Source: Hoplostethus atlanticus (taxonomy: Eukaryota > Chordata > Actinopteri > Trachichthyiformes > Trachichthyidae). Taken from it: a DNA stretch of 64,000 bases. Shown in pieces: positions 1-64,000 of this stretch. Every line of letters begins with the position of its first letter. Within the stretch, counting starts at the first letter, position 1. A program made the position numbers and the translations under genes. Below the pieces are notes generated by a model. The model was not told the DNA's origin and ran no database searches. It saw only the letters and a program-made list of their open reading frames with translations. The stretch lies in assembly GCA_034670405.1 (NCBI GenBank), contig JAXDDX010000073.1, forward strand, positions 2,275,001 to 2,339,000. The letters are read 5' to 3'.

Positions 1-686
1 TGCAGTCTGTCAGTCGGCGCTGACTCACTTAAGACAAGGGCCCCTTTTCCGCCACTGTGCAGCCCTGTACCCAGACAGCCAGCTCGCTTCAGAACAAAAG
101 CACCTTATTTAATGCTGATTGGATGGCTGGCTCGTGTTCTCTGGGCTGAGAGGGCTCTTTATTGCTTGCCGTGCCGTCTCTTCCTGCACCCTAACATCCT
201 TTGTCTCGGCTCTCTGCGGAGACCTCGGCGGGCAAGCTTCTTTTGGGACCTCCTCCCAGTGTCTCAGTCGGTCCTCGGAGCAGACTTGGACCTCTTCCTC
301 GGTGCGGTTGTGCTTCGTACTCTACGCTCATGCACGCTTGTGAGTGGACAGGCTCGCCTCCTTTTCCGAGTCGTGGGCCGAAGTCGGCTACTGTGCTGTA
401 AAAATATGATTGACCCCGAACCGTTGCTTTATGGAGCTTTGAGGTTGGCGCGAATCCAGGTAGAATCCCGCGGTGAAATCCCTACCCCCGAAACAATAAC
501 AATTAAACACAGACAATACAACAAATACTGCAAATACTCAGGAAAAGTCCTACACTGAAACACGTATTATGTAAAAGCCTGGTTCATCTTCAATCTCATG
601 CTGGTTCCATATCTTACGGTGAGCCACGATGCCCCCCCCAATCTATCCCCTAAATCTCTGTTATTACCTGTGTTGGAGGAAGTGTC
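1..686 (-). other. b3gat1: b3gat1 3' UTR and downstream sequence
   Basis: This stretch follows the b3gat1 stop codon (687-689, minus strand) and should hold its 3' UTR. A canonical AATAAA polyadenylation hexamer reads on the minus strand at 158-163, giving a possible UTR of about 530 nt. The longest plus-strand open frame (112-558) has no recognisable domain and is treated as chance. The cleavage site itself cannot be seen. Confidence 0.55.
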
Positions 687-995
687 TCATATCTCCACAT
701 TAGAATCTGTAAATCCCTTCTTGCCCTCATTCACCAGCACAGGCTTCTCCGTCCTTGTGTGCCATACTAATACCTGGAAGTAAGAAGAAAGAGATGGAGT
801 TGAAATATGTCAAATGTAATGAAATACTAATACTTCACAGCATCTAGAAGCAGAACATATCATATTTTTAGTGATCTGTATGTGTAAAGAGTGTTGGCTA
901 TAAGACAAGCATCTTAAGACACGTCTTCTGACACGTATTTACAGATACAGCTGCATCTTCTTCTGCTACTTGATGGTGTTGCTCAACAGTTAAAA

Positions 996-1054
<59 letters not shown>

Positions 1055-3184
1055 CCTCCCTTCCTCACCTTAGTGCAGTTAGCAGCTTTGGGCTCCAAGT
1101 CGCCGAGAGTGACCAGGTCCTTCAGTAAGCTGCTCTCCTGATAACCTCCCTTCACCCCGCGCAACTTGAAATAAGCCTGATGTTTGTAGAGAATGAGGCG
1201 CAGGTTCACTGCAAACCCAGCCATGTCGATGGCGAAGGGCCGGTGCGGGTCGAATACAGTCTTCCAGCCGTACACCTTGCCCAAGGTGTTAACTTTAGGG
1301 GACTCGTACCGCAGTCCCCCCACAAAGGCCACGGGCCACACCGACACCTTTCTGGTGGAACGCATCTGGTAGGTGGAAACACAGGGAGACAGTGTAAGCT
1401 ACGTGGTGCAGGGCATTCTTGTGAGTAATCTTCAAGTCCATAAGACTCAAAATGCTGGCTACACGACTGAAAAAAAAGGCTTTTCTGTCTTGGGTTGTAG
1501 AGGCACACACACACTTGACAACTTGTATTTGGGGACAGCATGCAACCCCTAATGTCATGAAAAACACAAGCTCTCACTCTAATACAACAACAACCAACAA
1601 CCAAAGCAAACATGAAGGTGTAGCAGTTTTTTCCCCACACTTTCTGTATGCTTTGCCTTCTCTGGCACTCGAGTCTCATTGGCTATTGCCGGTCTTTGTT
1701 GAATCAATGACCAGCTCACACTACAGGAGTACAGCAAGATTTGTGCAGATGGTCCCAACTGGATTGGGAGACAAGTCTGCAAACCTCACACGCTACAAGA
1801 TAAACTAGCGCAGGCTCTCAGTCTGATCTTGAAAATCAGTCGAAGAAAATCATAACTATATTCAGCCAAAAAGTCATGTAGTGTGTTCCCAACCTTACCT
1901 GGAACAAACTAATACTCTAACTCTATCACTGCCTGGGAGAATGCATCGGTATTATTTACAGATGAGCCTGTAAGGGTGCTTATGTAGAATATAGTTAGGC
2001 ATTTCTACTTTTCTTTGCATGGAAATATGCCCAAAGCGTCCCTCCTCACCTCCTCAAACAACTCCAGACTGTACGTGTTGTCGTCGTCTGCAAAGTAGAC
2101 AATCCCAGGCTGGCTGTTGTTGACGGTGAAGGTCTCCCGGAGCCACCGCAGGGCCAGGTTCCTCTGCATGGTTCCCCGCGGTATTCGGGGGTCTCTGGTG
2201 TCCCCGCGTACCTTGTAGTTCCTGGGCGTCTCCACATTGAGGTGGGTGTAGTTGAGGCCTGTTTCCTGGAGGAGACGACTGACCAGAGAGGTCCTCCTCT
2301 GGGAGTCCTCCACCAGGATCCAGTGCAGGTTGGGCACGTGGAGGAAGGTGTTGGCCAGTCGTGTCAGCTCCGCCTTCTGCACTGGCCGGCTGTAGGTGGG
2401 GGTGATGACGTGGATGGTGGGCAGCACGTCGGACCAGGGTGGAGGCCGGCTGTAGACGTACTCGGTGCGCACCACCTCCACGATGTCCCGGTTCTGCAGG
2501 GAGCAGGACTCCTTGAAGGCAAAGGTATTCCTGGAGTTGGAGCGACTGTCACGTCTGTCATCTAGGACCAGGAGGGATAATGGGCGCAGTGTTACTATGT
2601 GCCTATGTACCGTCTACATATCAATTTCGTGCTGACATTTTGTTGTCCTACATGAGATGTGGTGTGGAATTAGATACTAAACTGTTATAAATAGCTTACT
2701 CAGACTTAATTTTCAACATATTGCACACTAGTTATCAACATGTGACATTTTTCCATAGAGCGACTGCCTTCTGCACCCTTGAGCAGTCAGATAATACAAG
2801 AAATCAACCAAACACAGTAACAGTGGTGTAAGATGCATAGGGCATGCTGTGCATATTTCTAAACACTTTTTGGAGACCCCAGCGCTTCAAATCAATCATC
2901 AAAGACATTTCCCACATTTCCACATTTGGGAGGACAGAGTAAAATCATCATTTATACCACACATATTTCTCAACAAGTGACAGTTGTTTTCAATTTTGTT
3001 CAAGTGTCACAAAGTGACGCAAGCACTGTGGCTGCATGAAATATTCCCAAAACATTAACAAAGACTTTTTACCCTTTCGAGTCGCTAGCAGAGGGGTGAT
3101 GGCGCTTTGGTGCCAAACAGTGATGAGTAGTGTCCAGGGCAACACGATCAACACGATGGCGAGGATGTCTCGTCTCTTCGGCAT
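687..3184 (-). CDS. b3gat1: galactosylgalactosylxylosylprotein 3-beta-glucuronosyltransferase 1 (GlcAT-P)
   Basis: Type II Golgi glycosyltransferase (GT43) that transfers glucuronic acid from UDP-GlcA to N-acetyllactosamine ends, making the precursor of the HNK-1 carbohydrate on neural adhesion molecules. Four coding exons on the minus strand: 3184-3073, 2561-2050, 1365-1069 and 773-687. All have GT/AG junctions, the phases agree (1, 0, 0), and together they encode 335 residues; human B3GAT1 has 334. The protein starts with MPKRRDILAIVLIVLPW, a short cytoplasmic tail followed by a signal-anchor. A variable stem follows, and the catalytic domain starts near EVVRTEYVY. The metal/UDP-binding DDD motif lies in YFADDDNTYSLELFEE at the end of exon 2. 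GGYQESSLL, in exon 3, carries the family's catalytic glutamate. Sequons are visible at NYT and NNS. The last exon encodes VLVWHTRTEKPVLVNEGKKG and ends in NVEI. A noncoding 5' exon probably lies further right: an acceptor-like CAG sits just before the start codon near 3199. The a/b teleost paralogue was not resolved. Confidence 0.97.
995..1051. repeat. (AC)n microsatellite in b3gat1 intron 3
   Basis: About 28 nearly perfect AC units. On the b3gat1 strand this is a (GT)n tract that begins about 17 nt after the exon 3 donor (GT at 1068-1067). Confidence 0.98.
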
Positions 3185-3979
3185 CTCCAGGGTCAGACCT
3201 GAGTCACGTCATTACCTGCAGGACACGTCACACACTGAAGCCCTTGACAGATTACATGAATAGACGACCATGACAGAGAGTGCAAGTGCTGCTGCGATTT
3301 CCATGGTGCCTGGTTTAATTATAGGTTTTGTGCACTGCTCCAGAGGATATTTTGAGACTCAATATACTGAAGCATCCGATAAACATCAATTGTATAAACA
3401 ATTTCTGGAACTCATTAAAAAAAAAAATTCTCTCAACTCACATTTTCATCAAAACGAGACAAAAGTAAGTAAGTCATCCCTCACCTTGACAGAAACAATA
3501 TTTTTGAAAAAGACCAATCAGGTTTCCATTGACTGATTCCAGGACTGAAACAACTTCCCTCAAGCTTACCATTGATCTCCTGGTAACTACACATGCAGGG
3601 GACCATTCAATACTTCAGACTGGGCAGCAGGGCAGTGTTGTGATTAGGGAAATGCTGGAGAAGCTGAAGTTCCTTCAAGCAAAACACTAAATCCTGACCA
3701 GCTCCATGGGTGCTACTCTGCAGCTGAGCCGACACTTTGACTTCCTTGTGGAGGGGATTTCTCCTTTGTGGGAATTAACAGTAGATCAAACCTTGTCCAG
3801 ATTACTAGTATGACAAATTGTCATCCACATTTTTATTTCCTCTCAAAATGCAGCACTGAGGCTTTTAACCTTAACAAGGAAACATCACCCTTCTTTGCAC
3901 AAGCTGTTCATTTTAAAATTGATTGAGATTTTACTGATTCCTTTTCTGACTGTCATTAATCTTTTAACCCCATGAGCTG
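3185..3979. other. Sequence upstream of the b3gat1 start codon
   Basis: This should include the boundary of a noncoding 5' exon and the start of a large 5' intron of b3gat1. Acceptor-like CAG triplets lie near 3199 and 3219 on the minus strand. No conserved open frame was seen. Confidence 0.4.
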
Positions 3980-4285
3980 GGGTGCAACCTCCAGCTATTC
4001 CAAAATCCATCTTAAAGCTTTTGACCACGCTAGAGCCTGTTGTTTTTTTAAACACATTTATATATCTAACAATTTCTGCGGTGCATATTGTGTCCTATTG
4101 CTATAATTATTTTATTTTTCTCTTTTTATTATTTTTCCCTGTATTTATTGCAGTTCTAGACTATTTTTCATTTCTGCTTGTTTTTTTTAGTCATTGTGTA
4201 TGCATTTAGTTTACTTTCTTGATTTAAAATTTGTAAATTGCTTTTGAAGAGTGCTATAAAAGTTTTATATTATTATTATTATTCT
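3980..4285 (+). mobile_element. LINE 3'-end fragment with (ATT)n tail
   Basis: The end reads as a short A/T-rich 3' UTR: TTGTAAATTGCTTTTGAAGA, then GTGCTATAAAAG, then an ATT repeat at about 4266-4283. This is the usual ending of truncated CR1/L2-type LINEs in fish. The 5' boundary is uncertain and no reverse transcriptase codons were recognised. Confidence 0.5.
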
Positions 4286-6493
4286 TTTTGTTGTTGCCGT
4301 CATCGTTGGATGCTAGCAGGTGCAATTCAAAGTGTTTCTTATATAAGACTTCAGTCGCGTCTTTTTGAGAGGAACCATTCACTTTTTAGAGTAATATTTA
4401 GCATGATGTCTTAGTCAGTGAATGGAGGAGCCGGGTCATTGAGTTTCCTAATGTAATGGCCCATCACTGTAATTGCTATGTGAATTATATTGTGAAGTAC
4501 TATAGGAGGTGGCCTTCTATTGAGGATCTGCATAGCTGCAAGGCACATACTACAAGGAGGCATTTTGTAAAGAAACCGTCTCAGCCCGCTGGAGCTGCTG
4601 CACACCAGAAAATAGGTCAGAAAATGCTCCGAGCTTTCTATTTGTCTCTTTTAAAAGCACACTGAAATAGTACAGAAAGCATTCCTCAGTTTGTGCCGGT
4701 GATTTAAGGAAGGCTATAGCTCGGTTGAAAGGGTCAGTTCATATTAAATCAGGCTCTTTCCTGCCCGTGAACAGTTGACTCAGACAGTGAGGTCAGGATT
4801 CACTCTTGTGTGGGTTCAGTAAAAATTTCAAAGTGATGCGACTAAGAGGTACAAAGTGCTATAAGGTCTTACCCATGTTTACAGCTAACACACATGGTCA
4901 CGGGAAGGGCAGACACCTCAGGATCTGCATGGAGACGTTTAGCATAGTCCATCATCCCTGCAGAAAGGTAACAGAGCAGTGAGGATTAATGTGTTTGACA
5001 GCGTGCATCAAGTCCCTCAGCATAGCAATGTTGATGTGAAGCCAATGTTCTGTTGGTCATCAATGGCTGGTGATCAATACCTTTACTTTTGGAGGCTTTA
5101 TGAGTGTTTCTCTGAACACTTAGGGGGGACTGACAATCTGTGGGGCTTGCAAAGATGTTACCTTGGCCCTAAATACATTTGTCTCATCTATGGCTATTTG
5201 TGTTCTTTTGCCATCATGTGAAGCAATCCAATTAGCACGTTTCTTTTGGGTTATTTCCTTAAGATTAAGGAAGCCAGGGAGTGTTTAACTGGCTTATATT
5301 CAGGCAGGCCATACAAGCTTTCACGGCAGACAGATGGAAATCGCAAGGTTCCCTGAACAGAAACTCTCATGGCAGACACGTTCATCTATCACACAATGTA
5401 AATGTATGTGTGCAGGTCAGAGATTGTCCATATGATCAGCATGTATTACAGCAGCACCACCGGCCTTGTAAAATCTTCCGCACTGCAACCTGACTTCGGG
5501 GACTTGGTTTCCCGGGGGGATAATCACAATGGGTGTGCGGTCAGGCACAATGAGATGGGAGGATCCGGTTAACTGGTTTATTGTTTTCGTTTGTGGGTTT
5601 GCATGTTTCAGGATTATTACTCGATTGACAAAGTTAGATGTTGACTGGTCTTGATCTAGGTATAGAAAACAAATGGTAGTTTGTGCCAGTTATTAACAAA
5701 GTATAGAAATACAATACAAATATATACACATATACATAGGTTAAGGCTTAACCAACAAAATATACATCGAGGGCAACAACCAAACAAAGAGCAATCTAGA
5801 TATACAATTATAAAGAAACCAACCATATAATTATAAGTGAACCAAATAAATCAACCACTACTCAAAGAATTATGTGAAATAATAGAATAACTTGATTCAC
5901 GCAATCAACAAACTATCAAACAAAGCATGGTGTGCTGCTGCAGACAAAGGGAGGAGTGGTGGATTGTCATCCCTTTTAAGGGGCTAGCAATCAGGGTTGG
6001 TGGAGGCGGGGTTCTTGGCCAAGCCCAGCTTAACCCTTGAGTGCCTGCTGCTCTTCACAACAGGCCTTCCATCTACACTGCAGAAGTCTCTGTCCACCAC
6101 CACCAGCCACCCTCAGTCCCTTTGTTTCCCTTTCTCTTTGTGAGTCTCTTCATACGACAGATCCTCTGCTCGTTAATCACAGCTCTTTAGACGTAATTAA
6201 TCCTTGATTAAAGTGGATCAACCCCAGTCTGTGAGATCAAAGGTGGTGCTAAGTAATTATCACATCGGGATAGGTTTAATAGGGTCATGTTTCAACAGCA
6301 CGTCATTGATATTGACGTGCTAATTAACTATACACATCATGTCGACATAAATAATGACTCCCTCGCGCCATTTTGCATCCTCATTTTAAGGTGAATGCTC
6401 TCTTGGCAGAATGCAAAATAACATCAGCAGAAATCGATGCCAGGCAGTACGGTGACATAGGCTGGAGGAAAAGAACGGAGTAAAATACTGAGT
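4286..6493. other. Intergenic or 5'-intronic sequence, no gene recognised
   Basis: Only short open frames without domains. From about 5560 to 5930 the sequence is A-rich and simple, followed by a GC-richer block at 5930-6060. Together these could be an old retroelement in reverse orientation, but no diagnostic motif was found. Confidence 0.4.
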
Positions 6494-6495
6494 TA

Positions 6496-7460
6496 CAGTA
6501 TTTTTCGATTGCTTTGACTCAATTTGCACAACAGAGTTTCAATGTGCAAAACTCTTAACACAGAATGCTATACTGCTCATTTTGGGTTCAAAATCTAATA
6601 TAGCATGCAAAATATAAATACCAGTGTCAAATGAGAGACCAGAACATTGGATATGTTCATCGTTGAAGTTTAATTTTTGGTGCATTTTCAAATACAATGG
6701 CCATTATCAAATAATGCTGTCAAACACTAAATAATTGTCATAAAAAAAGACTATGCGAGAGTCATTTACTCATAAGTACTTCAAATGAAGTACAGCAAGC
6801 ATCCCCTGTGATCCTTTGTGATAGACTGAGGTATATATATATATATAGCTTGTGTTTTTATGTAAGACAAACAAAATATTAGATTACAGTAGATTACTGT
6901 ATATGAAAGAAATCATACAGTAATGCAGTAAACTCAACTGAATTTTACAGTAAAAACAAAAACAACAGTAAAAGCAAAAATTACAGTAACAAAAAACAAA
7001 ACAAATGCATTTCAGTGCTTAAGCAGCATTTTGCCTCTCTGCTGCATTTGGCCACAGAATCGACCTCATCGGCCTGCTCTATGTTGCTCCATATTGTCAG
7101 AAACTGCCATTCAGGTTTCTAAGCAGCCTTTTATGTAGTGGTGATGAGATTATCAATTGTGTTGCAATGCTACTCAAGTGGGCAAGGTTGCTGGAAGTGA
7201 TGAGACATGACAACAAACGCCTGTTGAATTGATTTAGTGATCTACGTTTGTAGTAATAAGCATTGCAACATTGTTGTAATGTTAGGTGGCTGTACTCTGA
7301 GGATGGAGCATATGATTTAGAGTTTGGCACTTTGTATGTCAGCATAGGATGTAGTGTCTTTGAGTATGAATTTTGAAAGTCAATTTGGCACTTTGCATTT
7401 AGAGTTTTGTACATTGAAATTCTGCTGTGCAAAATGAGTCAAAGCAATCGAAAAAAACTG
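6496..7460. mobile_element. Tc1/mariner-like element with long terminal inverted repeats
   Basis: The left end CAGTATTTTTCGATTGCTTT and the right end, read in reverse complement (CAGTTTTTTTCGATTGCTTT), are inverted repeats. Similarity continues for about 60-70 bp through GACTCA, TTTGCACA and TTTCAATGT. TA dinucleotides flank both ends (6494-6495, 7461-7462), as expected for Tc1/mariner insertion. The element is 965 bp. Its middle is A/T-rich with many ACAGTA motifs and a short TA run near 6833-6846. No intact transposase was seen; the 111-codon minus-strand frame at 7097-7432 has no recognisable DDE domain. Confidence 0.85.
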
Positions 7461-7462
7461 TA

Positions 7463-8385
7463 ACAGGATGTACTCTCCATTTACCATTTACCTTTACACT
7501 GAATTCCTTGTGATATGTATTTCATCTTAGATGTTAGATGAAGGGGGAAAGGCCGTGCATGGAGCAATAGGTGCAACTGAGGCTTTGGAATGAGTTGGAA
7601 ACTGGAGTGTTCCTGTAAATGTAATGCAGCGGAGAGCCGGCCCAATCACAGCCCACCAGCCATAGGGAACTCCCATTGGTACGCTGCGATCAAACACAAT
7701 TATCGCTGTCAATCAAACCCAATGAGTCGGCATGCCAGCTGGAACATAATGGTTCACTGTGGGACATATTTAATACTATAACCATCATGACCAGTTTTCT
7801 TGATATCTTGTGGATTGCTTTATAAGTGACTTTATTTGGAGAGTAACAGGCAACATCTAACATTACTTTGCTTTAGTATGGTGTAATACTGAGGTCCAGT
7901 TTTACCTAAGGCTGTTAAAAAACATTAGAATTCCCATCTAGAGGTGTAATCATTCTGCCACATTGTTAAAACAAGGTAAATCTCTCTCCCTCATAAATGT
8001 CTCTTTTTTTACATTTAATCTCAGGTTCATTATGAATGCTAGAATAATGGTGGTTTGGTTTGGTCTGATGGTTTAGATGGCTACCTATCTATGGATCTAC
8101 TTGCCCTTTTCATCTCTATATTGCGTCTTTTTACTTCATGTCTTCATCTCTGCTTCTTGTGGCAGTATCACAGCCATGCCACTGTTAAGATAATTGGTTT
8201 CCACACCCGAAGATTTGAGGAGTTTTATTACCCATGTAGCCACAGATTAGATTAGGCTGTTTGTGGGAAAAATGGGAATAAATGCAAAACTGCCACACAT
8301 ATATAATGGATTGGTAGGTGGATTGGAAATTGGTAGGCAAGATTACAGAATGTTATTTCACTTGTTAAAGTGAAATAGTGACACA
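7463..8385. other. Intergenic, unique-looking
   Basis: No gene or clear repeat. A segment with more CpG and GC at about 7600-7750 is the only compositional feature. Confidence 0.4.
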
Positions 8386-8968
8386 GTGATGGTGGGCCTG
8401 ATCTCCGACAATGATGAGAAAGCCTACCTGGAGGAAGTGGCTGACCTGTCACTCTGGTGCCAGGACAACAGCCTCCTCATAAATGTCACCAAAACCAAGG
8501 AGCTGATTGTGGACTTTAGGAGGGCACAACAACAGAGGACGTACACACCACTGTGGATTAATGGGACTACTGTGGAGAGGGTGAGCAGCTATAAATACCT
8601 GGGAGTCCACATCACAGAGAATGGTCATGGTCAACACATACAGACACTCTGGTGAGAAAGGCAAGGCAGCGCCTTTACCACCTCAGGATAGGAGGGCTCT
8701 GCAGAGAATAGTGGCTGAATGCACTATTAGCAGGACTAGCAGGATTTATACACCAGGAGGTGCAGAACCAGAGCCTGCAGGATCATGAAGGATCCTCACC
8801 ACCCCAACAACGGACTGTTTCAGCTGCTGCGGTCAGGCAAGCGCCTCCGTAGTCACGCAGCCAAAACAGAGAGACTGAGACGGAGTTTCTTTCCTCAGGC
8901 CATCAGGACTGTGAACTCTGATCTCACCAGGGCCCCCACTAAGACCCACACACTGCCCCTCTTATGTG

Positions 8969-9036
<68 letters not shown>

Positions 9037-9300
9037 TATATAGATATACATATAGCGACCACACATATTTATATATTTTTCACATATTTTCATATTTTTT
9101 AGATCCCTTATTTCTATTCTTAATCTATTGTAAATAGTGTTGCTTCTTTTTACTGTAAATACTGTTGCTTCTTTTTACTGTAAATACTGTTACTGTTGTT
9201 GTTTTTGCACAATCCCGTAAGCATTGCCACTTTCATTTCACTTTCATTTTTATACATCCTGTATGTGTATGTGACGAATAAAGTTCTTGAATCTTGAATC
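8386..9300 (+). mobile_element. Truncated CR1/L2-type LINE with reverse transcriptase C-terminus
   Basis: The translated part of 8386-8650 reads as the end of a non-LTR reverse transcriptase, with LSLWCQDNSLLINVTKTKEL, then IVDFRRAQ and SSYKYLGVHITENG. After frame breaks, 8785-8960 gives the typical C-terminal block (KDPHHPNNGLFQLLRSGKRL, SFFPQAIRTVNSD). A (CA)n tract interrupts it at 8973-9034. The element ends with a GAATAAAG polyadenylation signal near 9278 and a TTGAATC tandem tail (about 9287-9302). It lacks the endonuclease and most of the RT, and frameshifts split the rest, so it is dead. The clade is assigned from these motifs only. Confidence 0.85.
8973..9034. repeat. (CA)n microsatellite inside LINE 3' end
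   Basis: About 31 CA units. They begin within the LINE C-terminal coding remnant and run into a TA-rich stretch. Confidence 0.98.
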
Positions 9301-9889
9301 TTGTTATGAAAATACTTTCCTGTAGATTTGAGGGAAAATCCCATACATAGGCCTAATCAGTGATTTCCTCTCAAATACATTTAAATGCTGCTCAAATGGT
9401 ATTTTGGGGATTTCTGACCTTGTAAACTACAGGAGGCTGCACACATATTGGTTTTGATCTATTAGCTTAAAATGTGGTATAGCACCTGTTGATACATAAT
9501 ACAACTAGCATAAGCTAACTTTACTAACTCTCTAATCAAGAGTCAGCATTATGTCAATTGCTTAGTATTTTGTCATTGAACGATATTAAGTTGATCAAAA
9601 CGTTTGTCGAAAAGTGAAAGACTAGTTAAGAGATACTCTAACCAAGGATCTAATCATTACTGCTAGGACATTGACTTGGACAGCTGAAGTTAGTTAACAA
9701 TAAGTTAACTAGCTAATGTTAGTTATCGATGAACAATAGTTAATTGCTGATCATAGTTCACCCTCAATAAATTACTTCCAATTGAAAGCCATCACAGAAC
9801 TAACTAACACAGATTACTTCATATCAGGAAACCTCAAACCGTACAGCTCCGATTGTGAAATATGCCGTAGAACGAGGTGATATTTATTC
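9301..9889. other. Intergenic, A/T-rich
   Basis: No gene or element was recognised. TTAGTTAAC-like words recur around 9490-9740, giving a weakly repetitive texture. Confidence 0.35.
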
Positions 9890-10206
9890 ATTGACAGAAA
9901 ATGTATGTTTCATATGAGTTTCATACATTGTGTATACGCTGCTTGCCCAAACTCGGCATCTATTGCACGCCCAACCGTCCTGGTAGGGGGATCCCTCTCT
10001 GAGTAGCCCCTCCCAAGGTTTCTCCCAATTTTCCCAGTGAGGGTTTGTGGGAGTTTTTCCTTGTCCTCTGTGAGGGTCTAAGGCTGGGGGATGTCGTGTA
10101 CTAACCATTTATTATTTTCACATGTTGGGCACTGTGAAGCCCTTAGAGACTGTAACGGTGATTAAGGGCTATACAAATAAATGTGATTTGATTTGATTTG
10201 ATTTGA
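9890..10206 (+). mobile_element. LINE or SINE 3' end with TGATT tail
   Basis: The block GGGATCCCTCTCTGAG ... GGTTTCTCCCAATTTTCCC ... GTTTTTCCTTGTCCTCTGTG ... GAGGGTCTAAGG is a widespread fish retroposon 3' end. It finishes with GATTAAGGGCTATACAAATA and a (GATTT)n tail to 10206. A second copy of the tail is at 36421-36476. The 5' boundary is approximate. Confidence 0.65.
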
Positions 10207-10389
10207 TATGATTGCATATATAACAAAGAGTGCTGCCAGGTGGTGTTCAACACAATCTAGTGCTTTGTTTAGTTGATATAAGACGTGTCCAAATCATGCT
10301 AGCCACCTAGCGGCTAATCAACCAGTGGGCTTGGTTAACTCATTTTAGGACATCAACCCTTGTACAATTTTTTTGCTGTCTTATTCTAT

Positions 10390-10712
10390 TGCTGTGTCTT
10401 ATTTATGACCAGGTCAAACTAGTCTCAGGAAGCCTCAAGGGCAGAACACTGATAGAGTCCTACTCTCAGACTATACAGACAAAGTCTTATTCTTTGATAA
10501 ATCTCCACTGATGTACCCCAGGGGCCCCTCCTGTATGCCTCTCTGTTCATATCATATATAATGTTGTCTTTACTATTCTCTTCAGAGCAACCCTTCATAG
10601 TCTGACTCTGGTACGTATGTGTGCTCGCCCTATGCATATGCTTGAATAAAACTTTGACTTTTGATTGAACAACACTTCAAACTGAGTGAGGACCCTCGTT
10701 TTCCTCGACAGC
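10390..10712 (+). mobile_element. Possible solo LTR (R-U5 side visible)
   Basis: The right part has the look of a retroviral-type LTR: a GCTTGAATAAAAC polyadenylation signal near 10640, a short U5-like segment with CACTTCAAACTGAGTGAGGA, and a terminus near CCTCGACA. The left boundary and target-site duplication were not established and no internal retroviral genes are next to it. Confidence 0.4.
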
Positions 10713-13700
10713 ACAGGACCACACATTTGCCACGCAACCTTACACATAACATCATGAACCAGTGTCAATCCAAAGTGTCAGTTTGTAGTGTAGAAAACCA
10801 CACAGCCATCATTTAAAGTGATATTTTTTACACAGTAGAATCAATTTTGACAATTTATACCACATAAGCAACCATGGGTGGGTGGATTCATCGTTCTGGG
10901 GAGTGTTTTAAATGAATTAGGCCTACTACGACAAAACTCTGGAAGAAAACAGAGATAGCCAGAGAGAGGTGTGTGGTCATGTATTTACTATATGGGAACA
11001 CACGCACAACACACATGTGGACAGGGCCCTAACCTCCACCCGAGGTTGAGAAAAGAAAACGTACTAATGAGCACCACTGGGGTCACACTGCTACATGTGG
11101 AAATAGCTCCAATTAAGCTGCCTGGGACGACCACTCATGCAGGTCTTTTAATCAAACTCCATCAGCTGTGAATGCACAAATACAGACAAGAGTCTCATAA
11201 ATCACAGCCACAGTGTCATTGATTAACTGGGAATCAGAAGAGCAGAGTGTACTCTTGGTCACCCAGCTTCAGGGCTGACCTACCTTTTGTACAGTAATCT
11301 GTCTTCTTCAGCATTGCCTTTTGCATTCTGGGCTATACCACCTCAGAAACATTATGGGAGGCCAAAGGTGACAAAGTGAAAACTGAATGAACTGAAATGC
11401 CAGCGTGGTTCATTTGCCTGCCAGATGATGAATTACACAGCTTTTTTTTTTTTTTTTTTTTTTTTTTTGTGTGACGTGAAGTTTACCAGAAGCCACAGTA
11501 TTCTTTATTAGTTATTTTCCCACTGGCTTGGCCACAGTGCATTACCTATTCCATGTGTCAAATAGCCTGTGGCCATACACATCACTTAATACTGAAGGCC
11601 AGCCTGCATGTGGTCTGGATGAACACCCCAACATCCAATTGAAATGGACAAGATTGATTTTTACCCTCCAAGCTTGGAGCCATATTCCCACCTCACAAAA
11701 TGGAATGATGGGCAGGCGAGATACATAAGATAAAATGAGCTTTTAGAAAGAAATTGCTTCGTACATTTATTTGCATTTGTATCTTATACAGTGCAGAAGT
11801 TTCATGAATTAATGTTGATCTATCCAGAGAATACAGCACTTTCCCTTGAAGCTATATTACCTCAAGTCAATTTAACTGTCAAAATAACTGTCAGAATATC
11901 AATTTCTGCAACCACAGGGCACCAAAATCACAAATACTTGACATATTTCTTACTTTAAACTCCCAGAAATGACACAAAACTGACATATACACTATTACAC
12001 ATCATTCCCACAACATTTAGAAACACTTTAGTTTAGACTATACAGTATACCTGTATATATTCATGTACAATGCTGTGCTTGCTTTTGCAGCAGACACTGC
12101 AGCGTGTCATTCTGTTGATGTGCCATTTATAATGGTATTGCATGGTACTGTATCTTCCGGCATGAGAGCTTCAAAAATAACAGCCCAAAATAACCAATCT
12201 CATAGGTATGCATGTGGACTTGGTGATAAAGGCGATAGGGATGGAGAGTGACTCGGGTCCAGCACATCAGACAAACCAGTGCTACATAATGATTGACCTT
12301 GACTGGATCAAAGAGCGAGGAGGAGTCGAGGGAAAAGAGGAGAATCGTAGCAGCCCCAGTTGGCGAGATCGAAAGCTTCTTAGCATGTGTTTAAAATGTA
12401 CGGCACCGCTCAACCAAAACTATAAATAGGCCTCCTCTGATATCACACCTCTCAGACGGCATCTTTTAAACCCCTGTCTCGAGTCGGAAATCCATACCAA
12501 TGTTGCCTGTCCTAATGACAGAGGTTGGGTAGGGTGATACGAGGTAGAGACGAGCTGAAGGCAAGGTGATGAAAGCTCCTCGCGTTTAAAGGTAACAATC
12601 ATCACGGAGAACAAAAGTCCGTACTTGACCTTGCGACCGTTCAGCCACGTTGTGCACATTCCACTTCCAACACACATGGCAAATCCTCGTTACTGCAACG
12701 TAGTCCCGTGCACATCCGACAGCCCTCCAGGCAGGTGTTATGAGTGTCATGCCTCACTTCGCAGTTATTACTAGAGTGACAGAAACATCACTTTTGGGGC
12801 GCAAATAGGTTCTCTGCAAAAAAAAAAGAAGCTTAGCGGGAACTTGAGGTAACAGCGCGCCGTTAGTTTCATCCGTTAAATCCTCATTACCGCTATCTGA
12901 ATCCAGGCGAGTGTCATTAATTCCTTCAATCCTAATGGTGACCTGTGTGTCTGTCTGGCCGTGATAGACAGCTGTTATCTGTAATCTGGTAATCTGATGT
13001 ATTACCGTTTCAATCTATTTTGATGCGATGGTGGCGCGATTGCATTAGCCACCGGTTTGAGATGGGGAAGTGGTGCCGAAGGTGCGCGCCTGGATTGGAA
13101 TTCTAATAGTCAGGTGCCCTGGGATTTTAGGGCTGAGCCTCTCTGAAATAGGTATTCACCTCAGTACCTTTCGTTGGCAGCCTCTGTGCTTCAGGTGCCA
13201 CGGAGGCTTTGCGTTGCCTCGTGCTTTTCTGTTAATTGTGAGCATGGTGTAAAATGCAGGAACAAAAACTAACAGAGGGTTAAAATCTGAGGTTCATCCT
13301 GCAGTTAGACAATAGTTTGACATGACTGACATGAGGTTGAGCACCGACCCCCAAGATATAGACCAAGATATGCTGTTAATTCAACAATAATAACAATAAT
13401 CACATTTTTGTACTCACAGAAATTAATGATGATCCACTGTCGCAGAGTTTAATCCTGTTGTGCCGTGTTAATGGTGATGGCAATGAGCCTTGATGGTTCA
13501 GCTATCCTGATCATAGAGATCCATCAATGTCTGTGCCTGGGGAAGGAGAGGAGTGTTTTTTCCCTTGCATACGAGCCGAAGCATCGGGGTGACAACCATC
13601 TGATTTGGTCACAGCGTCTGGTGGGTGCTATCCAATCCTCGGGTAGGGTCGCGTTCCTTAGTGCCAGCCCCTGTAGGGACAGAGGAGGTCATCCCTCTGG

Positions 13701-15144
13701 AAGAATGCTGCTTCTCATTGCAAAAACAAAGGCCTTGATTGTCAGAGCTGATGGCAAGGGGACGGGGCGGAGGGGCAGCCATGGCCGGGGGACTCAGGAC
13801 AATGGAATAAATCACATAAAAAATGTCACAGCCCTTACGAATGGAATTCTTGCTCGGGGATGAAGCGGGATTTGAAAAATTGAGAGAGCCACGCATAACG
13901 CTGAGGTTGTTTATCTGAGGCGTAAAAAGAGCCGGTCACATGGTCAGACAGTAAGGGCATTGCTTTTCATTTTGCTTTCATTTCCTGACAAGCGTTATGA
14001 AAGGAGCGCATTCTGAATGGACTCCTAAGCCTGAAGAGCCTGATCTTTGGGACGGGGTAAAAATATGCCTCTTATCTAAGGAATTTCACAGATGGCGAAA
14101 AGGCAGCAGTGTGAATCATTTCCTTAGGAGATTTGATTTAGCGGCGTGCTCATATAGGTAATTAAGCAGGAAATGGGTGGTAATCTTTTGGCAGGGGACA
14201 AACTGGAGAGGCTGTGAATGGCGCTGCTGGGAACAGGTGCTGGATAGATGGGTGACTTTGACCTTTCTAGCTTCAATTAGGCCAGTTGAGATTCAAAGCT
14301 ACCGTATTACAGTCAGTGAAATGTTGAATTAGTCTGGAGGTGAACTGACGGCTGCACATGGTTATTTAAAACACTAAGTGAAGAATATTGATAGAACTTC
14401 CTCAACTGTTATTAATGGATCAGTGTTGAAAAGTTGGGTTAGAATAACACTGGGAAGATGATCTTAAAGCAATACTTCACTTTGAGAAGAGTCAACCTTC
14501 GCTTATTTCTGACTCTCTTTATTGCCAAAACTATTTCTTGAAAAGGATGACACAGTCATTATAAGGATGACAGCAAGTGAATGAGTGAAATCACTATGGA
14601 TAACGGGAACACCAATAATAGTGGCTTTCCATAGGGACGTGTGTGACAAAAACAATATACCAAAGACAAATATACCTCAAAATCTTCCCTCATAAACAAT
14701 AAAATCTTAATATCTTATAGCTGAAAAACACAGAAAAAAATACTCTGCTAATGTCTCCATTATATTATTCCATTAAAACTATGAACATAACGGCATCTGG
14801 GGAAAAGCAAACCTAGCGAATGTGGATCGGAGCGTGTCAAAACAATCACTTTTACTCAATTAGTAAGAAGTTGACTTTTTGATGGATATGGGATTTACAG
14901 GATTCTGACAAAATAACACCATGCTCCTTTCTAATTCTCAACACTGCTCAAATTGAAGTACACAACATGTCTGCAGTGGGATGTGGCAAGATGCTGAATT
15001 ATCAGCTATTCTGGCAGTTTGTATTTCAGATTACAAGATTACAGATTTCAGATTAAATTCTGCAAAAGAGATCAGGCAATGGACTGGTAGGGGTGAAACA
15101 ATATTCAACTCTGACCTCATGCGCACCCACACAACCTCCATCTC
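10713..15144. other. Gene-free stretch with possible conserved noncoding blocks
   Basis: No convincing exon. The poly(T) run at 11442-11468 is listed separately. From about 12400 to 14300 the sequence is more balanced in composition, keeps more CpG, and has many homeobox-like words (ATTAAT, TAATTA). This would fit noncoding regulatory DNA of a large vertebrate regulatory landscape, but only alignment can show it. The 132-codon frame at 13465-13863 has no domain and is not called. Confidence 0.3.
11442..11468. repeat. poly(T) run, 27 nt
   Basis: An uninterrupted T homopolymer following ACAGC. It could be the reversed tail of a retroposon, but no body was recognised beside it. Confidence 0.9.
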
Positions 15145-15523
15145 CGTGTTTACATGCACACCATGCTTTTCTTATTTGGGAAACTCAATTAATTCCTATT
15201 TTCCCATGTATAAAAACATTTTATTCCATTTACAATAACCAGGGTGAACTCTCGTGTCTATTTTGAGAAACCCAAATGAAAAAAAGCTTGGCTATAGATC
15301 TTAACAAGGATACCAAGGCATGTAAACACTTGATCCCATTCATTTGGGATTTCTGGTCTGTGTAAGCTTTAGAATATATTGTTTTCCTTTTGAATGTACT
15401 GTTTTTTCATGTATACATTATCAAGAAGCAGAATAAGAAGGTGCTTATAAAACAGCCTATCACGAAGAAGACATTAACCGTGTTATGATCTATTATCTGG
15501 TATAATGTGTGCATGTAAACACG
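15145..15523. mobile_element. MITE with 17-bp perfect terminal inverted repeats
   Basis: The left end CGTGTTTACATGCACAC (15145-15161) is the exact reverse complement of the right end (15507-15523). CTC directly flanks both sides (15142-15144 and 15524-15526), a possible 3-bp target-site duplication. The 379-bp interior is A/T-rich with no coding potential. A related terminal word (GTTTACATGCATAA) recurs alone near 19122, suggesting a family member or fragment there. Confidence 0.75.
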
Positions 15524-15526
15524 CTC

Positions 15527-16334
15527 ATTGGGAAAGAATGGGAGCCTGGAGCGCAGCATCCCTCTCCTCATCACGTATCCCCAGTGGCCCGAGAGCCGGG
15601 AGCAACATGCTGCCCTATCTCAACCTGATGTTACAATAGTGATGATTTATTGCTTTAATGACTGTGACAGCGCACTGTGAGAGATGCGTCAATCGGGAGA
15701 ATTAGATGCTCACTCTTAGTTCAAACCCAAAAGGAAAGTGTAACGGGATCAGGATCCACTGACAGGATCCCGTTACTATAGGATCTGGCCTCATCACGTC
15801 ACCCAACGGATGCTTTTATCCCAACCAGCGCCGCAATAAACTCACCTGTGTCATTCACACAGCTCGTTTTACTATCGGCACACCCACTATGAAAGAATAT
15901 ACCATTATCCGCTGATTGCTATCCTTCTGCTCTCACTCTTCTGTTATTAAATATCAGTATGAGATTGTGCATCCATCACAGGTCCTGCTGTCTTCATCTG
16001 CTCAGCGTGCCGCTCAGCGTTTGACAAATGGGTGACTGAGCAGATGGAGAACGGAGCTGCAAAGGTGTCACATATAGACAGAAATGTAGGTGTGCAATTA
16101 AAATGCACATTCAATTAATAGTTTCTTCGGCTTTCCATCATGATGATCCATATGTCAAGAAAATATTGTGAAGGATAACTGCAGTATTTTACAGTATGAT
16201 GGGAACTCAATAATAATTAGAGGCTTTTCATTGCAACAACTCTGTCTGAAAGTGTCTCTTGGTTGGTTGGTTTGTGCACATCTTAGGATATACAGAATAC
16301 AATGTGTTGAAATGTTGAAATGTTACATTCTGTG
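15527..16334. other. Intergenic, with one perfect hairpin
   Basis: No exon recognised. It contains the hairpin at 15740-15776, listed separately. The sequence around 15540-16060 is moderately GC-rich and looks unique. Confidence 0.4.
15740..15776. repeat. Inverted repeat able to form an 11-bp stem
   Basis: GTAACGGGATC (15740-15750) and GATCCCGTTAC (15766-15776) are perfectly complementary across a 15-nt loop, which itself contains GGATCC. No T-run follows and no miRNA-length stem is present. Confidence 0.9.
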
Positions 16335-16650
16335 CCACCGGGTTGGATTTCACAGGAAATCTGCTGGATTGCTTTACGGCACAAAACAGGAAAAGGACGC
16401 TGTTCTTCCAGCAGATCTAAAGCCTTCTGAGTTCCTGGCAGTGGAGGACTGTGGAGTGAGAGAAAGGCAGATGAACCAAGTACCGAGTAGCAACATTCTC
16501 TTTGCAACAGGAAGCAGCAGGGCTCATTGGAAATGTGGTGTTAATTTTGAGAAACACTAGCAGTAACAACACCACTGGTGTGAGGTAGCTACCGATCGTC
16601 TCCACCATGGTCTCATTTGTTTACAGTAATTCTACCAAGATGCCACAATT
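16335..16650 (+). mobile_element. TTAA-type MITE, copy A (partial)
   Basis: Shares ordered blocks with the complete copy at 31012-31541: TGGATTGCTTTAC, GGCACAAAACAGGAA, GCAACAGGA, GGAAATGTGGT, TTAATTTTGAGAA, CACTGGTGTGAGGTAGCTAC and TGGTCTCATTTGTTTAC. Both terminal repeats are missing or eroded, so this is a decayed copy. Confidence 0.75.
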
Positions 16651-18726
16651 CCTGCATTCAGGCACTGGCAGCTTATTTACAACTTTATTCATTTTGTTTC
16701 AGCTCATACATTTGAAAAAGAAAAGAAACGAATGCTGAGCCGACATCGATCCGGTGCCGGGAACAGTCGAGAAGTTTAATTTGGGTGAAGGATGTGGTAG
16801 GAACTTAAACTACAGCAACAGTTGATGCTGCACAGCCAGCTAGGCACCGTGGGACTGGGCAGCATCTGGACTTGGGAGATGGTCAGCTGCATTAATTTAT
16901 CCATCTCCAATCCAGCTCTAACTTCTGCTGTCAACAACCTCTGCCCCCACAGAAATGGGGTGATGCAAGGGGCCACAATTTCATCAGTTGCAGATTGCAC
17001 CTTTAAAATATCCGGTGCTTTGGCATCAGAGTGAGGAAGACTGGATTGGAGGATCTGGCATTTTGTCTTTCCTACCTTACTGTTAAAAGATGTTCATTTC
17101 AATCTGACCTTGATGAGTGGTTTAAATGACCTTACAGACTGGTGTTAGGCCACAGTAATCACCTCTCACACACCACACAGGCTGTTCGGTTAGCTTATAT
17201 TCCCAGCGTGACCTCATTTGTCAAGAGGATGCTCATGAATTAATCTGCTATAATTTGTTTTCAGCACTCATCATCCACTCAGCAATGGCATGGAAGTGCC
17301 AAATTAGTAAGGCTACACTCATCATATTGAGTCAGTGTGCCTTTGGAAAATAATAATATAATGTGATATTTGCTGTTAATTAATTTCACTCACAAAGAAA
17401 GACCAAATTCAAAGTATCTCGGTTTATGGATGAATATGGGGCAGAGCAAAAGTCAGTACAGGTAATTGGTGTCTTTTCTTTGGGTAAATAAAATGTAGAA
17501 ATGTAGAAATGGTTTGAGGGGAGTCGCACTAAATGGTAACAAACAAAATACACTGTCTGGAGAAAAGGTAGCTGCACTGGAGCGATAGTAAGCGTTAGTA
17601 AGTTACTGAGAAAAGTGAGTTGGAGAGAATTAAGGGAATTCAAGTGTAGGTGTATGCAAATATGGCTTTCTTGCTGTGAAGATGCTTGCAAGTACAGATG
17701 GTGTGAAGTCTAACATCTCAGGAAGAGTGACGTGTGAATGAGTAGAGCAGTTCACAGCTCCGAGAGGGAAAATGTAACAGCTCCCAGCACCGTGTAGTCG
17801 TCTGCATTAGAGTCTTTTTGGGTACAAATTGTCTGTGCTATAAAAACAATGCCGTAGTGCACAATGCAGTCCGTGGATGTCACTGGCCTCCGAATGTCTT
17901 TCAGGTTCCTATCATCAGCATTAACACTAGATAGTGAGTTGCTCACGGTGGAAGATTGAGTTAGAAATACACTGGAAGCTGCATTGGCCACTATGTAGTG
18001 GAGTGGAGTTCCTAGAGTAAAAGATGATTTCTGAACAATTTTCTAGTACAATCATATAATATAAATAATATAATATAATTTTCTTATAAAGTAGACTATA
18101 GTGCAATAGTTTTAGAGTAAAGTATGTAGGACAAAAGAAGTTTCTAGCTGAGCTGTAAGTGCAAAGCAAATTCGGGCGACTAAATCACAGAAATATGAAG
18201 AAGAGCAATGCGAGCACGTTAATGAACTGAGATTACAGGTTTGTGGGACTGCGTGGCCCTTGGCACTATAGTGTGTTCACCAGTAATTGAAATGGAATTC
18301 AGTTCCAAAGCTTACTGTCAGTCTCTCCTGGCTAAACATCACTGCATTTCCTCAAGGAATTCACTGCCAGCCTGCCAGCCGAAAGTCCAAACGTGAGCCG
18401 ATGCCGAGGGTAAAGAATTGAAATGACCCCGAATCCATTCGACACGTGAACTTCAGCACATGATTGGATCCATAACGCCCTCGGCCAAAAATAGGTTTAT
18501 TCATGACAACGTCTCACCGTCCGTTCGCCGCCACGCTATTGCATTTATATATTAGGCTTTCATTTCAAATGTGTAACAGGAAGGTGATCTACTCTGTGTA
18601 TCGGTGATCTACTTTACAGCTTAATTTCCTATTCTTGTAGTAATGTGCAGATATACTCCAACACAAACACAATCTCCTTCAACAAATATTTGTTTTCCCT
18701 CACAAGCAGAACGGCATTGATGTTTG
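16651..18726. other. Intergenic, no gene recognised
   Basis: A TTAA-type element terminus (TTGCACCTTTAA) occurs alone at about 16995-17006. The segment at 18240-18560 keeps more CpG than its surroundings. Open frames here are short and domain-free. Confidence 0.35.
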
Positions 18727-18741
18727 CACACACGCACACAC

Positions 18742-18791
<50 letters not shown>

Positions 18792-18919
18792 ATGCAATAA
18801 TAAGCAGAAACAGAGCAGTTTTGCGTGTCACACCTCAGGGTTAAAATCAATAGAGGAGAGAGAATGTATATATGTATGTGTGCATGTGTATGTGTATGTG
18901 TGTGTGTGTGTGTGTGTGT
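18727..18919. repeat. (CA)n and (TG)n microsatellite pair
   Basis: A (CA)n tract with a few CG interruptions at 18727-18789, then about 95 nt of ordinary sequence, then TG-rich sequence grading into (TG)n up to 18919. The opposite strand polarity makes the pair an imperfect inverted repeat able to fold back. Confidence 0.95.
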
Positions 18920-20054
18920 ATATAAATATTTAATTTGGATTGGCGCATTGGGAGCAAAGCCAGGCAGGAAGGTGACAGAAGGTCTCCCCCACTTTGTTGG
19001 TCTACAGGACCAGAATGATTCATATGTAAATATGAATATTAATCAAATATGACTACAGTTCTGGGTGCATAATAATCTAATTACTGCACGTACTTTGAGT
19101 TTGAGAATAATGTGATCAAGCTGTTTACATGCATAACAGAAGTCTCAGTTAATATTCCCATTTTCATGCTATTGTGCATACGGCAATTGTTGATTGAGTA
19201 AATAACGATGTGCCTGTTCCCCTAGAGGCAATCAGCATGACTCAAACTGCATCTTATCCCAGTATCAAGAGTCTAAATACGACCTTAATCAAAGCAATAC
19301 TTAGATTAAGATCTTTACTCGATCCAAGATCAGTAGCCAGTGGCGCACGGCAAATCTATTCAATCAAGGATATGTAAGATTGCATAAAAATAATGGTTTT
19401 GTTTGTGTTGCTAAATCCAGTTATTTTCATAATCAAAGCAAGAGCATGTAGTCATTAACGTTAATGGAGCAACTCCAAGTTTTGTTTTATGATGTCTTCA
19501 GATTATCCTTAGCTTTCTGTATTCACAAATATAGATACAAAACATCCAAAAGAACAGGAGATTCTCCAGAAATGTGTGAGATTAATTCATTGAGAAATTT
19601 AGAAATTGCCAAATAAAGCAATACAGTAAATGTAACAGTAAAGTGTTTAATCCCAGAATTTAAGGCAACATATACTGTATATATTATTTCCCATGAACTT
19701 CAAAAATGATTAACGTAGAAATTGCATATCCTTTTAAATATGATCTAAATATTGTTTTGGTGGGAGGGAAAATGGGGTTTAGTGTTTTTGTTTGGTATAA
19801 ATTATAAAATGCATCACCCTCAGCAAAATATAAATTATAAGTAAATGGAAAAGGAAAAGGAGGGGAAATATTTTCGTGCATACCAGCCCCTTTAGAGCGC
19901 TGGATACAGCTCTTGATCAAATGGCATTGATTATACAAAAGTATTACATATCCCCTCGGAGGCAATTCCTCCTCCAGCACAAGTGAAAACACATTTTAAA
20001 CAATCATATACAATCAGACTGCAGACCTGTACAAATAAGCATCGCTGCCCTTAC
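18920..20054. other. Intergenic, A/T-rich
   Basis: Contains a GTTTACATGCATAA word like the end of the 15145 MITE near 19122. No gene recognised. Confidence 0.35.
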
Positions 20055-20235
20055 CTGCCAAAAGCACCCACACATTGATCTCAGGACAGTTTGCTTTTCA
20101 ATAGCGAGACCAAGACCCTTAAATAAATCCACAATCTCAACCTGCAGACCACTGAGAGTGGCGAGTGAGGAAGGAGGACCATCCCGAAAGTCTACCATCA
20201 ATTCGTTCTTCTTGTTTGAGATGTGATGCCGGTTA
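20055..20235 (-). pseudogene. LINE reverse transcriptase remnant
   Basis: The minus-strand translation contains HISNKKNELMVDFRDGPP followed by a GLQVEIVDL-like block. This matches the layout of the RT thumb region of CR1/L2/Rex1-type LINEs (a KTKEL-VDFR core followed by VE-V--YKYLG). It is short, diverged and has no full domain. Confidence 0.5.
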
Positions 20236-20543
20236 ATGAATTCCTTCAGCAATGGGCCGTGTTCATGCTCCTTCCTGTCCAATAGGCTGACCGGCACTTT
20301 ATCACTGGCGGATTTGATAAGGCAGTGTCCAGAGTGTCCACTATTGTGTGTACGTAAGATATATGGCAGTAGATACAGCACACTCCCTTGGTAGGTGTTG
20401 ATGTGTGACTTATTGTGTAGGGGAAGGAAATGTGCTGTAGGCATTGGGTGCTGAGGGACAAAGCACTATGGGTATGGGGATGACCACCGATTGTTTTCCA
20501 CATTTGAGACGACTTCATTCAGCTGAGCGGAGATGTGTTTTAA

Positions 20544-20838
20544 AGCTGCAATTTCACATGTTGGCGAACCCAAAATGGTAACTGTTCAGGTAACGTGATG
20601 CCAGTAAACTGCACACAGCGTGCTCATGTTTACCAATCTGGGCGGCCTGTGATGTGTTTCACTCGAAGGTTTTGATTCGTCACGTCCTGCGGCGGAGAAG
20701 CGTCCGTACCCGACACCAGAATTTCAAATAGGGTGAACCCACTGGGTCTCGGTCAGGGGGATGGGGCGCTCTTCTCTGCTGTGATCTTTGCTGGTAAGAT
20801 GGATGCATTTTTACATACAAATCTTACCTAGTGCACCT
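20544..20838. mobile_element. TTAA-flanked MITE, about 295 bp
   Basis: The left end AGCTGCA and the right end TGCACCT are inverted repeats with one mismatch, and each is directly flanked by TTAA (20540-20543, 20839-20842). The terminal sequence resembles the AGGTGC ends of the 31012 element, but the interior differs. A GGTAAGAT/ATCTTACC inverted repeat lies near the right end (about 20792-20828). Confidence 0.55.
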
Positions 20839-20842
20839 TTAA

Positions 20843-21374
20843 TACCTGGCTGCTAACGTTGTTTGTTTCAGGACTCTTCCCGGCAGTGAACACCTGCCTT
20901 AATGCTTTCTATTTGAAGACAAGCCTGTCTGCACCTCCTGTGGGCTCCTGGTGCACTAAAATGATATTGCAACCTCCTGCCTCAAAGCGGGTAAAAAACT
21001 CTCTCGGCTTGTTTGCTGCAGATCAGCGCACTCTCTCATCCAGGCAGAGGTCCAATATCTGTCTCACTTTTAAAAAGAGCGTGAGCCAGACAGTTAGCTA
21101 TTCCAGACAAAGCGAGAATCCCCCATGGTAAGTATCTGCATGGACATTTCGTCAGAGTTCCTTTCATTACCACACAGCCAGGCTGGGCGGAATTTGTGTC
21201 CATGCAGGGTGGAAAAATGCAGCACGGATTTCAGTGCAACAGTGAATGTGCACGCAAGAGACAGACATTCATATAATATACAGTCAAGTTCACAGGATCA
21301 CATACACATAAAACACAATTCTGATTCTGAGTCAAGCAGAAAATATACTTCACTGCTCCCCAACACACACACAC

Positions 21375-21420
<46 letters not shown>

Positions 21421-21737
21421 CAGGTGGGAACCTCCTAAAGGAAAAAATTGGACTGGAGAATTGGATCATCATATTAGATGTTTAAGAATAGATAGGACGA
21501 CAGTTGTACCGGATGTGGCGCAACCTCTCAGGAATAGCTGCTTCTTCCTGTACATACCATACAGGAAATGAAGGAACAACCGATGAATAACTTCAAAATA
21601 AATAAATAATATTAATCCCTCATAATAGAGAAACTCTGAACGATCGAGACTAGGTCTGCAATGAAGCAGCAAATTCCAGTTATTGCGTGTGCTTGGGGTG
21701 TGTTTCTTCACATGCTGTAGTGATGGCCGACTGTCAA
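20843..21737. other. Intergenic with a (CA)n tract
   Basis: A (CA)n microsatellite spans 21363-21418. The open frame reading through it owes its length to the repeat. No conserved exon recognised. Confidence 0.4.
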
Positions 21738-22240
21738 ACATCAGAATCAGAATCAGAATCAAATTTATTGGCCAAGTACATTCGCATATACAAGGAATTT
21801 GACTTGTGACGTTGGTGCATTAAAAACAGACAGACACAGCAATCAAATAAAGAAACTCAAACAATCAAACAATATATACATACTGTATATACAATGAAAG
21901 AAAGAAATATTTAAGTGTGTGTGTGTGTGTGTGTCTGGGGGGGTCAGGGGGCTTTGTTTGTGAGCCCCACTGCCATTGCCTATACTAATCAATATATTAT
22001 ACTATCACTTTATAGCCTGACTATATCCTCCATTACTGCACATGCACTCCCACAGTTAGCTCCTGCATTATAGATACTAGTTACACAATACTGCCTTATA
22101 TATTTGACATGAAAGGGAAAAGCCAAGTGGCAACTCCATAAGATTCAGCTTCCTGTTCAGCAGTGCGAGGACCCGCTCTGTGTATTGATCTGATCTGATC
22201 ATGCAGCATTCCCACTGCTTTAAGTAGGAATGTGTCTCTG
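21738..22240 (-). mobile_element. LINE 3' end in reverse orientation
   Basis: On the plus strand it begins with a TCAGAA tandem (tail), then TCAAATTTATTGGCCAAGTA and ATACAAGGAATTTGACTTGT. Reversed, this is the common polyadenylation-and-tail ending of a fish non-LTR retrotransposon. A (GT)n run sits inside at 21913-21934. Only untranslated sequence is visible, and the 5' limit is approximate. Confidence 0.7.
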
Positions 22241-25200
22241 ATCTGAACCAGCTTTCAACTGGGCCAGAACAACCTCAAACAAACTGAATCAAAGGCACTT
22301 GTTTGTTATGTGCATCAGCAGTTCAGTGCAAGTCTGTGGATCTGGTTCAAAGCTTAATGATTTTCTCTTGAAAATCTCTCAGAGCGGTTTTCCCATTCTG
22401 CCGAGATGCACTCAGTACACATTACACATGAACTGGTAAAGAATGAAAATTGTTTGGAAAGATTACAAGCACTCCATGAAACAGCCCTCTGATGAACAGA
22501 TCTAAAAACTAGATCAGACTTGTTTAATATTGTGAGCAATTTCCTAATGAACAGCCTAGTAAGTGATGCAGATTTGAAAGCTATTTTCCAAGCCTTCTTT
22601 ACAAATATCCATGGAGATAATATGGCAGTGCCTGGCTTGACTCCCGGGAGACTTTGCAATCATGTAATGCATAACAACTGTCTGGCCTTGAGACACCTGC
22701 AGCACAGGTTCATGTTTGACATTGGGAACAGACGCTCCCTACCAAAGAACGGGTCGTCTTGGTAAATTCTCTTGCTGCTAAATTGCTTGTACACTTGCAA
22801 CTGCACACTTGCAACAATAACATTTTAATAATAAAAAAAGTGCAACGTTTCGGTTAGGCGACCTTCCTCGGGTATGATCTGGGCGTGGTTTGGGTGGTTC
22901 TTTACTCAAAGGTCATAGTTGAAGCGTCACCAATTCTCTAAGTGTTTTTATGACAATTTGGACCCGCACTGCTTTACATTGGATGCAACTTTGCAAACAC
23001 TCAAACAAATCAAGCAATTTCAAAAAAAGCAACAGGGACTGAATCAACCTTGGTGATGCAAGTAGCAATTTACAAAGCCGTACACTTTACAGGAAAGCGT
23101 GAAAGCGTGATGCTCTGTAAACACTATGTATTGTTTCTAAGCTATTCAACATCTAAATCATTACGAAATATTTATTTAAAAGATGGTACGTGGTATTAAA
23201 TTGTTTAAGTTAGTGGAAAATATCGCATTGCTCCTCTGAGAAAGGGGTGTTGGACAAGCTGCAGTCCATATCAGATAGGTTGACAGCATGACGCCTGACT
23301 CCACGCTCTCCTTCAAACCAAGGTGCTATTTCTCTCTGCAACATGGACTCAAATGTTAATTGAAGGGACACGTTTTCACCAGCCAGATTTCATTCTGTCA
23401 TTAGGCTCACCTGGGAAAATAACGCCAATACTCAACGTACCTGCGCTCTGATTTGAAACGTGCAAGATGCTTCATGGAGACTTCTGTGAGTCACTTTTAG
23501 CAAAATAAAAGTTCTCTGTAACTGAGCCAAATAGATACCACAGGGCTTTTACACAAACTCATCAGTGTGACATCAGACTCAGCAAAGCAGGAGAAAATAT
23601 CAACAAACCGGCAGAATGTATATTTCTGTAGATATTGCCTATTTAAAAGACTCAAAAATAAAAAAGGAGTTTCAGAGCTACCTTAATTGTTGACTGGAGC
23701 AGCACAGCTTCCCCTTCACTGCATGCAGCCTTCTCCTCCACTCTTTCTGCTTCCGAGCTTGAATTTTTCTCCTCAAGACAGATTTAAAACAGTCTTTGCA
23801 TCTTTCACTGCATCTCAACAGTGGCGCTGCCATTCATACACGAATGCTACATCCTTGAATGAATAGGGCTTCGAGGTAAACATGCACGGAATACGCTCCA
23901 GAGCTCACGCTGCGTGCCAGTGCTCATGCACTGAGACGTGGGAAAAGAGAAGGCAGCTTATTTCGTACTAAACTCGCCCTCCCTCTGTCCTGCTCCCCTT
24001 CCATCTCTCCTCTCGCTCCCCCGTCACTCTCTCTCTCTCTCTCTTCTCTTATCTCACTTTGCCTTTTTGCTTCCCCCTTTGAGCTCTCGCCCTTTGTCCA
24101 ACTTAACTCTTGCACTAAATGAATAGCCTCTGCCTTCTCCCTCGCTGTGTCTCACTATTAATACTGGTGATTGTCTGAATCTGGCAGAGAGAGAGAGAGA
24201 GAGAGAGAGGCAGACACAGCTTGGAGCAAGACATCTGTGAGTGTATTTATATGGGACTGAGGGAGTCTCTGCTTTGAGGGAAGGACCAACCCCCATCCCT
24301 TCTGAAACGAGCAGCTACTGGCATGTACCATTCAGACACAGAGTAGCACAGACAGTCTGCACTAGCAGGAGAGGGCGAGAGGGAAAGATAAGGATTGGTA
24401 GCATTTTTTTCATCAGCTCTGTGTGGTGTGTGTGTGTGTGAGAGAGAGAGATTCTGAAGAAATTGAAAATCTCATAGTCTGTTGCATGCAATTTGCACAA
24501 TGAATGGTCACTGTATGTCCTGTTAAAACAAGTGCACAGTCACCTCAAAATGTGTAGGATGCAATTCCATTTTTTGACATTGAAAGATCACATTTTGGGA
24601 AACTATTAAGTGCTGCTTTGCCTCTTTTGAAAGGTGTGACATTTAGAAGAAATGCAAAACTACGGATGGCAATCCACCAAACTCAAACCTAACCTTTACT
24701 TAATAATGGACTGAGGCTGTGCATCAGGTGACACCTCAGTAATTGGAAAACGGCACGAAATATCCAACTGCGTCACCGCAACAGTTGTGAAACAAGGTAG
24801 TGTGCAGTAAGTATGACCATGGCATAGACCTAGACTCTATAATCCAGTACATTGATTGATGAGGAAACAAAAAAACAACCTCAGTGTAAAAACAATATGT
24901 ACTCCTTCAAAGTGTACCACTATTATAATAACACACCATGACTGGAACAACTAAGCCATTTTTTTGCTAATGGGAATAATGATATATTGTGAGATTTTTT
25001 TCCCAATTTATCAGATTAAATGCCAAATGCACTTGTACTCTAGACACGCTGTGTAATTGATTGAGGCACAGGGTAAATGCGCCTTTTATATAGGGACAGC
25101 ATTTCAATGTAAATGTACCGTGTCCTATTTTTCTGTCAAATGCAAAATAATGAAATTAAATAAACTCCTATGTAATTAGTCAAATAGTTAAGTCTTTTCT

Positions 25201-28200
25201 TACCGCAGAACTGAAAGTTGAGTTCGTCAAGCTCTTGAAATAGTGTTTTGGCGAGGTTTCTTTCAATTTGGGAAGTTCAGTGGATATTGATTTTAAATAT
25301 TGCAAAACTCAGTGTGCAATGACCTTGCACACAAACACCTGTATTGATGTCCAGCCAATAGGGCCGTCTTTGTTGTGATATAGATTTGACTTTTCAATAA
25401 AAGAGTGAAATTGCATGTTTATACTGGTGTGAAGAGAAGCTATAATAATAAAATGTTTGAGCCTGCAGTATCATCACTGGGCTACGTCACTTCATGGGGC
25501 AACTGTATCCAGTCCCATGGACACCGACCTCCAAGGCCTTTTCCCTCCAGGTTGGGTACATAACTGACTCATATGTTGTAATGAATGCTCGTTACGAACT
25601 CATAAATAACTGGATATTTAAAATGCGTCAGTCTCTTGTTAAAAAGTTACACAATCAGTGAAATCTTAATGCAAAATGTGTTTCTCTTTGTGCTGCAAGG
25701 ATGTTCACCAAAAATCAAATGTGTTGATTTTGCCGAATGTCATTGAGATTGGCATTGAATTTGCTGGTGATCGCAGAATTCCAGGTTTTTAGATTATATC
25801 ACCAGACCAAACAAACCCAATGGATCTTGTTATTTTCTGTGCTGAAGTTATTCTGAACCTAGATCAACATGGACTTGAAAGACACTGTGGACAGTTACAG
25901 TAATGTATGTTGGCCGCTACTATGTGTGAGAGGTTAGTCTACAGTGTGTTACCTTAGCTCTGGCAGAATAAGATGTTGTGTAACCCTAACCCTAACGCAT
26001 CATTCTTTTTAATGTGGATGTCAACGGTGATGGCTGGGAGCTTCATAATACTGAACCATTTTCTGTTTCAATATGTCTCCACAGTTTGCCTTGCAAGAAG
26101 AACAAGTAGGTCAAAGCGCCTGGGGATCTTGTAAGCATTTTGGGCTGACAGACTCCCAGTTCCCCTGGAAGCTGGTCTCCAGAGGGGTGAAGGAAATATT
26201 TAGGGCAAGGACCTGCACAGTAATCTCCTTCCCTCGGCTATCAGAGTGCTACAGAAAACATGAACATGAAAAATAGGAAAACAGGAAAAATAGGAAAACA
26301 TGTTAAAACTCTATGCTGAACAGCTCATTTTTACATCCACCTGAATTCCTCTTCAACACACTAAAACAGCCTGAAAATACCCATCAGTCATGTGTGACCC
26401 TTCCAGTCTCTGCAAGACAAGTGATTTATGCTGTTAGCTGCAGTTGCTTTTGTGCAGTCTATTGTTTGGGATATAAGTCATAAGGACAGTAGAGTTATTG
26501 CAACCACTGTGTACCTTGTCACTGCACCGTAACTACGGGAGCAATTAAAACAGTTAACACATACTGTGGCATCGCTGGTAAAAAAAAAAAAAGGAGCCGA
26601 GGCGGAGAACAGGCAAGGAAAGTTGCAAGAAAAGAAAAATAAATGGCTCGGCCAGCTGAATGGCTCGGTACTTTGTCTCCGGGTGTCTCAGTGGGCAGCC
26701 TACAGTGTGTGTTAATTCAGCCTTCACAAAGAGCCTTGGAGCGAGGCTTTCCCAAACCAGCAAACAAACGACTTTTTTTTAATTTATTTTTTTAGCTCAA
26801 TTGGTATTCTGTGGGTGATCCTCCAGTGGTAAAACAAACAGAACAACATTCGAGTTATAGGTATTGTTTACTTGCTGAAAGGTAAGTTTGACTGAAAGCA
26901 ACAACTCTTCAATACATTCATGCAACACCCAGTATGCAGCATCCATCCCTGTTTTGGGGCTCGTACATTTTCTACCCATTTGACTGCGCACGTTACGCAA
27001 CCTGGGTAATGAAACACTGTAGAGGCGAGATAATAGAAACACCAAGCTGGGTTAGTGCTAACGTGCCTTCCTGGTTGAGCTAATTGCATTTGAATAAGCG
27101 TACCATGAGGCTACTTTTTTTGCATCGACAATGTTCCCCACGACACAAGAACCCTTTGTGTCCTCGTAAGAGACGCCTCGCATGTTCATTGTTAAAAAAA
27201 GGTTTCACCAAACAGCCCCCCCCTCATCCTAATGACCTGAAACCATTCACGGTTTGACATGAAACCCTTGCAAGTGGTCTGTGCCACATCTAAACACGCA
27301 GGATTTCAAGTGGCTATAAGAAAAGGGGGTTTTGTCTGAAGCCCTTTCTTAGAACTCTTAATGCTTCTCTGGGGAGGAAATGGGGCTGAATTATTGTAAT
27401 GTAGAGCACCAAAAAAATAAAAAAAGGCGATGAAAGAGTGAGTTCCATGGGTAATTACTAGCATATAATTGCACTGACTTTAAAAATAGAAACTTTGGGG
27501 ACTGATATCCAACCAGGGATTATCAATTAGAACTATGCCTCTCACGCTCGCTGCAGTAAAACCACAGTCAAGCAGACGTTCAGATGTTCGTCAGCTCTCC
27601 CCCCTTTGAGCCGAGGCTTTGGCCGAAGGTTATTTTATATCTCGGTATGAATTATTAACGAACCAAATGGCCTCGCTTCATTATTCAATCATAAACGGTG
27701 CAGGGGGAAACCGTTTGGTCGATGCCAGTGTGCAGAGGCTTCAGGGAGCACTGTAGGAGTCCCCAGTGGAATCAATGAATATTTAAGTTAAAAAAAATAA
27801 AGCTCATTTCAATAAAATATGTGCGCAGTTTATAGTTTTGCATTTTTTAAAAGGTAGGGCTTTTTCATGTAGTTGTTTTTTTTTTCTTCTTTGTTTTCAA
27901 TGCATGTCTCTTTTTATCTTATTGACCTTCAGCTCTATTTTTGAAAAGGGCTGTACAAGAAAAGCTTATGATTACTCGCCATTTATTATTCTAACAGTGG
28001 AAAAAAATAAAAGGAAAGCCTCGTCAAAAATGTGAAGCACGTCGGAAAAATGTTATGCTTTACCGATTGGAAAGAAAACAAAGCGGAAAAGCAAATGGGG
28101 AAAAGTGGAAATCCGCTACGGCATTCATAAACAACAGACGGACAAATGAAGATTGCTAGACAAGCTGATATTTCTGAAAACGAAGGTATGGGTTTTTTAT

Positions 28201-29310
28201 CAGTTAATTGCTTCATTAGCCAGTTGATCATGAATCTTGACAATGAAACCTCAAGTGGGAGCAATGTTTTCACAAATGAAATCCTCAACCTGTTCAATAT
28301 TGTGCATGGTTTCTCATCAGCTGGTAAACATCCCGATGCTCTCAAATATCATGAAAGCATCAAGTCTCCAGCACCAGATATAACTGCACCAGTCTGTTTT
28401 GTCTGCCGCCCTCAGTCCCTAAACACCTCTGAAGGGAGACTGATGGCCTTTACATTCTGCTGGAGGTGCACAGGGGAGTGGGCCGGCTAGGAATTTGCTG
28501 ATCCACCATTTACAGTTCCACCAGAAAATGCACTTCTCTCGTAGGATGAAAAAACTATATTTGCACTTTGGTGGAGGCGTGCACGGGCGCTCTACTGTAC
28601 GTTGCAGAGAAGCAAGTTGATTGTTTCTCTCCATGAACACTCCCTTAACTCACTTGATGAGACTTAACCCTCCTGCTCTTTCAGAGACTTGTGATGCTCT
28701 CACTCAAGTGTCCTCGTGTTGTGTTCACCTTTGACTCGCTTACACAAACGTGATGAAGGCCTCTGATGTTGAATCAGCTGAAGAGCGCCAGTTAGGTCGG
28801 GATCAACTGACTTCTGTTAATGATATAACATAAACATATCTTGGTCTTTAAATCAGCAAGTTCACTGAAACAACTCAGCCAAGTAAATAAATAAATAAAT
28901 AAATAACAGCGATGCCATTGATTTTTGCAGTGCTAGCAGCTGTGGGGATCCTAATATGGTAGCCATTGCACAACACTGTCAATACTGCAGAAAGAACTGG
29001 CCATCGAATATATCGGTAACATCCTCTCCACCTCAGCTCTCTTCTTAGCCTGAACAGCCTCAAGGGTCTGAGCACAACCTTGGAGAAAGTTTTTGACCAC
29101 ATATGGGTCTAATGCGTTGCCTTCCTCCAGGAACATATACAGAACAGATTGATGTGAAAAATACTGTTGATACTAAAAAGTTAGAATTTGTTGTTAAAAT
29201 CCACTTGAATGTCTCAGAAACAAACTGACCTTTTGCCCCAAAATTCATCAGATCAAATTTCAAAATAAGAGTGATACACAGCCTTGTGTGATATAGCACT
29301 CTGAAATGTG
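22241..29310. other. Gene-free stretch with simple repeats
   Basis: No conserved exon found on either strand. Visible features: GTGCAACGTTTCGGTTAGGC with GACCTTCCTCGGGTA near 22841-22875, a word found in fish interspersed repeats; CT-rich sequence at 23970-24060; a (GA)n tract at 24184-24209; a short TAACCCTAACCCTAA interstitial telomere-like motif near 25981; and an (AAAT)n tract at about 28882-28906. The segment at 27540-27760 is CpG-containing and unique-looking. Part of a b3gat1 5' intron or promoter could lie in this stretch. Confidence 0.35.
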
Positions 29311-29314
29311 TCCA

Positions 29315-29372
29315 AGGTGGGACTTGAACCTGGAAAAGCCTATGTCCCTACACCTGCACCACAAGCCCTGAT
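29315..29372 (-). mobile_element. tRNA-derived SINE head or tRNA pseudogene
   Basis: The minus strand carries a B-box-like GGTTCAAGTCCCACC about 30 nt after an A-box-like TGGTGCAGGTGTAGGG, the spacing of an internal pol III promoter. The T-stem and acceptor stem do not pair well, so this is not a working tRNA. It is more likely the head of a degenerate SINE. Confidence 0.4.
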
Positions 29373-29740
29373 GAACTACAAGACCTCAGTACCATCCCAC
29401 AGAGCCACACTGGACTGCCCCAAGCCAGGCCACTTGGCACCTGTGCTTGCCAGCCGCCACCAATTGGCCTAATTAAGAGCTGCATAAAACCCACGGAGGG
29501 CGGTTCTTTCTCCAGTCATTTTGGCTACCGCCAAGTCTTGTTTCAGGAACCGACCCAGAGGACTGAAGTCACAGGGAGGAGAAGCCAATGAGTGGAGCAG
29601 CACGACTCTGTCACTCTGGTACCTGGGATAACCCTCGCCTCCGGCCTGTTTGGCTTTAATAAACAAACCATTGGGTTCCTGGCAAGCAGTTGTTGCATCC
29701 TTTGTGCTGCCTCACAGCAGACACAGCTCATAGTATCACA
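29373..29740 (+). mobile_element. Possible solo LTR
   Basis: A TATA-like GCATAAAACCC near 29482 is followed about 180 nt later by TTTAATAAAC (polyadenylation-like) and then a U5-like segment. This is the order expected of an LTR. No target-site duplication was established and no retroviral genes are nearby. Confidence 0.25.
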
Positions 29741-31007
29741 CCGTGTATATCAGGATTTGCACGTTTGGTGTGCGTATCATTTATTTTGAAATATGGTCTG
29801 GCAGTGCTGCCATGCAATATATGGACATGGAGACTAGCGCTTGCACAGTAGGGCAAATGGTGGACTTGGGACACGGAGTGGTGCGTGTCTGAGATGTTCA
29901 AAGTGTATTTTAACAGCGTCATCGAACTTGAGTGTCTTTCACATTCATGCGTCATATATATTCAAGGAGGAAGCCATCGTATCGTAACACCGTCTTCAGC
30001 CGGCTGCTTCTTGCTGTGCACCGGTATGTGGTCTCCGAGATTTTGAATGGTTTTGCGTTCGGACTATGAATGACTTGCTGTGACATCTTGAGGCTGTTTG
30101 GGCCACTCTCGTCCCTGTTGGGTGTCACTGATTAAAAACACCAGAGGCTATTCGTTACTGTTTTATTGGACCATAGAAGAACATTCCCATTTAAAAGGGC
30201 ACAAAATCAATAACTAATTAAGGAATTGTTGAAAATGCTTAATTCATAGATAAGGCGCTACTACTCTTTAACGTTAACTATTGTTTGACTGCGGAAAAGG
30301 AAATGAGGATGAACACGACACATTTTCAAATTGATGTAAGTCATATAAGATGCAGTTCATCACCACATGCCCAGAGGGATCACAGCTGAATGCTGGACGT
30401 GGGCCAAATGTCTCCAAAGGCCGGTCGACCTTGTTAAGAAGAGTGAAGGACAAATCATGCTGAATATTGAAGGCAGGTGACCACTCAATAGGTCGCCACA
30501 GTGAGGAAGAAAAATTACTATTAGTGATGCAACCAGCTTATTAAAGATTGATTATTATGAACGACTTGGTGGTTAGTGATTGAGTAAGCACTTACTGTGG
30601 CTGCTGAGAGTATGGATCAGTACTTCTATGTCTCGGTCCTATTCAATAATGACTGGTTACGGCGTAGTCCGTGACTGTGATGAACAGCTGATTCATGAAC
30701 CTAGAGGTAAGAGGTGCTTACCTAGCTTATAGAGTTGTTGTGCTAAACTCTTCACTGTTCATTTTCGCTCCACCTCTTAGCATTGGGGTGAATGTATTCC
30801 AGTGGAAGAACAAACCAACATGGTTCCCAGTGAAAGAATGCTAATAGTTCACAATATATAATGATAATGTGCATGTGAGATCACTTCGGCTATATAAGAG
30901 CTGGACATGACATGAAGGAGTTTATAAAAAGGTGAAAATAACTATGAATACATACGTGTTCTGAAGTTAAATGTCCATCGTATGTCCATCTAAGAATAGA
31001 AACGTGT
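29741..31007. other. Intergenic, no gene recognised
   Basis: Only short domain-free open frames. No terminal repeats or tails were identified. Confidence 0.35.
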
Positions 31008-31011
31008 TTAA

Positions 31012-31541
31012 AGGTGCTACGTGTAGAATTTTATCACCAATAAATGATTCATTTTGAGACCGTATGACTGAGAACAAATGACTGTCACTGAGAAGATTGG
31101 TAGCTTCTTCCAGCCCCGGCACTGAATTTCACATTTTACATCTGCTAGATTGCTTTACAGTACAAAGGGAGATTGCTAAATGGTACAAAACAGGAATTGT
31201 TTTTACCCTGCAAGAAACAACTTTATTCCAGTTCCACTTCTAACTGCTACATTAGCTTCCCTGATCTGAAAGAATATTGGCTGTTTTCTGTTTTCTGGCT
31301 GTTATCAGCTCTTATTACATGGAGCAATGTCAGGGAAACATCTTCTTCTGCAACAGGACACAAGGGGGTTTATGGGAAATGTGGTCTTAATTTTGAGAAC
31401 CACTGGCACTAACAAACTACTGGTGTGAGATAGAGGCTACCATTCGTCTTAACCTTGGTCTCATTGGTTTACGGCAATTATACCAAGGTATCTCAACTCA
31501 TTTTTCATACCTTGATGTTTCAAAATTCACACATCGCACCT
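31012..31541. mobile_element. TTAA-flanked MITE, copy B (complete, 530 bp)
   Basis: The left end AGGTGCTACGTGTAGAATTTT's mirror, AGGTGCGATGTGTGAATTTT, is seen at the right end in reverse complement. TTAA lies immediately outside both ends (31008-31011, 31542-31545). TTAA duplication is typical of piggyBac-type transposition, but these termini do not start with the usual CC, so the superfamily is left open. Other copies are at 16335-16650 and 47660-48370. No transposase is encoded. Confidence 0.85.
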
Positions 31542-31545
31542 TTAA

Positions 31546-32937
31546 GCAATGCAACAGCCCCATGTCACCCCCAAAACCCCCCCACTGGAACTGGAACCGT
31601 CTCTCTGCAGCCGTGTTGAACCTTTAGCGTATGAAGTTATTCATAGGCCCAATACACAGAGGCACCACATGAAAGCAAACCTCTCAGCCTTTATTTCCAT
31701 GTCCTCCCATAAAGCGAGGAGACAAACAACCTTGTGTTTAATAATGAGATCCCAAGCAAGAAGACCTTTATCTTTGGAGGAGACTAGGGAAATAATGGGA
31801 GTAATTAACTGAGCATTAGTCCTCAGTGAGACCTCTTGAGAACCCCCACAGTCCTGCTAGCCCTCACTGTGCCACTTCCTCCTCTGCCTAAATTGACACT
31901 GCTGTCTAGTCTGACATGCTTGCTTTGTGAGCGCTTGTTTTCACATGCAGTCCACAGAAAACTGTTTTATTACAGAGATCCGGGGTGGGCTTGCACTTCA
32001 CAGTAGACTCCTGGCTTTTTTGCTGGCATTGAATGTCAATATTTTCAGCGTTCTTTTACTTTGCTCAATATCCAACACTGAGTTAGGTAAGGAACAGTAA
32101 CTCCACACACAACTAAAAACACTGAAGTTAGATTTCAGATATTATTACAATCATGATCACTTTAAGCACTTTACATCAGTGTGGGATCATCACTTCACAC
32201 ACATTCATTGATTTAATGCTGCAACTTTATGATCTGTTCATGTACATGGTGAGAACTGTGTTCCTGGAGCTGCTGAGGCGTGCTTTATGCTGCTGTAGCA
32301 GGCTACAATAAATCACCATGTCTCAATAATTTATGAAAGCCAGCGAAGGGGATGAGAGATGTCATCATTATGCTCTGATAGCTCACATAGCTAACATCCA
32401 TAGCACATGTATTTGATGAGCCAGGTTAACACCTTCATCCAGCCCTTTGCAGCGACAAACTACAGTACACAGCTGCAGCTTGAACATCAGGGCTATTTTT
32501 TGTTTTTTTTTCCTCTCATGGCTCTCATGAACAGATATGCTTATTACATGGTTACAAGATTATTATTACATGGTTATTACATTATTACAAGACAGCATAA
32601 AACAACAATCAGCAATGCACCTGTCTTCATAAGCAAACATTGTGCGCTCATGACACGAGAATGAAAAAGTGCAGCGGCTTAATAAGGACAATTTCCATTC
32701 ATTTAGGAGGAAATGCGTGGCGATAAATCTTGCTGTAGGAAGGGAGCAATTCACAGAGGAGCGGCCTGGACACTGAGACGCTCCTTGCAAATTTGCTTTG
32801 AGGCTTAAAATCAGTTATTCAGAACCAGGTGGTTTATGACGGTCCAAACAACCCCTGCTGTTTCATCAGTGGCTCAGCTAACGGTGGGGAAAACAGATAT
32901 TTGTCATCTACTATTGCACATCATCATCATCATGTCT
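31546..32937. other. Intergenic, no gene recognised
   Basis: A/T-rich, unique-looking sequence up to the hAT insertion. A short (CAT)n run lies at about 32919-32932. Confidence 0.4.
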
Positions 32938-33334
32938 CTTGTAGGCAGTGGCGGCTGGCCAATAGAGGGGCGCTAGGGCGCCGCCCCACCACTCCCCACA
33001 TCCTAGACTTCATTGAATAAGACTTTAAAAATTACTTTGAATATTCTTTTTTTTTAAATGAGCGAGGTAAATATTATATAGTTAGTGAGTAGAATGTATA
33101 ATCTGCAATAAAATGTAGATTAAAATTGTTCTACGTTGTCTAAAGTTACTGCTAGGTCACGTATTTCCGGCCTTGGGCGCAAAAATCTTTGCCCATTGAC
33201 TCTCGTTATAAGTTGTACATGCCCAGTTCGCTCCTCTCAATACAAGAGATAGGAGCTTGGTGCGCCCCAACAGCATTTATCTGAATGCTGCTGATTTACA
33301 CACGACCAACCACTGGTTGGCAGCAGAGAGCGAG

Positions 33335-33690
33335 TGGCTCGTGGTACATCTGACATAAAATGCGCCAGAATGAGACAATATACTCGGTCGTTTTCAAGGA
33401 GCTGGTTTAGTAGGAAGGCTTGGCTAACTGTATGTAGTGACACCAATGCTTTATTTTGCTTTCCCTGCACCCTTTTTCAAACGACAGGTCTCAGACCCAG
33501 CATGGATTCAGACAGGTTTGAATGATTTAAACCACATATCAGAAAAATCAAAAGCAAATGTTTGGGAAAGTAAACATAGCTGCTCAGCTTGATGAAGGCT
33601 ACAGGATAGGGATCTGTAAGCATAATGAAGAGGTTGACGCTGTGGTCACATCCTGTCTAAAATAATAAACTGTGTCAAGTTCTGTGGTGT
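33335..33690 (+). pseudogene. hAT transposase N-terminal remnant (TTF-type zinc-finger region)
   Basis: The frame at 33334-33525 has YTRSFSRSWFSRKAWLTVCS followed by ALFCFPCTLF, a pattern of the TTF-type zinc-finger part of hAT transposases and ZMYM/ZBED-like domesticated proteins. A one-frame slip then gives TGLNDLNHISEK. Further on, FGKVNIAAQLDEGYRIGI and KHNEEVDA appear, and later a KIINCVKFCG-like block. Recognisable similarity ends near 33690. At least one frameshift, plus loss of the DDE/RNase H-like domain, make it non-functional. Its presence supports the hAT assignment made from the element's ends. Confidence 0.8.
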
Positions 33691-34656
33691 CATAGAGTCA
33701 TTGAGAAAAATGTATGTACAAAAAGTTTAAGCCACAAGGTGGCAAAGTCATATGGCTTTGAGCCAGTTCACTCAGCTTTTTGATGGCACTGGGTATTTCA
33801 AATGTTATTTTCTATTAGGACTTACTATGTTCATAATTTTCTGCCATTGTCTCAGGGTTTTGTGTTGTCAGATTTCTTTTGCACTTATCGAGGCACTTTT
33901 CGCTTACTTTAGTCTTTCACCATTACATATTGTAGTATAAAAGATAATTATTATAAAGAATTTGCACTAATTGAAGTACCTTAACTTACCTTAAGCATGT
34001 TTCATTACAACAAATGTTGTAAGTTTAAGTTTATGATGCAATGTGAATACAACATTTTTAATCTCTTTAATTTTACTTCTGACTGAAATTTGGATTGCAG
34101 AATTGTGATTGTGAAACTTGGAAAATTCTCATAACTGTCTAAGTCAGCCTCTCCGACCAGACCCATGTTGTATGTATGCACTATAACTAGTCTGTTCTGT
34201 TGTCTATGTTGTCTCTTATGTTTGGAGTATGAGACTGTGTGACTCCAAGGAAGGTCAAGCATAATGGCAGCAGCCTGGGGGGCTTTGGATGGGCAGTGTG
34301 TGATCACCTTTTACAGACAAAAAGAGATTCTTAATGCAGCTTCTGCAGAAAATAAAGCAGCTAGTATTGTTAGTTTCTTTTTTGTTGATATTTGCTTCCT
34401 TCATTTTCTATTAGGGATTATTTGTGTCTATTAGTATTTTTATTTATTCATTAGTGACCATGTGACTCTGGGTGTGAAATGTGTGCCGAGGCCACAGAGC
34501 TCAGATTGGCTGTGACAAAATGACATTTTGAGAGACACAATGGGCACCAGATGAAACTCAGATCTCAGACTTCACTCTACCAACCTGAAAGAAACAGCGA
34601 TTTCATTGTCTTAGTTAGCAAACTGTTACAATTTCATTCATTTAACAAAAGCAATT

Positions 34657-35843
34657 ATGGAGGAGAATTTCTGTCCAGGTAAGACAAATCTACTTGTATT
34701 TTTCTTTTTTAAACAGATCTACTATCCTAAAACAGTCTTGCCAGCCAGTTCCTTTACTGTCTGGTTAATTGTCTCTGTGTGATAAAAGATGAAGCTAAAT
34801 GTTTTAGAACTGAAACTCTCTGTCAGCCTATGTTTTTGCTAACATGCTGACATACCTTGTCTCACTTCTTTCAGCGTGGATGGATCAAGTCATTCGCCTC
34901 AACGCCCTCAAAGGTGATGATGACGAATTCATGGCTTACATCTCAGCCAACGACCATGGGGAGAGACGATATGCTTACGCTCCAGCCTCTATCTCTGGAT
35001 ACGCTGTTGAGCTCAACAGTGCCCTGTCCCCATTTTCTCAGCCGACCGTAGGCTCCAGATCTACCTGTGGACTTGAGTCTCCACTTCTGGGAACCAGTAG
35101 TCAGCGCAGAGGAAGACGTACCTCTCGTAGCTAAGGACGAGACTTCAGGAAATGCTGAACCATGCAGCCATCCAGCCCAGGACGCCGAGAGTCCATCCAA
35201 CCTGCTCAGAGATGCTGAGGCTTCATTCAGCATGGCGCAAACCAGTGAGACCATAGAGCTCATTGGGAGGCTGCTGCAGCAATCCTGCATTGGTGACCTA
35301 GAAGACCACGTGTATGAATACTGCAAGAATGTACTTGGTGAAAAGTACTTCTATGCTCCTTCATCTGATGTATCTGGATTTGTGGTTGACTGCTCTTCAC
35401 CCTGTGGGCCGTATATAAACCAGCTTGATACATGGGAGCCAGTCGTCACAGCAGATTCTGACTCAACGCAGTTCCTCTCAGACTTGGAAAAAGAGGAAGA
35501 GGGCCAAGACCATGTGGTCCTCAAGGAAGACAAAGTCATGTTTTCTGCCAGTGATCCAATTGATGAAAGTGCCACAAGTGTCCATGAAGATGCAAATCCT
35601 GAGTGTGATGAGAAAAACAACATCACTACTTTGCTCTGTGCTGGGCCTGACAGCAGTATCACTGCGCAGGAGGAAGGAGACTTCGTCCAAGGGCTCGACC
35701 CTGCAGGACTTGACTGCTCCAGCGTTGAGATCACCGCTTCAAAACCAAAGAAAGAGAGGAAGAATTCTGGCTGCTTCTCTTGGCTCTTCCGTCTCTTCAG
35801 GCGAAAGAAGAACAGCAAATCCTCTAATGCAAATCGTACTTAA
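34657..35843 (+). CDS. Unrecognised two-repeat protein carried inside the hAT element
   Basis: No family recognised. Exon 1 (34657-34678) encodes MEENFCP plus one base and has donor GGTAAGAC. The 196-nt intron ends in TTTCAG. Exon 2 starts at 34875 in phase (A8, W9). A YAYAPASISGYAV block lies at about residues 40-52. Between about 35049 and 35075 the reading frame must move by +1 to join the 258-codon frame starting at 35067 and ending at 35843. In that frame, WEPVVSAEED opens the sequence, and a second copy of the same unit follows: LLQQSCIGDLEDHVYEYCKN, then YFYAPSSDVSGFVV (residues 94-107) and TWEPVVTAD (122-130). An acidic region follows. The C-terminus is basic and aromatic: CFSWLFRLFRRKK (236-248), possibly a membrane-binding or palmitoylated segment. 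There is no signal peptide. The total would be about 330 residues. AATAAA follows at 35869-35874. The intron argues against a retrocopy. It could be a working gene with a sequence error, a young pseudogene, or a shorter protein starting at 35067. Confidence 0.7.
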
Positions 35844-35868
35844 ATCATTATGCTTATTGTCATGTTCA

Positions 35869-35874
35869 AATAAA
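35869..35874 (+). terminator. Polyadenylation signal of the cargo gene
   Basis: AATAAA 26 nt after the stop codon and still inside the transposon, so the transcription unit appears complete within the element. Confidence 0.6.
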
Positions 35875-36317
35875 TGTATTTAAACTAAATACATTTAAAC
35901 TAAATACATTGTGGATTCTATCTGTACAAGTGTATTTGTATAAAGCCAAGGGATCTACTATTCTTTGTTTTGTTTTAATGTCATTTTTTGTCATTTTGGA
36001 ACAAAACTCAATATTGCCTACAGAAATAGAGTCTTGTTTTGGGGCTGATCCATTGGCTACCAAAGCAGGGAAGCTTCCACTGCAGACCTTTTCGAAAACA
36101 AGGAGGCATCTGCAAGATGATGAGAATGCATTTTCATCAGCAGCCCACACCTGATTCCTTGTCATGTTACTTTACAGTTAAATGTTTTACAGCTCAGCAA
36201 ATACAAATAAAGGCCTTTTCATTTATAAATACACTGATGATACCTTAGTACATGTTTGCTTGATTTTTGGTATAGCCCCCCCTGGAGAAAAATGCACCAA
36301 CCGCCACTGCTTGTAGG

Positions 36318-37239
36318 GCTTATTGGGAATTTTAGATGCAGATAGATCAAACCTGCACCTTACTGGTCAATTGAGTGAGTGACAGCCCTTGAATCATCAT
36401 GTTTCAACTCACTTATCACTGTTACGGTGATTAAGGGCTTTACAAATAAAATGTGATTTGATTTGACTCGTCAATCTTGTTATAGGCCCTCTCTTTGTGT
36501 AGCTCTTATAATGTCCTACCTGCTGTGCTTTAATGCATCTTTTCACACATGAAAATCACCACAACCCTAAAACAAATGAGCTCAAATCAAGCTTCTGTAG
36601 CCGATGATTCATTTCATTCCCTCTCTACATTGAGACTCTGGGTGAAGCTTGAGTCTCTCACGCTGTGACAACACTAGTCCTCCTGACACCGACTTCAAAT
36701 TTAAGTGAAGTCAGTCAAATGAGAAAGAATACCTCAGACAGACGAGCTCTCCCGACAACACTCACATGACTGGCTCGGCATCAGACAGATTCGGCTCTGT
36801 GACAGGTGTGTTGCTGTTTGTTTTTCAAGAAATCACACTGGAGACGACACCGCCATCAAATAAACAATGGCGGCATTGTTAGAAGATGTGCTTGGCTACC
36901 TTTTGACATGACCGTGCATGGCTGACGTGCACTGTGGGCCAGGCAACAGTGATGTGTGAGCTTCTGGTCAGAGCCGCACATCATTGCTGCAAAATTCTAA
37001 AAAGGATCTAGCACTTTTTGTTTGTACGTGCGGTGCATTACTTTCCTGATGTTCAGTTTCTAGATATTAGAAATGTTTGAGTCCAAACTCCAGTACACAC
37101 AGTTTAAACCAATGCAATATCCAAAGTAGTTCATTTTCAATATATAGTATTTATACAGTTTTTTTTCTGTGATCAGTTGATTAAAATGGCCCTGAGGTCA
37201 AGCCAAGCTAATCTCTGTGGCCTGGACTGCCGTCATTCA
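36318..37239. other. Intergenic with a LINE/SINE tail fragment
   Basis: Positions 36421-36476 hold GTTACGGTGATTAAGGGCTT and an AAATAAAATGTGATTTGATT tail, a second copy of the 3' end seen at 10150-10206. The remainder is unique-looking, with no gene. Confidence 0.55.
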
Positions 37240-37893
37240 GGCCGTGGTTACACCTGTCTTTTCAATGCGATCTCGGTCATCCGATCACGCCAGGCTGCAT
37301 GAAGTGACAGGTGTAGACGCACAGAGGTCGCTTTGTGCTCGCATTGTGTTCGGATCAGCCAGGCCACCTCGCGAGGTGGACAAGCTCGCTTTGTGTTCGG
37401 AACTCTGAATAGTCTAGACGCCATCAGGCACCTCAAAACGCATACAGCGGGGACACGTCATCAAATCACGCCCATTTCCCTCCAGTTCTGCCGCAAATTT
37501 TGTTATTTACCGGGAGGAAAAGCCATGGATGACGAGAACGATAGCAGTGCCTGGACGAATACCGAAACAAAATATTTACTCGACTGGACAGTTTCAGTTT
37601 CAGTTTCGCGCCGCTGCTGTTGTCTCCTCAATAGCAAACGCCTTGTACGGGCCCTACTAAATACACACAATTCTTAACATAAAGTAAAGGAACATAATCT
37701 CCCGCACACCCAGCACCATTTTCAGGGATTGTTGTTATGGTTATTTAAATACTGCGCGGGAACCGGAAATCCGAACACATATCTGGCCAAAGAGCTCGCA
37801 TTTAACTGTCAAGTGTAGACGCAGCACTTGTGTGTTCCGATTAGCAGATTCCGATTACCGAGATCGCATGAAACGACAGGTGTAACCACGGCC
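37240..37893. mobile_element. Harbinger-like MITE with MYB-like coding scrap
   Basis: The left end GGCCGTGGTTACACCTGTC is repeated inverted at the right end, with similarity continuing through TTTCA, TGCGATCTCGGT. TCA flanks both sides (37237-37239, 37894-37896), a 3-bp duplication as in PIF/Harbinger elements. The interior frame at 37525 reads MDDENDSSAWTNTETKYLLD, resembling the start of the MYB/SANT-like DNA-binding protein that Harbinger elements encode beside their transposase. No transposase remains. Confidence 0.8.
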
Positions 37894-37896
37894 TCA

Positions 37897-40800
37897 GATA
37901 AAGCAAAGCTCATATTTCCTGGGGGTGATAGATTATTTGTAACTATTACCTATGTGATCCATTCTTCTCCGTCTGACTGTCAGCCATGCCAAGATGACAA
38001 ATAACATTGTCATTTGCAGAATATTGGGGCAAAGTGGGAGAGCGCCGGGCTCCGAAAAACATGAAAATGCATCTTTCAACGCAGAAACGTCTGGCAACTG
38101 GTGTCTCGGACTCATTCCGACGTGACAGTGATACTGCCTCACTGTCAACATGATTCATCATAGTTAGGATTGTGTTGTAAATCACACCTGGGTTTCAACT
38201 GTTGCAAGGAAAGCTATTTTCTCCCCATTGAGAAGATGCAATGCTCAAAATGTGACTCGGAAGTTCTCTGGATATCTGCAGCAGAATCCTATTGCTTTAT
38301 TGGAAGCAGCGGTAAACAGATGAGATACACTGTGGGGCCATCAAAGTACTTGCGGGGTACCACTAACAGTACTGCCAGCCTCTCTTCCCGCCTGTTAACG
38401 TTACAAGACTATTAATTATTACCAGTTTACAGCGTGTTAACAGAGGAGACAGCCACATCATGACATGCTCGCAAAAATACATGATAAATGTTCAGATTTG
38501 GTTCACGGATAATCAAAAAATATGTTGCCTGGGTGGAAACTACAGGCTGGGCATGAGTGCATAGCCCCTTCTCTCCATGTGAATCTATACATAAGAATGG
38601 GCACTGGAAACACTGATTCTTGCTGAGTATCATGCTACCCATCATTCAATCGGTTTAAATACGTAAGAATGTTGTACAAAACGGAACCTTGTTTTATGTG
38701 GTAAATTCTTAGGGGAGCACAATATGGTTTATACCCATTTCCTCTCCCCAGTAAATATCAATAAAGCACATCACAGCGGGAGATGAACGTGTGTTCATGG
38801 CGGGAGCAGGTAAGTATAGGATCGGGAATTGAGGTGCATTCCTGGAACGGTCTTGCGAATGCGAACACTGTAATGCTTCACAGTAATCTTGCTGATCAGC
38901 GGCTCACATAGGCATACACACGTAGATACATTTTACTTTGAGTCTGTGCCAAATGCTCTTGACAATATTATATTTTCCTCCATGTACGCGTTAATTGAAA
39001 TGCTTTCACAGCTGACAGGTGACACAGAACAGTCATCTATAATAACAGCTGCACTGTCTGATATTCTATAGCTGCAACTATTGACATTCATAATGGATAT
39101 GCACTCTTAGCCCCGTAAGCCCCGTGTGTCCTGTTCTAATGCTGTGTGCTGCATTATTGTTTGTCAATTACCCACAAGCCCCTTCCCTTCACTTAACAAC
39201 TCAACAACTGCTGTGCTGTTAGTCAGCTTTCTTATCTAAATGAGAGTTTATCTATTCATTTATGTATTGAAGTTATGTTCCTGTAGCACTCAACAATAGG
39301 TGCCCAGGTTCTGACGTAGCTGACATGATAAAGGTCATCTGTATTGATGTTCAGTGTCAAAATGATTTGGACGTCCTAGGGCCTTTTCAGAGGTCTTCAA
39401 TGTAGCACTGCAGTAGTTATCCTAGGGTTGAGTGGTTGGTTTGAGTGCATGTTTTAGCCGGCCCAGAGAGTGCTTGAAGCAGGGCCCTGATGACGCTGTT
39501 CTCTGGCTCAATGAAAGGTCACAGCTTGGATTTCTATTAGCTCAGTGGGTTGCAGGCATGCCCTCATATTAGCTGTTCTTTGCTTTCATAGACTGAATGT
39601 CTAGTGAGATCTGCAGCGGTTGCAGCTGTTGGTCTGGCTTGCAGTAATGTGACCCACAATCATTGCATCACTCGACATCAGCACCATGGACAGGTTCACC
39701 CGCTCCTTTGATGCAGAAAACAATAGCTCTGAGCGTACTGGATACTCAATGCACCATTGTGTTGCAATCAGCAGTGAAAGTTAGATAATAGATGTAAGCA
39801 AATAAGCGTGTGATGTAGAGTCTGGGAATAGCACAGTAGTGGATGATGCAGGTCTGTGTTAAAGGTCCAATATTATTCCCCTTTTTATGAATTTAGTTCC
39901 AAGTGCACTATGGTGCATGCTAAGAACATGTGTGTTCCATGAGGATTAGTTAGTACAAAAACACATTTCCTTGAGAACATGTTTAGAGATATGTTTCAAA
40001 ATACATACAAAAAAATGTCAGATAATGTATTTGTACACATATTTTGGACACTGAAAACACATTTCCTTCCTATATCTGCAATGTAATTATATACAAAATA
40101 CATTTTGGACACTCAAATTATATTTCAAATGATTCTCATCTACATCTACCAATACAGTTTTGGCATTTTTTGCACTTTGGATCCTACCCATTAGTTAAAA
40201 AACAGTTTTCTTGGATGGACTTGAAGAATAAAGTCTCGCCTGTGCAACCATCACATTACTCGTCAATGATTGACAGCTACCTCACTGAAAATACATAAAC
40301 CTGCGATAGAGGCCTTTTAGAGGGTGTCAGTTAAAATGCTGGAAACAAGTCTGAAAGGGCTGAAATGAAAGAATTGAAACTGAAGGCATGTCCACTTCTG
40401 ATGCAGTGACTGGAGATGATCTCACATTGTCTCTAAAATGATTGTGTTTTTGAAAATGCTATTACAGTGAATCTAGCTGCTCAAACCAATTGAAATTTTG
40501 ATTGCGTCCTCATTACACAGTTGTATGATCAAATGTATGCATCGGCACATGAATATTGAAATTCCTGTGTAATGTGGCCCTTGTGATGGTCGACTGAGCG
40601 CACCTGGCTTGGGACTCATAGATCATCACCTCAAAATGAAAAGTTCTGCCAGTACAATCCAGTAGGTGTGCTACTTTGTGTTGATTTTCCCCTTGTTGTC
40701 AGTACATTTGTATACTGATATTTCTTAACCGGCTGCTTGGAGGAGCTAGAAATGTTAATTTAGATAACCCTGGACTCTGCTACTGCATTATTATTTTTCC

Positions 40801-42185
40801 TATTCAGTGAGATGTGTGACATGGCATCAGAAATAATTGAAAACGCCTATGATGGCGAAGAGAAAGTAAATGTTTATATTTTGGTCTTACAAATTCAACA
40901 AATAGGACTGCAAGCAGTCACGAACGAGGCTGGCCTGATATACTGTAAGAAGAAAAAGGAGAGTTAGGACAAAGAACTAAGAAGAAGAATATGAAAAATA
41001 GTGGAAGAATACAAAAGAAGAAATATAGTTACAAGCAGCCACTCTAGGGGTCCAGGTATTGAAGTCCTCCTGGACAAGCCACATTGTTTATGCCATAAGC
41101 AAGACATATTTGGCCAAATCACAAACAGCATCAGTGCTATTTTCCATTGTTTCCATGACAGCAGCCTTCATAATGATGTCAAAAATTCATTTTTGAGTTG
41201 AAATTCTGACTGGAACTGGAACATTTTGTAATTTCTTCTCTCTCTATATTCATTTATTACATTTATTACATTTGGCATGAGACTGGACCTGTGTGCAAAG
41301 TTTAGTGCATTTTCATGCATGGGAGGGCAGTTTTGGTAAGAAGAAGAAGAAAAAGAAGAATACATAGAAATACGAGGGACCAGCAGCAGAGCTGGCTGGC
41401 CCTGATTATGTAAGGATGACCTGTAGCAGTTCTCCATGCAGCATCCTGCTGAGTCTCTGAGGGAGGCATACTTACAGGGCTGGATAGTCAAACTTCAGAA
41501 AACAAAAAAGTTTGCATATGTGTTACATGTTTTATGATACCCCTCATCTATGCTCATGTAACTTTGGCCTTAGCCAAAAAAGTACCTTGCATCTACAATC
41601 AAAGGTCCTCTGTGCACTGAGATTGTCTGGAGTAGATCTAACGCAACCACAGCCTCATATTCATTTCAGTTTGTTTCAGTGCTGAGGAAGATAGCCTCAC
41701 TGCTTACACTAGCCCCTAACTTTAAACCAAACTCTAAAGAATCCAGTTACCTACAACATATACATACTGATCACTAAATATCTGATGCATGAAACATAAA
41801 TTTCCACTGTTGATAATCAACCTCCTCCACATTCATACACATCACATGTTTTGGTACTGTGATTCCAGATTAAGGTGTGATTCTTCCCATTTCAAGGTAT
41901 TCGAAAATCAACAATCGACTGATGTTTTAACTAATATCAAGGGAAAGCTACATTTACCAATACACAGGATGTTACAGTCCCTTGTGCCATAATCCAGGAT
42001 GAGCATTCATACAGAAGCCCATCAAACGATTGATTACCTAAACCACAAATGGGGCCTGCAGGACATCAGGCTACGCCGTCATAAATCTACAGGACCATAG
42101 CCAGCACCATTCATCAGCCACATAATGTAAATGTTACATCTAAGTGCTAGAGGGTTGAGTGTGTGAGTACAGCGAGAGTAGTCAG
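37897..42185. other. Gene-free stretch
   Basis: No conserved exon or complete element recognised. Open frames (e.g. 37946-38185 minus, 38170-38415 plus, 41168-41491 minus) show no domain. Some of it is probably eroded repeat. Confidence 0.35.
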
Positions 42186-42320
42186 AATGCAAACAAACAA
42201 TATGTCAGCTAGCATGCTACAAGCATGTTAGCATACTACAAACAAAGCATGTTAGCATGTTACAAACAATGGATGTTAGCATGCTATAAATAAAGCTTGT
42301 TAGCAGCTTGTTGTTGAAAA
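42186..42320. repeat. Degenerate minisatellite (GCATGTTAGCATGCTACAAA type)
   Basis: A unit of roughly 25-30 nt containing TTAGCATG and TACAAACAA recurs about four to five times with substitutions and small indels. Confidence 0.75.
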
Positions 42321-45300
42321 TCCAACATGTAAACATGGTAGCAAACTTGCAGCTACTTATGTTGAGTGTCTATTTTTTTATGGGGAGTTAATTTTTCCTT
42401 CATGCTTCATCTTACCTCAAATGTAGTTGTTTTTTTTTAAAACTTTTTAGTTTAATTTGAGGTAATGTGGATATTCAACAACAGCCTAAACATTGGTGTC
42501 CTACTGACACTTCTCACAGTTGTCCACGCCTCACAATATAAAATGTGAAAACATAGAGATAAATACATTTCAGTGAAATTGTTTGCAAACAAAACACACT
42601 TAACTACCATTTGTGTTACTTGTGTTATTTGTTTTTGCCTTTTTGCTGAGGTGGGGGTAGAAAGTAAATTATTTTTTAACATATTGATCAGAGGGAAGAC
42701 ATGAGCATTAGACCTGTGCTTTGGTATCTAGTTATTGCTGAAGAAATAGTTCAGACAATTGTAGGCTAAATGTAATGCTTCCATTGACCCTCCTCCGTTT
42801 GGAAGTGTGTAGTTACACAGGAGCAGGAGAGGGAAAGAGAAGTGAAACACACTCCCTGATATCACACTAAGCCTCATAGATTGGGTATATTTATATTAGT
42901 GGCACAAAGTGCATCCATGTACAGTCTGCATGTCACAAACAACCGCACATTTTCTATCTGATATAACTATAAATTGCCTGCATGCCGTAGTGACCCAATT
43001 ACATTTATGTATGATTTTCTCTGCAGTCGAATTGTTTTCTTTGTCTGTTTGTTTTGATCAGAGGGTTGACAGATCACAGGCTGAAGCAATGTAAATGCTC
43101 CCTCACCTACAGATTATTGTTTGTGAGCACTGGGGAGTGCTGGTGCACATTTGTTATCCATGAAAGGGGAGAACCGGTGTGATTGAAGCTCTAGGCGGTG
43201 GCTCCATCATGTCAGCATGTTTATTCATCTACCCTTCCATTTATCTCTACAAGATATTTTTTTACACTGTGACCCATCATAGAAGTGTGATGGAAGACCC
43301 TGTGCAAAATCCCAATCATAGAGAGGATAACAGCATCGTCGGTGCTTTTTGTTTTGGCGAACATGGAGCCAAACTGTCATTGTCATTTATGCAGGTTGAC
43401 CACTGTGTTAGCTTTCATGCTGGTTTGAGGAGGGGGGGGGGGGTTAGCAGCTGACATCAAGGCTTGATATTTGATGATGAATAGGAGCTAAAAAACAATG
43501 TTGTGTTAGCATCCACGGAATGAGAAATAATCCCTACAAACCTAAGACAGCACACAATTTTAGAAAGACCATTTGCAATTCTGAAAATGTACCCCTTTTT
43601 CCAATTGTATTTACCTCAATTTATGACCAAATGCCTGGTGATTTGTTGATTTTTCTCTTGCACACATGTCACTTATTTCATGTTTTATGGCATCCTTCAT
43701 CTCTTGAGATGCTGTCATTAAAATGATTATGTTTCCTGGCGTGGCAGCCTGTATTCCTTTCTCCAGACGATATTTCAGCAGCTGTTCCAACATTCCCCAG
43801 TCACAAGATTAACAAATAAGGATGAAGAAAATAGATGATTGACTTGTTTATCATTTTGCCTGTGGTACATAATGGTAAGACTTCACTTCACATCATATTT
43901 ACTTTTCTGTTTTAGGCCCAGACAAAGCTTGTCACTGCTCTGACAGTGAAGTCATGAGGCTTGCGCTAATGGCTGACAGAGATTCAATGCTAAAATGGCA
44001 TTAGTTGGCTTATCGTCTTTAGGCAGCCATCATATGGATAGACTACCACTGTAACACCCAAAGCAAAACTGATTCGTATCTTAAAGATGCCTATAGCCCA
44101 TATATTTTCTGTTTTGCTATGATGGTAAAACATTTTTTTAACATGTTTGAGAGGGAATCTCCTCCTTCACAAACATAAATCTGTTCTAGAATAGCTGATA
44201 CTTTGGCGCTATTTACCTGACCATTATTTTGGAAATTTCTATAATGTTTTGGCCATGCAAATAGGCAATAACTACCAAATAACTGAACATTTCAAAATTA
44301 TGTCTCTAATAAGTCTACTACAATATCAGATCATTGTACACGCTGATGTAGTGGATGCCATGTAGATGTAGATGAAGTCATGAAAGTAACTGGACTCAAC
44401 ATTCATTTGGGTAATATTCCCCCTATAGGGGCATTTTATCTCAGGCTGGGGGCATCTTGCCTGTCAGATGGAGAATAAAAAACATTGAAATTGACAGAAT
44501 GCTTTTCAGAGACATGCTGTTTATGTCACGTATTGTTTAAATACCAATTTCAAATCTAATCCACATTTCAGATCATTCTTTCAAAGTGACACTGCAGGAA
44601 GGAAAAACCCCTCAGGGGGGTTTTGGCCTGCCCTACCCTAATGGTTTCCATAATCTTCAGTAGGCTGCAGCTGGTTCATTTTATGTTTAACAAGTTTACC
44701 AGAAGATGAGTTCATGTTGGACTTGACACTATTGACATGATATTATATCTCAGCACCAGGATTAAGCATCGCTTGGCATGCGGGTCGTGTTCATGACTGA
44801 CATCAAAACCAGCTTCCTTGTTTGATCAGTGTAACATGGACATGTTCTGACTCTACATGGTAATTATAACAAAATATATTTTCACCCGCCGCACAATAAT
44901 TCCGGGAAGGGGGCTCTCCTCACATGCATTTCACTGAGATTGACCGCTGCATGAGTGGTTGAACGGCCCAGAGAACATTTTGGCTGACCTAAAATTACCC
45001 GAGATAATTATGAATTATGCTTTGTGAGTGTTTTGCACTCCCACGCTATCCCATGCTATCATTCAGTCCCACTCTGAGTCCACCCTGATTCATTCTCTCA
45101 TTGGAACATTTATTCTGTGCCAGCTGATGAGCTCCCTGCATTAGCTACTTTAACATTCACTTTAACTTTACCTTGTGATTAATGTCTAACCATTATTGCT
45201 GCACTTCCTGTTTGACATGTGTTACAATTTGCGTAGAGAGAGCCGACTCTTATCTGCAGCTCATGGACGGTCCTCGTGGGCTTGCCATGATTGCCAGGCG

Positions 45301-46995
45301 TGGCATCTCGCTGAAGGCTCGACTCGCGCTCTCTTTACACGCGAGTCGGTGCCGCGCCGATACGACTATCGATCTCTACGCCATCAGCACTATTGTTGGC
45401 ATGCAATTACACGTTCATAAGCGCAGCAGAGTTTAATAGCTCAGGAACCCAAAGGCCAGTCTTGGTTCCCCCTGCTGCCTATCCCTTCCGTAAACGCATC
45501 AACACACCCCATCAGTGCGCTCGTGCAGCCCAATTAATTCAAATGCTGCTCTGCAGATTCTCAAATTGGTTGTCATAACTCTTGAGGGGAATTTACATAT
45601 TTATTGAATTTCCCTGTTTATTTATGTATCTTTGCCTTTGCACCTGTAATCTGCATTCTCGCCTCCCACTGGGCTCTGATTCACAGCTTCGGGTGGTAAA
45701 GTGGCAGAAGAGCTGCCTCTGAGGGATGATAGAAACGTCACACAGAGTATTGATTGCATAGTGAATCCATCTGCTTTTGATGGGTGGGAGAGCTTTTAAT
45801 TTCAATACTAATCGTTTTTTTTTTCGTAATGATAACCCCAACAACCCGGTCACATACCTCTTTGTACCCACGGCAACCAATTTGCTTGCTTTATGTATAT
45901 TTCAACCACGTATTCTCAGTATAAACAAACCTTCATGACATGCGAGGACTGCGCCAACTCTCTGCCCCCCCCCCCTCCCCAATACCCCCCAAAATGTACT
46001 GATTATAAGAAAAAGGGGAGGGAGAAAATGAGTGGCATTTTCCTGACAGCATGACACAGCGTTCCATACAAGTGAAATTGGATCTGCAGGAAATATGTCT
46101 AACCCCAGAGGGCAGTTCTTCATTCAAAAGAGGGAGATAGTGAAAGGGAAGGCGAAGGAGTTGTAATGACCTGCCAAGTCTCCAACAGCAGGGGTTGAGT
46201 TTGATGCATTAATTGGAATATGGAGCTAATTCTGCCGTGCCCCTGTCTCTCCTGCTGTGGCGGCTTGATTGCCAATTGGTGAGAGTGGGGTGAACGAGCG
46301 GGGTAATTTTATTTTTTTTCCCCCGCAGTGGCTTATCTGGACAGCCGTGATGGTCTCACACTCATTATTCCTCTCCTTCTTCCTGATGTATTTTCTGAGG
46401 CGTCAGTGGCGAGACTGGGAGTTATGATGGATAGACTGTCTTGTCAGGTACCTGGGTTGTAGCGCTGCTCTGTGGCCCTGCTCAGGTGGTCCTCATCTGC
46501 TGCCAGAGTATAAAACCATCTTGCACATATGAACACACATAAGGGTGATGGCGGGGAGGCGTTTTTACTCGTTTTACTCGCACTGAAGGCATACATTTCA
46601 TCATCGCAGATGTGCTGTCACCATTTCAATATGCTCTCTCCAGCTCCCTGTGATTGTCTTGAAGCTATAGAGATCTGAAATAATTCAATGGGTGCAGTTA
46701 GGATAATGTTCTTCCATTTTTTGGTAAGCACTTTGTAGCTATGTTTTAATGGTTGGTAATTATTACACATTTAAATAGAGAAAATAGAGAAATCTGTCTC
46801 CTGCCATCATCATAATAACACAATGTAGAGCCACAAATGTCTTATTTTGCCCCAAAGCAGCTCCATTACTTGACAGAAGCCGAACCCCGGCCATAAAATA
46901 ATCCATTTTCAGGGTGAGGTCTGGCTAAAATGCCTTCCCTATTTCAAAATATACCAGTTCTTATGCCCAGAACTCAAACTGGTCCTCAAAAACAT
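42321..46995. other. Gene-free stretch with possible regulatory blocks
   Basis: The segment 45180-45600 stands out by higher GC and CpG plus homeobox-like words (CCAATTAATT) near its right end. It has no sustained open frame with domain content. A G-run of 12 lies at 43432-43443 and a C-run at 45965-45974. The rest is unique-looking A/T-rich DNA. Confidence 0.3.
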
Positions 46996-47038
46996 ACGCT
47001 ACATGGCTAGAAGTATGTGGACACCTGCACCTGGAAAT

Positions 47039-47069
<31 letters not shown>

Positions 47070-47140
47070 ACCTTTTTCCCCCCACAACCATCAAAGTTAC
47101 GCATCCATGTGTTAGCTAGTTAGCTAGTTAGCTAGCGAAT
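46996..47140. repeat. Tc1/mariner-like TIR fragment and simple repeats
   Basis: CTACATGGCTAGAAGTATGT followed by GGACACCTG (about 47010-47029) matches the end of a common fish mariner-type MITE. It runs into (AC)n at 47040-47069, and then a GTTAGCTA tandem at about 47112-47134. Confidence 0.5.
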
Positions 47141-47655
47141 AAACAAACAACAACAACAAAACCCATACATATACATATAATTGTTGGAGGTTGTTTGTTT
47201 GTTCCTTTTGAGAAGTCTCTCTATCATTTGGAAGTGAATTCATCTTTAATAGTTTTCCCAATACAGTACAAGACATTTTCCTAAATAATTTAAAACCAAA
47301 CTAAGGTGTGTGAGTTGCAACATTGCAATATTGATAAAACATGTTTGAAAGAGTCTTTGTGTTATATGATACATTGTTGATATTGACAAGCAGCTCATTA
47401 ACAACCTCTTGGTACACTGTCATTTTTTGAATACTGCAAGGTCTCGGTCTTACCAACATTCAATGCTCCCATTCTGCCATTTATTCAGCAAAAAGAAAAG
47501 TGATGGAAAAATAGAGAAGAGGGATAAGTAGTGGTGCAGGAATTTTTCACTTTCTTCTTCAAAACCTCTTCTCTTCAAGAGATTCTGCATTTATTCCTAG
47601 ATAAAAACATAAACCGTCTGACATTATGAATAATGTCTTCTGGTTAAATACAACA
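47141..47655. other. Intergenic, no gene recognised
   Basis: A/T-rich sequence lying between simple repeats and MITE copy C. Confidence 0.4.
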
Positions 47656-47659
47656 TTAA

Positions 47660-48370
47660 AGGTGCTAGTTGTAGCATTTTTAAACATCAATATATCATTG
47701 TCAAATTCATTGTGATACCTTTGTACATTTACTGTAAACAAATGAGACCATGGTCGAGAACATTGGTAGCCTCTATCTCACGCCAGTGGTACTGTTAGTA
47801 GATAGAGAGATAGATACTTTATTGATCCCCGGGGTGAAATTCTGGGGTTACAGCAGCATAACAGTATCAACAAGAAACAGAATGTACAAAATACACAGGC
47901 AGGGTACAAAATACAAAGGCCAAATGCTAAATACTAAAAAACTACGGTACTAGGTGACATAGAACCAGGATGTACATCAGATGGATGGCATGTTTACATG
48001 TATACATGTAGGGAAGAGGAGCTTGTGAATGAATGGATGGAACATATACAGAGTTAAAGAATGGTAATGGATGAATGAATGTGAAAGGGAATGAGAGTGG
48101 ATAAAGTGTTTAAAGTGCAGGGTAATGACTAAGTGTGAAAGTGCTTGTGTTTCTCAAAATGAAGACATTTCCCATAAACCCTGTTAATTCCTGTCAAAAA
48201 GAAGATGCTGTTACTTGTTTTTCCATCGGCCTTTCACTCGTTCCACAATCTGCCCTTATGAGAAACACTGAAAACTTTAGCTGCATTTGTGCTGGGAGAA
48301 CAGCGCCCCCTTCCTGTTTTGTGCCATAAAGCAATCCAGCAGATCTCCCGCGAAATCCGACATGTGGCAA
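47660..48370 (-). mobile_element. TTAA-type MITE, copy C, split by a LINE
   Basis: Read on the minus strand this is the same element as 31012-31541. Its terminus AGGTGC follows TTAA at 47656-47659. One half (47660-47800) includes AAATGAGACCATGG and CTATCTCACGCCAGTGG. The other half (48141-48370) includes TGTTTCTCAAAATGAAGACA, CCCATAAACC, TTTTGTGCCATAAAGCAATC and CAGCAGATC. A LINE 3' end lies between them. The distal terminal repeat was not found, so this copy is incomplete. Confidence 0.8.
47801..48140 (-). mobile_element. LINE 3' end inserted in the MITE (Rex1-like)
   Basis: On the plus strand it starts with the tail GATAGAGAGATAGATA, then CTTTATTGATCCCCGGGGTG and AAATTCTGGGG. Reversed, that is a typical fish LINE 3' terminus with an AATAAA just before a TATC tail. 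About 340 nt of 3' untranslated sequence remains and no codons were recognised. Confidence 0.75.
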
Positions 48371-51300
48371 AGAATATTAGATGCATGGAGTTTGCCAAAC
48401 CTTATGCTTGAGTAAATCGATGCCACTTAGGCATGGTGAACCTTTTCTAAGAGCAAGAGCAAGTAGTAGGTAACAACTCCTCTCCAAGTAGAGTCATGCT
48501 TGAAAGTTTGTGAATCCTACAGGGGCTGCTCATTATTTCATATATTATAGAGGAACAACTTTATAAAATCCTTATCTAAACCTCAAATCTTAATGAGGAT
48601 ATTCTAAATAAAGAACATGCACAAATATTATATACTTTATATATTCTATTCTATACTTAAATTCTATACTTTCATTGTTTATTTAGCAAATCTAGTTTAT
48701 TTAACAAACTCAGATATTCCTGTGTGCAAAAATATGTGAACTCATTTAATTAATAACTTGTGTCTCCTCCTTTAGCAGCGATGACTTGGAGTAAATGTCT
48801 CCTAACCACTGATCAGTCTCTTCATCTTCCTGGAGGGATTTTCTCCCACTCCTCCTTACTGAACTCAACCAACTCGGTGAGGTTTGAGGTCTCACATGAA
48901 CAAACGCTTCAGGTCATGACAGCATCTCAGTTGGATTTAGGAGTAAGGAAGACTTGCTATGAGATAACGACTGTATGTTCCTGTAGAAGCCATTAGTCAA
49001 TCTGATTCAGCTTTGCTTCTAAGAAATTTTGTTTTGCTCCTGAGTTCCTTGTAAAATACTACACTACCCACAACCTTTAGCGAGTTCCCATCAATAGTAG
49101 AGGTCACTGTTACCATAGAAACGCTCCAAAGTTGTACATGGTTGTCAGAAAGACCAGAGTGAAGTAACGTTAGCCCACTGTTTGCCAACTTGGCAACTTT
49201 GCTGCTAAATTTAGTGACTTTTCAGATCTCCTCCCTGGTGACTTATTCTCAAAAATAACTAGAGACAAATCTAGCTACTTTTTTACCATGGGGAACAATG
49301 TTTATGTGTTGACTCCCAAAGTCTTTGGTGACAAATTGGTACAGCTGGAACAAAGCATAGATAACTCCTTATTGAGTCTTGAATGAGATCCTCATGATCA
49401 TTTAAAAATCACCAAGACAGACAATCTCTTTCAGTTTCTAATTATTTTACAATGAGTTCCAAGAGGAGGGAACAGAGTGAAACAAAAAGCCCTTTCGCCT
49501 GATTCAGTTTGAACCTTACAGACCAAAAAGGCAACAATTTCTTCCTAAAGAGACATAAGAGCAATAGGAAGCAGACCCAAAATGACTTTGTAGATAAAAG
49601 CACAGCAATGATTTAACCTATGAGGGAACAAGGTACGCCTAGCAAGAATAAAATGTAATAAGCCAAAGATGCAATGATACAATAATAATGTAGTTTACAG
49701 TACATTAATTTATTTGTGCAGTGATAAAAATAGAAGCAAAGTGATTAAAAATGATGATAAAAAGCACAAAACACATGCAAATTACTAATTTGTGGTGAGT
49801 CTATAAACCTCAAGGGGTTTAAAAAAATATCTCAGATCAATACAAAGAAACAAGAAAAGCAACAATCAAAAAAAATCTCAAAAAAACACTAATTCTCTGA
49901 AAGCATATGTTGGGAAAATTAATTCATGGAATAAAAGAGCATTTCAATCTATCTTTAGTAAAAGTCACTACCAAAATGCATCAGCTGCAAATAATACATT
50001 ACTTTAGCTCCATCTATTGGTAAGATCGAGACCTTTCTACTACCAAATCACTGTGCAAAGGTCAAACACGAGCTAAACTAATCAAAGAGTTTATAGAAAA
50101 GACAAGATAAGTGACCTCCTCTTGCGTTCTATAAAATAGGTCTGAATACCTTTACTTATCAGCAGGCTTACACCTTTTTCATCTTCTATGTTCCTGACTA
50201 CTTACATATGGACAGTAGCATGTTGTAAAAGATTTTCATGCTATTAACCAAACACACAAATACAAAATAACAAAACAGGAGCACTCACCTTCGGCCATAT
50301 GAACACAAGAGACTTTAGTTATGGAGATTGTGTCAAATGTGCAGAGCGACTGAGACGTCTTTTAAACGTTGTGTCTATGCTTTAGCTCTCATATAACCCA
50401 GGATCTTTTTGGCTGTGTTTTGCAGTTTTAGACCAAGCAGTGAATACATTGTTAAATATTGAAACAATGCACAATCAGCTGTAAATATCAGAAATGTGCA
50501 CCAGAGAAGTGTTTTGCAAAAATTGTTGCAATCTCAGTGAAAAGCAGAAAATGTTCTTGTAGGTTATTTTTTCAGAATTGGTTTGAGGGTTTGGTACATG
50601 AGTGTCAGGTTTTGGTCATTGTGTCTCAAGTGTTTACGTGTGTAAACAATTGAGGACAACTGTAATTGTGTATTGTGTGTATCATGTAACCACCCATGTC
50701 TTAGCACCTTCCACAAATAAGTTAGCAGCGTCAAAGATAGCTGTATTTGAAAAATGCAGATATTGCCAAGCCAGTGATATGTAGTTGATATCAATAATTT
50801 GCTTTATGTGCATGTTATGTGAATTCTGGCTCAAAAGTTTGGGTGTACAGTGCCCCTGGGATCAATTACTTGCACTGTCTTACATTTCTATCCTACCAGG
50901 TTCTTGGCGTCCCAGGTGTAACTCAGTCCCTGATGAGACAATGCAATGAAACCCAGCAGGGCTCTGGGCCCGGAAGACCAGGGTTGAAAACCACGCTATT
51001 AGTATATTACTAAGACAGTAAACCTTCCATTCTCTCGGTAACCTCCACATGCTGCATTCCTGGCTTGTTTCCAATATTTGAATTAGCTTGGCAAAAAAAA
51101 AAAGTGCTGAATCTTTTTGACGATATTGATTGATTCCATCACTCTATTCCTATGGTCAAATGGCTTCCTATGGCTTCCTCAAATACAGTGTAATCAGTTG
51201 CTGCTACTGAGCAACTGGCTAGTATTCACCAACACAACCCTACTGTTCAACATAACTGTTGTTGATATTACGAACCAAACTCTGACTTTATTTCCTGGGG

Positions 51301-52000
51301 ACCTCAGGCTGAGGTGTGGTGGCCCCAAATCATAAAGTTTATTTTTGTAAATATAAATGTGAGAATGGGATTATTCTCTTGGCTTCGCATCTTCATCTCT
51401 GATATAATCGCTGGAAACACTTTCTTGCCTTGGTTACTGTGTGAACGACAGGTCAACGGTCCAATGAGAACGCAGAATTAAGTGTGCGTTCCTGTTGTGG
51501 CGAATCATGGCCTCGCTCCGAACAGAAACTGGGTCCTATTAACGGAGAGGACGATAATAAACTAGCGTGTGTCAGATTGGCGTTTCACTATATAATTTAG
51601 AGCTTCTGCAAATGTTTGTTTCATGAATCTGTGAGGGATGATTAGGCCAACTAGTTAGATCGGTGACTACTATGTGAGTTTTCTAATCAATTGTACACCA
51701 TTTATCGTCCCGTTCTCCCGTATGGAGACAACCTCACACCAAACTCCGTTTACATTTAGTTAATACAGTTTACAGTTGAATACAGTAGTTTAGTTAATAC
51801 ACCGCTGAGGGCAGTAACGAGCAGTGTGACGTAACTGTAAAAATTGGGATTTTATTTAAACAAAAGTGCTGCTTTGGTGAGTCGCCTGTATGCGGAATTT
51901 CACCAGCAGACCCTTGATAAATGTATTCAATCAATCACGTTCATGTTCTACCGGGTTTGTACGTTTGTCGACAATACAACGTTAGATTGACGGATGTTTG
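48371..52000. other. Intergenic upstream of slc37a4
   Basis: No exon recognised. Old interspersed-repeat texture is visible at about 48480-48960 (CCTGGAGGGATTTTCTCCCA) and 49170-49260 (GCCAACTTGGCAACTTTGCT, then AGCTACTTTT), both of which look like parts of widespread fish repeats but were not assigned. CpG frequency rises from about 51400 towards the slc37a4 promoter. Confidence 0.35.
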
Positions 52001-52339
52001 AATGAAGTTTTGCGCGAGACTTTCTCCGCATGAGAGAATGGCACGTATCGGGGATAACACGAGGCGTCTGAGCATCATCACGCTCTCTTTAGCAAATTAG
52101 ATTATACAGTGTGTGTTGAATGCATCCATAAACTGCTCCAACCTCTAAAATGTCGGGACTGTGACCGCGGGAGGGGGGATGATTGGCATTTGCCATCGTG
52201 GCGGCAGGTTTATTATCTCAATTTGTCACAGTGACGCGCTCAAGCCAAGGAAGTTAGCTGCGCATTCGCGAGCGCCCATCGTCCTCTGTGTGGTTGGGAC
52301 CTGAGCATTACTGAACAGCAAGAGGGACTCGGATGGCAG
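52001..52339 (+). promoter_or_regulatory. slc37a4: Likely slc37a4 promoter and first noncoding exon
   Basis: CpG-rich sequence with GACCGCGGG and GCGCATTCGCGAGCGCCC, an ETS-type AGGAAGT near 52249, and no TATA box. A consensus donor follows GGATGGCAG (exon end 52339, GTAACA). A matching acceptor is TTTTCCAG at 53455, opening the exon that carries the start codon. The transcription start itself cannot be placed. Confidence 0.55.
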
Positions 52340-53455
52340 GTAACAAACTGCACTCTGGCTCTTATTCATGGTAGCGGAAAGACCGTAAACACCGTATAGG
52401 GTGAAATCACGAATGGGTGTGCTTTGCTTTATGTTGCAGTTGGTGACACGCAGCCTTGGGTAGTCTCAAACTGATGGACCGCCCCACAAATCACGTCGCC
52501 ATCCTTGAACTCTGACGACATTTGCGTATAAACGCTGAGTTTTGTGAATTAATGCTTCCATTCGTATTGTTGTCTCGCGTGTGCACCCTTTGGCAGCTAC
52601 AGGCTTCCGTAAGTTTACTTAAACCACATAAATAGACCGTTACAGTGTAGTGGTTAATGTGCTTTACATAGCCCATAGACATTATGTAACCTAAATAAAC
52701 TGTTTTCTGTGTTGATAGGTAGTGAAGGGAAATTAATCTAAGACCGTCTTGCAGCTCTACTAAAGTAAAAACGCTACAACTACAACGGTGCACAGTTTCC
52801 TAAGTTTAAGTTCCCTTTGAGCTACACTTGATATTTTAGGGGTTGCTGACGTTGACTATGTAGGCCTGCAAACCAGATGTACAAGCCAATTAAAGAGGCA
52901 ACTAACTAATGATACTCTACTAGACAACATAAACCTACTACAACAAGCTGAGCCTGGTTCAAAATGTCAGATTATTTTACCATTGTACCTGGTGGTGATG
53001 AAAAGTGTGTAAACTATGACCCTCAGTCAGGGATCATCATCATAAGGCAGCACAACCACAAATATGAACAAAAGTAAATTATTTTTTCTTCTAAATACCT
53101 TATATTCATGCAAGTTACATCACTTTGATGCTATGCTGAGTACTATGAATTTGACATAAACTATGATTTATGTCAGTGTAAAAAAGGTGGATAGACTTTA
53201 TTCAGTAAAAAGGTGACTAAATTGATTTTAGGTGGGTTTACCCTCCACTACATTACTGACTATAACTCTCATTGATTATTGTTGCCATGCAGTGTGTCCA
53301 AGTGCTTACTTTTTTTTATTATTATTGTTTTGACATTTTCCATAGGATTTTCTTCTCATTTAAATTTAACTGGTAAACATGCTAATTCTACATGCGATCA
53401 TTGTAACTGCTTCTGTTTTTAATGCAGATAGTTATATTTTGTCTTAATTTTCCAG

Positions 53456-53837
53456 GCTGGTGTAAGGTTCCCTTCTTCTGTTCTTCAGTTCTACAAGCAG
53501 CAACCACACAGATCGCAAAGCTACCAGCCTGGAAGAAGAGTGTTGTCCGTTTCAAGGGTGTTTCTCCTCCAGGAAAAGATTTAATCAGTGCTGCCTAGCC
53601 AAAGCTACATCTTATTTCTTATCTCCGTTGTGCCAGTGCAAACATCAACTTGAAAGTATGTGTTGACTTTTTATGAAGAACAGTCCAACAACAGCCAGTG
53701 ATAACGGCATTGCACTCAACGTGATTCACTATACTCTAATGCAAAAGGACCCAAATACCAGACTAAAGTGAAGAAGGGATTTTGAAGACAATCTTTCCAG
53801 TTTTGCTCCATTAATTTTTGTTTCTCCAACTGAAATC
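53456..53837 (+). other. slc37a4: slc37a4 5' UTR in the start-codon exon, with uORFs
   Basis: This is the untranslated part of the exon that begins after TTTTCCAG. It contains a minimal uORF (ATG TGT TGA, about 53658) and a 33-codon uORF at 53673-53771 (begins MKNSPTTASD) that ends 66 nt before the main ATG. Both would be expected to reduce main-frame initiation if this leader is used. Confidence 0.6.
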
Positions 53838-59281
<5,444 letters not shown>

Positions 59282-60297
59282 TGTCTTCCTCAAATGAGCT
59301 GTCGGTGCCCTGTTACGTGACTAGATGGACGGTCTTGTTGCACGGTTGACTGGTCACCTCCATATAGAATACTGCACATTAAATACAACTCCAGTTCCAC
59401 CACTGTGTCAAAACTGACTCATCTCAAGACATTTTTACATCGATAGTTGGGTGGATGTTAGGGTTAGACTCCAGTGTCGCACATTAGATCACTCAAACAC
59501 ACAATGAGATACATTTGTCAAGTATACACACTCCACAGATGTATTCATATTTTACAGTACAGACAGATCATGGTTATTTGTCATAAGCTAGCATTTAGCA
59601 TTTTGGTGCTTCCAGTGATGCTTGAATGGACTCTCTTCACTTTTGACCTAAAATAAACATTTCAAAGTTACTTAATGGGCTATGAAGGCTGTATGTTATA
59701 GAGATAACTTCTACAGGAAGACATTTAACGGTTTGGATGGAGCTTGTTGAGATAATACAAAGTGAATGTGTGCTGCTCACTGCATAACCTGCCTACAGTG
59801 GAGGTTGGTTACCTTGAATTTACTGAATGTTAACTGATGGGTCTGCATATTCTAGGATGTTTGCACAAATGTTATATTCATCATGGGTCCCTTTATCTAT
59901 ACCTCATTCATTCTTAGAAATGTGAAAGTAAGATTTTTGGTTCAATGAAGAACAACAATATGAGATCATGTTATTTTTCTACACTACACTGTGCTGCATG
60001 TTGCAGATTAACACATACTTTCCTGTACTCTTAGGCCAGGTCAACAGATGAAGGCTAATATGTTTTAAAGGATTGGAATTTACATCACGCCACAGAATAA
60101 GTGTTTTGTCACCGCCACAGTAATTGTATACAACAGGCAGTTAATGAAATTGGATTATATAGTGTTATCCTTTTCAGCTCTAAAATGTCAGTGCTATCAA
60201 CTTAACCCACGGGTCTATGTTCAGTGCCACTTTGGCATGTTTTTAAACTTACCAAAACTGTAATATGGACATGTAAGGAGTAAGGAGCGCTAATAAA
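59282..60297 (+). other. slc37a4: slc37a4 3' UTR with two polyadenylation signals
   Basis: AATAAA hexamers on the sense strand at 59652-59657 and 60292-60297 would give 3' UTRs of roughly 0.4 and 1.0 kb. Confidence 0.65.
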
Positions 60298-61629
60298 TGT
60301 GAATTTTCTGTCTGTTTTTAGTCCGTTGTTCAACTCTCTCTGTTAGTAGTACATAGTTGACAAGCTAATGTTAGCACGTAGTAAACCTAGGTTTTGCTTC
60401 CAGTCAATTTTGAAATTGCCGGTTTCTGTTCACCTTTTTTGCAGAACAAATACACAAAACTGCAGCATAGGAACGTACATGTTACATCACAACTAGGGAT
60501 AGACCCGTATATTGGTTTGCTGATGATTGGGCTGATCCATACTGCACTGGTTGTCTATGTCGAGCCTTTAATCTAAATTGATTCCAATACAACATTTTGA
60601 TCAGATTAGATCAGAGACACGCAAGTATGCATAAATATTATTACAATCCTGAATTTCTGTGGAAAGCCCAAATGTTTGAGGCTTTCCCAAGAACTTAAAA
60701 TATAATTAAATTTAGAGATATTGAATATTGGCCATAGGTGCCTTTAATCCAATTGGCCTTTAAAAACCCATATCGGTCGAACCCTAGCCACAACAGGCGA
60801 CTGGCTTTCATTAACCATAGTTAGCAAATGAGCGATCTAAGACAAGTGGATTTAAATGGCCATGTCTGCCTATCTGAGAAGTTACAACAAATATGTGACA
60901 GGACAAGACAAAGATGTTTACTTAGGCATACTTGTGGGAATACTGGAAAACGTATGATAGCTTCAGTAGGAAGAGACAGAAAATCGTAATTTTAACATCA
61001 AGGTTTATGGGGAGTCTCTGTGTGTGCCTCACCCTCCTCCCTGGTCGGGCCATTCTCGCTTTCTGACCTCTCGACCAATCACGACTGAAGTAGGTTTAGC
61101 TCAAAGCGGAAGTGGAAAACTATTCCGTGCTGAAAAACTATACTACACTATAAATGATCAGTTTACTAAGATGGAGACGAAACAATGAAAACGTTGTAGT
61201 TGTGAAAACGCCTCTCCAGTGCCTAGCAAGGTCGGGAACACTGCATAAGAAAAAGTAGAGGCCATTCAAACAAACGATAACTAGAAACCTGGGGTGTAAC
61301 GCGGAGCTATCCATGGTGCTGAAGTCATGCTTCCATGTGTTTTGCTTCGGATAGTCCTGATAGTCCTGGCATTTTGAGTTACATGCCAAAATGGCCTAAT
61401 TTGTATCCAATATGATTTCTCAAAAAAAATATGTATACTTAATGTCAACTCACTTACTCCATGGGGCTATTTGGCCATGCAATGACCTGGCACCTATTCC
61501 ACCACCAAACACCAACCTGTTTTTAGGACTCTAATGTCATGTTTAGTCAGAGTATAAGTTTAGACAAAGCCTCATCATAAAATCAACATTATTTATATTT
61601 ACCCTTCTGTTGGTAGATTCATTCAAAAG
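60298..61629. other. Space between convergent slc37a4 and HMGN genes
   Basis: Contains the 293-bp MITE at 60494-60786 (separate entry). The segment 60960-61400 is GC-richer and unassigned. No gene recognised. Confidence 0.4.
60486..60794. mobile_element. hAT-like MITE, 293 bp
   Basis: The left end TAGGGATAGACCCGTATAT and the reverse complement of the right end, TAGGGTTCGACCGATAT, are imperfect inverted repeats (element 60494-60786). The flanking 8-mers ATCACAAC and GCCACAAC agree at six of eight positions, consistent with an aged 8-bp target-site duplication. Confidence 0.6.
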
Positions 61630-62697
61630 TATTTTATTTGGAATCATCAATCAACAAGTTCATGTGGTCACATTTTTGTAAACAGTTTCTGAATATATCT
61701 AGTAACATCTTGAATAGACCAACAATTGTTCTCACACAATGAAAGAACATAACTAGCAACCAATTTTTATTGGCTTGTTTATAACAATCACTACACAGAA
61801 GTACATCTATAAACAAAGAATAAAAGAAACGGTACACTTGTACTTGATACCTAAAACCCACATGAATATTGCTACTGCTGATATGCATTTGACATCTCAA
61901 GTGAATGTACAGTTTGTCTTATGGCATTAAATGAACCATTATCAACAGTTTGCTTTATATGGTTATATACCTCATTAACTTGGCTAAGAAAACTGATATT
62001 CCATTTTTACCATCCTTACAATGTACCATTACACACTGCATATAGAAAGATTGAAAACCCTTTTCACAGCAGCTATACAAATTTATTGCAATGCTATCAC
62101 AGAACAGAGACACAACCAACACGCAATGCACAGGCCTGATAGGGAGAACTCCAGTACTAGGGATTTTAGGTTTATTGATCAGATTGGTTAAGAAAACTGC
62201 ATGAGTACAACAGTTAACATATAGGAACAAAGCTTACAAACATTCTAAAACACTGTTCTTCCTCATTATAAACAATAAAACAATGTGTTTCCCTGTGAGT
62301 TTATCCATCCCCACCCGACAGATTACATATAGCGTCTGTCATAAAGCATATGGAATGTTTCTCGGGCAAGCCCTCTCAGTTGTTGCCCCCAACTCCTGCA
62401 AATGACATGCTTGCATGTTGACACAGTAACCTGCCCCACACCCTCCCCTCCCTCACATTGAAATGAAAACCACTGACATTAACAATGGCCGCAATTGTTC
62501 TGCCGATGCAAAATTGTGGGATGTGGTGAAATCCCCGTCTCCAAATGTACTTTTTTCTTTCATAAAAAAAATGTGTTCTCTACAATCAAACTACTAAAAA
62601 ACCTGTATTTAGAAAATAGTTGATAAAAATATTCCCCTGAATTGTACAAGAAAAAGAGGTACAGGGAGCACTGATAAAAGATGTGGTTTGAGAGATG
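61630..62697 (-). other. 3' UTR of the HMGN gene
   Basis: Long A/T-rich sequence following the stop codon (62698-62700). Minus-strand AATAAA hexamers appear near 62171, 62080, 61766 and 61632, so several 3' ends are possible. Confidence 0.5.
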
Positions 62698-63481
62698 TTA
62701 TTCTGCTGCCTCCTCTTCCTGGTCGCCTGCTTCTGTAGCTGGTGCCTGAAACACAATTTTCAGAGTGTCAAAGCTGCAACAGCGAGGAGAGGATCTTCAC
62801 TTTGCGTGTTTATATGATGCAGAATTCACAAAACAAATTATTTAACGGACAGTTGTGACATAAATGCCATATGCACCCCACATAACCCTTACCTCATCGT
62901 CAGCTTTGGCTTCGCCGTTCTCAGTGGGAGCATCTGCCTCTTTCTCCTCAGGCTTGGCCTTCTCCACCTCTTTAGTTTTCTTAGTCTTAGCAGGTCCCTT
63001 CTGCAAGTAAAGATATGGAACAAGGCGATCACTCATTATTAACGGTTGAGCCAAATTACTTTGTGACAGATGAAACTTGATGATCTAACACAATGAAATC
63101 AGAACACGGTCCTACCTTTGGCTTGGGTTTGGGCTTCGGCTCTGCGTTTGCATTTGCGTTTGCATTTGTAGGCTTCTGTGATGGGAAAAAAAGTTTTAAT
63201 GTTTGCTCCCAGAATGCAGTGCATTGAATGCATATTGTCTATGACAGTCGGGCTAGTGTATACTTACATCTTTCAACCTTTCAGATCTCCTCTTGGCAGG
63301 CTGCAGAGAAGACACATTTATATTTAACATATCATCCAATATACCCAAAAGATGGGTTGTTACTGACATCTGGTGGATATACACACTAACTGTCTCATAA
63401 TGAATAAAGCACAGATTGTCCAAGCAACATCATACCACACTGATTATTCCTTACCTCTGCTACATCAGATTGAGCTTCTGG
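62698..63481 (-). CDS. HMGN-family nucleosome-binding protein (5' exon missing)
   Basis: Small nuclear protein that binds nucleosome cores and loosens linker-histone-compacted chromatin. Five minus-strand exons: 63481-63455, 63300-63268, 63175-63116, 63000-62893 and 62745-62698, all with GT/AG sites and phase 0, giving 91 residues up to the stop. The first coding exon, which in this family encodes little more than MPKRK, was not found in the window and should lie to the right. Six coding exons is the known HMGN gene layout. PAKRRSERLKDKP (exons 2-3) is the nucleosome-binding core, compared with RRSARLSAKP in mammalian HMGNs. Next come an (NA)4 stretch, PKPKPK, and a lysine-rich segment (KGPAKTKKTKEVEKAKPEEK). 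ENGEAKADDE follows, and then an acidic tail (EAGDQEEEAAE). The paralogue number is not assigned. Confidence 0.92.
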
Positions 63482-64000
63482 CTGTGGAAAATAAAAAAGG
63501 AAGATATGTTAGAGTCATTTGCTGAAATCCGCTGCCCTCTACAGAGCCTATGGAGAGTTTATTGGCGGGGGACAGTTTATGGGCTTTGAGTGTTAGTTAT
63601 GTAACTGCTCGTTCAGCTCATTATATTACACTTAGTTTCGACCGAGTGTTGTGATTGGCCGAGAGGCGTTCCATTGGTTCTAAAATCTCACGAGTGGGAA
63701 TCGCGATGTTTACATTCACTACATGAATTTAGAGATATCGACAACTCGTTACCTCGCAACGCATCGAAGGAACTACGTTTGTTGTAATGAAACAAGTTGG
63801 GATCGACTCGATACGCTGTTGTTTTGCATGCTCATATACGAAACGTTTTTGTATGACGGCATACAATGTAATAAAAGCGTAATATGCTATTCAACGCAGG
63901 TCTGTTCTCCGAGACCTTGCCAATGATGTGCCTACTATTAAACTCTCGGGGCTCTTTAGAGGGGCGCTCCGCCTCCTCGCGACACATTCATCCACTGGTA
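63482..64000. other. Likely HMGN intron 1
   Basis: No MPKRK-encoding exon seen. Sequence from 63640 on is richer in CpG (e.g. CTCGCGACACATT near 63975) and might approach the HMGN promoter, or include an unassigned repeat. Confidence 0.4.

Follow-up and report, generated by a model that had tools for sequence, protein, structure and literature searches.

Introduction

Plants provide many well-documented cases of genes captured by cut-and-paste transposons, whereas in animals, by the account of Tan et al. (2021; PMC8277862), captured pieces are mostly short, single-copy and without transposition. Across the 100 animal genomes of that study there are 370 Pack-TIRs, of which 208 belong to hAT, and the median captured size is 224 bp. 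Its multicopy cases in reference genomes are four only (three frog, one alligator), and include the frog Pack-hAT-N8_XT, which at 291 bp is found on three chromosomes. Single-copy animal cases are ascribed there to local gap filling, with the parent within 15 kb in 56.9%, and the multicopy type is tied to template switching followed by transposition.

Here we analyse a hAT element that lies in a 64-kb window of Hoplostethus atlanticus DNA (the window being the whole stretch of DNA that was analysed) and carries a gene with an intron. Like the animal Pack-TIRs described in PMC8277862, its copies hold non-transposon DNA between hAT ends, have duplications of their own and point to capture at the DNA level; here, however, the carried segment is about 2.2 kb, it comprises a whole two-exon gene, and its junction with the element recurs at 60 places. 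The Drosophila Ssk-FB4, as outlined in PMC8277862, is alike in that an almost whole gene was captured and moved to several sites, but it belongs to another element type with ends of about 700 bp and four copies, for which signatures of positive selection are reported, whereas ours is a hAT with dozens of copies that look mostly neutral. The histone H3 gene carried by a hAT in Dothideomycetes (PMC6710886) was likewise amplified to high copy number, but is described as being without introns, a transcript or retrocopy, while the intron is kept here. The Pack-hATs of maize and rice (PMC8903248) share with our element the hAT ends, the 8-bp duplications and an interior derived from genes, and form clusters of more than 100 hAT elements in maize; these are plant elements, and the accessible text of that paper does not mention a whole intron-containing gene at such copy number.

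The kind of event is already known, and what is new is the size of the captured segment and its copy number. A first-pass annotation of the window, made from the letters alone, had supposed that an apparently whole gene of host type in a vertebrate hAT would be unusual. As far as captured sequence in general is concerned, this had already been documented (PMC8277862); the unusual points are that the gene is whole and that its copies are so many, and the open-licence literature on hAT gene capture, to the extent that its texts were accessible, yielded no vertebrate hAT with a whole gene at high copy. Since such an element has, by our reading, carried a host gene with its intron to dozens of places, whole genes can be multiplied by cut-and-paste elements in animals, and not in plants alone.

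A hAT unit with a broken transposase remnant

The unit spans 32946-36309 (3364 bp) between the two copies of its target-site duplication. Its features are as follows.

32938-32945 (no strand): left target-site duplication CTTGTAGG, exact 8 bp
32946-32958 (+): left terminal inverted repeat, 13 bp
32946-34018 (+): left hAT arm, common to the cargo-free copies of the family
33558-33697 (+): transposase remnant, located by tblastn of P0001 and P0002 and broken between two frames
34019-36179 (+): putative captured host segment (cargo), missing from cargo-free copies
36180-36309 (+): right hAT arm, whose junction with the cargo recurs at 60 genome places
36297-36309 (-): right terminal inverted repeat, 13 bp, 12 of 13 positions as in the left end
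36310-36317 (no strand): right target-site duplication CTTGTAGG, exact 8 bp

Scanning the window for an 8-bp duplication together with 13-bp inverted ends that have at most one mismatch and lie 0.4-12 kb apart returned this one unit, and the length, exact duplication and singly mismatched ends given in the first-pass annotation were all confirmed. The hAT target-site duplication is 8 bp long (PMC8903248, PMC6710886), and both this and the short terminal inverted repeats of a hAT are found here. Within the unit, the same scan showed no inner ends with an 8-bp duplication that would indicate a nested second transposon.

The inverted ends are short, and this is the sole point in favour of the idea that ends and duplication fell by chance around a resident gene. 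The same combination arose in none of 260 first-order Markov simulations (60 + 200), and copies exist genome-wide: in the 632.8-Mb assembly (1161 contigs, window included) the 13-mer end pattern has 1150 matches as against 21 for the control. We give a chance origin a vanishingly small probability and reject it.

The database proteins P0001 and P0002 match the remnant with E values of 3.8e-10 and 1.5e-8. Since their alignments cover 33558-33635 and 33647-33697 in two different frames, the remnant is broken, in agreement with the dead hAT transposase fragment that had been proposed inside the unit from its letters. P0001 comes with PF14291 as a precomputed label that was not recovered by hmmscan; we take PF14291 (DUF4371) to be a domain typical of hAT transposases. 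Four PDB matches of the remnant (best E 0.044) look like chance and were set aside.

Elsewhere in the window, a possible 420-bp unit at 49041-49460 has an 8-bp duplication and 12-bp inverted ends with one mismatch, and at that laxity of scanning chance alone should produce about 0.9 units of this sort in each window. Host exons were also seen at 2008-2613 (-; glycosyltransferase family 43) and at 54299-57663 (+; major facilitator), which presumably belong to B3GAT and SLC37A4, respectively.

The carried gene is frame-broken in the window copy

The cargo holds the following transcription unit.

34657-34678 (+): exon 1, ATG, seven codons and one base
34679-34874 (+): intron, 196 nt, GT/AG (GTAAGA...CAG)
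34875-35843 (+): exon 2, frame broken near 35075 in the window copy
35869-35874 (+): AATAAA signal of the cargo gene

When spliced, the window copy encodes 93 aa before it reaches a stop, and a longer open frame of 263 aa, at 35052-35840, is in a different frame. The sequence on either side of the break aligns to a single repeat further along the protein with a score of 76, where the maximum from 2000 shuffles was 49. For this alignment, as for one of the homolog searches below, the two frames were joined upstream of the break, and matches still lie to its left and right. Because this repeat alignment, with its matches, spans the break, the window copy is frame-broken near 35075; at this point it differs from 25 of the 29 examined copies. 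Thus the start codon, the 196-nt GT/AG intron and the AATAAA signal of the unit first described as complete-looking all stand, but its completeness does not. GC3 along exon 2 was uninformative. At about 34950-35060 in exon 2, the copies differ in a repeat some 36 aa long, its core DNA motif occurring 0 to 3 times per copy, and the gene seems to carry a length-changing minisatellite.

A search with the cargo protein, suggested in the first-pass annotation, uncovered related loci within this genome, but no family above cut-off and no homolog outside. In Pfam the protein reaches the cut-off of no family and shows nothing hAT-like, and NCBIfam gives no family either; it has no relatives in the PDB and no scoring homolog beyond this genome among 690 and 1402 protein-database candidates. 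No cargo relative was confirmed in viral and prokaryote contigs by a search able to detect close relatives only. We do not claim a CLAMP domain (PF14769), the match being at 15.4-16.1 bits against a curated cut-off of 22.7. An AlphaFold model of the protein from one sequence has a mean pLDDT of 39 and was set aside.

Copies of the cargo share one junction and have separate insertion sites

The 263-aa cargo query gave 152 genome matches, of which the best 150 merge to 107 loci. Over the matched part, 99 of these loci are at least 70% identical, 91 at least 85% and 83 at least 90%; the 107 take in host paralogs and a gene pair at C25 (described below), and hAT context is established for part of them. 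Counts of this sort suggest that transposon cargo may inflate protein-family counts in genome annotations.

The junction of cargo and right arm was found at 60 genome places (55 exact, five with one or two mismatches) and the control at 0, though some of the 60 are without the whole gene. As far as can be judged from sequence comparison, such recurrence of one junction points to a single capture followed by spread, rather than to many captures.

We examined 29 cargo loci. Four are the window copy, L011, L013 and L018, and the others are 25 of the 30 best protein matches; what remains of the 30 is the C25 pair, which we treat separately, and a duplicate entry each for the window copy, for L011 and for L018. 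Every one of the 29 has a hAT arm or terminus on one side or both. In 13, the two ends occur together with an 8-bp duplication (11 exact, two with one mismatch), and all 13 duplications are different. L030 has both ends and no matching duplication, and at the remaining 15 one end is missing within the stretch fetched. The flanks of the 13 copies with duplications (300 bp on the left, up to 500 bp on the right) are dissimilar to one another. A second sample of 10 loci, comprising every fourth of the 40 junction loci outside the first set, had the right terminus in 10/10 and exact duplications in 3/10, with a duplication carrying two mismatches in L091. Two features of a multicopy Pack-TIR are thus found here, namely non-transposon sequence between the ends and several copies with distinct duplications. 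The window itself contains no second copy of the cargo, which fits the multicopy Pack-TIR type, a close parent being a tendency of the single-copy type and not a strict requirement.

Four cargo copies were compared with one another. Identity at the positions that align is 93.9-100% throughout the arms, the cargo, the exons and the intron, of which L011 is without exon 1 and the intron. Every hAT-borne copy having both exon 1 and exon 2 (25/25), as well as both C25 copies, has the GT + AG intron, as do 5/5 such copies in the second sample, and intron length ranges from 134 to 196 nt among the examined copies. Retention of the intron across the hAT-borne copies rules out a retrocopy and upholds the argument, first made from the window copy, that the intron means DNA-level capture. 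The further suggestion that the element, if other copies existed, might be spreading a gene family is borne out by the 60 junction places, the distinct duplications and the unrelated flanks.

Copies of the cargo gene in local clusters or in tandem were seen at C5 (7.28-7.72 Mb), C201 (312-318 kb) and C451. An ordinary host gene family grown by segmental duplication, with hATs nearby by chance, would account for the tandem or clustered copies at C25, C201 and C451, and the host family is itself repeat-rich; it is nevertheless very improbable in the face of distinct duplications, unrelated flanks and one junction at 60 places, and we reject it.

Cargo-free elements and hAT-free relatives

Searching the genome for the ends and the cargo, as had been proposed for checking the window unit, revealed end-to-end units, with and without the gene. 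From the first 100 listed places we hand-picked 20 end-to-end regions, longer pairs first. Target-site duplications of 8 bp flank 19 of them (18 exact, one with one mismatch), L009 having none. The cargo is present in three; the other 17 are without it and match the element at about 1-1073 and 3218-3364, or parts thereof. Five elements (L010, L012, L014, L016 and L019) are 2.3-3.1 kb long with the ends of the same family and exact duplications, and are without the cargo gene; large parts of them are unlike the window element, and nested insertions or other captured sequence may lie within them. L090 and L097 (1242 and 1825 bp) have exact duplications and keep the cargo/right-arm junction. Exon 1 and the start of exon 2 could not be made out in either, and both are probably internal deletions of cargo-bearing copies.

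Relatives of the gene also occur outside hAT elements. At 274-278 kb of C25 there is a tandem pair of two intact 365-aa genes with the GT/AG intron at the same place, whose identity to a hAT copy is about 93%; no hAT arm was found near the pair in 10.9 kb. Four more distant paralogs (L062-L065) have open frames of 377 to 975 aa (that of L063 cut by the end of the stretch fetched) that consist of these same repeats and close with a similar C terminus, and no hAT arms were found within the stretches fetched. This C terminus is basic and aromatic, and the host family is uncharacterised; L066 and L067 are remoter relatives.

When the tree is rooted on L062 and L064, the hAT copies group with the C25 pair at the end of one long branch. 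Inside this group the pair is nested within the hAT copies, a placement that is weakly supported (0.70-0.73) and on which the pair may be either the parent or a former hAT copy whose arms have been lost. The left hAT arm is present in five copies (L031, L034, L038, L041 and L051) that continue into a longer 3' flank of the C25 type, which suggests a longer original capture, a second capture or a later exchange. The cargo's left edge also differs, being about 70 bp longer in some other copies than in the window copy.

Could the gene instead have been original to the hAT, the short copies having arisen by internal deletion at a short direct repeat flanking the cargo? A 7-bp repeat does flank the cargo in the window copy, as in typical internal deletions, and a tree of left arms mixes cargo-bearing with cargo-free copies and does not settle gain versus loss. 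Against this, hAT-free relatives have the same gene structure, the transposase remnant in the left arm is common to cargo-bearing and cargo-free copies, and the cargo protein is without a hAT-like Pfam domain. We regard an original hAT gene as quite unlikely.

Because of the shared junction, the distinct duplications, the cargo-free copies and the hAT-free relatives, we conclude that a hAT captured and spread a host gene. The central idea of the first-pass annotation, capture by a hAT of an intron-containing gene of host type at the DNA level, is supported by the first three of these. In its full form, that a non-autonomous hAT took up the gene at the DNA level and was spread by transposase acting in trans, with the gene as a passive passenger, this explanation is in our judgement very likely correct.

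The course of events would have begun with a non-autonomous hAT of about 1.3 kb that held a dead transposase fragment only. About 2.2 kb of host DNA, from the upstream region of the gene through both exons and the intron to the 3' region, would then have entered it, most likely by a switch of template while DNA within the element was being repaired, to which the flanking 7-bp repeat of the window copy may be related. Acting in trans, a transposase may have moved the enlarged element to many sites, after which the copies would drift and many would break, some of the best-preserved full frames remaining only because the spread was presumably recent. Since cargo-free elements, deletion derivatives and hAT-free relatives are found in one genome, the steps of capture, spread and decay or use are directly testable.

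Private changes in the cargo gene look neutral

A complete frame of 330-400 aa with start codon and splice sites is present at 15 of the 29 loci (14 by the script rule, and L039 by length and C terminus), a proportion biased upward in that the loci are mostly the best protein matches. In the second sample the complete frame is present in 0/10; L096 reads 313 aa to an altered C terminus, and five of the 10 are without recognisable exon 1 and exon 2 start.

These full frames bear on a different proposal, namely that the passenger is useful: the hAT-borne copies, or a subset of them, would be expressed and selected for the element or the host, the hAT having turned a host gene into a mobile, dispersed and functional family in an animal, which may in turn aid the spread of the element. 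The 15 complete frames among the best-matching copies, with their GT/AG sites, speak for it. So does the pairwise pN/pS among intact copies of 0.57 (95% 0.41-0.81), which could reflect constraint, and the lower N/S of private changes in the 15 intact copies than in the 14 broken ones (0.88 versus 1.30, in a count that includes the repeat stretch). However, the complete frame is absent throughout the second sample, and with codons 35-111 left out the N/S per site is 1.13 for private changes overall and 0.80 for shared changes. Divergence in the intron (0.024) is moreover nearly equal to pN (0.024), and frame-broken copies (the window copy, L013, L018, L042 and L095) lie between proper hAT ends with duplications of their own. 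A selected, functional family is thus unlikely in our view, both as a reading of these copies and as a statement about what the hAT has made of the gene.

Read plainly, these rates mean that the copies drifted neutrally once inserted and that any earlier constraint was weak at most. Since the private changes look neutral, the cargo gene is most likely a passive passenger. The frame break of the window type is also present in L030, L031 and L042, and the window copy and L042 each have their own duplication. As these two share the break and have separate duplications, an element can still move when its cargo is broken, provided that the break had a single origin.
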